A DNA stretch of 38,685 nucleotides, taken from IMG/VR virus record IMGVR_UViG_3300022707_000592, positions 1 to 38,685 of that record; one strand, written 5' to 3'. The stretch's first letter is position 1; each line of letters starts with the position of its first letter. The notes beneath the pieces were generated by a model. That model was not told the origin of the DNA. It made no database searches and saw only the letters and a program-made list of their open reading frames with translations. Made by a program: the position numbers and the translations under genes. Positions 1-38,685 of the stretch are shown one piece after another. Source of the DNA: a virus.

Positions 1-144
1 AGTGAAGCTGCTCTGTCACTGAGCTACTCATCACACCACAATTCAATATCTATCTCTATATTAAACTCAAATCAATACGAGTTTAATATTATCACTATAA
101 AAGAACTAATTACATTATACAGCAAAACACCCCCTAGAGGAGGT
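1..144. repeat. 144-bp terminal direct repeat, left copy
   Basis: Bases 1-144 are identical to 38542-38685. The most economical reading is an assembly overlap of a circular or circularly permuted genome, giving about 38,541 bp of unique sequence. The repeat starts inside the anticodon-arm part of the tRNA-like element and ends inside the lysis-operon terminator hairpin, so its edges follow no biological boundary. A true short terminal repeat cannot be excluded from sequence alone. Confidence 0.95.
58..89. repeat. 11-bp perfect inverted repeat between lysis operon and tRNA-like element
   Basis: ATATTAAACTC (58-68) pairs perfectly with GAGTTTAATAT (79-89) around a 10-nt loop. It lies in the AT-rich spacer between the lysis-operon terminator and the tRNA-like sequence. 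On the minus strand it precedes the RNA block, so it could be an operator or part of that promoter region. TATAAT-like hexamers occur nearby (minus strand, around 115-120), but no convincing -35 box was found. Confidence 0.5.
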
Positions 145-151
145 GGGGTGT
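123..151 (-). terminator. Rho-independent terminator after the lysis operon
   Basis: On the minus strand ACACCCC (151-145) pairs with GGGGTGT (133-127) across an 11-nt loop and is followed at once by TTTT (126-124 region). It starts 8 nt past the holin stop codon and before the tRNA-like element, so it probably ends the late transcript. Confidence 0.75.
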
Positions 152-158
152 GTATAAA

Positions 159-377
159 CTACTTGAGAGAGTTATAAGCCTTACGTAACATACCGTATAG
201 CATAGTTACTCCTGCAATGACTGCTGTTACTTGCTGGATTATATCTACAACTACTGTTTCTGTTACACCTATTCCCATAATTTGAAATACTCCTAAAAGG
301 ATAGGAACTAGAGCCATAAGAATACCTTGTACTGTCATTGATAGTTTTTTAGGATCACTTGATGATTGAAATATCAT
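159..377 (-). CDS. putative holin
   Basis: 72-residue hydrophobic protein. Two membrane segments are visible (about residues 18-37 and 44-63), separated by a short turn, with a basic C-terminus (KAYNSLK). Size, two-segment topology and position directly after the endolysin support a holin-type role: membrane permeabilisation that times release of the amidase. The start is ATG at 377 in the context TAATATG, one base past the amidase stop. No family signature beyond topology is recognised. The terminator 8 nt downstream makes it the last gene of the late operon. Confidence 0.7.
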   Translation of the reverse strand: MIFQSSSDPKKLSMTVQGILMALVPILLGVFQIMGIGVTETVVVDIIQQVTAVIAGVTMLYGMLRKAYNSLK

Positions 378-378
378 A

Positions 379-894
379 TTAGAATCGTGAGATGAGTTCA
401 GTTACTAACTCTCTCAGTGTATAGTCTTTTAATGTTTTGGGTTCTCGACCTACGATTGCATTTACAACCAGTTTACTTGCCCAATTATCTGGTAACTTTT
501 TACCAAAGCATGACTTCTCTGTGAATTTCCTATGTGGTACTACTTTGTTTATTGGTATGCCGTATTTCGCTGTGAGACGCACTAGGAGGCTCTGTAACGA
601 GTTTTCCTGCTCTTTAGTAGGTAAGGTAGCATCGAAGTTTCCCGACAGGCATACGCCAATAGAATCACGATTATGACCTAGTGTATGTGCGCCATGATAG
701 TTTTCCTCCCTACCTTTACGTATTGAGCCATCTTTCTCTATTACATAGTGATAACCTACATCCTCCCAACCTCTACCTTTAACGTGCCAGTGCCTAAGTG
801 TTTCTAAAGTATGATGAGAAGTATCAGCTAAAGGATTTGTTGCTGTCCCTGATGTATGATGTATGATTATCCATTTGGGTTTGTTTAATGCCAT
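379..894 (-). CDS. N-acetylmuramoyl-L-alanine amidase (endolysin, PGRP/Amidase_2 type)
   Basis: 171 residues with the Amidase_2/PGRP fold signature seen in T7 lysozyme. The N-terminal IIIHHTSG supplies a zinc histidine (H12/H13). Next come a GYHYVIEKDG segment carrying the conserved tyrosine (about residues 47-56) and the ENYHGAH segment. The C-terminal PHRKFTEKSCFG supplies H121 and C129 as zinc ligands, with K127 at the catalytic lysine place. The enzyme should cleave the amide bond between MurNAc and the stem peptide. No signal peptide is present, so export depends on the adjacent holin. The extra C-terminal 30 residues are not recognised. It sits in a lysis cassette between an XhlA-like membrane protein and the holin. 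Confidence 0.92.
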   Translation of the reverse strand: MALNKPKWIIIHHTSGTATNPLADTSHHTLETLRHWHVKGRGWEDVGYHYVIEKDGSIRKGREENYHGAHTLGHNRDSIGVCLSGNFDATLPTKEQENSLQSLLVRLTAKYGIPINKVVPHRKFTEKSCFGKKLPDNWASKLVVNAIVGREPKTLKDYTLRELVTELISRF

Positions 895-896
895 AT

Positions 897-1004
897 TTAT
901 GCAAATATTGAACCTCTTGATTTACGTTTATTTCTTTTACGAGTAATTTTAACCTTTGTTGGTCTTTTAGCTCCCTTCTTTATTTTTATAGTTAGTTTAG
1001 GCAT
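897..1004 (-). CDS. 35-residue lysine/arginine-rich microprotein
   Basis: A small reading frame beginning MPKLTIKIKKGAK, with about 16 lysines or arginines in 35 residues and ending GSIFA. The ATG at 1004 follows the stop of the upstream gene in the TAATATG arrangement used across this genome, and the stop lies 2 nt before the amidase start, so it fits the operon exactly. Composition suggests nucleic-acid or membrane binding, as in DNA-condensing virion peptides or a cationic lysis accessory, but no family is recognised. A similar basic microgene sits at 3828-3923. Confidence 0.65.
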   Translation of the reverse strand: MPKLTIKIKKGAKRPTKVKITRKRNKRKSRGSIFA

Positions 1005-1005
1005 A

Positions 1006-1290
1006 TTATTCTATTTCTATTTCCCAATTAACATCGTCCATTGCTGATGCTACAGCTTCACGTACTTCATTCTGAATGGTTTGTTTTATAGTAACTTTCT
1101 CAAGAGCATAGACACTTCCCATTAGAAGTATTATTAATCCAAAAACAGCTATAAACGCATTTCTCCAACCTTCAAGCATAGATACTCTGCCATTAGTTTC
1201 TTGTGCCTGAGCAAGAGTCTTTTTACCTGTTTCTTCAACACGTTCAAGTATTACTCCTAGTGTTTCATTTGAATATTCTTTATCTGCCAT
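1006..1290 (-). CDS. XhlA-like membrane protein with coiled coil (lysis accessory)
   Basis: 94 residues: an N-terminal amphipathic helix region (VILERVEETGKKTLAQAQETNGRV), the motif SMLEGWRNAF, one strong membrane segment (about residues 45-63) and a charged C-terminal tail. This order matches phage haemolysin XhlA-type proteins, which act with a holin and amidase in host lysis. It lies immediately upstream of the basic microgene, the amidase and the holin, in one operon. Assignment rests on layout and the R-V-x-x-L-E-x-W pattern; an i-spanin-like role is the main alternative. Confidence 0.6.
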   Translation of the reverse strand: MADKEYSNETLGVILERVEETGKKTLAQAQETNGRVSMLEGWRNAFIAVFGLIILLMGSVYALEKVTIKQTIQNEVREAVASAMDDVNWEIEIE

Positions 1291-1293
1291 AGT

Positions 1294-1638
1294 TTAAACG
1301 AACTCCCAAATATCTGATAAGTCTTCATGTTGTGCTGCAAAAGTATACAGTTGGTCTCTGAATATAATAGAGAGTTTATCTGAGTCTGTATAATTTAAAT
1401 TAGAAATGGTGTCGTGGATGAATATAATGAAGTCAGTACCTTGAAGAGTAAGATGTATTGTTTCAGCTATCTTTCCATTATCAAAAGCAGTCTGATCTTT
1501 ATAGATGTCTACAGGGAAACGTACAGTTTCACCTGATATGTTCGTTGTAAAACCTGGTATCTTTCCGATAGCAGAATTAGAGGTATAGTTCCCAGGATGG
1601 GTGAATGACTTACCTGATTGTAATGTTAGTTTTGACAT
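1294..1638 (-). CDS. hypothetical protein, probably virion-associated
   Basis: 114 residues, no membrane segment, rich in T, S, I and F, alternating in a beta-strand-like pattern (for example TIHLTLQGTDFIIFIHDTI). I do not recognise a family. It lies between the fibre gene at 1695-2417 and the lysis cassette, 3 nt before the XhlA-like gene, so it is probably expressed late. A small fibre-tip, chaperone or attachment accessory role is possible but unsupported. Confidence 0.6.
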   Translation of the reverse strand: MSKLTLQSGKSFTHPGNYTSNSAIGKIPGFTTNISGETVRFPVDIYKDQTAFDNGKIAETIHLTLQGTDFIIFIHDTISNLNYTDSDKLSIIFRDQLYTFAAQHEDLSDIWEFV

Positions 1639-1694
1639 GCGAATATTGTATCACACTAAGCCCCTACACACACTAATGCTACGACTTTTGATTA

Positions 1695-2417
1695 CTATAC
1701 AGCTCCCCACACTGATCCGTTGAAGAAGTTTAATAGATTTGTAGTTGTGTTATATATTATAAGTCCTGCTGCTGGAGATGATATAGCATCCCTTTGTGTA
1801 GTAGTCATTCTAGGTGGTAGCAATCCTTGTGTAGTAGAATCTACATCCAATAATGATGAAGCATCTGGGGTAGATGTTCCTATTCCAACCTCACCACTAG
1901 ATTTAAGTCTCATTGCTTCATTTAGAAAACCAGGAGCGAGAATTATATCAGCACCAGTCTCAGTTGTTACTATACTAAGTAAATTATTAGTATTACTCCA
2001 TCTCAATCTAGCTCCTTCACCGCCAATACCTCCAGGACTACCAAACACTATTGAAGTAACATTTGCATCGGGTGATAAAATAGTAATTCCTGCATCACTA
2101 TTATTCTCTACTACCAGATCGTCCTGTTGTGATCCAGCATTTACTGTTCCTGCATTTCCTGTATGTACGTGCATTGTTCCATCAGGAGTATTAATTCCTA
2201 TACCAAATCCTAAACCAGCACTATCAAAGAAGAAATTAGAACTATCCTGTACTAATGTTCCACCTGAACCCATAAAAGGAATCGACCCTTGAATTGTTCC
2301 ACCTATAATCTGAGTTAATGTCTCTTTTTTACTTACTCCACCTTGATTAACCGCAAACTCGTCTGCTCCTGTTGGTACAACTACTGCTGTTAATTGTGAT
2401 ATTTTTTGATCTGCCAT
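1695..2417 (-). CDS. short tail fibre protein
   Basis: 240 residues. N-terminal MADQKISQLTAV resembles the small domain at the start of many phage fibre proteins. Residues about 44-82 (SIPFMGSGGTLVQDSSNFFFD then GIGINTPDGTMHV) are a fibre module also present in the 1045-residue fibre at 4294-7431. The C-terminal VGIGTSTPDASSLLDVDSTT followed by a GLLPPRMTTTQRDAIxxPAAGLIIYNTT-type segment is widespread in phage and bacterial appendage proteins. It probably forms a trimeric adhesive fibre involved in host binding. It is one of at least four fibre-like genes in this operon. Confidence 0.75.
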   Translation of the reverse strand: MADQKISQLTAVVVPTGADEFAVNQGGVSKKETLTQIIGGTIQGSIPFMGSGGTLVQDSSNFFFDSAGLGFGIGINTPDGTMHVHTGNAGTVNAGSQQDDLVVENNSDAGITILSPDANVTSIVFGSPGGIGGEGARLRWSNTNNLLSIVTTETGADIILAPGFLNEAMRLKSSGEVGIGTSTPDASSLLDVDSTTQGLLPPRMTTTQRDAISSPAAGLIIYNTTTNLLNFFNGSVWGAV

Positions 2418-2443
2418 GTTGTTTTAAATCATTAATAATTTTC

Positions 2444-3793
2444 TTACTCGACAAGCAAGAAAGTTCCTTCTTCTTTTAATAAAGCATCAATTCCTGTTTC
2501 TAAAAGGTAGCTATCAACTCCAGGAGAAATAACTGGTACAACTCTTGATTCAGGAATGCCGTCTATCATCATAACTAAGTTATTTATTTGACCTGTTCCT
2601 ATATTTACATTCCATTGAAGTTTCACAAGACTATCTGTTTCTATGATGTCTCGTTGAGCTATGAGAGTTGCGTGCTGTGGATCATTGGCTGCACCAGGGC
2701 CAAAGTCTACACTTCTCGTATTACCTGGAACTCCATTTATAAGTGGTCTAAAGTTGATAGTGCTATTGTTACTGGTCTGTTGAACAGAAATACTTAACCA
2801 AACCTGATATGAACCTGATTGTCCTAAATTTGCAGTTATCAACTCTACTCCTGGAACATCTACAAAAGTTGTACTTGTGGTTGTTATAGGGCCTTCTACA
2901 GTAATTTCTTGTCTATCGTGGGATACAAAAGATTTAATACTTTGTTGAGTTGCCAGTGCTTGATCTGAATTTGAAACAAAGTCATCTTCATCTAAGAATC
3001 TATCTATACTAATACCTGCATTTAACATCTTTAGAAATCCCGCAGCAGACAGTTGCATTTTATCAGTGAATCCCCCACCAGTATCAGAACCCCATAAATA
3101 ACCAAAGTTACCATCATTATAAAATTGTATACCTCCAGTTCCTATATTATATAAAATACTTCTGTCAGCAATAAAAGGAGAACCAGTATTACCAGTACCT
3201 GTAATACCTAAATATGTGTATTTACCTGCATCATTTACAACAGTAAAAGTAGCTACAGCTCCGTCAGCAGTACTTGTATTTTTTAGAAGTTTTCTTAAAA
3301 CATCATCTAATTCCGCACTAGCATAAAAATGTTGAATTCCAATTTGAATTGAACCATCAATAGCATCCACTTTGGATACAGTACCAAGTTGAATAATTCC
3401 ATAGACCCCAACTTCAGGAGTATTTTGAATAACACCATTTAAACCTAAGTAAAGAGTATCTTCTAAAGCAAAACTAGAAGTATCAATACCTGTAACAAGA
3501 CCATTGTTGATTACACTAGCTATCTCTCCATTAGCCCCACCTTTTAAAACAACACCAAAGATAGGAAGAGTTGTAGGATCGTCAACAGAGGCAATACTGA
3601 TCTTGGGTATATCTATATTTACACCAGCCTTTACTACGGTTATTTCTCCTGTCACATAACAACATAACCCTTTGGCTATTCCTCCAACAACATTTATCTC
3701 AGCTTCCATAACACGAGTATCAATCGTGTATGTTCCATCATCATTGCGAGGTAATGCTTGGTTTGTAGTATTGTTGAAATTAACACCTGACAT
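2444..3793 (-). CDS. tail fibre / receptor-binding structural protein
   Basis: 449 residues, beta-rich and glycine-rich. The N-terminal 150 residues (starting MSGVNFNNTTNQALP) look like a capsid- or tail-attachment domain also seen at the start of other phage fibres. The middle carries a linker typical of fibres (FLDEDDFVSNSDQALATQQSIKSFV, about 265-290). The C-terminal domain (EITVEGPITTTSTTFVDVPGVELIT onward) resembles a compact beta-sandwich tip. A role in adsorption is inferred from this layout. Start ATG at 3793 carries GGAGGT immediately upstream, unusually close to the start for a functional Shine-Dalgarno. Confidence 0.7.
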   Translation of the reverse strand: MSGVNFNNTTNQALPRNDDGTYTIDTRVMEAEINVVGGIAKGLCCYVTGEITVVKAGVNIDIPKISIASVDDPTTLPIFGVVLKGGANGEIASVINNGLVTGIDTSSFALEDTLYLGLNGVIQNTPEVGVYGIIQLGTVSKVDAIDGSIQIGIQHFYASAELDDVLRKLLKNTSTADGAVATFTVVNDAGKYTYLGITGTGNTGSPFIADRSILYNIGTGGIQFYNDGNFGYLWGSDTGGGFTDKMQLSAAGFLKMLNAGISIDRFLDEDDFVSNSDQALATQQSIKSFVSHDRQEITVEGPITTTSTTFVDVPGVELITANLGQSGSYQVWLSISVQQTSNNSTINFRPLINGVPGNTRSVDFGPGAANDPQHATLIAQRDIIETDSLVKLQWNVNIGTGQINNLVMMIDGIPESRVVPVISPGVDSYLLETGIDALLKEEGTFLLVE

Positions 3794-3827
3794 ACCTCCA
3801 TTATTTCATATATAGGTTTTGAAAACG

Positions 3828-3923
3828 TTACTTTTTGGTACGTCTTTTTTTTATAGGTATTTGTTTCCTTTTCCTATTTCTTATACGCTTTATTGGTATT
3901 CTCTTTTTTCCGTGTATAGCCAT
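3828..3923 (-). CDS. 31-residue arginine/lysine-rich microprotein
   Basis: A reading frame of 31 residues beginning MAIHGKKRIPIKRIRNRKRK and ending RRTKK; more than half of the residues are basic. Its start lies one base past the stop of the membrane protein gene upstream (TAATATG). Composition and size resemble the basic microprotein at 897-1004 and the 46-residue one at 18489-18629. It may bind DNA in the virion or act at membranes; no family is recognised. Confidence 0.6.
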   Translation of the reverse strand: MAIHGKKRIPIKRIRNRKRKQIPIKKRRTKK

Positions 3924-3924
3924 A

Positions 3925-4284
3925 TTAAACAATGTACGGGCCGTATATCCAGTAGAATATTACTATTCCAATGACTATAGACCCAATTAATATTAATGTT
4001 GTTATCCAATTTCTCTTTACTCCTCTACGAATAGTATCCAATTCATCAAACATTACTAAACGTGAGTACAAAGACTCAGTCATATTCCAGTATTCTTTCT
4101 GTAAAAACCATCGTCCATTTATTACTTTTACTGTGTGTAATCCACCCAGGTATTTACGTATAATCCCTAACATACGTCTTACGTTATTTGATTTCTCGTT
4201 ATCACTAGGAAATAGAACAATCTCTTCTACACCCTCGTTTTTTACTTCTTGTAGTTTTTCTATTATTCGTAGGTATCTAGCCAT
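3925..4284 (-). CDS. small C-terminally membrane-anchored protein
   Basis: 119 residues: a soluble, charged N-terminal region of about 90 residues (MARYLRIIEKLQEVKNEGVEEIVLFPSD onward) and a single strong C-terminal membrane helix (about 95-114, WITTLILIGSIVIGIVIFYWIY). It lies between the giant fibre and another fibre gene. Tail-anchored topology in a late operon could suit a lysis, superinfection-exclusion or membrane-pore accessory role. I do not recognise a family, so the role stays open. Confidence 0.6.
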   Translation of the reverse strand: MARYLRIIEKLQEVKNEGVEEIVLFPSDNEKSNNVRRMLGIIRKYLGGLHTVKVINGRWFLQKEYWNMTESLYSRLVMFDELDTIRRGVKRNWITTLILIGSIVIGIVIFYWIYGPYIV

Positions 4285-4293
4285 GTACCTATC

Positions 4294-7200
4294 TTACCAT
4301 GAGAAGTAATTACCACCACTCCAGTAAACTCTTAATACTCCATAGTTAGCACTGATAGTTTGTGTTGAACTTCCATCAATAGTCTCTGATCCTGCTGTTG
4401 CAATAGTAATGTTATGAGTACCTGCTGTACCTGATTCATCTTTAATTATGTACATCTGTCCTTCATCTGCTGAAGCTAATGATGGAAGTGTAGTGGTGTT
4501 ACCAGAACCTCCAGTATCAATCGAAATGTAAGGTATGATGTGATCTGTTTTAAGAATAGAGTAATTAGTTGCTTCTATTGGAGTTCTATCATAAATACGT
4601 CCTGAGAAAGTATTAAGTCTCTGTTCTGCATCAACACCCATTGCGGTTACATACGTTTGAGGTGTTGTACCTGATGATGTTACACGGGCTGTTTGAACAA
4701 CCCAAATACCAGGAGTACCAGTACCAGTACCAGCTCCTGCTTGATGTATGAAGTTACCCCCTGCTATGTTCGTACCTACTCCTGTGGTATTTGTAATAGA
4801 TACTGCTGTAGGGGTAGCAGAAACTACACCTTTACCTATATACACGTTAGTGATAGCAGCATTATCGCTACCGAATACCAGTTGATTATTTCCTGTTAAT
4901 TGTACTCCGTACCCTATACCTATACTTGAAGTTGTAGTTGCAAGTCCATCTGAATCACATCCTAGAAGAATAGAGGTTGTAAGTGTAGTGATACTTGGAG
5001 CAGATGAAGCACCAATGACTATTGAGTTAGTACCTGTAACATTTGCATTTCCAGCGTCCTTACCAATGTAATTATTACCAGTACCAGTAGTGTTAGCGAT
5101 ACCAGTTCCACTACCTAGAAAAACATTTGCACCACCTTGATCTGCACGTCCAGCTCTGTAACCAATAGCTACTGAATCATCAGCAGCAGTGGCATCTTCT
5201 CCAGCTTGGAATCCCATGAATACCATACGATCTGCTGTTGTCAATGACTCTCCAGCTTGTGATCCTATAAGTACAGCTTCATTAGTTCCATTAGAAACAA
5301 GTCCTGTGTTATATCCTAAGAAAGTGTTTGAACTACCAGATACGTTTGCTTTAGCAGAACCACTACCTATGTATGTGTTCTGTACTCCTCCTGCCAATAC
5401 CGAAGCTGCGTTAGCTCCTATAAGCACTGAGTCTGTAGTTATACCAGCACTTGCTCCCATGACACGATAACCCACCATTACATTTAATGCAGAAGTGTTA
5501 CTTGGAGCAATATTGTCTCCAATGTAAGTATTGGATGACCCACCAACAGAACTTTCTGCTGTACCTGCACCAATATAGATGTTACCAGCCCCAGTTGATG
5601 TTCGACCAGCATTTTTACCAATGAAGACTGCATCAATTTGAGTATTGTCTGCTCCAGCCCTAAAACCTATTAAAACTTGACCTCCTAATGTACTCATGGC
5701 GTTACCAGCCCCAACACCTATAATCACAATCTGATCGGCTGTACTTATAGTAGTACCGCTACCTTGCCCTAGAATCACATTGTCAGTACCTCCAGTAGCA
5801 AGAGAACCACCTGAACCAAATCCTAATACTGTGTTGTTACCTGCAATGTTGGCATTAGCATCTCCTATGACTATAGAACCTGTAGCTGGTGAATTTATAT
5901 CAATATCATCTACAGTCATTATCTGAGTGTCATAGTCCCACAAGAGTCCTGAATCACTTGATAGAGTAGTTGCTGATGTCCAATAAGTTACTTGTTTATC
6001 AGTACCACCTCCACCTAGACCACCACCTGATGCTAGAAGAGAAGCCCATCCTGTATTGGCTGTATCTGTAGTTTTTACATACAAATCACCACCAGATGTA
6101 TCTGATGCTATAGAACCTATGTTTGCTGCAATGTTACCTTCAGGTGTTCCTGCTCTGTTATAGAAACCAAAGGTATCTGTTCCATCATTGTATGAGTTCC
6201 ACTGTCCTGCTGAAGTACGAACCATTGCTACACCTGTATTGCTTGTTGTGTTTAAAGTTAATGTACCTGTAGAACCTCCAAAACTTGCTCGAAGTGTATT
6301 GTTTGTGAAAATAGATACATCATCGGTACTTTTAGTACCAAGAACCACATCACCTGCATAGTCACTTGATGCGTTACCAAATCCTACAAATCCTTTATCA
6401 GCATTACTACTATCAAAGAACTCTATACCTGAAAGTCCAAAGGAACTTGTATTACGTAGGCGTACAATAGGTGCTGAACCTGCTAGAGAAGCATTAACAT
6501 GAAGTGGACGTAAAGGTGAACTAAGTCCAAGAGCAAGTCTGTTATTAGTAGCATCCCAGAAGAATACAGAGTTATCTTGTGCAAGAGTTCCACTACCTCC
6601 TGCAAATACTACTGAACCTTGTGTAAATGATGTGCTTAGAGTTTCTACATCTCCTAAAGTAACGATAGTAGAGTCTGGCCCTGCTCCACCATCTGTAGCG
6701 GTAAGTCCTGTACCTACAAAGTTAAGTTTACTTCTCTGGGTAAGACTAGAGCCTTCTTCTTGTATTGTATGTCCACCTCCAGCAATAGATTGAGCATCCC
6801 ATTTACCTTTAGTAGAGTTGAATGTAAGAACTTGGTCGTTAGTAGCTCCTTTAATAGATTTTCTGTCTATATCCCTCATTGATTCTAAGAATGTAGCACC
6901 AGAACCTCCAGCTTCGGGGTTAGGGAAGGTAGGGAATTGACGTTTAAACTCTATAGATGCTCTTTTACTTAAAGGAAGTTCATCTAGATTTTTTAGACTA
7001 AGTACATCTATTCTATCATCTCCTTCAAAGGTTTCTATAAGGTTCACAGAACTTATAGCTAGAGAATTCAGGTCAACATCAGCATCTTTACCATCTACTC
7101 CTTCTCGTCCATCCCTTCCTGATTTACCTTCAGGGCCTTGTATACCAGTTTTACCCTCTATACCCTGTTTTCCGTCTTTACCATCCTCTCCTGCCCTACC

Positions 7201-7431
7201 AGACAGCCCCTGTGGCCCTTCAGGGCCTGTATCTCCATCTTCACCATCTAATACGTTTAATCTTTCTAATACACTCTCAAGGTCAGGATTCATGTCTTCT
7301 ACAGCATCCTTTAGTTCTTCAACATTTTCCTCAACTTCGTTGATCTTATCTAACAACATTAAATCACTATCAGTACCACCTGCGTCTGCCAGTTTCATCA
7401 ATTCTTCCTTTTTTGTTGCCTTCTTTGCCAT
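4294..7431 (-). CDS. giant tail fibre with collagen-like and YadA-head-like repeats
   Basis: 1045 residues. Domains in order: a basic start followed by a predicted coiled coil (about 20-60); a collagen-like Gly-X-Y stretch (about 63-116, for example GPEGPQGLSGRAGEDGKDG); the shared fibre module GSVVFAGGSGTLAQDNSVFFWD near 270-310; a long series of N-x-x-x-G-x-x-A-G units (about 520-860, for example NTFLGYNTG and VLIGSQAG) resembling the left-handed beta-roll head of YadA-type trimeric adhesins; and a C-terminal tip ending IDGSSTQTISANYGVLRVYWSGG, typical of fibre ends. It should form a trimeric shaft and adhesin for host recognition. It is the largest gene in the genome. Confidence 0.85.
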   Translation of the reverse strand: MAKKATKKEELMKLADAGGTDSDLMLLDKINEVEENVEELKDAVEDMNPDLESVLERLNVLDGEDGDTGPEGPQGLSGRAGEDGKDGKQGIEGKTGIQGPEGKSGRDGREGVDGKDADVDLNSLAISSVNLIETFEGDDRIDVLSLKNLDELPLSKRASIEFKRQFPTFPNPEAGGSGATFLESMRDIDRKSIKGATNDQVLTFNSTKGKWDAQSIAGGGHTIQEEGSSLTQRSKLNFVGTGLTATDGGAGPDSTIVTLGDVETLSTSFTQGSVVFAGGSGTLAQDNSVFFWDATNNRLALGLSSPLRPLHVNASLAGSAPIVRLRNTSSFGLSGIEFFDSSNADKGFVGFGNASSDYAGDVVLGTKSTDDVSIFTNNTLRASFGGSTGTLTLNTTSNTGVAMVRTSAGQWNSYNDGTDTFGFYNRAGTPEGNIAANIGSIASDTSGGDLYVKTTDTANTGWASLLASGGGLGGGGTDKQVTYWTSATTLSSDSGLLWDYDTQIMTVDDIDINSPATGSIVIGDANANIAGNNTVLGFGSGGSLATGGTDNVILGQGSGTTISTADQIVIIGVGAGNAMSTLGGQVLIGFRAGADNTQIDAVFIGKNAGRTSTGAGNIYIGAGTAESSVGGSSNTYIGDNIAPSNTSALNVMVGYRVMGASAGITTDSVLIGANAASVLAGGVQNTYIGSGSAKANVSGSSNTFLGYNTGLVSNGTNEAVLIGSQAGESLTTADRMVFMGFQAGEDATAADDSVAIGYRAGRADQGGANVFLGSGTGIANTTGTGNNYIGKDAGNANVTGTNSIVIGASSAPSITTLTTSILLGCDSDGLATTTSSIGIGYGVQLTGNNQLVFGSDNAAITNVYIGKGVVSATPTAVSITNTTGVGTNIAGGNFIHQAGAGTGTGTPGIWVVQTARVTSSGTTPQTYVTAMGVDAEQRLNTFSGRIYDRTPIEATNYSILKTDHIIPYISIDTGGSGNTTTLPSLASADEGQMYIIKDESGTAGTHNITIATAGSETIDGSSTQTISANYGVLRVYWSGGNYFSW

Positions 7432-7547
7432 ATGGTTGTATTATGTGTTTATATGATTAAATTCTTACTTATTCTCTTCATCGGGATTCCTCTAGGTATA
7501 TTTTTATCTATCTATATTTTTAGCTTCATTTTAGAAATGATAAATAA

Positions 7548-9236
7548 CTAACCTCCAAATATATCGTTCAAAGCTTTAATAATCACAGCACGACCTTCGG
7601 GTGACGCTTTTTGTAGTGTCGCAACAACCTTTTCAGTAGCTCCCGATATTGCCTGTAATCCCAATGCTATCTTAGTAGCACGTTCTGGGTTTACAGCTCC
7701 TGCGGTAGTTTGACGAAGAAATTCACCTATATTAAATCCTGCTTTCTCTGCACGTAATGGTTCAGTTAATGTAGTCCTAACTGCTTCTTCTGCTCTAAAC
7801 TCTGATGGAGTAATACCTATCTTCTTCAGGAAGTCATCTATGTCACGTTCACCGAGACCAGATTTGTCTAATGCATTCTTTAGTTTCTCTGATACTTTAA
7901 GTAGGTCTTTTTGAGATTTGAACTGCTGTTTACCAAAGATTTGTTCCATAGTTTCTGCTAATTGGATGTCTTTAGAGAACTTGGTGTTTATTTCCTTTAA
8001 TATAGGTGTTTCACTAGAGATAGTCTTTCGTACATTCTGGGTTAAATTGTCTACAAAGCTATTTAGATCTTGTCTCACAGCATCAGCACCAGTACTTCTG
8101 AACTTGATGTTATCCAACTTGTTCATGAGCAACCTCAAATCCTTACCTGTAAGTGACTTCTGGTTGTTTATTAGATTGATAGCATTAAGAGCTTTCTTAG
8201 ATGCTTGTTTATTTCCTCCAAAATCAGCATTTATGAAGATGTCGTCTAGGTTTCCACTTGCTATTTCATCTACATTTACTCCAAAATCATCTAATACACT
8301 CAAAGCATTCTTTCCTAGGTTACCTTTAGGTATATTGATAGTTCCTAATTCTTCTAATCCTTCTCCAAACGCTTTACTAGCATCTCTCTTAACCTTTGAT
8401 ATACCTTCTACTATCTGTTTTGAGTTCTTTTCTAATACGTTAGTAAGTTGTGCCTTATCTGCACTACCTAGTTCTTTTAGACTCTTCTGTATAGCTTTAG
8501 GATTAGCTGATATGGCATCTATATTAGCTCCTAGTCCCTTTAGAAGTCTTTTAGATATATCTCCTATAGTTTTGGTTATAAACCCTATAGGTTTAGAGAT
8601 TACCTTACCAACACCAGGTGCTACAGCTTCAACACCACCAGCTATGGCAGTCTCTAATCCTACTTCTCCTTCCTGTGCAGTGGCAACACCAGCAGATGAT
8701 ATAACTCTAGGTGCTATCTTTTGTACACCTTTGAGAGCTTTAGTTGCTTTAGCTATTTTACCAGCAGGTACAGCAAATTCAGCTACTTGTTCAGCAAATT
8801 TACCTACCTTTTCCCCTGGTGTTTTAGCTTCTAAGAATTCTTCAGCTTTTCTATTAGCTTCAGTACCTTCTGTAAATATATCTGCTGTATCTAGTCCTTC
8901 TCCTGAAATAGCTTTAACCAAATCATCTAATGCAAATTTACCTATCTTTGTTCCTAGTTCTCCTAGTCCTTTGATTGTAGATAGAACTCCTTTACCTATA
9001 CCTATAGCAACATCCTGAATAGCATCATCCCTCCTACCTCTTAGTTTACCTCTGATACTTGTCTTGTCTCTTTGTACAGGTTGAGTAACAGTACGTGTGA
9101 ATGCTTTGGTATCTACACCTTCTATCTCGTAGCCACGTCTAATAAACTCAGCCATGATTTGACTGTCAGTCTTACCAAGTTTTCTACCTTCCAGCACTAC
9201 TGGTCTTATTTGTTCTTGTGTTAGTAATGTAGCCAT
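7548..9236 (-). CDS. internal virion / ejection-type protein A
   Basis: 562 residues from the preferred ATG at 9236 (MATLLTQEQIRPV), which follows the upstream stop as TAATATG; an in-frame start 24 codons further up would overlap the previous gene. The N-terminus looks like a small helical domain (about 1-50). Residues about 70-240 are rich in G, A, V and I with membrane-active character (IGKGVLSTIKGLGELGTKIG). The rest is lysine-rich helix. Its position between fibre and neck genes, next to another coiled-coil protein, fits the pilot or ejection proteins of short-tailed phages that enter the cell envelope with the DNA. This is inferred from composition and context, not a recognised family. 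Confidence 0.6.
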   Translation of the reverse strand: MATLLTQEQIRPVVLEGRKLGKTDSQIMAEFIRRGYEIEGVDTKAFTRTVTQPVQRDKTSIRGKLRGRRDDAIQDVAIGIGKGVLSTIKGLGELGTKIGKFALDDLVKAISGEGLDTADIFTEGTEANRKAEEFLEAKTPGEKVGKFAEQVAEFAVPAGKIAKATKALKGVQKIAPRVISSAGVATAQEGEVGLETAIAGGVEAVAPGVGKVISKPIGFITKTIGDISKRLLKGLGANIDAISANPKAIQKSLKELGSADKAQLTNVLEKNSKQIVEGISKVKRDASKAFGEGLEELGTINIPKGNLGKNALSVLDDFGVNVDEIASGNLDDIFINADFGGNKQASKKALNAINLINNQKSLTGKDLRLLMNKLDNIKFRSTGADAVRQDLNSFVDNLTQNVRKTISSETPILKEINTKFSKDIQLAETMEQIFGKQQFKSQKDLLKVSEKLKNALDKSGLGERDIDDFLKKIGITPSEFRAEEAVRTTLTEPLRAEKAGFNIGEFLRQTTAGAVNPERATKIALGLQAISGATEKVVATLQKASPEGRAVIIKALNDIFGG

Positions 9237-9237
9237 A

Positions 9238-10887
9238 TTAAATGTTGAATTTAAAATCTGATTCATCACCGATTTCTGTGAATCCAAAACTATCGAATAT
9301 TCCACCAATTTCTGTGTCCTCTTCGATGCTAGAAGGTTTAGTAGCTAATTCGTCTTTGAGTCCATCTACTCGTGATTTAATACCTACATAATCTTCTTCA
9401 AAGTTAGATACATCTGTTTGGTTTTTAGCACTGTTCACTAGAAGATTTTCCATACTACGTGAAAGTACATCAAGCATGATTGTTGCTATAAATGCGTTTT
9501 CTTCCTGAGTGTTCTTTAGTGTTGGCAGTGTTTGTTTATAGTTATCAATGTCAGCTTCAGTCAATACACCCACTTCACCGAAGATACCTCTAGCTACTGT
9601 AGGAATAAGTCCTTGAATGGCTGCATTGAATCCTGCTACATCTGGGTTTCCTTTTAGTTTCAATAGGAAGTTTTGCGCTCTGCCAGAAGCACGTCCTGTT
9701 TGGATAGCATTCATATCTTTAGCACCTTTTTTGTCTCCCCCGTCTGCTGAAATAGAACCCAAGAATGTTAGTAGGCTTTCAGTTCCTCCAAGTGCTGCCT
9801 GAATCTGTCCGAAACTCTCTAGTTGTCCTTGAGTTAGTTTACCTTTATTTCCTTTACTTCCTTGAATCCAAGCTATAGCACGTTCAGGAGAACCTACAGG
9901 AAAGGCTTCAGGATTTACAGAATTTCCAGTTGGAGCTAACTTGCTGTTTAATTCTCGTATCCTTAACCTAGCTAATTCAGTCTCGTGTCTAGCACGCATG
10001 TCTATACCGAACTTACCTGCTGCTTCTAGGGCAGCAGCAACATCTGTAGCTCCCTGTACTGCTTGGAGAACACTGTTACCAGCACCATTCTGTTTAGCTT
10101 GGAATAGGATGTTTAACTTAGATTCTTCAAGAGCTTTGAACTTATCTCGTTCTGCATCCAACTCATTCTTCCTCTCTGCTATCTTCTCTTGGAATTGACG
10201 TTCTTCTAGTTTATTAAATTCATTGTTTTCTAACATGAATTCAAGTCCTTTTATCTGAGCATCCCTGTCTGCAAATTCAGCAGTAACCTTTCTATCTATT
10301 ACAGCTCTAGCATCATTGAACTTATTAGCCCTAGATAAACGTATAACCTCTAGGTCTGCTAGAGATGAGTTATGTTTACGTGTTCTTTCTGCAATGGCAG
10401 CGTTTCTTTGTCGTGCAGTAAGTCCTGAACGTGTCTGTAAGTCCTCACGTTCTCGTCTGAAAGCTAATTGTGTTTCACGTATCTCATTCTGAATATCTGT
10501 GAGTTCTTGTTCTGTTTCTATAAACTCTTGACCTGTTTGTAGTTCAGCTTGCCTACCTTCTCTAGTACCAAGTCCTAGAAGTGAAGCTACACGTTCTGTT
10601 ATGCCTCTTTTTTCAGCTCTAGCTTCTTCTACACGTTCACCTGATACTAATGGGTCTCTCTCCTCTGGTGCTTCATCTGGTACAGGAGAAAAGAATGGTT
10701 CAACTTGAGGTGTTGGTTCTGGTAAATTAAACTGAGCTTTAGGAGCTTCTAATTGGTCTGTATCAATAGAAACACCCTCTAAAGGTTTAGAAGCAGGTAC
10801 TACTACTGTCTCTCTACCTTTAGGAGTATCTACTATCCTTGTTGGTGTTTGAGGTGTCACTTTTTGTCTCTCTATTGTTATAACCAT
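9238..10887 (-). CDS. internal virion / coiled-coil structural protein B
   Basis: 549 residues. A proline-rich N-terminal 90 residues (KPLEGVSIDTDQLEAPKAQFNLPEPTPQ) leads to a short LLGLGTREGRQ segment, then about 150 residues of charged coiled coil (REREDLQTRSGLTARQRNAAIAERTRK and beyond). A C-terminal helical domain (about 340-500) contains ARGIFGEVGVLTEADIDNYKQTLP. The acidic extreme C-terminus ends FKFNI. It is coupled by TAATATG to protein A downstream. Such paired, long helical proteins in podovirus operons are usually packaged inside the head and ejected with the genome; that role is inferred from context. Confidence 0.6.
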   Translation of the reverse strand: MVITIERQKVTPQTPTRIVDTPKGRETVVVPASKPLEGVSIDTDQLEAPKAQFNLPEPTPQVEPFFSPVPDEAPEERDPLVSGERVEEARAEKRGITERVASLLGLGTREGRQAELQTGQEFIETEQELTDIQNEIRETQLAFRREREDLQTRSGLTARQRNAAIAERTRKHNSSLADLEVIRLSRANKFNDARAVIDRKVTAEFADRDAQIKGLEFMLENNEFNKLEERQFQEKIAERKNELDAERDKFKALEESKLNILFQAKQNGAGNSVLQAVQGATDVAAALEAAGKFGIDMRARHETELARLRIRELNSKLAPTGNSVNPEAFPVGSPERAIAWIQGSKGNKGKLTQGQLESFGQIQAALGGTESLLTFLGSISADGGDKKGAKDMNAIQTGRASGRAQNFLLKLKGNPDVAGFNAAIQGLIPTVARGIFGEVGVLTEADIDNYKQTLPTLKNTQEENAFIATIMLDVLSRSMENLLVNSAKNQTDVSNFEEDYVGIKSRVDGLKDELATKPSSIEEDTEIGGIFDSFGFTEIGDESDFKFNI

Positions 10888-10888
10888 A

Positions 10889-12685
10889 TTATTCGTTTAT
10901 TGTTGTTTTGTTAATAATTCTTAGTTTGTAAATTTCATCTTCTCCCGTGAATTGCATACTTACTTTAAATCTTATCCATGGAGATTGATTCTTTAGTGCT
11001 GTTGCTATGGACTTCCACTGTTTCTTTTCTGTTTGAAGTGCTTTACCTGCCTTTTTCCACTTCTCAAAGAATGCTAGAGCTGTACCTGAAGCTCCTGTAA
11101 ATGTCTCATCAAGGTCTACTGTATATGTACCTCCTGATTCTGAAATAGCTTTGATGTGAGCTGATTTACCTGAACCTGTACCCTGTATTATCTGTACTTC
11201 ATCTCCTACAACGTAAGCAGATACATTAGTAGTAGTTGTAAATGTATTACTGTCTGTCCATGTAATAGTGGCTTGTAATTCTACGTCTTCTGTTGTTTTG
11301 TACTTAACTACTATCTTGTCTGCACTATCTAACAGAAGTTTGTACACAACGTATATTTTCTGCCATGAATCCTCTATTCCTACTGAGAAGAGCTTGTTTG
11401 TAGTGAAGAAACCCCATTTTTGAGTAGTATCTATTGAATCGTCTATGAAAAGTCCACTCTTTACTGTTGTTGCATCTGAAAAGTAGTTAGCACCGAATAA
11501 GTAAGTACCATTTCTATCTGAATCACTGTTACCGCTAGAGGCATAAACCAAAGCACCTACGTTTGATAGTTTAAACTGTCCATGATCTGTTAGGTTTGAT
11601 ACTCCAGTATCAGAATTGCTAGAAAATGAAGCTGAAATCTTATGATATAGGCCTTTTACCTGTTCATCGTACTCCCATATTCCTGATGGTACGTTTACAT
11701 CTTGAGTGGCTCCATTATCCTCATAGTTTCCTTTAATTAGTATGTTTATACGTCCATTGACAATAGCCATACCATTATGTCTTATATATGCGTCTCTATC
11801 TGTTAATGTTGATGAGAATTGTCCTGAAAGGTCATAAAATGGCTTATCTTCATCTAATGGTAATCGTGAAACAGGTACAAAAGCTCTACCATCGAACCCT
11901 AATAGTCTTCCTTCAACGTCCATAAAGTAAGGTAGTCCACGCCATATCACACAAGATAGAACACCATAAGTGTCGATAGTGTATTTAGCTCTAGGAGTGT
12001 CTTCTGTAGCTCCATCCCATTCGAATATAGTAGCTTGGTCACCTGCTTTGTTTATAGTTCCTACCCAAATGCTTTCTTCTGCTGCACACATACACATAAT
12101 CTTTAAGTTCTTAAATCCTGACAAGTCTAGGGTAAAAGATGTTGTAGAAAACACCTCTGAAGTATCAAAAGAGAATATAGCTGTTCCATTTACGTCTGTG
12201 TAGTACATCCTATCAGCATAAGGAAGTAAAATATGTAGTCCTGTGGTTAAACTTCCTTTTGTGTTTGACCAACTAGAAGCTCCTTTAGCTAAGTCACTGA
12301 TATTAGTTGTATCTGTAACGTAAAGTTTATTGTTAAATACAGCCATATCAATCCTGTCACGAATAGCTAATGAAGGTGTACCAGTTTTAGTGTCTTCAGT
12401 AAATGAATCACTAGGGTTCACGTCTCCTAGGAAGATACCACCTGTTTCTGTAGCTATAACGTACTCACTAGAAAGGTCATTATCATAATCAAACTGAGCT
12501 ATAGCCATTGGAATACCCATATCAGCATCATCTGCGTCACTGAAAGAGAGTTTACTACGATTCAACCTAATAGCACCCCTGTTATCAGTTAGGTTTAAGT
12601 TAAATGATGTCCTCAAATCACCTAAAATATCCCCATCATTGATGTGGGTTAGCACTCTAGTTTGTTGGTTAGGTAAAGTAATCAT
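10889..12685 (-). CDS. tail / neck structural protein with beta-propeller-like repeats
   Basis: 598 residues. After a short N-terminal region (MITLPNQQTRVLTHINDGDILG), residues about 70-340 show repeated four-strand blocks of the type YVIATETGGIFLGD, LYVTDTTNISDL, MYYTDVNGTAIFSFD and IWVGTINKAGDQATIFEWDG, a pattern typical of a beta-propeller. The C-terminal third carries further beta domains and ends with IRFKVSMQFTGEDEIYKLRIINKT. Tail-tube or packaged-DNA stabilisation proteins of podoviruses (for example P22 gp10 type) have comparable size and position. Fold and role are inferred; no close family is claimed. Confidence 0.6.
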   Translation of the reverse strand: MITLPNQQTRVLTHINDGDILGDLRTSFNLNLTDNRGAIRLNRSKLSFSDADDADMGIPMAIAQFDYDNDLSSEYVIATETGGIFLGDVNPSDSFTEDTKTGTPSLAIRDRIDMAVFNNKLYVTDTTNISDLAKGASSWSNTKGSLTTGLHILLPYADRMYYTDVNGTAIFSFDTSEVFSTTSFTLDLSGFKNLKIMCMCAAEESIWVGTINKAGDQATIFEWDGATEDTPRAKYTIDTYGVLSCVIWRGLPYFMDVEGRLLGFDGRAFVPVSRLPLDEDKPFYDLSGQFSSTLTDRDAYIRHNGMAIVNGRINILIKGNYEDNGATQDVNVPSGIWEYDEQVKGLYHKISASFSSNSDTGVSNLTDHGQFKLSNVGALVYASSGNSDSDRNGTYLFGANYFSDATTVKSGLFIDDSIDTTQKWGFFTTNKLFSVGIEDSWQKIYVVYKLLLDSADKIVVKYKTTEDVELQATITWTDSNTFTTTTNVSAYVVGDEVQIIQGTGSGKSAHIKAISESGGTYTVDLDETFTGASGTALAFFEKWKKAGKALQTEKKQWKSIATALKNQSPWIRFKVSMQFTGEDEIYKLRIINKTTINE

Positions 12686-12686
12686 A

Positions 12687-12953
12687 CTAATCGTCTAATC
12701 TAGTGTAGAAATATGCTGGTATAAGGAATGACTTTTTTCTATGTTCTATAATCAACCATCTATCTGGGAAATCTAAGTGATTTACAGTTCCACCACTATC
12801 CCCTATAACTGTAGCTATGTTCACCTGAGAATCAGTTACATTCTTATCATCTCTGAACATTATTCTTTGGATTCGTGCAACATTAATAGGTTCAGATAGT
12901 TCTTTTACCTGTTTCTTTAGTTCTTCAAATTGTCGTTTTTCTTCAGGTGACAT
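12687..12953 (-). CDS. hypothetical protein with N-terminal coiled coil
   Basis: 88 residues: an N-terminal helix (MSPEEKRQFEELKKQVKEL) followed by a beta-rich part ending PDRWLIIEHRKKSFLIPAYFYTRLDD. It lies between a fibre gene and the propeller-like tail gene, coupled to both by one-base gaps (TAATATG upstream, TAGTATG downstream). It is probably a small virion or assembly protein. Family not recognised. Confidence 0.6.
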   Translation of the reverse strand: MSPEEKRQFEELKKQVKELSEPINVARIQRIMFRDDKNVTDSQVNIATVIGDSGGTVNHLDFPDRWLIIEHRKKSFLIPAYFYTRLDD

Positions 12954-12954
12954 A

Positions 12955-13863
12955 TTATAGGGTTAGGATTCTATATCTAACAAACACTTTAGCGGTACTA
13001 TTTCCTGTTGCAAATGCTGCGGTTGCATTAGTAATTTCTACCTTTTTATTAGTAAATGGTTCTAAAGCACCAACAGCAAGTGGTATCAAGTGTTGTAAAT
13101 GATCGTTGGCTGCTTTTATTTGACCAGAGTCAATAGTTAAGTTCATTATGCTATCTGTAGTTGTATCATATTGGAAACGAACATCTCCTCCTCCTGTAAA
13201 CTGTGTTGAATTGAATGTGAAACTAAAGAATACTTGATCTACTATAAGAATTTTACCTGCACCTGGAGCTGCAAGAATTTCAACAGGTGTAGCGTTCATG
13301 GCAATTATGTTTGCTGCTGATAGTGATACTGTTAATATTTTAAGTTGGTCTTCCGTAATTGTTGAAACTGCTAGTTGAGTATCAATACCTTTAAGATGAG
13401 CTGTAAGATCATCTGCATCATCTGCTTCTGGTGGTGATGAGTCTGGTGTGTAGTTGGTTGGTGTAAAAGTAATGTCTAACTTATCTCCATCTATAGTGTT
13501 TGCAGAAGGGTCAATAGTCTTATTAGTCAGAGTCTCTGTTCCTGAATCTGCTCCAGTAGAAGTCTTATTCGTAATTACAGGACTTGTAAGTGTTTTGTTG
13601 GTTAATATTTCTGTACCAGTTAATGATACTGCCTTATCTGCTCCTGTAACACCTGAGAGTTTAAAGTCATGTGATGCCTGTACTGCTGAAGAATCTATAC
13701 CTACTTTGGTCATTAACGCTTCAATGTCATCTTGGTAGTCGTTTATAAACTCAGACATTGTTCGTCCACCAACATCAACACCCACCTTAGAAGATGTACC
13801 TTCTGTCACACCACCTGTGACCTTTGTGTAGTCTGTAATTGATACTGGGAAATCTGTTGACAT
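12955..13863 (-). CDS. tail fibre-like protein with LTNKT repeats
   Basis: 302 residues. Contains the fibre repeat EILTNKTLTSPVITNKT ... ETLTNKTIDP (about 84-120), widespread in phage tail fibres, followed by a linker with TAHLKGIDTQL. The C-terminal domain of about 130 residues (EILAAPGAGKILIVDQVFFSF through ATGNSTAKVFVRYRIL) is a beta-sandwich found at the tip of fibre-like virion proteins. It probably contributes to host attachment. The ATG at 13863 follows a short tandem repeat (CTAAATCTTAA twice) that overlaps the end of the preceding gene. Confidence 0.75.
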   Translation of the reverse strand: MSTDFPVSITDYTKVTGGVTEGTSSKVGVDVGGRTMSEFINDYQDDIEALMTKVGIDSSAVQASHDFKLSGVTGADKAVSLTGTEILTNKTLTSPVITNKTSTGADSGTETLTNKTIDPSANTIDGDKLDITFTPTNYTPDSSPPEADDADDLTAHLKGIDTQLAVSTITEDQLKILTVSLSAANIIAMNATPVEILAAPGAGKILIVDQVFFSFTFNSTQFTGGGDVRFQYDTTTDSIMNLTIDSGQIKAANDHLQHLIPLAVGALEPFTNKKVEITNATAAFATGNSTAKVFVRYRILTL

Positions 13864-13880
13864 AATAATTTAAGATTTAG

Positions 13881-14111
13881 TTAAGATTTAGATTGATTTG
13901 AAAATGATGTTGATGCTTTACTTTTATCCGACCATGCTGATATTGCTCCTGTTCCATCGTAGAAGACTTCACTACTTGAATCTACATCCACCAAGACATC
14001 GTAGAACATATTAGCTTCATCGTAGAACTGCCCTCCTTGTCCATCTGGCTTCTCCTGATGTGCATATGTAGATGCCGATGCTTTTGACTTGTCAGTCCAT
14101 ACGGCAGCCAT
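13881..14111 (-). CDS. small repeat protein (W-[TS]-D-K-S-K-A-S motif), probably structural
   Basis: 76 residues with an internal duplication: VWTDKSKASASTY near the start and AWSDKSKASTSFSNQSKS at the end, plus two related central segments (QFYDEANMFYDV, EVFYDGTGAIS). Aromatic-anchored S/T/K repeats like these occur in small phage virion proteins, possibly as attachment or decoration peptides. The function is unknown. Start ATG at 14111 follows the upstream stop as TAATATG. Confidence 0.6.
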   Translation of the reverse strand: MAAVWTDKSKASASTYAHQEKPDGQGGQFYDEANMFYDVLVDVDSSSEVFYDGTGAISAWSDKSKASTSFSNQSKS

Positions 14112-14112
14112 A

Positions 14113-14856
14113 TTATCGGTAGGTATGCTTCCTTGCTACTAATCTAGGCTTCTCATCCTTACCTCTCTTATTGAAGAAGTCTTGGATTAGCTCTTCCTGT
14201 TCCTGTATCTGAACTTTAATATCAGATGCTTTCTCTCTCATTGTGTTATCTGTGAAGTGATCGAAACACGCATAGAGATAAACCAACTTATCAAAGATTT
14301 CTGGTAATCCAGTTCTCCTTGTAGTATCAGATGAAACGTAATAGTTGGGAGGTCTTTGGAAAACCACCTTTAATCCAGCAGTAATAGTCACTTGTGCTGT
14401 AGCTGGTGGTGGGTATATGAAAATAGCATTAGACTTCTTATCGTAATACTCAGGTGCGCCATCTGTCTCTAGGAATTCTGTAGGTGCTATTCCTTTTGAA
14501 CTTAGGTCATATTCATCTATAGGTTTAAGAGGATAGAAATTACCATTGGAATCTTTTACATAAACATTAGTTATTTTTATATGACTGTTATCAAAAACAT
14601 AATCCTGTTGTGAATCAACAAGGTTAGTAGTTCCTATTGGATAGTCTGAAAAGGTAGAGTCATCAAATTGCCATCGAGTATCCGAATTTAATATCTTTAT
14701 TGAAGCACTATTAAGTCCGTTATTTAAATAACGGGTAAACGTAGCTAGAAGATTAGTATTGCTAGAGATGGCAGTATAATCACTTCCGAAGACAGTTGTC
14801 TCACATGCCTGGATTAGTCCACTCTGATTCGTTGTATCTGAGAACTGCATTGACAT
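14113..14856 (-). CDS. head-tail adaptor / neck protein candidate
   Basis: 247 residues from ATG at 14856 (MSMQFSDTTNQSG); an in-frame GTG seven codons upstream is the alternative. The protein starts with a helical region, then has strand-rich segments (YPIGTTNLVDSQQDYVFDNSHIKITNVYVKD, IFIYPPPATAQVTITAGLKVVFQRPPNYY), and ends with a helical tail (KASDIKVQIQEQEELIQDFFNKRG). This resembles phage connector or head-completion proteins in layout and genome position (after capsid, before tail genes). The assignment is by context and overall pattern. Confidence 0.55.
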   Translation of the reverse strand: MSMQFSDTTNQSGLIQACETTVFGSDYTAISSNTNLLATFTRYLNNGLNSASIKILNSDTRWQFDDSTFSDYPIGTTNLVDSQQDYVFDNSHIKITNVYVKDSNGNFYPLKPIDEYDLSSKGIAPTEFLETDGAPEYYDKKSNAIFIYPPPATAQVTITAGLKVVFQRPPNYYVSSDTTRRTGLPEIFDKLVYLYACFDHFTDNTMREKASDIKVQIQEQEELIQDFFNKRGKDEKPRLVARKHTYR

Positions 14857-14871
14857 AGTCTTAATGAGACC

Positions 14872-14959
14872 AGCCACAACGATAGTCCAAGATATTATAA
14901 CACCAATAATGATTAACTACTAATAAACACACTGAAATGGAGGAACGATGTTGTGGCTT
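14872..14959. repeat. 9-bp inverted repeat bracketing the intergenic gap after the glycosyltransferase
   Basis: AGCCACAAC (14872-14880) and GTTGTGGCT (14951-14959) are perfect complements and flank about 70 nt of AT-rich spacer between the glycosyltransferase stop (14971) and the next gene. In the transcript they would close a long hairpin that exposes or hides the start at 14856/14877. It could equally protect a processed mRNA end. Confidence 0.5.
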
Positions 14960-14970
14960 ACCTAGGATTA

Positions 14971-16125
14971 TCATTCCCCCGTTTCAAAATGTTTAACAAC
15001 ATCTTTGATAGCTTCATCCCAAAACTTTATGTTGTCCTTGTATTGCCAGTTCTTTTCAACATATTCCTTTGCGTTTTGACCAATCTCATCCCTTAAAGTT
15101 TTGTCTTCTATTAGCAACTCTAAAGTCTCCTCCCATTCTTTAGGAGTGGACACTAGGAAGCCCGTATTGCGGTCTATAATCGTCTGTATGCCACGTACAG
15201 GTTCATGGTAGGGGTATACCCTACTAGCTATTGTAGGGATACCCTTCATGCTGTATTCCATCCATTTGATGTGAGACTTAGATACGTTAAATTCATTGTC
15301 AGTTAGAGGTGCAAGTCCAATATCCCATCTAGTAGACATGATTAGTTCAGGGAAGCTCTTCCAAGATGGTGTTCCAGGCATAATACCTACCCTTTTACGC
15401 TTTTCTTCATCAAAATCCTTAAATAGGTCTTCATATGAGCTATCACGTATTCCACCTATCATCCCTAGATACAGATTGTCGTATTTATCCATCAGTTTGC
15501 TGATTACAGGGAGTATTAGCTTCAAATCATTGTCATGGGTGATAGAACCATGCCATCCAAGAGATATAACGTCATCTTCCCTCAGAGCTTCACCTTTCCA
15601 ATCTTTAGAATCGTTACAGTTAGGGAGTATGTATATAGGCATCTCTATCTTTAGTACATCTTTGAGGAATTTAATATAGAAATCCTTTAAAGGTTGAGTT
15701 GAAACAAAAAGAGCATCAACCATAGACATAGAAGCTATAGCAAATGCTCTTTTAACTCCATCTTCTTTGTAACCTTTCTCGTAGGCTGGGTTATCTTCAG
15801 AGATGTTTATTATGTTGTCGTCTAAATCCATGACTATAGGGATTTCTAGGTGTTTACATGCTCCTATAATCTTACCTGAATTCTTAGAATCAGATTGTTT
15901 TATAACTACCATGTCAAAGTCCCTGAAGAGTTTAACGTAAGAATTGAAGGTATCTTTGTGGTCTATGAATCCTACAAGGTCTGCACCAAGTACAGTAGTC
16001 TCATAACCTAGCTCTTTAAGGTACTCAGCAGGTTTATGAGACCTATAATAACCTATACCACCATACTCACCTGTGGTTTGTCTGTAGGGAGTATTCCAGT
16101 CTGTTGTAATGAACAGTATCTTCAT
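14971..16125 (-). CDS. glycosyltransferase, GT-B fold, family 4-like
   Basis: 384 residues beginning MKILFITTDWNTPYRQTTGEYGGIGYYRSHKPAEYL, the usual first Rossmann half of a GT-B enzyme. The second half has SLGWHGSITHDNDL (about 203-216), DIGLAPLTDNEFNVSKSHIKWMEYSMKGIPTIAS (about 295-328) with the sugar-nucleotide-binding region, and NTGFLVSTPKEWEETLELLIEDKTLRDEIGQNAKEYV, the typical C-terminal helix block of family 4 enzymes. It should transfer a sugar from a nucleotide-activated donor. Placement inside the virion operon, between capsid and neck genes, suggests glycosylation of a virion protein, or of a host envelope component. Confidence 0.88.
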   Translation of the reverse strand: MKILFITTDWNTPYRQTTGEYGGIGYYRSHKPAEYLKELGYETTVLGADLVGFIDHKDTFNSYVKLFRDFDMVVIKQSDSKNSGKIIGACKHLEIPIVMDLDDNIINISEDNPAYEKGYKEDGVKRAFAIASMSMVDALFVSTQPLKDFYIKFLKDVLKIEMPIYILPNCNDSKDWKGEALREDDVISLGWHGSITHDNDLKLILPVISKLMDKYDNLYLGMIGGIRDSSYEDLFKDFDEEKRKRVGIMPGTPSWKSFPELIMSTRWDIGLAPLTDNEFNVSKSHIKWMEYSMKGIPTIASRVYPYHEPVRGIQTIIDRNTGFLVSTPKEWEETLELLIEDKTLRDEIGQNAKEYVEKNWQYKDNIKFWDEAIKDVVKHFETGE

Positions 16126-16126
16126 A

Positions 16127-16420
16127 TTATTTAGTTTTTAGTCCTTTTAAGCTGTCCTTTGCATTTTCTTCAAGGTTTTTATAGATGTCTATGACTGTAT
16201 ATTTGTCGTCCAGTTTAATATCATCCAATACCTGCATGTAATATTCTCCTTTGTATTTAGCTATCCAAAATGCTTTATCATCTTTAGTAAAGATAATATC
16301 TATAGAAGTATTGTGGAATTTAGCTTGGTATGACATCTCAACAACCAATTTGTAATCCTTTCCGTAATACTCCTGCATTTTCTCTTCTACTATTTCCTGT
16401 TTTATATAGAACTTATACAT
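16127..16420 (-). CDS. hypothetical protein
   Basis: 97 residues from ATG at 16420, which follows the upstream stop as TAATATG (an in-frame ATG three codons upstream overlaps that gene). Mixed alpha/beta pattern: MYKFYIKQEIVEEKMQEYYGKDY, then IDIIFTKDDKAFWIAKYKGEYYMQVLDD. Family not recognised. Together with the next gene upstream it sits between the capsid gene and the glycosyltransferase. Confidence 0.6.
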   Translation of the reverse strand: MYKFYIKQEIVEEKMQEYYGKDYKLVVEMSYQAKFHNTSIDIIFTKDDKAFWIAKYKGEYYMQVLDDIKLDDKYTVIDIYKNLEENAKDSLKGLKTK

Positions 16421-16421
16421 A

Positions 16422-16703
16422 TTAGTCAAAAAAGTTAGGGTCTTCTGCTAACGCTTTCTTGTACTTCTTTAATTGACCTTCAATAAACATGGTAGCTGTA
16501 TCTATGCTCTTGTATGGGTTTCCCATAATGTCTGTGTAACCTTTAGATACCTCTTCCTTTATCTCTTCAGGGGGTACTGCTACTGATATGTAAATGTTGT
16601 TCCAATAGACACCTGCGATGTCACTGTGATTTGGGTTTATTCTAATGTTGAGATCAGGATCAATCTCTGTCTGTATCTTCTTCTCAAAGTCAATGATTTT
16701 CAT
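16422..16703 (-). CDS. hypothetical protein downstream of capsid
   Basis: 93 residues from the preferred ATG at 16703 (MKIIDFEKKIQTE), whose ATTATG context matches other starts; a GTG three codons upstream is possible. It has an acidic N-terminal region, central hydrophobic strands (GVYWNNIYISVAVPPEE) and a helical C-terminus. It is the first gene after the capsid, behind a pair of overlapping hairpins. No recognised family. Confidence 0.6.
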   Translation of the reverse strand: MKIIDFEKKIQTEIDPDLNIRINPNHSDIAGVYWNNIYISVAVPPEEIKEEVSKGYTDIMGNPYKSIDTATMFIEGQLKKYKKALAEDPNFFD

Positions 16704-16738
16704 AATAGCCACATATATTAATTGTTAATAGTTTATTT

Positions 16739-16778
16739 TCAGAGTATTGGGGAGATTACTCTGACATACCCCCCAATA
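16739..16778. promoter_or_regulatory. two mutually exclusive hairpins downstream of the capsid gene
   Basis: Hairpin 1 pairs TCAGAGTA (16739-16746) with TACTCTGA (16757-16764). Hairpin 2 pairs TATTGGGG (16745-16752) with CCCCAATA (16771-16778). Both are perfect 8-bp stems and share bases, so only one can form. There is no strong T-tract for simple termination. The arrangement suits attenuation, RNA processing or protection of the capsid message end. Confidence 0.6.
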
Positions 16779-16793
16779 AACAAACTGATTAGT

Positions 16794-17732
16794 TTAGACG
16801 TTTGCACCTAGACTAGCTGCTGTTCGTAGTTCGATTAACCAAGCTGAGTTAAGAACTTTGGCAACGAAGAATGCCTTCCAGCCAACTGTACTAAATAAGT
16901 CCAGTGGGTTAGAAGTATCTCCTACACCTGGGTTCTTTACAATAACTCGTGGGCCGTTTTGACCTGCTAGATCAAGAATACCATAAGCATGCTTTCCGAA
17001 GATAAAAGTATTGTAGATGTCTACGTTACCTGAACCTGCGTTTGCTGATAGTTGTTCGTTGTCAGCTTCAAAGAATTTGATTCCATGAAGCATTCCAATT
17101 TCACCATTCTTAATAAATTCTGATGTAGTGTAACGATTAGCGTCAAGCCATTCTGTATCACCACGTAGGTCAACTGCTACAGTCACAGGAATAATAGCAT
17201 AGTATATATTCCCTTCAAATTTGATAGCTTTTGCAAGTTTTAGAGTTCGTACTGCTGCACGAAGTTCTACACCATCAAGGATGTCTGTTGCTGTCACAGC
17301 AGTCAAATCGAGACTATTCACGATCTGTGCTGTTCCACCTCCTGTTAATTCTAATTTGATTAAGTTGTCAATAGATTCACCAGCATTCTGTCCCATTATA
17401 TCAACTTGTTCTTTCAATCCTTCATCGATTGAAGTTAGTTCATATAGGTCAGATGACTGTGTGAATGTTGCATATTCTACTGCTATTGCTGAAACAACAG
17501 TTGTAGACATAGCAACTGAGCTAGGGTTTGAACCTTCAGTAATACCTGTAGTGATAAGTGCTAGTGGAGTCATTCTGTTCCACTTAACTGTCTTACCAAG
17601 GTTTCGACCAATTCTCTTTACTTGCGCTCCAACAGCATATACTAATACTGCTTTAGCCCTTTCTAGGAAAACTGTGTCGAAAAAGGTACTCATATGATCC
17701 GTCAAACCCGTTGTTAAGTTATCTGAAGCCAT
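16794..17732 (-). CDS. major capsid protein, N4-gp56 family-like
   Basis: 312 residues from ATG at 17732 (MASDNLTTGLTDHMSTFFDTVFLERA); nine further in-frame codons upstream are less likely. Hallmarks of the N4-gp56 capsid group: the LxxxLxxxMxxFFDxxxLxxA start, AVGAQVKRIGRNLGKTVKWNRMTPL, TTGITEGSNPSSVAMSTTVVSAIAVEYATFTQSSDL, and the central GESIDNLIKLELTGG. It forms the HK97-fold icosahedral shell. The gene follows the scaffold-like gene and precedes overlapping hairpins, as expected for a strongly expressed late gene. Confidence 0.9.
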   Translation of the reverse strand: MASDNLTTGLTDHMSTFFDTVFLERAKAVLVYAVGAQVKRIGRNLGKTVKWNRMTPLALITTGITEGSNPSSVAMSTTVVSAIAVEYATFTQSSDLYELTSIDEGLKEQVDIMGQNAGESIDNLIKLELTGGGTAQIVNSLDLTAVTATDILDGVELRAAVRTLKLAKAIKFEGNIYYAIIPVTVAVDLRGDTEWLDANRYTTSEFIKNGEIGMLHGIKFFEADNEQLSANAGSGNVDIYNTFIFGKHAYGILDLAGQNGPRVIVKNPGVGDTSNPLDLFSTVGWKAFFVAKVLNSAWLIELRTAASLGANV

Positions 17733-17770
17733 TTTGTTTAGCCCTCTGCGGACTAACAACTACCATGTAA

Positions 17771-18277
17771 TTATTGGTCTGCGTGGGGTAGTAACTTCTC
17801 CTGCTCTGCTGCTGTCATCTTGCGTTGGTCATCAAGTGTAAGAGATGTCTCTGTACCTGATTTAGTAGACGCATCAATGTTTGCAGCTTTCGCAGCTTCA
17901 TGTTGTGCCACCATCTCGTCAACAACTTTCTTGCCAACGGGATTCTTCATGAACTTCTTGCCACCTAATTCCATGATGTCATCCAAGATTTCTTCTGGGT
18001 AACCATCAATCTTTAAGTCCATTCGTTCCAACATTTCTGCTGAAGAGGCAGGAGTATCTTTAGTAATAGTTGTATCTGATGGTTTAAGTTCATCAAGCTC
18101 GTCCTGTAATCGTTTTGTTTCATCCTTAGCTAACTTCTCATTAGTCTCTGCGATTTCAGCACGTTTCTTTTGATTCTTATAACGAGTATCTTCATCTAAG
18201 TTGTCTTCTTTATCGATGTTATCAACTTCATCGTCTTGAACTACGGTATCAAGAGTCCCTGTATCTTCTTCTGACAT
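17771..18277 (-). CDS. capsid scaffolding-like protein
   Basis: 168 residues, strongly acidic N-terminus (MSEEDTGTLDTVVQDDEVDNIDKEDNLDED), then a lysine/glutamate coiled coil (RYKNQKKRAEIAETNEKLAKDETKRLQDELDEL, about 32-64) and a helical C-terminal half. Composition, size and location directly before the capsid gene match scaffolding proteins that guide procapsid assembly. Scaffolds diverge rapidly, so no family match is claimed. A conserved 34-nt hairpin element lies 45 nt upstream of its start. Confidence 0.7.
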   Translation of the reverse strand: MSEEDTGTLDTVVQDDEVDNIDKEDNLDEDTRYKNQKKRAEIAETNEKLAKDETKRLQDELDELKPSDTTITKDTPASSAEMLERMDLKIDGYPEEILDDIMELGGKKFMKNPVGKKVVDEMVAQHEAAKAANIDASTKSGTETSLTLDDQRKMTAAEQEKLLPHADQ

Positions 18278-18297
18278 AATTAAAGCTATTTATTTAG

Positions 18298-18314
18298 GTT
18301 GTTAGCTACAACCA
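18298..18314. promoter_or_regulatory. hairpin in leader of scaffold-like gene
   Basis: GGTTGT (18298-18303) pairs with ACAACC (18309-18314) around loop TAGCT. It lies between the conserved 34-nt element and the scaffold start at 18277, so the leader of the scaffold-capsid message would carry two stem-loops in tandem. No T-tract follows on the minus strand. Confidence 0.45.
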
Positions 18315-18321
18315 TTACGTC

Positions 18322-18355
18322 TAATAATGACTTTTTATACGGAAGTCTAACCGAT
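18322..18355. promoter_or_regulatory. conserved 34-nt hairpin element, copy 2 (upstream of scaffold-capsid)
   Basis: Read on the plus strand: TAATAAT, stem GACTT, 9-nt loop TTTATACGG, stem AAGTC, then TAACCGAT. Copy 1 lies at 19893-19926. Differences between copies fall almost wholly in the stem, and pairing is kept. It sits in the gap between the 34-residue microgene stop (18359) and the scaffold-like gene. A late promoter, an RNA processing site or an operator are all plausible. Confidence 0.65.
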
Positions 18356-18358
18356 ACG

Positions 18359-18463
18359 CTACAACCTGTTTGCTGTAGCCCTGCTAACTGTGTTACGTGA
18401 AACTGGAATACTTCCAATTACTCGTCTTATAGCAGCTCTTTGTCCTTCTTTTGTTTGAGCCAT
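18359..18463 (-). CDS. 34-residue microprotein of the VIGxxPV family
   Basis: Reads MAQTKEGQRAAIRR then VIGSIPVSRNTV and ends TANRL. The core VIGSIPVSRN is shared with the proteins at 18656-18832 (VIGNVPVARN) and 18857-19006 (VIGSVPVAQN), so the three form a small paralogous family. It is coded by the same strand as its neighbours and begins with ATG at 18463 in an AT-rich context. The last codons form one arm of a hairpin (GGCTAC...GTAGC). Function unknown; a minor head peptide or scaffold/portal partner is a guess from location. Confidence 0.65.
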   Translation of the reverse strand: MAQTKEGQRAAIRRVIGSIPVSRNTVSRATANRL

Positions 18464-18488
18464 AGTGTTAGTGGTTTAATCTTCTAAT

Positions 18489-18629
18489 CTATTTACGACC
18501 AAGTGATCTTCCTATCCTTCCTATCTTTCCTATCTTTCCTACTTTTCTAACGGCACTTCTAATCTTCTTTCGTCCTCTACTGCCGATACTACCTATTTTC
18601 TTAATAACTTTCTTTAATTTGTGTGCCAT
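18489..18629 (-). CDS. 46-residue basic Gly-Ile-Gly-Lys repeat microprotein
   Basis: Reads MAHKLKKVIKKIGSIGSRGRKK and continues with a repeat of lysine/arginine-isoleucine-glycine units (KVGKIGKIGRIGRSLGRK). About 40 percent of residues are basic, spaced by glycine and isoleucine as in amphipathic DNA-binding or membrane-active peptides. It lies inside the microgene cluster between a beta-repeat protein and the scaffold. The DNA repeats behind GKIGKIGRIG (AGGAAAGATAGG-type units) suggest recent slippage expansion. No family is recognised. Confidence 0.65.
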   Translation of the reverse strand: MAHKLKKVIKKIGSIGSRGRKKIRSAVRKVGKIGKIGRIGRSLGRK

Positions 18630-18655
18630 ATAAAGAGTTGATTTGAATTAATAAT

Positions 18656-18832
18656 CTATTTAATAGCACCGAATACTCGTTTCTGTACAAGTGGGCCAGC
18701 AGGTTTATCTCTGTCTGTGTTTTTCATGTAGCCAATATCACCACCATGATTCACAAACTCATTTCTTGCTACAGGAACATTTCCTATAACATTATTTATT
18801 CTTCCTCTTGCGTTCTTTGATGTTAAGGGCAT
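18656..18832 (-). CDS. 58-residue microprotein of the VIGxxPV family
   Basis: Reads MPLTSKNARGRINN then VIGNVPVARNEFVNHGG and ends VQKRVFGAIK. It shares the V-I-G-x-V-P-V-A-x-N core with the proteins at 18359-18463 and 18857-19006, in each case near residues 14-26. Start ATG at 18832, gap of 24 nt to the previous gene. The C-terminal VFGAIK tail is unique to it. Probably a late virion-associated peptide; the function is unknown. Confidence 0.65.
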   Translation of the reverse strand: MPLTSKNARGRINNVIGNVPVARNEFVNHGGDIGYMKNTDRDKPAGPLVQKRVFGAIK

Positions 18833-18856
18833 AGATGAATGTGGTTAATTAATAAT

Positions 18857-19006
18857 CTACGATGGTTTCTTTCCTTGTTGTATAAGGTCAGAAATAGATA
18901 GTTTCTTTGAGGCAAATTTCCGCAGTTTGTTCTGTGCTACTGGAACTGATCCAATAACCTCCTGAACTGCTGATTCTGCTCCTTTTTGTGGTTGGGATAC
19001 AGTCAT
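18857..19006 (-). CDS. 49-residue microprotein of the VIGxxPV family
   Basis: Reads MTVSQPQKGAESAVQE then VIGSVPVAQNKLRKFASKK and ends LIQQGKKPS. It shares the VIGSVPVAQN core with two neighbours. The conserved start-to-core spacing, same strand and regular 24-27-nt gaps argue that this is a real gene set rather than chance frames. It lies 24 nt after the 279-residue beta-repeat protein. Confidence 0.65.
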   Translation of the reverse strand: MTVSQPQKGAESAVQEVIGSVPVAQNKLRKFASKKLSISDLIQQGKKPS

Positions 19007-19030
19007 AAATGAATATGTTTAATTGATAAT

Positions 19031-19870
19031 TTAAGCTGTTCTAGTAAATGTGAAGGCGGTTGCACTTGAGAACATCAATGTGAACCTTGCTTGACCTGTT
19101 ACTCCATTTGCCACAGTTAGCTGACTTGCTGGTGCGGTATCTCCTAAATCTGAGAGAATACCATTAGTTGATACTGCGATTGTCACAGTGTTAGAACCTG
19201 CTGTATTGTCGATATACAATTCGTGAATTGTACCTTGAACTGCTCCAAGCTCTGTACCCAAGTCTGTTCCTGTTGGAAGAGTAATGGTAGTACCTGCACC
19301 TGAAGTTGAAGTTATATAACCTGTTCCAACCTGTGCTGCTGTGGCTGTAGCTGTTGAGTTAATTGCTGCTGTTGTACCATGCTCTTGTAGAAGAGCTGCA
19401 TTAGTAACAACACGCGCATCTCCTTTAGCGTTAAGTTGAAGGTCAATAGTTGTGTCTCCTCCAGTAGCAGCAACACTAGGTGCAACTCCTGTAGCTGCTG
19501 AAGTAATTGTTATCTCATTCACTGATGTAGCTGCTGACGTTAAGATAAGGATTTGTTCTCCTTGATCATTGTGGAACTCTAGTCCCAAATCAGCTTCACT
19601 CTCTACTGAGATAACTGGAACATTACCTGTAGCTGCGTTAGTTATTTTGATGTGGTTTACCGCAGAAGCAGTAACACCAAATTCTACTAACTCGTTTCCG
19701 TTTGAATCATTTATAGATGATCCCTCTGCTTGCGAACCTCCAGTTTCAAGTGCAACAGTAATCTTATCTCCAGCATCAGTGATTGTGAACACTGCTGTTC
19801 CTGAATCTAAGAAATCGATTGTCTGTCCATCTGCAACTTTTGCTCCGTCTTTCAATATGGTTAATGACAT
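19031..19870 (-). CDS. beta-repeat virion protein (head fibre / decoration candidate)
   Basis: 279 residues, acidic and T/A/G-rich. Two tandem repeats are visible: GVTASAVNHIKITNAATGNVPVI (about 65-87) and SAATSVNEITITSAATGVAPSV (about 111-132), each followed by a G/D-rich turn (LEFHNDQGE, LQLNAKGD). The C-terminal half has a beta-sandwich-like pattern ending SATAFTFTRTA. Position between portal and scaffold suggests a head decoration or head-fibre protein exposed on the capsid. A conserved 34-nt hairpin element sits 23 nt upstream of its ATG at 19870. Confidence 0.6.
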   Translation of the reverse strand: MSLTILKDGAKVADGQTIDFLDSGTAVFTITDAGDKITVALETGGSQAEGSSINDSNGNELVEFGVTASAVNHIKITNAATGNVPVISVESEADLGLEFHNDQGEQILILTSAATSVNEITITSAATGVAPSVAATGGDTTIDLQLNAKGDARVVTNAALLQEHGTTAAINSTATATAAQVGTGYITSTSGAGTTITLPTGTDLGTELGAVQGTIHELYIDNTAGSNTVTIAVSTNGILSDLGDTAPASQLTVANGVTGQARFTLMFSSATAFTFTRTA

Positions 19871-19892
19871 ATATTAATAATTGTTTAACTTA

Positions 19893-19926
19893 TAATAATC
19901 GTTTTTTAAACGGAAGCGTAACCGAT
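19893..19926. promoter_or_regulatory. conserved 34-nt hairpin element, copy 1 (upstream of decoration-like gene)
   Basis: Plus-strand reading: TAATAAT, stem CGTTT, 9-nt loop TTTAAACGG, stem AAGCG, then TAACCGAT. It matches copy 2 (18322-18355) at about 28 of 34 positions. The two outer stem pairs differ on both arms (C-G and G-C here, G-C and A-T there) while staying complementary, so the hairpin itself appears to be conserved. It fills the gap between two genes. Confidence 0.65.
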
Positions 19927-19929
19927 GTT

Positions 19930-20172
19930 TTATTCGTAACTTATTTTGGGTGTTGTGTTCTTCACTCTTGCTGCCTCAAAGGCGTTTAATAGTGATTGGA
20001 TATCTAATGCGATTCGTTTCCGTGCTATCAGCTCTGCATGTACTACTCCTGATGGGAGTTCAGTATCTATTGACGATACGTCTGTCTCATGTTCAAAGTG
20101 TTCCATAATGAACTTCTCCATCATTGGCCATTGTTCATCCATTATGAATTTGTCTATTAGGTTCTGATCCAT
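19930..20172 (-). CDS. hypothetical protein following portal
   Basis: 80 residues, helical pattern (MDQNLIDKFIMDEQWPMMEKFIMEHFEHETDVSS, then AELIARKRIALDIQSLLNAFEAARV). It starts one base after the portal stop (TAATATG). Small helical proteins after the portal are often assembly or head-protein partners, but no family is recognised here. Confidence 0.6.
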   Translation of the reverse strand: MDQNLIDKFIMDEQWPMMEKFIMEHFEHETDVSSIDTELPSGVVHAELIARKRIALDIQSLLNAFEAARVKNTTPKISYE

Positions 20173-20173
20173 A

Positions 20174-22060
20174 TTATCCTACCTTTGCTAACTGTTTCTC
20201 TGTCTCGTCTTCTTGTGGTTCTATCTGGGGCAATCGACCTCCCTCTTGAGGCTGCTCCGCAGCTTTAACTTCTCGTCTTGCAAATGCCATCTCTAGCTTT
20301 GCTACATCAATCCCTATCTCCTTTCCGTAGTTAGTTACAAGTAGTCTGTTTACAGGGTCACTAAGAGCTTCTGGGTTCTGTATTAGCTGGAAGAATTGAA
20401 GTGTGTTGTTAGCTATCTTGGCGATGTCTTTCTTCTCATTATCAATGTGTACAATTATGTCTCCTAGTCTTTCTCTGTAATATTCCTTTAGGACTTTGGT
20501 GTATCTGTTAGGCCCACTCTTCTTCAACTCTAATGCTAATTCACTCAACAAGTCTTCACCTTCTAGGATGTCTAGTACCTTTCCTTCTTCAATAGCACGT
20601 CTCTTTACTTCTTTAACGAAATTTAGGGCGACCATCTTCTCTTCTATCTTCAGTATGTCTTCTGGTTCTGAAACCATGCGTAGGAAGTGTTCATCGTTTG
20701 AGTCTTTGATAAGTTCTGGGACTACAAAAGGTTTTATGAATATGGTTGAAATGAAGTTAGCAAAGTTCTCTCTCTTCTGTAGATGAATTAATACTTGGTT
20801 GTTGTTCTGAACTACTACGTTAGTAGCTGGTGTTGAGCTAGGTACATCTCCTCCCAATAGGATGTCGTTAGCTGAAGTTAGCTTATCTGCCTGTCCATCA
20901 TAGACTTCTTGTTCAGTGTTGAATGCTGGTAGGTTTCTCTCTTCATTAACAATAGGGGCGATAGAACCTTGGACTTTAGTTCGTAGGACATCTCCGTTCC
21001 TTAAATCAGTGAGTATGTTGTTCAGGATTGTCTTGTCTGCTGACTGGAATAGGTGTAGAGCTGATATTTCCATTGATATACGCTTTTGGTTAGCTAATTC
21101 ATTCTGTCGTGTTTGAGTGGCGTACAGTAGCTCTACAACTCCTAATCCCTGCCAACGTCCTTCAGTCTTGATGTAGTGGGTATCTATGATAGGTACATCA
21201 TCGTTCCAAAATGATTTGAATAGAACAGCTCCATTCTCCTCTGTAGTTGATAAACCTGAAGATGAAATGATAGTTGTGGTGTCTGTTGGGTTAGCTGTGA
21301 TAGTTAAAGTCATTACTTCTTCTTCACTCTTTCCTCCTTCAATCATCTTCTTGGGTAGGAATCCATATCGTTCATACACTTCAACTTGAGGACTTGATAG
21401 GATTTGATTAATTGAGCCATCATCTTCATAAGGACGTTCTGCTGTTGATTTCTTTCCAGCTCTTTCAATCATCCTCTCTACTTCTTTAGCATCCCATCCA
21501 TCCTTAACCTTATCTCTCATCTCCTTAGGAGACATGATGTGTTTGATTGTTGTAAATCTACTAACTTTCACAGATTCTACTGTTGGATCTATAAAGAAGT
21601 TCTTTAGGTCTACGATCTCTGGCTTTCCTTTGGGGTCAATTTTAAGTACCAAACTTCCATAGGTTACTAGGGAACGTGCCATATCGTTTAAGTCTTTAGA
21701 AAGGTTTACTTTCTCTGCATAGCGTAGGAAGTCTTTGTTCAGTAGCTCTATTGCTATCTCTGATGATGGGTCTATTTCATCTAATCTGATGTCCTTTACG
21801 TCAATATCTAAAAAGCGAGTAATAGCATCTACTCTTGGTGCAACTATATTAAAAAATATTCTATCGTCTGTGTCATCATCTTGTCGTAGGACGCTTCTAA
21901 AGGACTCGTGATTGCCAGCAGACATAAAACGTGAATTCATGTACAGGTGGATTCTCTTCACGTTATCGTACTGATTGAAGGTATAACCTTGAACGACCCT
22001 TATATAATTAAATATAAAGTCGTTTATCTCTTGCCTTACTGTTGTGCGTATATCTGACAT
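20174..22060 (-). CDS. portal protein
   Basis: 628 residues from ATG at 22060 (MSDIRTTVRQEINDF); a GTG eleven codons upstream is less likely. Typical portal features: N-terminal helices, IFFNIVAPRVDAITRFLDIDVKDIRL (about 79-104), MARSLVTYGSLVLKIDPKG, a central WQGLGVVELLYATQTRQNELANQKRISMEIS segment (a wing/stem helix), and a C-terminal coiled, E/Q-rich tail that may form the barrel. The protein makes the dodecameric ring through which DNA is packed and ejected. It follows the large terminase, as in most tailed phages. The size is closer to P22- or T7-type portals than to siphovirus ones. Confidence 0.85.
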   Translation of the reverse strand: MSDIRTTVRQEINDFIFNYIRVVQGYTFNQYDNVKRIHLYMNSRFMSAGNHESFRSVLRQDDDTDDRIFFNIVAPRVDAITRFLDIDVKDIRLDEIDPSSEIAIELLNKDFLRYAEKVNLSKDLNDMARSLVTYGSLVLKIDPKGKPEIVDLKNFFIDPTVESVKVSRFTTIKHIMSPKEMRDKVKDGWDAKEVERMIERAGKKSTAERPYEDDGSINQILSSPQVEVYERYGFLPKKMIEGGKSEEEVMTLTITANPTDTTTIISSSGLSTTEENGAVLFKSFWNDDVPIIDTHYIKTEGRWQGLGVVELLYATQTRQNELANQKRISMEISALHLFQSADKTILNNILTDLRNGDVLRTKVQGSIAPIVNEERNLPAFNTEQEVYDGQADKLTSANDILLGGDVPSSTPATNVVVQNNNQVLIHLQKRENFANFISTIFIKPFVVPELIKDSNDEHFLRMVSEPEDILKIEEKMVALNFVKEVKRRAIEEGKVLDILEGEDLLSELALELKKSGPNRYTKVLKEYYRERLGDIIVHIDNEKKDIAKIANNTLQFFQLIQNPEALSDPVNRLLVTNYGKEIGIDVAKLEMAFARREVKAAEQPQEGGRLPQIEPQEDETEKQLAKVG

Positions 22061-22109
22061 CGTGTTAATCGTTGCCGCCACAACAAACAACACAAGTTAT
22101 GTACTAAAA

Positions 22110-23426
22110 TTATATCATGGATGTAGAATTTCTCCTATTTCTCATGATTCTGTCCTCTTGAGCGAAGTCTTCTTGATATACTTTGGTTACAGCCCAATAC
22201 CTCATCATATCTGCACCATGAGAGTTAATATCATGCACTGGTTTGTTCTTATACACTCCTCTCTTCTCATCAAACTCCTTTGTATAACGTCTCAGCCTGC
22301 TAAGCAATAGGGAACATTTCTTCTTATCAAACCATAAAGTAGGGAATCTAATACGCAAAGCATCTATCCCATCTTGAATAGGTAACTTGGGAACTGTGTT
22401 GTAGTCTACTCCAAATCCTTGAGCAGTTTCTTTACGAGTAACACCTGTTCCTAGTTCTCTTACTTCAATATCATGGGGGGCGTGATGTTCAGCATAGACG
22501 TAGTCTTTGTCTTTCATTCGATTGATAGCTTCTTTAAGGGATTCTCCCTCGAACTCATCGTAATCTATCACTCTCCATTGGTTGTGTGCTTTCTGGAAGT
22601 AACCTATGGCAAAGCTGTCAGCTATTCCTAGATCACACCAAGTATAGACTTCAAGCATTGGATCGTAGAGACCTTCAACAATTCTATCTTTAGCATCCCT
22701 TATCTGTGTTCTGTAGTACGAACCTTCAACACCAAAACCTTCCCAACTTCCATCCCTCCAAGCTCTACGAAGTTCCTCATCTTTAATGGCTTCAATTTTT
22801 TTAACATACTTAGGATCGGATTCCATTAAAACCTGATTATCATCCATTGTTGATGGAACAAACACTCTTGTTAAATCACCATCTTCATTAACAGTTTTAT
22901 ATATTTTATCCATATCTGGTATATCAGGAATACTCCATCTCTCTTTAACCCATTCATAGCCAGCACCATCTGGGTTTGTTGTACAAAATATTTGAGACTT
23001 GATCCCCATAACTGTTGAACGACAAGAAGCTAAAAGTTTCTCATAGTTACTCTCTCGTGAGATGTGAGTGAGTTCTTCTATCAATATCTTCTGGTATTCA
23101 TGACCTTGGTACTTTTGGTAAGCATCTTTGTCAGCTAAGTGTCCTGTTTTAATGATAGCTCCTGAAGGAAATGTAAACTTGTCTCCAGTAAACCTACCAC
23201 CAGCTCCACTATAAAAATCTTTTGCTCTATCTATCCAGTCAGAAAGATCAACAGCATGTTGACGAATTACTAATGCTCTATACTTTGGTTTATCTAAATC
23301 ATACATCAACCATGCCATTCCAGCGTCAGTCTTTCCTCCACCTCTTGCTCCTCCATAGAGAATCTCATCTTCTATTCTACGAAGAACTATCTCTTGTTTC
23401 GGTTGTGGTTTCCATTTTATCTTCAT
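22110..23426 (-). CDS. terL: terminase large subunit
   Basis: 438 residues. The ATPase domain has Walker A GGARGGGKT (25-33), Walker B ILIEE (114-118) and the coupling segment SQIFCTTNPDG (about 144-154). The nuclease domain shows WCDLGIADSFAIG (D265), VYAEHHAPHD (acidic E313) and HDINSHGADMMRYW (D399, D406), the usual metal-binding acids of the RNase H-like fold. It pumps DNA into the procapsid and cuts the concatemer. The first 50 bp overlap the end of the small-subunit gene, indicating coupled translation. Confidence 0.93.
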   Translation of the reverse strand: MKIKWKPQPKQEIVLRRIEDEILYGGARGGGKTDAGMAWLMYDLDKPKYRALVIRQHAVDLSDWIDRAKDFYSGAGGRFTGDKFTFPSGAIIKTGHLADKDAYQKYQGHEYQKILIEELTHISRESNYEKLLASCRSTVMGIKSQIFCTTNPDGAGYEWVKERWSIPDIPDMDKIYKTVNEDGDLTRVFVPSTMDDNQVLMESDPKYVKKIEAIKDEELRRAWRDGSWEGFGVEGSYYRTQIRDAKDRIVEGLYDPMLEVYTWCDLGIADSFAIGYFQKAHNQWRVIDYDEFEGESLKEAINRMKDKDYVYAEHHAPHDIEVRELGTGVTRKETAQGFGVDYNTVPKLPIQDGIDALRIRFPTLWFDKKKCSLLLSRLRRYTKEFDEKRGVYKNKPVHDINSHGADMMRYWAVTKVYQEDFAQEDRIMRNRRNSTSMI

Positions 23427-23784
23427 TTTTCTGGGGAATTACTACAACACCAGTTGGTAGTCTCTCATCATTACTTGTGATGTCTGACTTCTCTTTGTAG
23501 CCATGATTGTGTAGAGCTAGTTTAGAAATGGTTGAATTGTAATCTCCTGAAAGCCCTTTAAACAATAGACTTTTCTCCTGTTTAGCATTCATTTCCCCTA
23601 ACGTGTTGGAAAACTGGTCATGTTGAGAAGCCCATTCATAGAGTGTTGTCTTATTTACTTTTAAATATAAAGCCATACCTGCTGCCATTGGGAACAAGTC
23701 ATTCTCTTTTAAATATTCTGATTCAACATAAGCATCTGCTTTAGTTTGCATCTCTTCATTGTATTTAGTAGGTCTTCCTGTCAT
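23377..23784 (-). CDS. terminase small subunit (DNA-packaging gp3-like)
   Basis: 135 residues starting MTGRPTKYNEEMQTKADAYVES. The GRPTKY start and a helix-turn-helix-like LYLKVNKTTLYEWASQHDQFSNTL are followed by EKSLLFKGLSGDYNSTISKLALHNHGYKEKSD; this order is typical of phage small terminases of the gp3/homeodomain-like type. It recognises the packaging site and activates the large subunit. Overlap with terL and position at the head of the morphogenesis genes support the call. Confidence 0.85.
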   Translation of the reverse strand: MTGRPTKYNEEMQTKADAYVESEYLKENDLFPMAAGMALYLKVNKTTLYEWASQHDQFSNTLGEMNAKQEKSLLFKGLSGDYNSTISKLALHNHGYKEKSDITSNDERLPTGVVVIPQKNEDKMETTTETRDSSS

Positions 23785-23819
23785 GTTGTCATTATGACAT
23801 ATCTAAATGCTTTTGGGAA

Positions 23820-23993
23820 TTATTTAATCACTGTCTCCATCTCTTCGTGATTAGGTAGGGTTGCTTTAGCTTCATCCATGTTTCTGAAAGTTCTTTGTAC
23901 TACGTTGTTAATAACGTGTCGTACTCTTCCATCCTTCATGTGGATTAGTTGTGATGTAGCTTTCTTTGTCTTTACGGGTTTTTTTGTAGCCAT
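23820..23993 (-). CDS. 57-residue hypothetical basic protein
   Basis: Reads MATKKPVKTKKATSQL, then IHMKDGRVRHVINNVVQRTFRNMDEAKATL. A lysine-rich start is followed by a small beta-alpha pattern. Start ATG at 23993, stop 35 nt before the small terminase. It may be an early-late boundary gene; no family is recognised. Confidence 0.6.
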   Translation of the reverse strand: MATKKPVKTKKATSQLIHMKDGRVRHVINNVVQRTFRNMDEAKATLPNHEEMETVIK

Positions 23994-24034
23994 ATTTTAT
24001 TATAGGTTACTAATAATGATTAAAGTATATCATA

Positions 24035-24232
24035 TTATCCTTTAGGTTTTTTGTCTTCCTTATCCTTTACCGCTTTTGATGGAGCTTTATCTTTTACTGT
24101 CTCTAATGCTTTGTCTAGCTTTTCATTAAAATAGTTGTAGTTGTGTATCATTTGTCCTCCTGCTGCTTTAAGGGAGATTTCTAATATTTCTTTCAATGCC
24201 TTTATGTCCATTTCATTTAGTTCTATTTTCAT
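24035..24232 (-). CDS. hypothetical helical protein with charged tail
   Basis: 65 residues: helices MKIELNEMDIKALKEILEISLKAAGG and YNYFNEKLDKALETVKD, then a lysine-rich tail KAPSKAVKDKEDKKPKG. No recognised domain. It is near the end of the run of small genes preceding the packaging genes. Confidence 0.6.
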   Translation of the reverse strand: MKIELNEMDIKALKEILEISLKAAGGQMIHNYNYFNEKLDKALETVKDKAPSKAVKDKEDKKPKG

Positions 24233-24256
24233 ATGTATATTTTACCACGTTTACTG

Positions 24257-24544
24257 TTAATTTACTATTTCTTTGTAGTCTTTGCCTGTAATGGATTTAT
24301 AGCGTTCTTTCAACAGACTAAACATCCTGATCATTGTGTCTCCAACGACATCTACTTCTGCATCACTTGAAACTGCAGGGCTTACCATAGGGAAAACTTC
24401 AAACATAGCCCCAGCTATCTCTTCCATAGCTTTGCGGACAGCGTCTTCATGGTAAAAGTATTCTCCGTGCTCATTAACATCAAAGTCATAATCATTATCT
24501 AAGGTCATCTCTTCTATTTTCTTGTCGATTAAGGTTTTACTCAT
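24257..24544 (-). CDS. hypothetical protein, overlapping the upstream gene
   Basis: 95 residues from the preferred ATG at 24544 (MSKTLIDKKIEEMTLDNDYDFDVNEHGEYFYHEDAV); the start codon lies inside the upstream stop as ATGAGTAA. An ATG three codons upstream is possible. The N-terminal MSxxLIDKxxxxI resembles the start of the 55-residue protein just upstream (MSNLIDKAMDKIE), hinting at a small duplication. Function unknown. Confidence 0.6.
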   Translation of the reverse strand: MSKTLIDKKIEEMTLDNDYDFDVNEHGEYFYHEDAVRKAMEEIAGAMFEVFPMVSPAVSSDAEVDVVGDTMIRMFSLLKERYKSITGKDYKEIVN

Positions 24545-24704
24545 GGTTTTCATTCATTTCTTCTAAGATGGGACGCAGTTGGTCTTCAACATCACCCCAC
24601 ATATGACTAAGATATTCTGCTAAACAGACAGTACATCCATCAGCTTCAGGAGAAATGTCAATTCTTTCAATTTTATCCATTGCTTTGTCGATTAAGTTAC
24701 TCAT
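24537..24704 (-). CDS. 55-residue hypothetical protein
   Basis: Reads MSNLIDKAMDKIERIDISPEADG, then CTVCLAEYLSHMWGDVEDQLRP and ends NENHE. It has a CxxC pair (residues 24-27) and helical character. It overlaps 4 bp with the gene before (ATGA) and 8 bp with the gene after (ATGAGTAA), classical coupling signatures that support a real gene. Confidence 0.6.
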   Translation of the reverse strand: MSNLIDKAMDKIERIDISPEADGCTVCLAEYLSHMWGDVEDQLRPILEEMNENHE

Positions 24705-24787
24705 ATCTTTGGTTTTATGCTTTCAATAATACCGTTCCTAATAGTAATAACTAAAGGATTGTTCATATTGTTGTTATTGTTACTCAT
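24701..24787 (-). CDS. 28-residue microprotein
   Basis: Reads MSNNNNNMNNPLVITIRNGI and ends IESIKPKI. An asparagine-rich start leads to one beta-like stretch. The TGA stop overlaps the next start (ATGA), the same coupling as in neighbouring genes. With 28 residues it could be only a coupling leader peptide. Confidence 0.4.
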   Translation of the reverse strand: MSNNNNNMNNPLVITIRNGIIESIKPKI

Positions 24788-24811
24788 ACTCTTACTCGCA
24801 CTGTGTGCGGA

Positions 24812-25063
24812 TTAGTTTTTAATAAAATCTATAGACAGGTAATGGACATAACTATCATCACATGAATTATTTTCTTTGATTTTCTCCTTTAGGTCTTCCA
24901 CATCATAACCCCGTTCAAATTCACATTCTTCTAACCCTGTCTCTTTTAGTATATTTTTATACGCCTCAACTTCAGTTTCACCATAGGCAACGGTATCATC
25001 AAACCAAGCCTCAAAGGAGTCTGATTTCATCTTCATATCGTTTATTAGTATAACCTTCTTCAT
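24812..25063 (-). CDS. hypothetical acidic protein
   Basis: 83 residues: MKKVILINDMKMKSDSFEAWFDDTVAYGETEVEAYKNIL, then an E/D-rich helix. The YGETEVEAYKNI pattern (short beta hairpin then helix with A-Y) is common in small phage proteins of the HicB-like or dsRBD-like beta-alpha fold, but this is only a resemblance. Family not assigned. Confidence 0.6.
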   Translation of the reverse strand: MKKVILINDMKMKSDSFEAWFDDTVAYGETEVEAYKNILKETGLEECEFERGYDVEDLKEKIKENNSCDDSYVHYLSIDFIKN

Positions 25064-25086
25064 AAGCTATAGGGGGTTAGGGGTTG

Positions 25087-25272
25087 TTAATCTACTTCTA
25101 TAATCTCTTCGCCTTTCTTTAGTTTAAGGTACTCTTTAGTATCAACTTCGTTCGTGTAGGTATAAACATCATCCCAACCATTATAATTTCTCTTAAGCTG
25201 AACAATGTACACGTAGGTTAAAGACTTTGCGTTTACTTGTTTTTTTATTCTGTATTTATCATCATTCTTCAT
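25087..25272 (-). CDS. hypothetical protein
   Basis: 61 residues, alternating hydrophobic pattern (YRIKKQVNAKSLTYVYIVQLKR), then YTNEVDTKEYLKLKKGEEIIEVD. It could be a small beta-barrel-like protein. No recognised family. Downstream of the two YopX-like genes. Confidence 0.55.
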   Translation of the reverse strand: MKNDDKYRIKKQVNAKSLTYVYIVQLKRNYNGWDDVYTYTNEVDTKEYLKLKKGEEIIEVD

Positions 25273-25376
25273 AATCTACACATATTCCTCTACAGGAGGA
25301 GCTAATTCAACTTATCTAGATAGCTTTGACCGATTTTCTCAAGGGCATCTTTGTACCACTGAATTGTATTATTTGT

Positions 25377-25784
25377 TTACTCATATATTTCTAATAGTTC
25401 GCTGTTTTCTTTGATGTTTCCCATGATTTCAAGATGATTTTCAGTATCCTTATATATGAAATTACTGAACCCAAACTTGTGACCCAATTCGTCTCTTAAA
25501 GGATTAACAGGTACATTAACTGCATAAAACGATAACTCTGGTGAAAACTCAACTATAGCGATTCTGGGATTAGAAGGTGAATCGTAGTCACCATCATTCC
25601 ACTTTACAATATCTCCCTCACAAATCTGAACATCGTTCTTATCCTTTTTGTCTATGTATTGCAACCAGTCGAAGAGTGTAAGTCGTTGCTTTTGATTTCT
25701 AATATCAGGAAAGCCTTTTTCGTTCATTTCGATCATCTTCTTTCTTAATTTGTCCCATACTCTGTATCTAGGTTCTCTGCTCAT
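25377..25784 (-). CDS. YopX-family protein, copy 1
   Basis: 135 residues. The start SREPRYRVWDKLRKKMIEM, the middle LQYIDKKDKNDVQICEGDIVKW and the C-terminal EIMGNIKENSELLE are the standard landmarks of the YopX family (named after B. subtilis SPbeta YopX), common in phages and mobile elements. Its function is not established. Its neighbour upstream is a second YopX-like gene. The reading frame stays open after the TAA at 25377, with a protein-like 24-codon tail (see findings). Confidence 0.85.
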   Translation of the reverse strand: MSREPRYRVWDKLRKKMIEMNEKGFPDIRNQKQRLTLFDWLQYIDKKDKNDVQICEGDIVKWNDGDYDSPSNPRIAIVEFSPELSFYAVNVPVNPLRDELGHKFGFSNFIYKDTENHLEIMGNIKENSELLEIYE

Positions 25785-25786
25785 AT

Positions 25787-26179
25787 TTATTTCTCTTTAG
25801 CTTCTAATAATTCTGGGTTCTGATATATATCTCCTATGACTTTTAATTCAAAGGGTGTATTAATACCATAAGTTTCATCGTCTTTCTTCCCTTTTACATA
25901 ACGATCTAATCCAAATCTAGCTTCATCTTCAACCCATACAACAACCCACTGACATGGATTTTTTGTATTAGGTGCTTCTAATATGTCGCCTTCAACAATG
26001 GGTGTTTTGTCCTTATCCTTTTTGCCTGTGTATTGCATGAACACAACATCACCTTTTCCTGTCACAGTATTTTCATTAACGTATAGAAGATGTGAAAATT
26101 TACTTTCCCCAAACATATCTTTTAGGTTATACATCTCTTTCTCTTCTTTGTCCCATGCTCGAAAGCGTAGTTCTCTCAT
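25787..26179 (-). CDS. YopX-family protein, copy 2
   Basis: 130 residues with the same landmarks as the gene downstream: RELRFRAWDKEEKEMYNL, VVFMQYTGKKDKDKTPIVEGDILEA and the C-terminal VIGDIYQNPELLE. The two copies are clearly related but divergent, so the duplication is old or they were acquired separately. Biochemical role unknown. It is 3 nt from copy 1 and close to the gene before. Confidence 0.88.
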   Translation of the reverse strand: MRELRFRAWDKEEKEMYNLKDMFGESKFSHLLYVNENTVTGKGDVVFMQYTGKKDKDKTPIVEGDILEAPNTKNPCQWVVVWVEDEARFGLDRYVKGKKDDETYGINTPFELKVIGDIYQNPELLEAKEK

Positions 26180-26182
26180 ATA

Positions 26183-26563
26183 TTATTTATCTATTAACTC
26201 TACTAATAAACTTCTAATATCGTAAAGTAATTTAGTATCATCATCAACACCTCTGAAACCCGTACGTTCAGAAACATCATACTTAAACTCTCTAACTTTT
26301 TTATCTTCAACTACATTATATTTATCATCTTCTAGTTTTACCTTTTTACCAATAATATCACTACCAGCAGGTTCAATATTACTTTCTTCAAATTCAAAAC
26401 CACAATCATTTATAAGTATAAGATGAAACTTTTCAGACCATATTGTATTTTCTTTAATGAAACTACTAAAATAAGCAAATTTACCATCTTTAAACCAACC
26501 CTTATATATGCCCTCTTCAAATATGTGAAATCCATCTTCTGATTTATATTTTTTTATAATCAT
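26183..26563 (-). CDS. hypothetical protein
   Basis: 126 residues, MIIKKYKSEDGFHIFEEGIYKGWFKDGKFAYFSSF and a strongly charged C-terminal half (KKVKLEDDKYNVVEDKKVREF). Several short beta hairpins seem likely. No family recognised. It lies directly before the YopX pair. Confidence 0.6.
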   Translation of the reverse strand: MIIKKYKSEDGFHIFEEGIYKGWFKDGKFAYFSSFIKENTIWSEKFHLILINDCGFEFEESNIEPAGSDIIGKKVKLEDDKYNVVEDKKVREFKYDVSERTGFRGVDDDTKLLYDIRSLLVELIDK

Positions 26564-26568
26564 ATTGT

Positions 26569-26778
26569 TTATAGTTTATTACGAATAATTATCTTAATAA
26601 GTTCCACAATATCTGTTTCTACAATCCAAGCATCAAAGGCTTCTGAAAGGTCATCATCAAGTATCATTCCGCCTTCTTCCTCTGCATGATGTTTAGCTAA
26701 TACTTCAGAATGGTCATTAATTAGGTTCTCTAGTTTTGTATAGAGTTTTAGGTATTCTTTTTTATAGTCTGTAATCAT
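26569..26778 (-). CDS. hypothetical small acidic helical protein
   Basis: 69 residues from ATG at 26778 (MITDYKKEYLKLYTKLENLINDH); five further codons upstream overlap the previous gene. Helical, with an acidic middle (HAEEEGGMILDDDLSEAFDAW) and ending IKIIIRNKL. No recognised family. Confidence 0.55.
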   Translation of the reverse strand: MITDYKKEYLKLYTKLENLINDHSEVLAKHHAEEEGGMILDDDLSEAFDAWIVETDIVELIKIIIRNKL

Positions 26779-26779
26779 A

Positions 26780-27061
26780 TTACTTTCCTGCAAATCCTCC
26801 TTCGAGCATCTTTTTCATTTCCTCTTTTGTCTTATAAACCATACCTCTGAATCCTTCTACTGAATAAACTCGTTCAAAGAAATCATAGTTATTTACATTT
26901 TCTACAATATGCCTCGAAATGTATTCACTTTTTAACTCAACATGGTTCCAAATATCTTCTATTGATTTATACCCATCACCTTCACCTTCTAACTTATCAC
27001 TCAATATTGCCCCCTCCTCCCACATGAAGTTGTCTTTTTTTACTCTGTAGTATTTAACCAT
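26780..27061 (-). CDS. hypothetical protein
   Basis: 93 residues starting MVKYYRVKKDNFMWEEGAIL, with the segment SIEDIWNHVELKSEYISRHIVENVNNYDFFERVY. The N-terminal pattern (YRVKKDNFMWEEGAIL) recalls small phage proteins carrying a beta-barrel start, but I cannot name the family. Confidence 0.55.
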   Translation of the reverse strand: MVKYYRVKKDNFMWEEGAILSDKLEGEGDGYKSIEDIWNHVELKSEYISRHIVENVNNYDFFERVYSVEGFRGMVYKTKEEMKKMLEGGFAGK

Positions 27062-27070
27062 AATAATTTT

Positions 27071-27478
27071 CTATTTATCCTCTTTTAATAAACCGTCTAC
27101 AACTTCTTCCTTAAATGTCTTTCCTTCCCTCTTTAGTAACCATGATAGGAATATTTTAGCTCCATCATCTGTTAATATGTCGTTGTTTTCAGTTATTCCG
27201 GCTTTTTGGAATGCCTGTGCTGGTTCTCCTTTAAACATTAATGTAAATTTTTGTATTAGATCGTTCATAATTGATACGGCTTTGCCGTTGTTAGATTTTA
27301 TAATTTTTACTGTACCTTCAATAGAAATATAGAAATATCTGAGTTCTCTTCCTACCTTAACAGTAAAGTCTCCAGTTTCATTAATTTTTGTAATAATACC
27401 CTGATAATCATCAAATACATCTACAGCATGAACCTTGTCTCCTACCTTTATCTTTCCCCTTGAATCTTTAATTAACAT
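27071..27478 (-). CDS. KOW/SH3-like N-terminal domain plus phage C-terminal domain
   Basis: 135 residues. Residues about 8-60 (GKIKVGDKVHAVDVFDDYQGIITKINETGDFTVKVG) form a KOW/SH3-like beta-barrel pattern. Residues about 71-130 (MNDLIQKFTLMFKGEPAQAFQKAGITENNDILTDDGAKIFLSWLL) match a small domain often encoded alone in phages. The two halves look like a fusion of two genes usually found separate; an internal Met at the junction could also start the second alone. Role unknown. Confidence 0.6.
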   Translation of the reverse strand: MLIKDSRGKIKVGDKVHAVDVFDDYQGIITKINETGDFTVKVGRELRYFYISIEGTVKIIKSNNGKAVSIMNDLIQKFTLMFKGEPAQAFQKAGITENNDILTDDGAKIFLSWLLKREGKTFKEEVVDGLLKEDK

Positions 27479-27480
27479 AT

Positions 27481-27942
27481 TTATCTCTTCTTCTTATCCC
27501 AATAATATTTACGACCCTTTTCTTGTTCTTGTTTTCTATGCTCCAAGTAATACTTTCTTCTAGCTTTTTTGGCTTTACTCTTCTTATGATATTCTTTAGC
27601 TTCTTCTTTGTGTTCTGCCTGATACTTCTTGTTGTATATCTTCTTGGTTCGTTTTTTAGCGGCTTCTGTCATCAGCTTCCTTTTGGGTTTCTTAGTAAAA
27701 CTCTCATTCATATCTATTAAATCCATTCTGTCATTTGGCGTGGGCTTTCCTAAGTAAGTTAAATCTTTCTTCTCCACCAATACTGTCTTAGCGGGTTCTT
27801 CTGGGATTTTCTTTTCTTCTAGGTTTAGGTGTTTGTAGATTAGGTCTAACTTTTTTTCTAGTTCGTTTAAATATTTGAAAATCCGTCCCTCATTTTCCTT
27901 CAACCTCTCTATCCTCTCTTGTAGGTCTTTTTTTCTTATCAT
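27481..27942 (-). CDS. basic coiled-coil protein
   Basis: 153 residues. N-terminal coiled coil (DLQERIERLKENEGRIFKYLNELEKKLDLIYKHL, about 6-40), a loose middle and a very basic C-terminal helix (KKRTKKIYNKKYQAEHKEEAKEYHKKSKAKKARRKYYLEHRK). The tail resembles the arginine/lysine-rich helices of HNH-associated or nucleic-acid-binding phage proteins, but no catalytic motif is visible. A palindromic site lies just upstream (27987-28002). Confidence 0.6.
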   Translation of the reverse strand: MIRKKDLQERIERLKENEGRIFKYLNELEKKLDLIYKHLNLEEKKIPEEPAKTVLVEKKDLTYLGKPTPNDRMDLIDMNESFTKKPKRKLMTEAAKKRTKKIYNKKYQAEHKEEAKEYHKKSKAKKARRKYYLEHRKQEQEKGRKYYWDKKKR

Positions 27943-27986
27943 AGTAGTTAGTGTCTTTAATTGCTTTTACTGCCCTTAAATCGTCT

Positions 27987-28002
27987 CCTGTGACGTTACA
28001 GG
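27987..28002. promoter_or_regulatory. 16-bp palindrome, operator-like
   Basis: CCTGTGACGTTACAGG is an inverted repeat with arms CCTGT/ACAGG and core ACGT. It lies in the 65-nt gap between the SSB-like gene (stop 28008) and the coiled-coil gene (start 27942). Size and symmetry suit a dimeric DNA-binding protein; a short RNA hairpin is the alternative. Confidence 0.45.
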
Positions 28003-28007
28003 GGATA

Positions 28008-28619
28008 TTAGAAGGCGACTTCTTCTCCAGTTTCAGGGTCTACGACCATACTCTGCATTCTTTTGTATTCTTCTGATTCTTTTATGTCTTCCTGTAGGAA
28101 TTCTGGCATTTCATTAAACTTATCAGTTTCAAAGTTATCTACATCAAATGTGTAGCTGGGGTTAATCTGATCTGGTACTTTTTGGTCTTTCATTAACTTT
28201 GTTATGTTTTCTATGATGTTGTAGTTGTTTCCCGATTTTTCAGACTTCTTATGTCCAACAGTTATTAAACATGGGCTTCCTATCAAATCCCATACGTTGA
28301 TGAAATCAAAACCATCTTCATCATCCTTTGTAGGTTCTAGTTCACAGGCATCTGCTACTTTTCTTAGATTTGCTCTTTCATTGAAAGACAGTGTGTATCC
28401 AGTTGATATTACACGTGGTTGTTCTCCTTTCTCTTCTTTGAATACTTTTAGTTCTGTTGGTAGTTCGTAGGTAATACGGATTTTATCCTGTATTGCTCCC
28501 TGATACCCCTCTACATGTCCAAGATGGATAATGCTGTAGATACGAGCAGGATATGTTCCGTCTTCAATTATCTCTCTCTGTGGCATAGGGTTATCTTTTG
28601 CTTTTAGTTCTGTTTTCAT
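28008..28619 (-). CDS. putative ssDNA-binding / recombination accessory protein
   Basis: 203 residues. The order REIIEDGTYPARIYSIIHLGHVEG, DKIRITYELPTEL, VISTGYTLSFNERANLRKVADAC, FDFINVWDLIGSPCLITVGHKKS, NYNIIENITKL corresponds to a phage protein group with an OB-fold-like pattern that often sits near replication and recombination genes. The acidic C-terminal tail (PEFLQEDIKESEEY) fits an SSB-type partner-binding end. If right, it would coat single-stranded phage DNA. Moderate confidence: the pattern is recognised, the activity is inferred. Confidence 0.6.
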   Translation of the reverse strand: MKTELKAKDNPMPQREIIEDGTYPARIYSIIHLGHVEGYQGAIQDKIRITYELPTELKVFKEEKGEQPRVISTGYTLSFNERANLRKVADACELEPTKDDEDGFDFINVWDLIGSPCLITVGHKKSEKSGNNYNIIENITKLMKDQKVPDQINPSYTFDVDNFETDKFNEMPEFLQEDIKESEEYKRMQSMVVDPETGEEVAF

Positions 28620-28620
28620 A

Positions 28621-28806
28621 TTATTTAAAACATCTTAAAGGAACTTTCGATTGTTCCATGTCTTGTAATAGTTCACAGTCTCCGTATTTTAGGATGGCTC
28701 TTCCACGACTGTCTCCAATAAATGCTGCTACTATTGATGATATTGCAAACATTAATACTATTCCTAAAAAGAAAGCTAGCCATACTTGTCCTTCATCGTA
28801 ATTCAT
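28621..28806 (-). CDS. small membrane protein
   Basis: 61 residues with one strong N-terminal membrane helix (VWLAFFLGIVLMFAISSIVAAFIG, about 8-31) followed by a soluble tail (DSRGRAILKYGDCELLQDMEQSK). It starts near the preceding gene (TAA, two bases, ATG). It could be an envelope-acting early protein such as a superinfection blocker; no family recognised. Confidence 0.6.
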   Translation of the reverse strand: MNYDEGQVWLAFFLGIVLMFAISSIVAAFIGDSRGRAILKYGDCELLQDMEQSKVPLRCFK

Positions 28807-28808
28807 AT

Positions 28809-28949
28809 TTATTTAATGGGATTACCGTGTTTATCACGTACTATGCTAGTAATTTGGTGGCTTTCTTCACTCATTCTTCTCTCTTGAGGGTCAACCCATC
28901 CTTCTGTATCTCCCCAGATTATATATGTCATCATTTCCGCAGCATTCAT
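28809..28949 (-). CDS. 46-residue hypothetical protein
   Basis: Reads MNAAEMMTYIIWGDTEGWVD, then PQERRMSEESHQITSI and ends KHGNPIK. Start ATG at 28949 overlaps the previous stop as ATGA, and the stop is 2 nt before the next start, so it fits the operon pattern. Function unknown. Confidence 0.6.
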   Translation of the reverse strand: MNAAEMMTYIIWGDTEGWVDPQERRMSEESHQITSIVRDKHGNPIK

Positions 28950-29092
28950 GATTTATCTACTCTATTTAGTAGTTGAGATTCGACTAGGTAATCTCGTTCA
29001 GCAATACCAGCGTCTTTATCAAATGACTCTGTACGACCATGTATCACTCTATTCATATTTGCATCTATAACTTCTCCGTTCATTCTGTTCAT
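28946..29092 (-). CDS. 48-residue hypothetical protein
   Basis: Reads MNRMNGEVIDANMNRVIHGR, then TESFDKDAGIAERDYLVESQ and ends NRVDKS. It ends with a 4-bp ATGA overlap onto the next gene. It is the first gene after a strong pseudoknot-forming sequence (29105-29157), which would be its leader. Function unknown. Confidence 0.55.
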   Translation of the reverse strand: MNRMNGEVIDANMNRVIHGRTESFDKDAGIAERDYLVESQLLNRVDKS

Positions 29093-29104
29093 AGTATTTT
29101 TACC

Positions 29105-29157
29105 AAAGGGGGGCACTGCGACTTAGCGTAACAGTATCCCCCCTTCAGTGCTAAGTC
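29105..29157. promoter_or_regulatory. GC-rich pseudoknot / switch element
   Basis: AAAGGGGGG (29105-29113) pairs with CCCCCCTT (29138-29145). GACTTAGC (29120-29127), inside that loop, pairs perfectly with GCTAAGTC (29150-29157) outside it, an H-type pseudoknot. A third option pairs GCACTG (29113-29118) with CAGTGC (29146-29151). In this AT-rich genome three overlapping perfect matches in 53 nt are unlikely by chance. The element lies in the 86-nt gap before the 48-residue gene. Confidence 0.7.
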
Positions 29158-29178
29158 TATTAATATACTAGAATTATA

Positions 29179-29535
29179 CTACTTTCCTTTCTTGTCTTCA
29201 ACCTCTTTATCCACAGGTTCTTTCTTTAATTTCTGAGTGTCCATATGGATGAATATAGGGCCAACAATCTCTGCTGATAATCCTGCTTCCTTTAGAACGG
29301 CACGTATTAGTAGTTCTTCTTGTGAGTTTATTTCAACATCTTTACCTTTAGTTACTTTCTCTGCTAGTTCCATACATAAAATAGAGTCATGTTTCTGTGC
29401 ATCTGCCCTACTAAGGAATCGAGCAATTACAATGCCATAAGTTGAATCTGTTTCACGTTCTGTATCTTTATATTCTATGTAGTTCTCTCCTGTCTCATAG
29501 TTTTTGATTTTTGTGTCTGTTTTTATTTTAAACAT
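29179..29535 (-). CDS. hypothetical protein
   Basis: 118 residues starting MFKIKTDTKIKNYETGENYIEYKDTERETDSTYGIVIARFLSRADAQKHDS. A beta-rich N-terminal half is followed by helical segments (LAEKVTKGKDVEINSQEELLIRAVLKEAGL) and a charged tail ending in KKGK. No recognised family. Followed downstream by the pseudoknot element. Confidence 0.6.
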   Translation of the reverse strand: MFKIKTDTKIKNYETGENYIEYKDTERETDSTYGIVIARFLSRADAQKHDSILCMELAEKVTKGKDVEINSQEELLIRAVLKEAGLSAEIVGPIFIHMDTQKLKKEPVDKEVEDKKGK

Positions 29536-29537
29536 AA

Positions 29538-29759
29538 TTATTCTTTGTTATCTTCTAATAATTGGTCTTGGATATTAGTATATCCAGCTATTACTCCTAG
29601 TGGCGGAAACAATACACCTCCTCCTCTGATTATCTCAGCCTTGTAGGGAGCATTGAAGTCCAGTTGAATTAATCTAACAAGGTTCTTTGCATAACCAAAT
29701 ATTACAAAGAATGTTAGTACAGCTCCAACTGTTAATAATACTATTCCTAATTTATCCAT
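29538..29759 (-). CDS. small membrane protein
   Basis: 73 residues: an N-terminal membrane helix (LGIVLLTVGAVLTFFVIFGYA, about 4-24), then AKNLVRLIQLDFNAPYKAEIIRGGGVLFPPLGVIAGYTNI and an acidic end. The second half is weakly hydrophobic with G and P. It forms a membrane-protein pair with the next small gene upstream. Function unknown. Confidence 0.6.
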   Translation of the reverse strand: MDKLGIVLLTVGAVLTFFVIFGYAKNLVRLIQLDFNAPYKAEIIRGGGVLFPPLGVIAGYTNIQDQLLEDNKE

Positions 29760-29762
29760 ATA

Positions 29763-29909
29763 TTAAAATAAAATTAATCCTGCTAATAAATATAATATAC
29801 CTACAAGTGACAGAAATGCTAGACCTGACTTTAGGTATGTTTCTTCTTTTATTATCTCTACTACGGGGATTTTTGTATTTGTGATCTCTAATCCTACTAC
29901 GTGTTTCAT
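29763..29909 (-). CDS. 48-residue membrane microprotein
   Basis: Reads MKHVVGLEITNTKIPVVEII, then KEETYLKSG and one C-terminal membrane helix (LAFLSLVGILYLLAGLILF). The start overlaps the upstream stop (ATGA), the usual coupling in this genome. A tail-anchored topology is likely. Function unknown. Confidence 0.6.
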   Translation of the reverse strand: MKHVVGLEITNTKIPVVEIIKEETYLKSGLAFLSLVGILYLLAGLILF

Positions 29910-30436
29910 ATTCCAAACACGATACGAAGATCGTCATTACATTCTTTAACGCATTTTTGTGCATCATTCCCAGCTTCAAAATAACCAATGGGAGAATAAT
30001 GTTGTTGTCCTATTTCACTAAGAAATTTTACAAGTATTCCCATGTCATCTATGATAGTTGTCCTGTATTTATCGTTATGTCCACTCTCTTCTTCTGTCAT
30101 TCCATTCTCCCACTTCCACTTCTTTATCCTAGCTATAGCCTTTCTACGTTCTAGTTCTTTTTCTGCTTCTTCTTTTGTTAGGAATGCGTTGCCATATTCT
30201 AAATGAGAACGATAGTCAACATGGTCTTGACCTGTAATAACAAGTTTTTCGATATAATCATCACTACCAATAAACCAATATCTATCTCCTTCAGTAAGGT
30301 CATATATGGATTTTGGTTTAGGGTCTGAGACAAAAACCCTTCCAGTATCTACTGTTTTTGTAATTTCTTGATCTGTAAAGAACTTGGTTGTAGTCCCTGT
30401 ATCTTCGTTTTTAATTGTTACTTTGAAATTACTCAT
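29906..30436 (-). CDS. conserved phage protein of unknown function
   Basis: 176 residues. Landmarks: DLTEGDRYWFIGSDDYIEKLVI (about 47-68), NAFLTKEEAEKELERRKAIARIKKWKWEN (about 83-111) and a C-terminal domain ending DAQKCVKECNDDLRIVFGI. The AFLTKEEAEKELERRKAIARIKKW segment occurs in proteins of many phages, where it appears as a linker helix after a small beta domain. Role unknown. It overlaps both neighbours by 4 bp. Confidence 0.65.
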   Translation of the reverse strand: MSNFKVTIKNEDTGTTTKFFTDQEITKTVDTGRVFVSDPKPKSIYDLTEGDRYWFIGSDDYIEKLVITGQDHVDYRSHLEYGNAFLTKEEAEKELERRKAIARIKKWKWENGMTEEESGHNDKYRTTIIDDMGILVKFLSEIGQQHYSPIGYFEAGNDAQKCVKECNDDLRIVFGI

Positions 30437-30588
30437 GATTCATCTACTCTAAGCTCATCCGCTTTTTCATTAACTATTGATGTGATGTAAGCAATCATAA
30501 TCGCCCCCCAATAAAGGATGTAGAAGGGTAAGAAAATATACATTACTATTACCCGAAATATTCCAAACTTGATTTTTTCTTGTTTCAT
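30433..30588 (-). CDS. small membrane protein
   Basis: 51 residues from the preferred ATG at 30588 (MKQEKIKFGIFRVIVMYIF), context TTATTATG. One or two membrane helices are likely (FRVIVMYIFLPFYILYWGAIMIAYI). The frame stays open 32 codons upstream and encodes another hydrophobic stretch (FSIISFITFVLYILIKCI), so a longer two-helix form starting at 30684 is possible. The stop overlaps the next start. Confidence 0.55.
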   Translation of the reverse strand: MKQEKIKFGIFRVIVMYIFLPFYILYWGAIMIAYITSIVNEKADELRVDES

Positions 30589-30844
30589 AATAATTATACC
30601 TTGATGCTGTATACACTTTATCAGGATATACAGCACAAAAGTGATAAAGCTAATAATTGAGAATTCCTGTACCCTCCATCCCATAGAGATGAAGAGGCTT
30701 TTTTCTTTCCCCTATCCTAAGATAGAGAATGCAAGAGACCTCCTGCATGCTACTAGACTTCTACTCTCGTGTTTTCCAGTGATGACCAGAAAGACGTTGT
30801 ATCCATCCTTCACACTGTTAATTATAATGGATGGTATTTTATAA
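30589..30844. other. intergenic region with hairpins, no clear gene
   Basis: 256 nt between an HNH gene and a small membrane gene. A perfect 9-bp inverted repeat (TGCTGTATA 30605-30613 with TATACAGCA 30627-30635) lies just upstream of the start at 30588. CCATCC and GGATGG (about 30800-30833) pair across a 21-nt loop next to a T-rich stretch, and a small stem forms in TATCCTAAGATA (about 30714-30725). It probably ends the HNH transcript and holds a promoter for the following genes. Confidence 0.45.
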
Positions 30845-31441
30845 TCAAGGGGTGGGTGTGTATAAGTTCATCTTCTCTTTAAACTCTTTCTCTGTGATTG
30901 AACCGTTCCTAACCATTCTCCTTAAACTGTGTATGCGTTCTTTCTTTTGTTTGACTTCATACTTCCTACTCCTAGAACTCCAGTAGCTTTCTTGGTTAAA
31001 TACTTTCTTTATTCTCTTCTCCCGACTTTTTATTCTAACCTTTGCCTTCTTTTTGATTTTCTTCTCTTTTACCTTTTCCTCCCTTCTAATAGGTTCTATA
31101 AATGAACAGAATTCATAACGTCCTTCCATGAAAGACTTTCTTTCTTTAATAAAAAACAAGGTGTCACTTCTCATATCTTTAGAAGACCCAAATATGTCAT
31201 GGAATAGGTAATGGCATTCTCTACATAAAACTTGGAAGTCTGTATCTGGTTCTTTACCAAATTGCTTCTTATTATAGATCACATGATGTAGCTGTATGTA
31301 TTTAGTACATTTACATGCTCTGCATATCTTTCTATGTTTCTTCCAGTATCTATTCTTTCTATTAGTCCATAAGGAACTATCTATGTATGTCTTGTAACTT
31401 CTTATGTTCTTTCTGTTTCTTTGTTTACGTTTCTTTGACAT
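30845..31441 (-). CDS. HNH endonuclease with basic C-terminal tail
   Basis: 198 residues. The zinc/HNH core is C40-x2-C43, then IQLHH (H52-H53), then C73-x2-C76-H77 and H81 (CRECHYLFHD). The N-terminus is basic, and the C-terminal half is an unusually basic helix (about 115-165, KVKEKKIKKKAKVRIKSREKRIKK) plus a small end domain with SITEKEFKEKMNLY. It may be a free-standing homing-type nuclease or a phage recombination/packaging nuclease. The long structured leader and isolated position fit a mobile unit. Confidence 0.85.
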   Translation of the reverse strand: MSKKRKQRNRKNIRSYKTYIDSSLWTNRKNRYWKKHRKICRACKCTKYIQLHHVIYNKKQFGKEPDTDFQVLCRECHYLFHDIFGSSKDMRSDTLFFIKERKSFMEGRYEFCSFIEPIRREEKVKEKKIKKKAKVRIKSREKRIKKVFNQESYWSSRSRKYEVKQKKERIHSLRRMVRNGSITEKEFKEKMNLYTPTP

Positions 31442-31667
31442 TTCGTTGGTGAAGCCACGAGTCCCCCAAACCCCCAGTCTCTCTAAAAGAAAGAAAAACT
31501 TAGGTTTGGCTGAATTTTGTGGACACTTTCATACATTTCGTATGGAGCCAGCCTTTCGTGTCGTCATGCTGCTTTTACATCTGCATGACCCTACCCCCCT
31601 TGATGAAGCCTAAAGCTTATATACTGTTGTGTGTGTCCCTACAGGGCATCTATACCTTATAGGGTGG
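31442..31667. other. structured leader of the HNH gene
   Basis: 226 nt without a convincing gene. Visible stems: GGCTG/CAGCC (31508-31512 with 31549-31553) enclosing CATAC/GTATG (31530-31534 with 31540-31544), and GTCATGC/GCATGAC (31563-31569 with 31583-31589). On the minus strand a double G-run (GGGGGTTTGGGGG) lies at about 31467-31479. The clustered stems suggest an RNA leader or a terminator and promoter region. Confidence 0.45.
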
Positions 31668-31835
31668 TTAATGAGGGGATTTAGAATGTAAATAGTTAAT
31701 CCAACCTTCAATATCAGTTTTAAAGTAAATAGAGAACGCACCAAAACCAAAGCAGAAGCGGAAATGCTCGCTACTTAATTTTATATGTGGCTTTACCCAC
31801 CTACCGAATACTAATGTTATTGAAAATCCTCTCAT
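31668..31835 (-). CDS. 55-residue hypothetical protein
   Basis: Reads MRGFSITLVFGRWVKPHIKL, then SSEHFRFCFGFGAFSIYFKT and ends HSKSPH. The alternating aromatic pattern (FRFCFGFGAFSIYF) indicates a small beta-sheet protein, and similar short aromatic proteins are common in phage early regions. Start ATG at 31835. It lies directly downstream of the pseudoknot element at 31895-31979, which would be in its leader. Function unknown. Confidence 0.6.
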   Translation of the reverse strand: MRGFSITLVFGRWVKPHIKLSSEHFRFCFGFGAFSIYFKTDIEGWINYLHSKSPH

Positions 31836-31894
31836 AATTTATTCAGACCTTTTAAAGAGTGTTGCCTGATCCTCTTATAGATTAGTTGTTAATA

Positions 31895-31979
31895 GAAAAT
31901 GCCCAGTTCGAGGTGTTCAAAGCTGGGACATTACGAGACCCAATAATTAGTCTCCAACAGGGCATTTTCCACGTAATGT
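31895..31979 (-). ncRNA. double-helix pseudoknot RNA element
   Basis: Minus-strand order: A (ACATTACG, 31979-31972), B (GAAAATGCCC, 31969-31960), C hairpin (GAGAC/GTCTC, 31954-31950 with 31939-31935), A' (CGTAATGT, 31935-31928), D hairpin (CCCAG/CTGGG, 31927-31923 with 31906-31902), B' (GGGCATTTTC, 31904-31895). A pairs A' (8 bp) and B pairs B' (10 bp), crossing each other as a pseudoknot with a hairpin in each loop. All stems are perfect. It lies upstream of the 55-residue gene and downstream of the zinc-ribbon gene. It could be a leader riboswitch, a ribozyme-like or an RNA-stabilising element; the strand is inferred from gene direction. Confidence 0.7.
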
Positions 31980-32132
31980 GTACTCTGAACTCTACTATTA
32001 TAAACCTATTCTTCTTCTTGTGCAAGTTTTACTTACAAGTGCATCTTTGAACCCCTTTTTGTAACCTTTTTCATATGCTTCTGAAACTAAGGATTCATTG
32101 TGCTTTCTAGTCCATTCCTTCCTTGTCTCTTT

Positions 32133-32327
32133 TCACTTTTCGCTTTCCCTATATTTTTTAGTATATGTTTCTACTTTTTTAGGGTTTTCTTTTTGAAACT
32201 TCTTTACTAACCCCAAGTAACGATCATATGAGCATCCTGTTTTTTGGGTATCTGAACCACAAAACCTATGAGCAGGACTATTTTTAAAAAACTCCTTACC
32301 ACACATTTCACAGAAGACCTTTTTCAT
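32133..32327 (-). CDS. zinc-ribbon protein with possible TGA readthrough
   Basis: 64 residues to the TGA at 32133-32135. CEMC at residues 6-9 and later cysteines (HRFCGSDTQKTGC) form a zinc ribbon, followed by a helical, lysine-rich region (YLGLVKKFQKENPKKVETYTKKYRESEK). After the TGA the same frame runs 44 more codons (KETRKEWTRKHNESLVSEAYEKGYKK and beyond) to TAA at 31998-32000 and reads like a natural continuation of that helix. So the gene may be 110 codons long with a nonsense mutation, readthrough or sequence error. Function unknown; nucleic-acid binding is plausible. Confidence 0.65.
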   Translation of the reverse strand: MKKVFCEMCGKEFFKNSPAHRFCGSDTQKTGCSYDRYLGLVKKFQKENPKKVETYTKKYRESEK

Positions 32328-32331
32328 ATAT

Positions 32332-32529
32332 CTATTCTCCTATAGGAGGGTTATCTTTAAAAGTAAGTGGGTCAACTATGAAATTTCTAGGATTAATTCT
32401 TTTTAGTTTTCCATTAGACATCTTGCCTATAGAAAATCCACATATAAATTTGTCTGCTATTAATTTCTCCTCTTCAGTAGCAATATACCGCCACCAGAAC
32501 CAATTTTTAATCTTTTTAATTATCTTCAT
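32332..32529 (-). CDS. hypothetical protein
   Basis: 65 residues starting MKIIKKIKNWFWWRYIATEEEKLIADKFICGF, with an amphipathic, aromatic N-terminus and ending FKDNPPIGE. It could be membrane-associated through the IKKIKNWFWWRY segment. Family not recognised. It precedes the zinc-ribbon gene by 4 nt. Confidence 0.55.
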   Translation of the reverse strand: MKIIKKIKNWFWWRYIATEEEKLIADKFICGFSIGKMSNGKLKRINPRNFIVDPLTFKDNPPIGE

Positions 32530-32558
32530 ACCCTAATCTTCCGAAGAAGTGTTAATTA

Positions 32559-32951
32559 TTAATCAGACCATTCACCATACATTTTAATACGACTTTCCAT
32601 CCTCTTATTTGCATGATCTAGTCCATATTGCAACAAAGTACTTAATATTTCATAGTCCCCTTTGAGTGGATAATAATCACCGAAAGACCCTCCATTCTGT
32701 GTTTTACCCAAAAACCACTTTCCAATAATGTTATGTGTTCTATCTCTTTGAAGCATTGCTGATTCCTTCATACCATATTCAAAGTATTCCCATATCTCCT
32801 CTATGTTTTCAATAGAGCCAAACTTTTCAATAAACTTCTGCTTGGTTGGAGTACAACCACACTCTAAACTATCAGTATCCAATGCCTCATCACATTGTCC
32901 ACAATAATCTACAGTATCATCATCTTCTTTTCTATATGTTCCGTGACTCAT
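32559..32951 (-). CDS. hypothetical protein with N-terminal zinc-binding motif
   Basis: 130 residues from ATG at 32951 (MSHGTYRKEDDDTVDYCGQCDEAL), which overlaps the previous stop as ATGA. CGQC and CGC (about 17-33) form a short zinc knuckle. The rest is helical (FIEKFGSIENIEEIWEYFEYGMKE) with a C-terminal segment ending YGLDHANKRMESRIKMYGEWSD. Function unknown. Confidence 0.6.
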   Translation of the reverse strand: MSHGTYRKEDDDTVDYCGQCDEALDTDSLECGCTPTKQKFIEKFGSIENIEEIWEYFEYGMKESAMLQRDRTHNIIGKWFLGKTQNGGSFGDYYPLKGDYEILSTLLQYGLDHANKRMESRIKMYGEWSD

Positions 32952-33259
32952 ACCTTCAAACTCCCGAAGAAGCATTTACTAAACGAACCATCGTATGATT
33001 CGCACTGCTTATAAAACCCATGCAATTCTCCAGTCTTCACATGACTTAACTTCATGGCCACCCCTTTGGATGTCATTGGTTTGTATTTAGTGCCTTTTCT
33101 TTCATCGTTTATACGTTCCACAAATAGGCTCACTGCATAACTACGGGCATTGTTACCTCTGAACCCACTTTCATTCGTTAGGGGACGTTGTGTGCGTTCT
33201 GACAGCGTATCAGAGATAGGCTTTATGTTGTATTCTTGTTGTTCCAGGTGTTCATTCAT
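32948..33259 (-). CDS. hypothetical protein
   Basis: 103 residues: MNEHLEQQEYNIKPISDTLSERTQRPLTNESGFRGNNARSYAVSLFVERINDERKG, then KYKPMTSKGVAMKLSHVKTGELHGFYKQCE. The SYAVSLFVERINDERKGTKYKP and VAMKLSHVKTGELHGFYKQC segments appear in phage early proteins of unknown role, probably DNA-associated. Both ends overlap neighbours by 4 bp. Confidence 0.6.
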   Translation of the reverse strand: MNEHLEQQEYNIKPISDTLSERTQRPLTNESGFRGNNARSYAVSLFVERINDERKGTKYKPMTSKGVAMKLSHVKTGELHGFYKQCESYDGSFSKCFFGSLKV

Positions 33260-33543
33260 GAGATTACATCGTATGTACCATCTTTGTTTTTCTTTAGGAC
33301 TGTATTTGTTTTATGTTTATATTGGATATTTACATATTCATCTCCATTGAAATCTACACTAGAGCCACCTATGATCTGTTCCTCAGCGTGAGTCTCATCT
33401 AAGTATTGGAGGATGTCATCAGGACTAACCCATGCAGTACCATCTTGATACCTTTCTGCTGAATTAGATGCTGGATTCTCTGCTTCAAAAGCATCTGCAC
33501 GTTTGTTAGCTATTTCTTTGATTCTTATACTAGGTTTACTCAT
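33256..33543 (-). CDS. hypothetical protein
   Basis: 95 residues from ATG at 33543 (MSKPSIRIKEIANKRADAFEAENP), which overlaps the upstream stop as ATGAGTAA; longer versions from further upstream would run through the zinc-ribbon gene. The central SPDDILQYLDETHAEEQ suggests a helix, and the C-terminal part is beta-rich. Function unknown. Confidence 0.6.
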   Translation of the reverse strand: MSKPSIRIKEIANKRADAFEAENPASNSAERYQDGTAWVSPDDILQYLDETHAEEQIIGGSSVDFNGDEYVNIQYKHKTNTVLKKNKDGTYDVIS

Positions 33544-33697
33544 GTTCTGTTGGGGGGTTAGTTTCTTCGATAACATGACCAGTATTATCACATTTTGAAC
33601 AGTAATTATAATGCACTGATCCACCCTGACGTAATTGAACAGGGAAACCACCTACTCCATTACATTCATCACAATGTTTTATCTTTAGGTTAGTCAT
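33536..33697 (-). CDS. DnaJ-like zinc-ribbon protein
   Basis: 53 residues: MTNLKIKHCDECNGVGGFPV, then QLRQGGSVHYNYCSKCDNTGHV. CDEC and CSKC with surrounding G-x-G patterns resemble one CxxCxGxG-type zinc module of DnaJ-like or ribbon proteins. The start overlaps the previous gene and the stop is part of ATGAGTAA with the next. Likely a protein- or RNA-binding accessory; role unknown. Confidence 0.65.
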   Translation of the reverse strand: MTNLKIKHCDECNGVGGFPVQLRQGGSVHYNYCSKCDNTGHVIEETNPPTEHE

Positions 33698-34031
33698 GGT
33701 CTTTGTTTATTAATCCTTGTTCTAATAAATAGATCAAACATTCAGCTCTAGCGTTGGCTTCTGTTTCTGCGATTTTATTACCACATCTCCATTCACCGCT
33801 TACTTCTTTTGTTGATATACAATCATCTCTTCTTGGCAACATCTCTCCCAGCTCGCTACATGAAAATGCTGAATACATAGGTTTATCTTTTTTACCATAT
33901 GTTAAAAATGGCACTAATTCATTAACTCCATTATGGTGTTCTTCCCAATAAAATAAACTCTCCTGCTTAACACCCAGCTCTTCGAGTCTCTTGCTTAGTT
34001 TTAGATTTGTAGTTTGGTCTGTTAGTTTCAT
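33690..34031 (-). CDS. conserved phage protein of unknown function
   Basis: 113 residues. LSKRLEELGVKQESLFYWEEHHNGVNEL (about 12-39), YSAFSCSELGEMLP (about 53-66) and ETEANARAECLIYLLEQGLI (about 90-109) together match a small protein found in many phages of Gram-negative bacteria. Function unknown. Both ends overlap neighbours. Confidence 0.65.
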   Translation of the reverse strand: MKLTDQTTNLKLSKRLEELGVKQESLFYWEEHHNGVNELVPFLTYGKKDKPMYSAFSCSELGEMLPRRDDCISTKEVSGEWRCGNKIAETEANARAECLIYLLEQGLINKDHD

Positions 34032-34372
34032 GATTCATTGTTTATTAGGTTTATAATCTCTTCTTTACAACATTTAATACCGAAGTCGAACATATCATCA
34101 GAGTTTCCGTTCTTAACAACATTAATATATTTATCTGCATCAATTAGTGGGTGTTTTACATCTTCTACTATCCCAATCATCTCCTTTCTTTCTTTCTTAG
34201 CCACATCTTTCATGGCTTGGCGTAGGAAGTTTTTGATATGTAGCTGTTCTTCTTCAAATTTTATAGCAGAATCTACATCTGGCATTGATTCAAGAAACTC
34301 TATCTTTGAATTGACCCACTCAATGTGTTTCTCTTCAAACTCTTTTACTTTGTCTTCTATAAAATTACTCAT
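34028..34372 (-). CDS. hypothetical helical protein
   Basis: 114 residues, mostly helix: MSNFIEDKVKEFEEKHIEWVNSKIEFLESMPDVDSAIKFEEEQLHIKNFLRQAMKDVAKKERKEM, then a domain ending DDMFDFGIKCCKEEIINLI. No catalytic motif is visible. It overlaps both neighbours by 4 bp. Confidence 0.55.
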   Translation of the reverse strand: MSNFIEDKVKEFEEKHIEWVNSKIEFLESMPDVDSAIKFEEEQLHIKNFLRQAMKDVAKKERKEMIGIVEDVKHPLIDADKYINVVKNGNSDDMFDFGIKCCKEEIINLINNES

Positions 34373-34584
34373 AAATCTAAATCTTTTAAAGTTAAGTCTC
34401 GGCAGTCTATGCCTCTAAATCTGATAATATCGTGATCTAATGGTATATAAACCTCTTCTCCTACAACTGCACAAGCCCGTGCAAGAAGTTTAACAGCTTT
34501 ATCTGAGGCATCATCTTTATCTTTAGCTATGATAATTATATATCCGCTACTTGCACTCTTTGTATTCACAATATAAACATTCAC
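34369..34584 (-). CDS. hypothetical small alpha/beta protein
   Basis: 71 residues: MNVYIVNTKSASSGYIIIIAKDKDDASDKAVKLLARAC forms a beta-beta-alpha pattern, followed by strands (EEVYIPLDHDIIRFRGIDC) and a leucine-rich end. Compact ferredoxin-like or HicB-like folds have this order, but the family is not recognised. Confidence 0.55.
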   Translation of the reverse strand: MNVYIVNTKSASSGYIIIIAKDKDDASDKAVKLLARACAVVGEEVYIPLDHDIIRFRGIDCRDLTLKDLDL

Positions 34585-34607
34585 TTATTTATATTAACAT
34601 TATGGGG

Positions 34608-35021
34608 TTAGGATTTCTCTAGTTTATCCACAAGCTGTTTATATTCCTCTAACACTATTACGTAGTGATCGTATGCTTTAGTTATTATTTGGCGGTCTTT
34701 CTCCAACTTAGCCATGTACTCTTCTCCTTCATCCCTCAACATTCTTTTATAAAACTCTGCACCCATTCCACCATAGTTCATATTACATTTGTAGCACTGG
34801 GGTCTAAGTACACGTAAATCGTATTTCAGAGAAGCACCTAATGATGCCTTAGCCCACATATGTCCCGTGTGCCAATTTTTACCAACCAAACCTGTCATTC
34901 CGCATGTATAGCAGACATTGCCATGTTTCTCTCGTGTAAGGAGCTTACAATACACCCAGAGCTTCCTTTGGATGGTAGATACCTTAGATTTACTCTTTTT
35001 CTTTAAAGGTGTGCGTTTCAT
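34608..35021 (-). CDS. ninG: NinG/Rap-type recombination nuclease
   Basis: 137 residues. A basic N-terminus (KRTPLKKKSKSK) leads to CYTCGMTG (C37, C40), the HTGHMWAKAS segment (H51, H54) and CYKCNMNYGGMGAEFYKRM (C76, C79). This C-x2-C, H-x2-H, C-x2-C-N order with the GHxxxKxxxxxLRxDxxN-like middle matches the NinG (Rap) family of lambdoid and other phages, which acts on branched recombination intermediates. It is followed by the early operon's small genes and preceded by a terminator and a leader. Confidence 0.78.
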   Translation of the reverse strand: MKRTPLKKKSKSKVSTIQRKLWVYCKLLTREKHGNVCYTCGMTGLVGKNWHTGHMWAKASLGASLKYDLRVLRPQCYKCNMNYGGMGAEFYKRMLRDEGEEYMAKLEKDRQIITKAYDHYVIVLEEYKQLVDKLEKS

Positions 35022-35135
35022 GTTGACATTATGTATTTAAATGATAGCGTTACTCTTGACGACAACGTAAGGTTGTTTTCAAATTACTCTATTCGTAGCT
35101 TAATGCTGCTAGACCCTGAAGAGGAACAAATACTT

Positions 35136-35161
35136 AAAAGAAGCCTTGCGGGGCTTCTTTT
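35136..35161 (-). terminator. bidirectional Rho-independent terminator
   Basis: AAAAGAAGCC (35136-35145) pairs with GGCTTCTTTT (35152-35161) around a short GC-rich loop. On the minus strand it stands 5 nt past the stop of the gene at 35166-35357 and ends in TTTT. The plus strand also carries TTTTGTTG after the stem. It separates the 35384-35759 genes from ninG, so ninG probably has its own promoter in 35022-35135. Confidence 0.85.
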
Positions 35162-35165
35162 GTTG

Positions 35166-35357
35166 TTACTCAGATTCTTCCTCAGTAGACTCATCTGTAA
35201 CTTTGTTTATATACTGTTTTTTAATACTCTCAAATGCTTGCATCCACTCTTCACTTTGGTTAGTAAAGTTTCCGCCATCTACGTTGCAAATAAGTCCCCA
35301 CATAGAATCTTTACAATCTTCTAATCCCTCGTTTTGTGTGTCTTCGTTTTTTTCCAT
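35166..35357 (-). CDS. hypothetical acidic protein
   Basis: 63 residues: MEKNEDTQNEGLEDCKDSMWGLICNVDGGNFTNQSEEWMQAFESIKKQYINKVTDESTEEESE. It is acidic at both ends, with a helical core. A strong terminator follows its stop. No recognised family; DNA-mimic-type acidity is noted, but charge alone does not support such a role. Confidence 0.6.
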   Translation of the reverse strand: MEKNEDTQNEGLEDCKDSMWGLICNVDGGNFTNQSEEWMQAFESIKKQYINKVTDESTEEESE

Positions 35358-35383
35358 ATTTAAATAAGGTTAGATTGGTAATA

Positions 35384-35626
35384 TTATTTGATTGTACCAT
35401 TTATATTATCTTCTGCCATCTTCTTTGTTCTAAATGAGTTATGTGAAATTATGTTGTCTTCCAGTAGTTCAGGATTACAAGAACACTCAAGAGACTTGTC
35501 TACATGGGGCATCATATCGGGAAATGGAATAATAACAATAAGACCATCATCATGTTCACTAACAACCCATTCCTGTTTATATTTCATAAGACGTTTTTTA
35601 CACTCGTACCTTTTGCCGTAATTCAT
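35384..35626 (-). CDS. hypothetical protein
   Basis: 80 residues from the preferred ATG at 35626 (MNYGKRYECKKRLMKYKQEWVVSEHDDGLIVIIPF). An in-frame ATG 19 codons upstream would overlap the previous gene more deeply. A basic N-terminus leads to a short beta stretch and a C-terminal part with CSCNPELLEDNI. It overlaps the end of the 53-residue gene by 29 bp. Function unknown. Confidence 0.5.
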   Translation of the reverse strand: MNYGKRYECKKRLMKYKQEWVVSEHDDGLIVIIPFPDMMPHVDKSLECSCNPELLEDNIISHNSFRTKKMAEDNINGTIK

Positions 35627-35759
35627 TGATCTTAAAACCTTCACCACTTTCACGTAGTTCCTTCTTCTTTTCAATCCATTCACTACGTGTCATATGGTAA
35701 CGATGTTCAAATAACTCTCTATATCTTTTTCTATTTTGTGGTTTATAACTTGATTTCAT
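35598..35759 (-). CDS. 53-residue basic hypothetical protein
   Basis: Reads MKSSYKPQNRKRYRELFEHR, then YHMTRSEWIEKKKELRESGE and ends RQKVRV. Highly charged and helical. Start ATG at 35759. The 29-bp overlap with the next gene is unusual compared with the 4-bp overlaps elsewhere, so one of the two could be a chance frame. Confidence 0.45.
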   Translation of the reverse strand: MKSSYKPQNRKRYRELFEHRYHMTRSEWIEKKKELRESGEGFKINELRQKVRV

Positions 35760-35805
35760 ACCCACATTCTAACACCCCCAAACAACATCTACTAATAGTT
35801 TATCC

Positions 35806-35839
35806 ACAAAAAAACAGCCTCTCCACCCAAGAGACTGTT
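35806..35839 (-). terminator. Rho-independent terminator
   Basis: Minus strand: AACAGTCTCT (35839-35830) pairs with AGAGGCTGTT (35822-35813) with one mismatch and a 7-nt loop, followed by seven T in a row. It ends the transcript carrying the HNH gene at 36104-36508 and the two microgenes at 35856-36058. Confidence 0.88.
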
Positions 35840-35855
35840 AGCACACTATGATTAA

Positions 35856-35969
35856 TTAAACACTCCTAACAAAGTTTAGCTTTAACTGATTTTTCTCAGC
35901 TTCCAACTCTTCTTTAGTCTTCAGCTTTAAGTTTAGTTGACGAGCAAGTGTCGTAATTCTATTTATCAT
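35856..35969 (-). CDS. 37-residue coiled-coil microprotein
   Basis: Reads MINRITTLARQLNLKLKTKE, then ELEAEKNQLKLNFVRSV. It is a charged amphipathic helix with leucine spacing fit for a coiled coil. The start overlaps the upstream stop as ATGA, and the terminator lies 17 nt past its stop, so it closes this transcript. Paired with the membrane peptide before it, it could form a two-component membrane system such as a spanin-like pair or an immunity pair; that is speculative. Confidence 0.55.
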   Translation of the reverse strand: MINRITTLARQLNLKLKTKEELEAEKNQLKLNFVRSV

Positions 35970-36058
35970 ATGAATACCTTCCATGTTAGCTCCCAAAATA
36001 ACCAGAGAGCCACGCTAAATAGAAATACAACTTGTAGTTTAACTGCTATGTTTTTCAT
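35966..36058 (-). CDS. 30-residue membrane microprotein
   Basis: Reads MKNIAVKLQVVFLFSVALWLFWELTWKVFI: one membrane helix with a basic start. Start ATG at 36058, stop overlapping the next start. Comparable to small phage membrane toxins, spanins or exclusion peptides; the family cannot be decided from composition. Confidence 0.5.
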   Translation of the reverse strand: MKNIAVKLQVVFLFSVALWLFWELTWKVFI

Positions 36059-36103
36059 AACATGTTGTTTTTATGAACTGTGGTTGGCCTTGGGTTTATT
36101 ATA

Positions 36104-36508
36104 CTACTTTTTGTGATGCCTTGCATGGCATTGTCTGCATAGCCATATAACCTCCAATGCTTTTGAGTGATCTTCGTGGTGACCGTCTGGTATACATTCC
36201 TTCTCACATTTAGAACATTCAGATGGACGTATAATGTTTCCTACCCTCAGGTGGTAATGCAACTTAGATCGTGCAATTATTTTTTGTGGATTCTTTAAAT
36301 ATTGTCGACGCATTATTTCTCTGTAAACCTGCTTACCACCCTCAGTTTTTCTATAATTCTTACATCTTTCGGTATTACAACTATTACAATTATAATAATC
36401 AACCTTCCTACCGTCTTTCGATATTTTATAAACATAAATAATTACTTCATCTCTATTGAAATAATTTTTACACTTTGAACATTTAACAGATTTCTTACCT
36501 TTATTCAT
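36104..36508 (-). CDS. HNH/zinc-ribbon endonuclease
   Basis: 134 residues. An N-terminal zinc ribbon (C10, C13, C41, C44) is followed by a helical linker with RRQYLKNPQKIIARSKLHYHLRVG. The C-terminal HNH unit has C98-x2-C101, DGHHEDHSKALEVIWLCRQCHARHH (H110-H111, C124, C127, H128, H131). This layout is typical of phage HNH proteins with the DGHHxDxSKPLxVxWLCxxCH motif. It probably nicks or cuts DNA; whether it serves homing or phage DNA processing is unclear. Confidence 0.88.
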   Translation of the reverse strand: MNKGKKSVKCSKCKNYFNRDEVIIYVYKISKDGRKVDYYNCNSCNTERCKNYRKTEGGKQVYREIMRRQYLKNPQKIIARSKLHYHLRVGNIIRPSECSKCEKECIPDGHHEDHSKALEVIWLCRQCHARHHKK

Positions 36509-36531
36509 ATACCCTAAGTATATACCATTTC

Positions 36532-36777
36532 CTACTTAATTGGAAGATTGTCGATTTTCATATCTCTAAGGATTTTCTTCACACATCCTTCCATTTCATA
36601 GTCTGAAAGGTCTTCTATATCAATCCAACCACAAACAAAGATATTCTTTAGTTCTATTTGTGCAGAACCTATAGTTACTAGCTCTTCGATATGGGAGAGG
36701 CTTTTACAGAATGCCTTTAAGGTTTTCATAGATTTAAACTGTATACCTGAGAATACTATTTTAGATACTGGTTTCAT
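36532..36777 (-). CDS. hypothetical protein
   Basis: 81 residues from ATG at 36777 (MKPVSKIVFSGIQFKSMKTLKAFCKSLSHIEELVTIGSAQIELKNIFVCGWIDIEDLSD). The frame extends ten codons further up, but those codons run into the hairpin at 36794-36821, so the later start is preferred. Mixed alpha/beta pattern, no recognised family. Confidence 0.6.
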   Translation of the reverse strand: MKPVSKIVFSGIQFKSMKTLKAFCKSLSHIEELVTIGSAQIELKNIFVCGWIDIEDLSDYEMEGCVKKILRDMKIDNLPIK

Positions 36778-36793
36778 ATGTTCAATATACAAG

Positions 36794-36821
36794 AAAGGGA
36801 CTACCAATGATAGCCCCCTTT
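36794..36821 (-). terminator. terminator-like hairpin
   Basis: AAAGGG (36794-36799) pairs with CCCTTT (36816-36821), with inner pairs CTA/TAG (36801-36803 with 36811-36813). On the minus strand the stem ends in CCCTTTCTTG, a weak T-tract. It stands between two genes of one operon and could be an intra-operon attenuator. Confidence 0.5.
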
Positions 36822-36836
36822 AACAGCGAAAAGACG

Positions 36837-37187
36837 TTACAAATTCTTTATGTATTCTTTGATTGACAGCCCACCTATTAATGCGTATATCATGCTATAC
36901 ATTTTGTGTTTCCATTCAGCAATATCATCATTGAACTCGTGTCTTGATGGCATTAAATCTATCCAACCCTCTACCTTACCTACAGCTTCCCATGCTTTTG
37001 GATCTAGGAACATAAACTCTAGATCGTAAGTATTCTCTATTGCAGGTGCTTCAGGATTATCGTTGTCAGTAGTTTTAATTCTAAATGTGTTATTTTGTAT
37101 TAACTTATATTCTATAACCTCTAAATTCCACTTAGTTTTTAACCACTCTCCCTCTATTGTTTTGTCTATGAATTCTTTAATGGTCAT
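36837..37187 (-). CDS. hypothetical protein
   Basis: 116 residues: MTIKEFIDKTIEGEWLKTKWNLEVIEYKLIQNNTFRIKTTDNDNPEAP, a beta-rich middle and a helical C-terminus (SMIYALIGGLSIKEYIKNL). No recognised family. It overlaps the transglycosylase-like gene by 4 bp, so it may be an inhibitor or partner, though that is only inference. Confidence 0.6.
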   Translation of the reverse strand: MTIKEFIDKTIEGEWLKTKWNLEVIEYKLIQNNTFRIKTTDNDNPEAPAIENTYDLEFMFLDPKAWEAVGKVEGWIDLMPSRHEFNDDIAEWKHKMYSMIYALIGGLSIKEYIKNL

Positions 37188-37660
37188 GATTTAGGTGGCA
37201 ACCCAATGCCAGGTTTATTAGTAATGTTCCAACGTTTAGCAAAGTTCTCTTTGCAGAAGGTATCTAAACCTAATTCTTCTTCTAGGTTCGTTCCTACTAC
37301 GCTACAACGCCAGTGCATCCAATTACTTCTTCTATCTGAGATCATAGCGAATGTAAGCTCCTTTTGTAGAGAACAATCAAATATGTTTTCAGTTGTGGTA
37401 TTGAAGCCGTATAGTTTTCCTTGTGTGAGCCATGTTTCCATTTGAAACTGTAAGCATCCGTTTGATGATTGACCATTCCAGTCTGTTTCCAGTACAACAT
37501 CTGGGTCTCCTTGTGATTCTGCCTGAACTAGTGTGTCTATCCATGTTTTTAATAAGTTTGATTTCTCTATTGGTTTTTCTATCACTATATATGTAACTGC
37601 TGGTTTCATGGTATCTATTTTAGAATAATGACCTTGAAAGTATGCAGTTGATGGATTCAT
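37184..37660 (-). CDS. lytic transglycosylase-like protein, N-terminus possibly frameshifted
   Basis: 158 residues from ATG at 37660. IDTLVQAESQGDPDVVLETD supplies the catalytic-type glutamate (E48), SSNGCLQFQMETW (about 65-77) corresponds to the G-L-x-Q-F-x-x-x-T-W motif, and AMISDRRSNWMHW follows as in SLT-like domains. It should cleave peptidoglycan glycan strands. The frame stays open upstream and encodes a textbook membrane anchor (HIAIIVVGFIIL) directly before this ATG, but no in-frame ATG/GTG/TTG exists there; an ATG at 37718 is one base out of frame. Either the protein is truncated, the start is unusual, or a base was gained. The anchor would fit a cell-wall enzyme at the inner membrane. 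Confidence 0.65.
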   Translation of the reverse strand: MNPSTAYFQGHYSKIDTMKPAVTYIVIEKPIEKSNLLKTWIDTLVQAESQGDPDVVLETDWNGQSSNGCLQFQMETWLTQGKLYGFNTTTENIFDCSLQKELTFAMISDRRSNWMHWRCSVVGTNLEEELGLDTFCKENFAKRWNITNKPGIGLPPKS

Positions 37661-37717
37661 TAATATTATGAACCCAACTACTATTATTGCTATATGTTTT
37701 ATAAGCGTTTTGAGACA

Positions 37718-37805
37718 TTGCGTGGTCGGGACATACCCTGTATTGAGCTAATAGATTTTGTTTGGCAACTAAAAACATTAGCGGGGGTATGTGCCCATCA
37801 CGCAA
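37718..37805 (-). ncRNA. rod hairpin A of the structured region
   Basis: Stems in order: TTGCGTG/CACGCAA (37718-37724 with 37799-37805), GGG/CCC (37728-37730 with 37794-37796), CATACCC/GGGTATG (37732-37738 with 37785-37791), GCTAAT/ATTAGC (37747-37752 with 37777-37782). All 23 pairs are perfect, separated by small internal loops. On the minus strand the rod ends at the misframed ATG (37718-37716) of the transglycosylase-like gene, so it could also act as its leader. Confidence 0.75.
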
Positions 37806-37944
37806 CACCTCGGGGTCACTCCCAACATTCCCTAAACTCTCTACCTTAGAGAGTATTGCCTTGTAAATTTAATTGTCGTCAAATTAACAATTAATAACTT
37901 ATTCCATCTAAGATGGACAGTTTAAGGAGTGTTGTGCCAGAGAT

Positions 37945-38037
37945 GAGCTTGATGGTATGAGTTTGTACAATTATCGTGTCAGAGGTATTAGGGTGCTACC
38001 CTCCTCTCCACGAACCAGTACTCACACCATTAAACTC
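37945..38037 (-). ncRNA. rod hairpin B of the structured region
   Basis: GAG/CTC (37945-37947 with 38035-38037), TTGATGGTATGAGT with ACTCACACCATTAA (37949-37962 with 38020-38033, one mismatch and one wobble), then CGTG/CACG (37975-37978 with 38009-38012), AGAGG/CCTCT (37981-37985 with 38003-38007) and GGGT/ACCC (37991-37994 with 37998-38001). A single extended rod with bulges, about 30 pairs in all. Confidence 0.75.
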
Positions 38038-38364
38038 ACCTCTCTTCTCTCGATAACTAATGAATTCCTTATTGGATGGGCAAGGATTTGCAAAATCTTT
38101 ACTAGATTGACGTATGGTGGGAGTTGCAACCCACATCTCACTTTTCAGTGATGTCCTACTTACTTAGACGACATTCCGTCACCACCCAACAAGAAACTCA
38201 TAACTGCCGACTTGTAGATGCTATGTAGGGTACTCGATTGGTAAGATATCACGATCTCAAGGAAGATTGTCGTTTTTCCTATTAACTAAAGTAAATTAAT
38301 TATATATAAAATATGAGTACCCAACATAACACCCACAGATGTTATCGTTGCATTGCTGTATTGC

Positions 38365-38478
38365 GACCCGACCTCTACTCTCCACCCGAAGGTCGAGAGT
38401 AATAGTGGACACTCTATCTATAAGCATTGGTGGATTTCGCCACCCACGATCTCTTAGATAGAGAGTAGAAGTAGGGTC
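38365..38478 (-). ncRNA. branched domain E of the structured region, switch-like
   Basis: GACCC/GGGTC (38365-38369 with 38474-38478) and TCTACTCTC/GAGAGTAGA (38374-38382 with 38461-38469) close a domain that holds CTCTATCTA/TAGATAGAG (38412-38420 with 38455-38463) and GGTGG/CCACC (38429-38433 with 38440-38444). A rival hairpin TACTCTC/GAGAGTA (38376-38382 with 38395-38401) uses the same strand, as does CGACC/GGTCG (38369-38373 with 38391-38395), so two folds compete. Confidence 0.65.
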
Positions 38479-38496
38479 TTGGATAGATACTGAGTA

Positions 38497-38575
38497 GTGA
38501 TGTGACACTGAATGGAATTGAACCATTGACCTTCCCCACTAAGTGAAGCTGCTCTGTCACTGAGCTACTCATCAC
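38497..38575 (-). tRNA. tRNA-like element with aberrant acceptor stem
   Basis: On the minus strand: GTAGCTCAG with D-stem GCTC/GAGC (38565-38562 with 38554-38551), then a weak anticodon arm (GCTTC...GGGGA, loop ACTTAGT), a 5-nt variable region AGGTC, and a good T-arm AATGG/CCATT with loop TTCAATT (38527-38511). Spacing from D-arm to T-arm is canonical. The acceptor is not: the 7 nt after the T-stem (CAGTGTC) do not match the 5' end, while GTGATGAG (38575-38568) pairs with CACATCAC (38504-38497) seven bases further on. Anticodon identity is therefore uncertain. It may be a decayed tRNA or a tRNA mimic belonging to the adjoining structured RNA. Confidence 0.45.
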
Positions 38576-38685
38576 ACCACAATTCAATATCTATCTCTAT
38601 ATTAAACTCAAATCAATACGAGTTTAATATTATCACTATAAAAGAACTAATTACATTATACAGCAAAACACCCCCTAGAGGAGGT
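38542..38685. repeat. 144-bp terminal direct repeat, right copy
   Basis: Exact second copy of bases 1-144. It joins the right end to the left end, so the holin gene near position 159 is directly upstream (minus-strand sense) of the tRNA-like element and the large non-coding block. Confidence 0.95.

Follow-up and report, generated by a model that had tools for sequence, protein, structure and literature searches.

The analysed window is the whole of contig IMGVR_UViG_3300022707_000592, a phage sequence of 38,685 bases that ends in an exact 144-bp direct terminal repeat (1-144 = 38542-38685). The presence of this repeat indicates that the phage genome is probably complete, with a length of 38,541 bases. 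Nearly all genes are carried on the minus strand, where the order is tail genes, amidase, a holin-like ORF, a terminator-like hairpin, a large block of RNA-like structure, an SLT-like gene and the early genes (Table 1). The terminal repeat spans the 5' part of the RNA together with the region upstream of it, and this 5' part is therefore also present at window positions 54-1. A consensus scan identified no promoter for the block, no terminator was seen at its 3' end, and no shift in skew occurs there.

Among the terminases related to that of the window phage are one from a TM7 phage and one from a contig binned to Patescibacteria, and this sequence relationship hints at a host from a candidate phylum. 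A search for terminases in the phylum of this bin, covering 380 genomes, found no closer phage. Elsewhere in the window, strong RNA structure is found within the major head protein gene (17236-17700, minus strand; z -6.3, 0/100 shuffles).

Table 1. Features of the RNA block, its genomic surroundings and the truncated tRNA-like hairpins of other contigs. Positions are those of the window unless a contig is named.
Feature	Position	Strand	Remarks
Amidase_2 endolysin gene	379-894	-	just upstream of the block on the circular map
Small holin-like ORF	159-377	-	label by position and composition only
Terminator-like hairpin	38670-38685	-	separates lysis genes from RNA
TATAAT, possible -10 box	38655-38660	-	sequence inspection; no recognisable -35; missed by consensus scan; candidate promoter only
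Whole RNA block, rods A-G in tandem	37712-38595	-	884 nt; 5' end at 38595
Rod A	38482-38595	-	12-bp helix GATAGATATTGA/TCAGTATCTATC, 3x3 loop, 9-bp helix GTGGTGTGA/TCACATCAC, tRNA-like tip
tRNA-like element	38503-38570	-	D-arm GCTC..GAGC, T-loop GGTTCAATTCC; degenerate acceptor and anticodon arms; no CCA
Rod B, branched	38365-38478	-	fold and stem finder
7-bp helix CGATAAC/GTTATCG around rods C and D	38051-38347	-	mean pair probability 0.92
Rod C	38213-38337	-	14 bp, T.T mismatch, 8 bp
Rod D	38060-38201	-	20-bp helix, then multi-branched tip
Rod E	37939-38043	-	12 bp, A.C mismatch, 11 bp; base motif AGAGGU/AUCUCU
Rod F	37823-37934	-	fold and stem finder
Rod G	37712-37811	-	13 bp, 1x2 loop, 4 bp, bulged C, 8 bp
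First gene 3' of the RNA, weakly SLT transglycosylase-like	37184-37660	-	Pfam PF01464, E 0.14
NinG, early gene	34608-35021	-	3' of the block in gene order
ssDNA-binding-like protein gene	28008-28619	-	early region
Terminase gene	22110-23426	-	early region
Truncated tRNA-like hairpins (G026, G023, G028)	L137 12118, 11309, 10395, 9559; L136 8810, 10120, 11013, 11429; L150 1342, 2710, 3399	- (L137); + (L136, L150)	

Architecture of the block and its tRNA-like tip

An earlier note on this DNA had placed a candidate giant ornate phage RNA at 37718-38575, an extent that proved nearly right: seven adjacent rods of 100-142 nt each span 38595 to 37712 on the minus strand. The same seven rods are recovered by a strand-symmetric stem finder, in which G.U and A.C are scored as equal mismatches. 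The inverted repeats described in the note are present, but its range of 5-14 bp understates them, as most rods contain helices of 12-20 bp. Its view that the block holds no credible gene was borne out, since stop-free runs reach at most 82 codons on either strand (table 11) and nothing opens beyond 101 codons when TGA or TAG is read as sense. A conserved protein frame, named in the note as evidence against an RNA, was not found. Repeats between rods are never longer than 19 nt.

The minimum free energy of the minus strand is -322.4 kcal/mol, compared to a mean of -237.4 (sd 5.9) for dinucleotide shuffles (z -14.4), while the plus strand of the block reaches a z of only -4.4. In 300-nt scans of the whole contig the block ranks top on both strands, and in a 911-nt tiling of the circular genome it ranks first for structure. 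The hairpin loop of rod D, UUGCAACU, contains the 6-nt palindrome UUGCAA, possibly a self-kissing loop.

The tRNA-like sequence at one end of the block, likewise mentioned in the earlier note, is real but degenerate. Its D-arm and T-loop are well formed, yet the Rfam tRNA model assigns the element 24.4 bits in cmscan, below the gathering score of 29 bits, and ARAGORN in default mode reports neither a tRNA nor a tmRNA. At a 95% threshold, ARAGORN returns a 72-nt 'tRNA-Thr(AGT)' whose acceptor has three wobbles and an A.G mismatch and whose anticodon stem is mismatched. Judged by gathering score and a paired acceptor, the element thus falls short of a tRNA cloverleaf. Pairing of the rod A flanks gains -28.5 kcal/mol as a duplex, beyond both the mean (-12.5) and the minimum (-25.8) of shuffled flanks (n = 500), and the 9-bp helix of the rod competes with the weak tRNA-style acceptor. 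The 12-bp and 9-bp flank helices place the element at the tip of rod A, which makes it a part of the RNA and not an adjacent tRNA gene; alternatively, it could conceivably represent a decayed tRNA gene trapped in the rod.

Blocks of similar build in related phages

Relatives of the phage were gathered via its terminase, head protein, amidase and ssDNA-binding-like protein, and their noncoding stretches, within some 3.75 Mb of DNA from related phages and contigs, were screened for equally strong folding. No sequence-alignable homologue of the block was found among phages and plasmids by blastn or among the related contigs. The blastn search against phages and plasmids returned only the tRNA part of the block, plus chance matches of 23-25 nt. 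Searches for relatives via the first gene 3' of the RNA, the structural protein 10889-12685, the amidase and the head protein yielded no or few useful contigs.

Two blocks built in a like manner were found. That of phage G044 (contig L238, 2613-1917, minus strand) contains five rods of 114, 183, 107, 173 and 99 nt; its region has a z of -15 and an excess of about -0.10 kcal per nt. That of phage G007 (contig L020, 5514-5895, plus strand) contains three rods of 97, 174 and 110 nt with an excess of -0.108 kcal per nt, although a longer stretch with 20 shuffles gives a z of only -3.7. Both blocks lie on the early-gene strand, each directly upstream of a same-strand gene, and neither has an Rfam match. 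The early genes in common include NinG (54% between the window and G007), an AKDP gene (44% between G007 and G044) and the ssDNA-binding-like protein (about 40% between the window and G044). Each of the three RNAs has three or more rods in a row, of about 100-180 nt apiece, and an excess of about -0.1 kcal per nt on the gene strand, the features by which the class is proposed to be recognised. In contig L239, which is close by its ssDNA-binding-like protein, no such block occurs in the part of the contig covered, and the RNA therefore seems to be an optional module. Most other related contigs, many of which are fragments, also have no such block.

Several other candidates were set aside: G026 because of small ORFs and T-arm hairpins, G010 because it folds equally on both strands, L247, L259 and L280 as ordinary intergenic sequence of other phages, and L253 because its palindromes surround ORFs. 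A loose scan for chains of rods was swamped by composition-biased DNA. The G010 element is a 450-nt noncoding stretch (L033, about 300-760) with a z of about -17 on both strands and no match in Rfam or in a blastn search of phages. L253 is a 68-kb phage contig in which tandem imperfect palindromes with GTTAGC/GCTAAC ends (15038-16113) resemble integron attC cassettes. G026, G023 and G028 each contain 3-4 intergenic truncated tRNA-like hairpins, composed of a stem of about 6-7 bp that resembles an acceptor, a connector of roughly 10 nt and a T-arm that contains GGTTCRANTCC, with neither D nor anticodon arm; a small hairpin comes next, and a gene starts some 40-50 nt past the T-arm. They look like repeated tRNA-like processing signals, for which mitochondrial t-elements offer a comparison. 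Contig L238 also carries a Cpn60/TCP-1 chaperonin gene (9015-10580), and chaperonin genes are annotated in two related phage records, MW202566 and MG269973.

The window, L238 and L020 RNAs have no alignable sequence between them. They share a motif at the rod base, nnnGGU on the 5' arm and AUCnnn on the 3' arm with a G.U at pair 5, and the motif at the base of rod E is common to L238 rod 3 and L020 rod 1. Six of the 12 outer pairs are identical in these three rods, which none of 1000 within-rod pair permutations reached, and a GU-UA step is present at pairs 5-6 in 6 of the 15 rods (p 0.012 by permutation, with the maximum taken across all steps and positions); these p-values are post hoc, because the motif was noticed after looking. 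The wobbles are also clustered along the rods, with p 0.0036 when all rods are combined, 0.042 for the window alone and 0.13 for G.U in the others alone. When a covariance model of rod E is searched, the expected rod comes out first both in L020 (14.8 bits; E of 0.065 over 16 kb) and within the L238 block (14.2 bits). These scores are low, with E values of about 0.07-0.1 per contig, and an unrelated hairpin of L020 reaches 13.1 bits. A correspondence of rods C-D-E to L238 rods 1-2-3, proposed from helix lengths of 14, 20 and 12 bp, is not relied upon, as the rod D model favours L238 rod 4 over rod 2. Palindromic loops are present in all three RNAs, six-nt palindromes being not rare by chance. 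Although these tests are individually modest and post hoc, the balance tips towards common ancestry or a common assembly principle of the three RNAs.

Comparison with known giant RNAs

Only a few giant ornate RNAs of bacteria and phages have been described; those of phages are GOLLD and ROOL, self-assembling cages of unknown purpose. OLE occurs in extremophile bacteria and is not known as a phage module. GOLLD forms a 14-mer nanocage. Both GOLLD and ROOL are RNA-only cages held together by kissing loops and A-minor contacts, both are found near tRNAs in phages, and GOLLD can hold tRNAs in its linker (PMC12286853).

The suggestion of the earlier note that the block is a candidate GOLLD or ROOL was not supported by the covariance searches that it called for. 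In Rfam searches at gathering cutoffs and at E ≤ 10, the latter a cmscan with all 4227 families, the only hits were the weak tRNA and chance-level ones; GOLLD, ROOL and OLE were all absent. The GOLLD model RF02032, searched directly at E ≤ 10, has no match in the window, G044 or G007, and the ROOL model RF03087 has none in the window at E ≤ 1, a weaker null since control genomes gave none either. The block is therefore not filed under either family. Like GOLLD, it is about 0.8-0.9 kb long, phage-borne, ornate and associated with a tRNA sequence, here only in the form of a degenerate tRNA-like element. It differs in its tandem rods and in its tRNA-like tip at the 5' end, and has neither a match to the Rfam model nor a recognised conserved 3' domain. 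ROOL is also a large phage or prophage RNA that often lies near tRNAs (PMC12286853), but the block is unmatched, exceeds the 574-position model and contains no recognised ROOL domain. Long coaxial rods in a large ornate RNA are shared with OLE, of which the Rfam-wide scan (E ≤ 10) gave no match. A tRNA-like domain inside a larger RNA is found in tmRNA and in viral tRNA-like structures as well; in the block, however, ARAGORN detects no tmRNA, there is no tag frame or CCA, and the acceptor and anticodon arms are degenerate.

A probable new class of phage RNA

With high confidence, the block encodes a large structured noncoding RNA of about 0.9 kb on the minus, or gene, strand. The giant ornate phage RNA postulated in the earlier note is upheld by strong strand-specific folding, by an asymmetry among wobbles and by the like architecture in two related phages. 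The asymmetry also bears on the rather improbable alternative of a DNA-level element, that is, an array of imperfect palindromes serving as replication origin, packaging or recombination site, or made up of palindromic mobile elements, in which the RNA fold would be incidental. Such an element would fit gene-free tandem palindromes adjoining the boundary between lysis and early genes, the plus strand of the block that also beats its shuffles, and the palindromes around small ORFs in L253. However, a decaying DNA palindrome would give G.T and A.C mismatches about equally, whereas strand-neutral stem finding counts 32 G.U against 13 A.C on the minus strand of the window (composition-adjusted one-sided p 0.0097). 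Other parameter sets point in the same direction (27:14, p 0.06, for the first; 24:8, p 0.007, or 0.010 composition-adjusted, for a stricter one). Pooling the three RNAs gives 65:30 (p 0.003), while L238 and L020 are each not significant alone in the unbiased count. The use of G.U in place of A.C, a single-sequence stand-in for covariation and not covariation itself, indicates that it is minus-strand RNA on which selection acts. The far stronger folding of this strand, the shortness of the inter-rod repeats, the lack of genes between rods and the unchanged skew at the block also argue against a DNA element.

A reading in which the block is not an RNA of its own but controls the following operon, as a long structured leader or an intergenic region (an attenuator, a stabiliser of RNA or an array for RNase III processing), is unlikely, though it deserves somewhat more weight than the DNA element. 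The block stands in line between the lysis genes and the SLT-like gene with no terminator at its 3' end, and the L238 and L020 blocks are placed directly upstream of a same-strand gene, too. Yet the downstream genes differ among the three phages, a terminator-like hairpin lies upstream of the block, and 380-880 nt of near-continuous rods far exceed known attenuators. The long near-perfect helices of 12-22 bp, found on the early-gene strand in both relatives, could also act as double-stranded bait in a decoy or sponge RNA that counters RNase III or host defence. Bait, however, would need neither branched tips and a tRNA-like element nor interruptions that recur regularly at fixed positions, and we consider this role improbable. 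Equally little weight is given to a very diverged GOLLD or ROOL out of reach of the Rfam models: similar size, phage origin, a tRNA-like element, rods with branched domains and the proximity of both families to tRNAs in phages (PMC12286853) speak for it, but none of the searches described above matched either family, nor did the two related RNAs match any.

The best overall explanation, which we regard as fairly likely, is a giant phage RNA of a new class, transcribed from the minus strand, built of seven rods and scaffold-like. The existence of two related phages with like-built RNAs and no fit to a known family makes a new class probable, and the evidence thereby favours what the earlier note had held open. 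That the window, L238 and L020 RNAs form one common class outside Rfam, in which the other two members are shorter with five and three rods, is likewise probable, and slightly more so than the full explanation.

As to function, a self-assembling RNA scaffold is tentatively proposed by analogy with GOLLD and ROOL. The rods would pack side by side via the shared features at their bases, and the palindromic loops would self-kiss to yield a multimeric RNA-only scaffold, as in the GOLLD and ROOL cages. The tRNA-like tip might allow host RNase P, RNase Z and T-loop modification enzymes to mature or bind the RNA; alternatively, the scaffold might present a tRNA mimic to the ribosome. It is a reasonable possibility, if short of an even one, that the class is new and modular: its members would differ in how many paralogous rods they have (three, five or seven), share a base motif and assemble into an RNA-only multimer, and the member in the window phage would carry a tRNA mimic at the tip of its first rod.

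With its countable rods, its short form of about 380 nt and its tRNA mimic, an independent class of this kind would offer a simpler setting for studying the use that phages make of such RNAs, and the series of seven, five and three rods would make modular growth directly testable.
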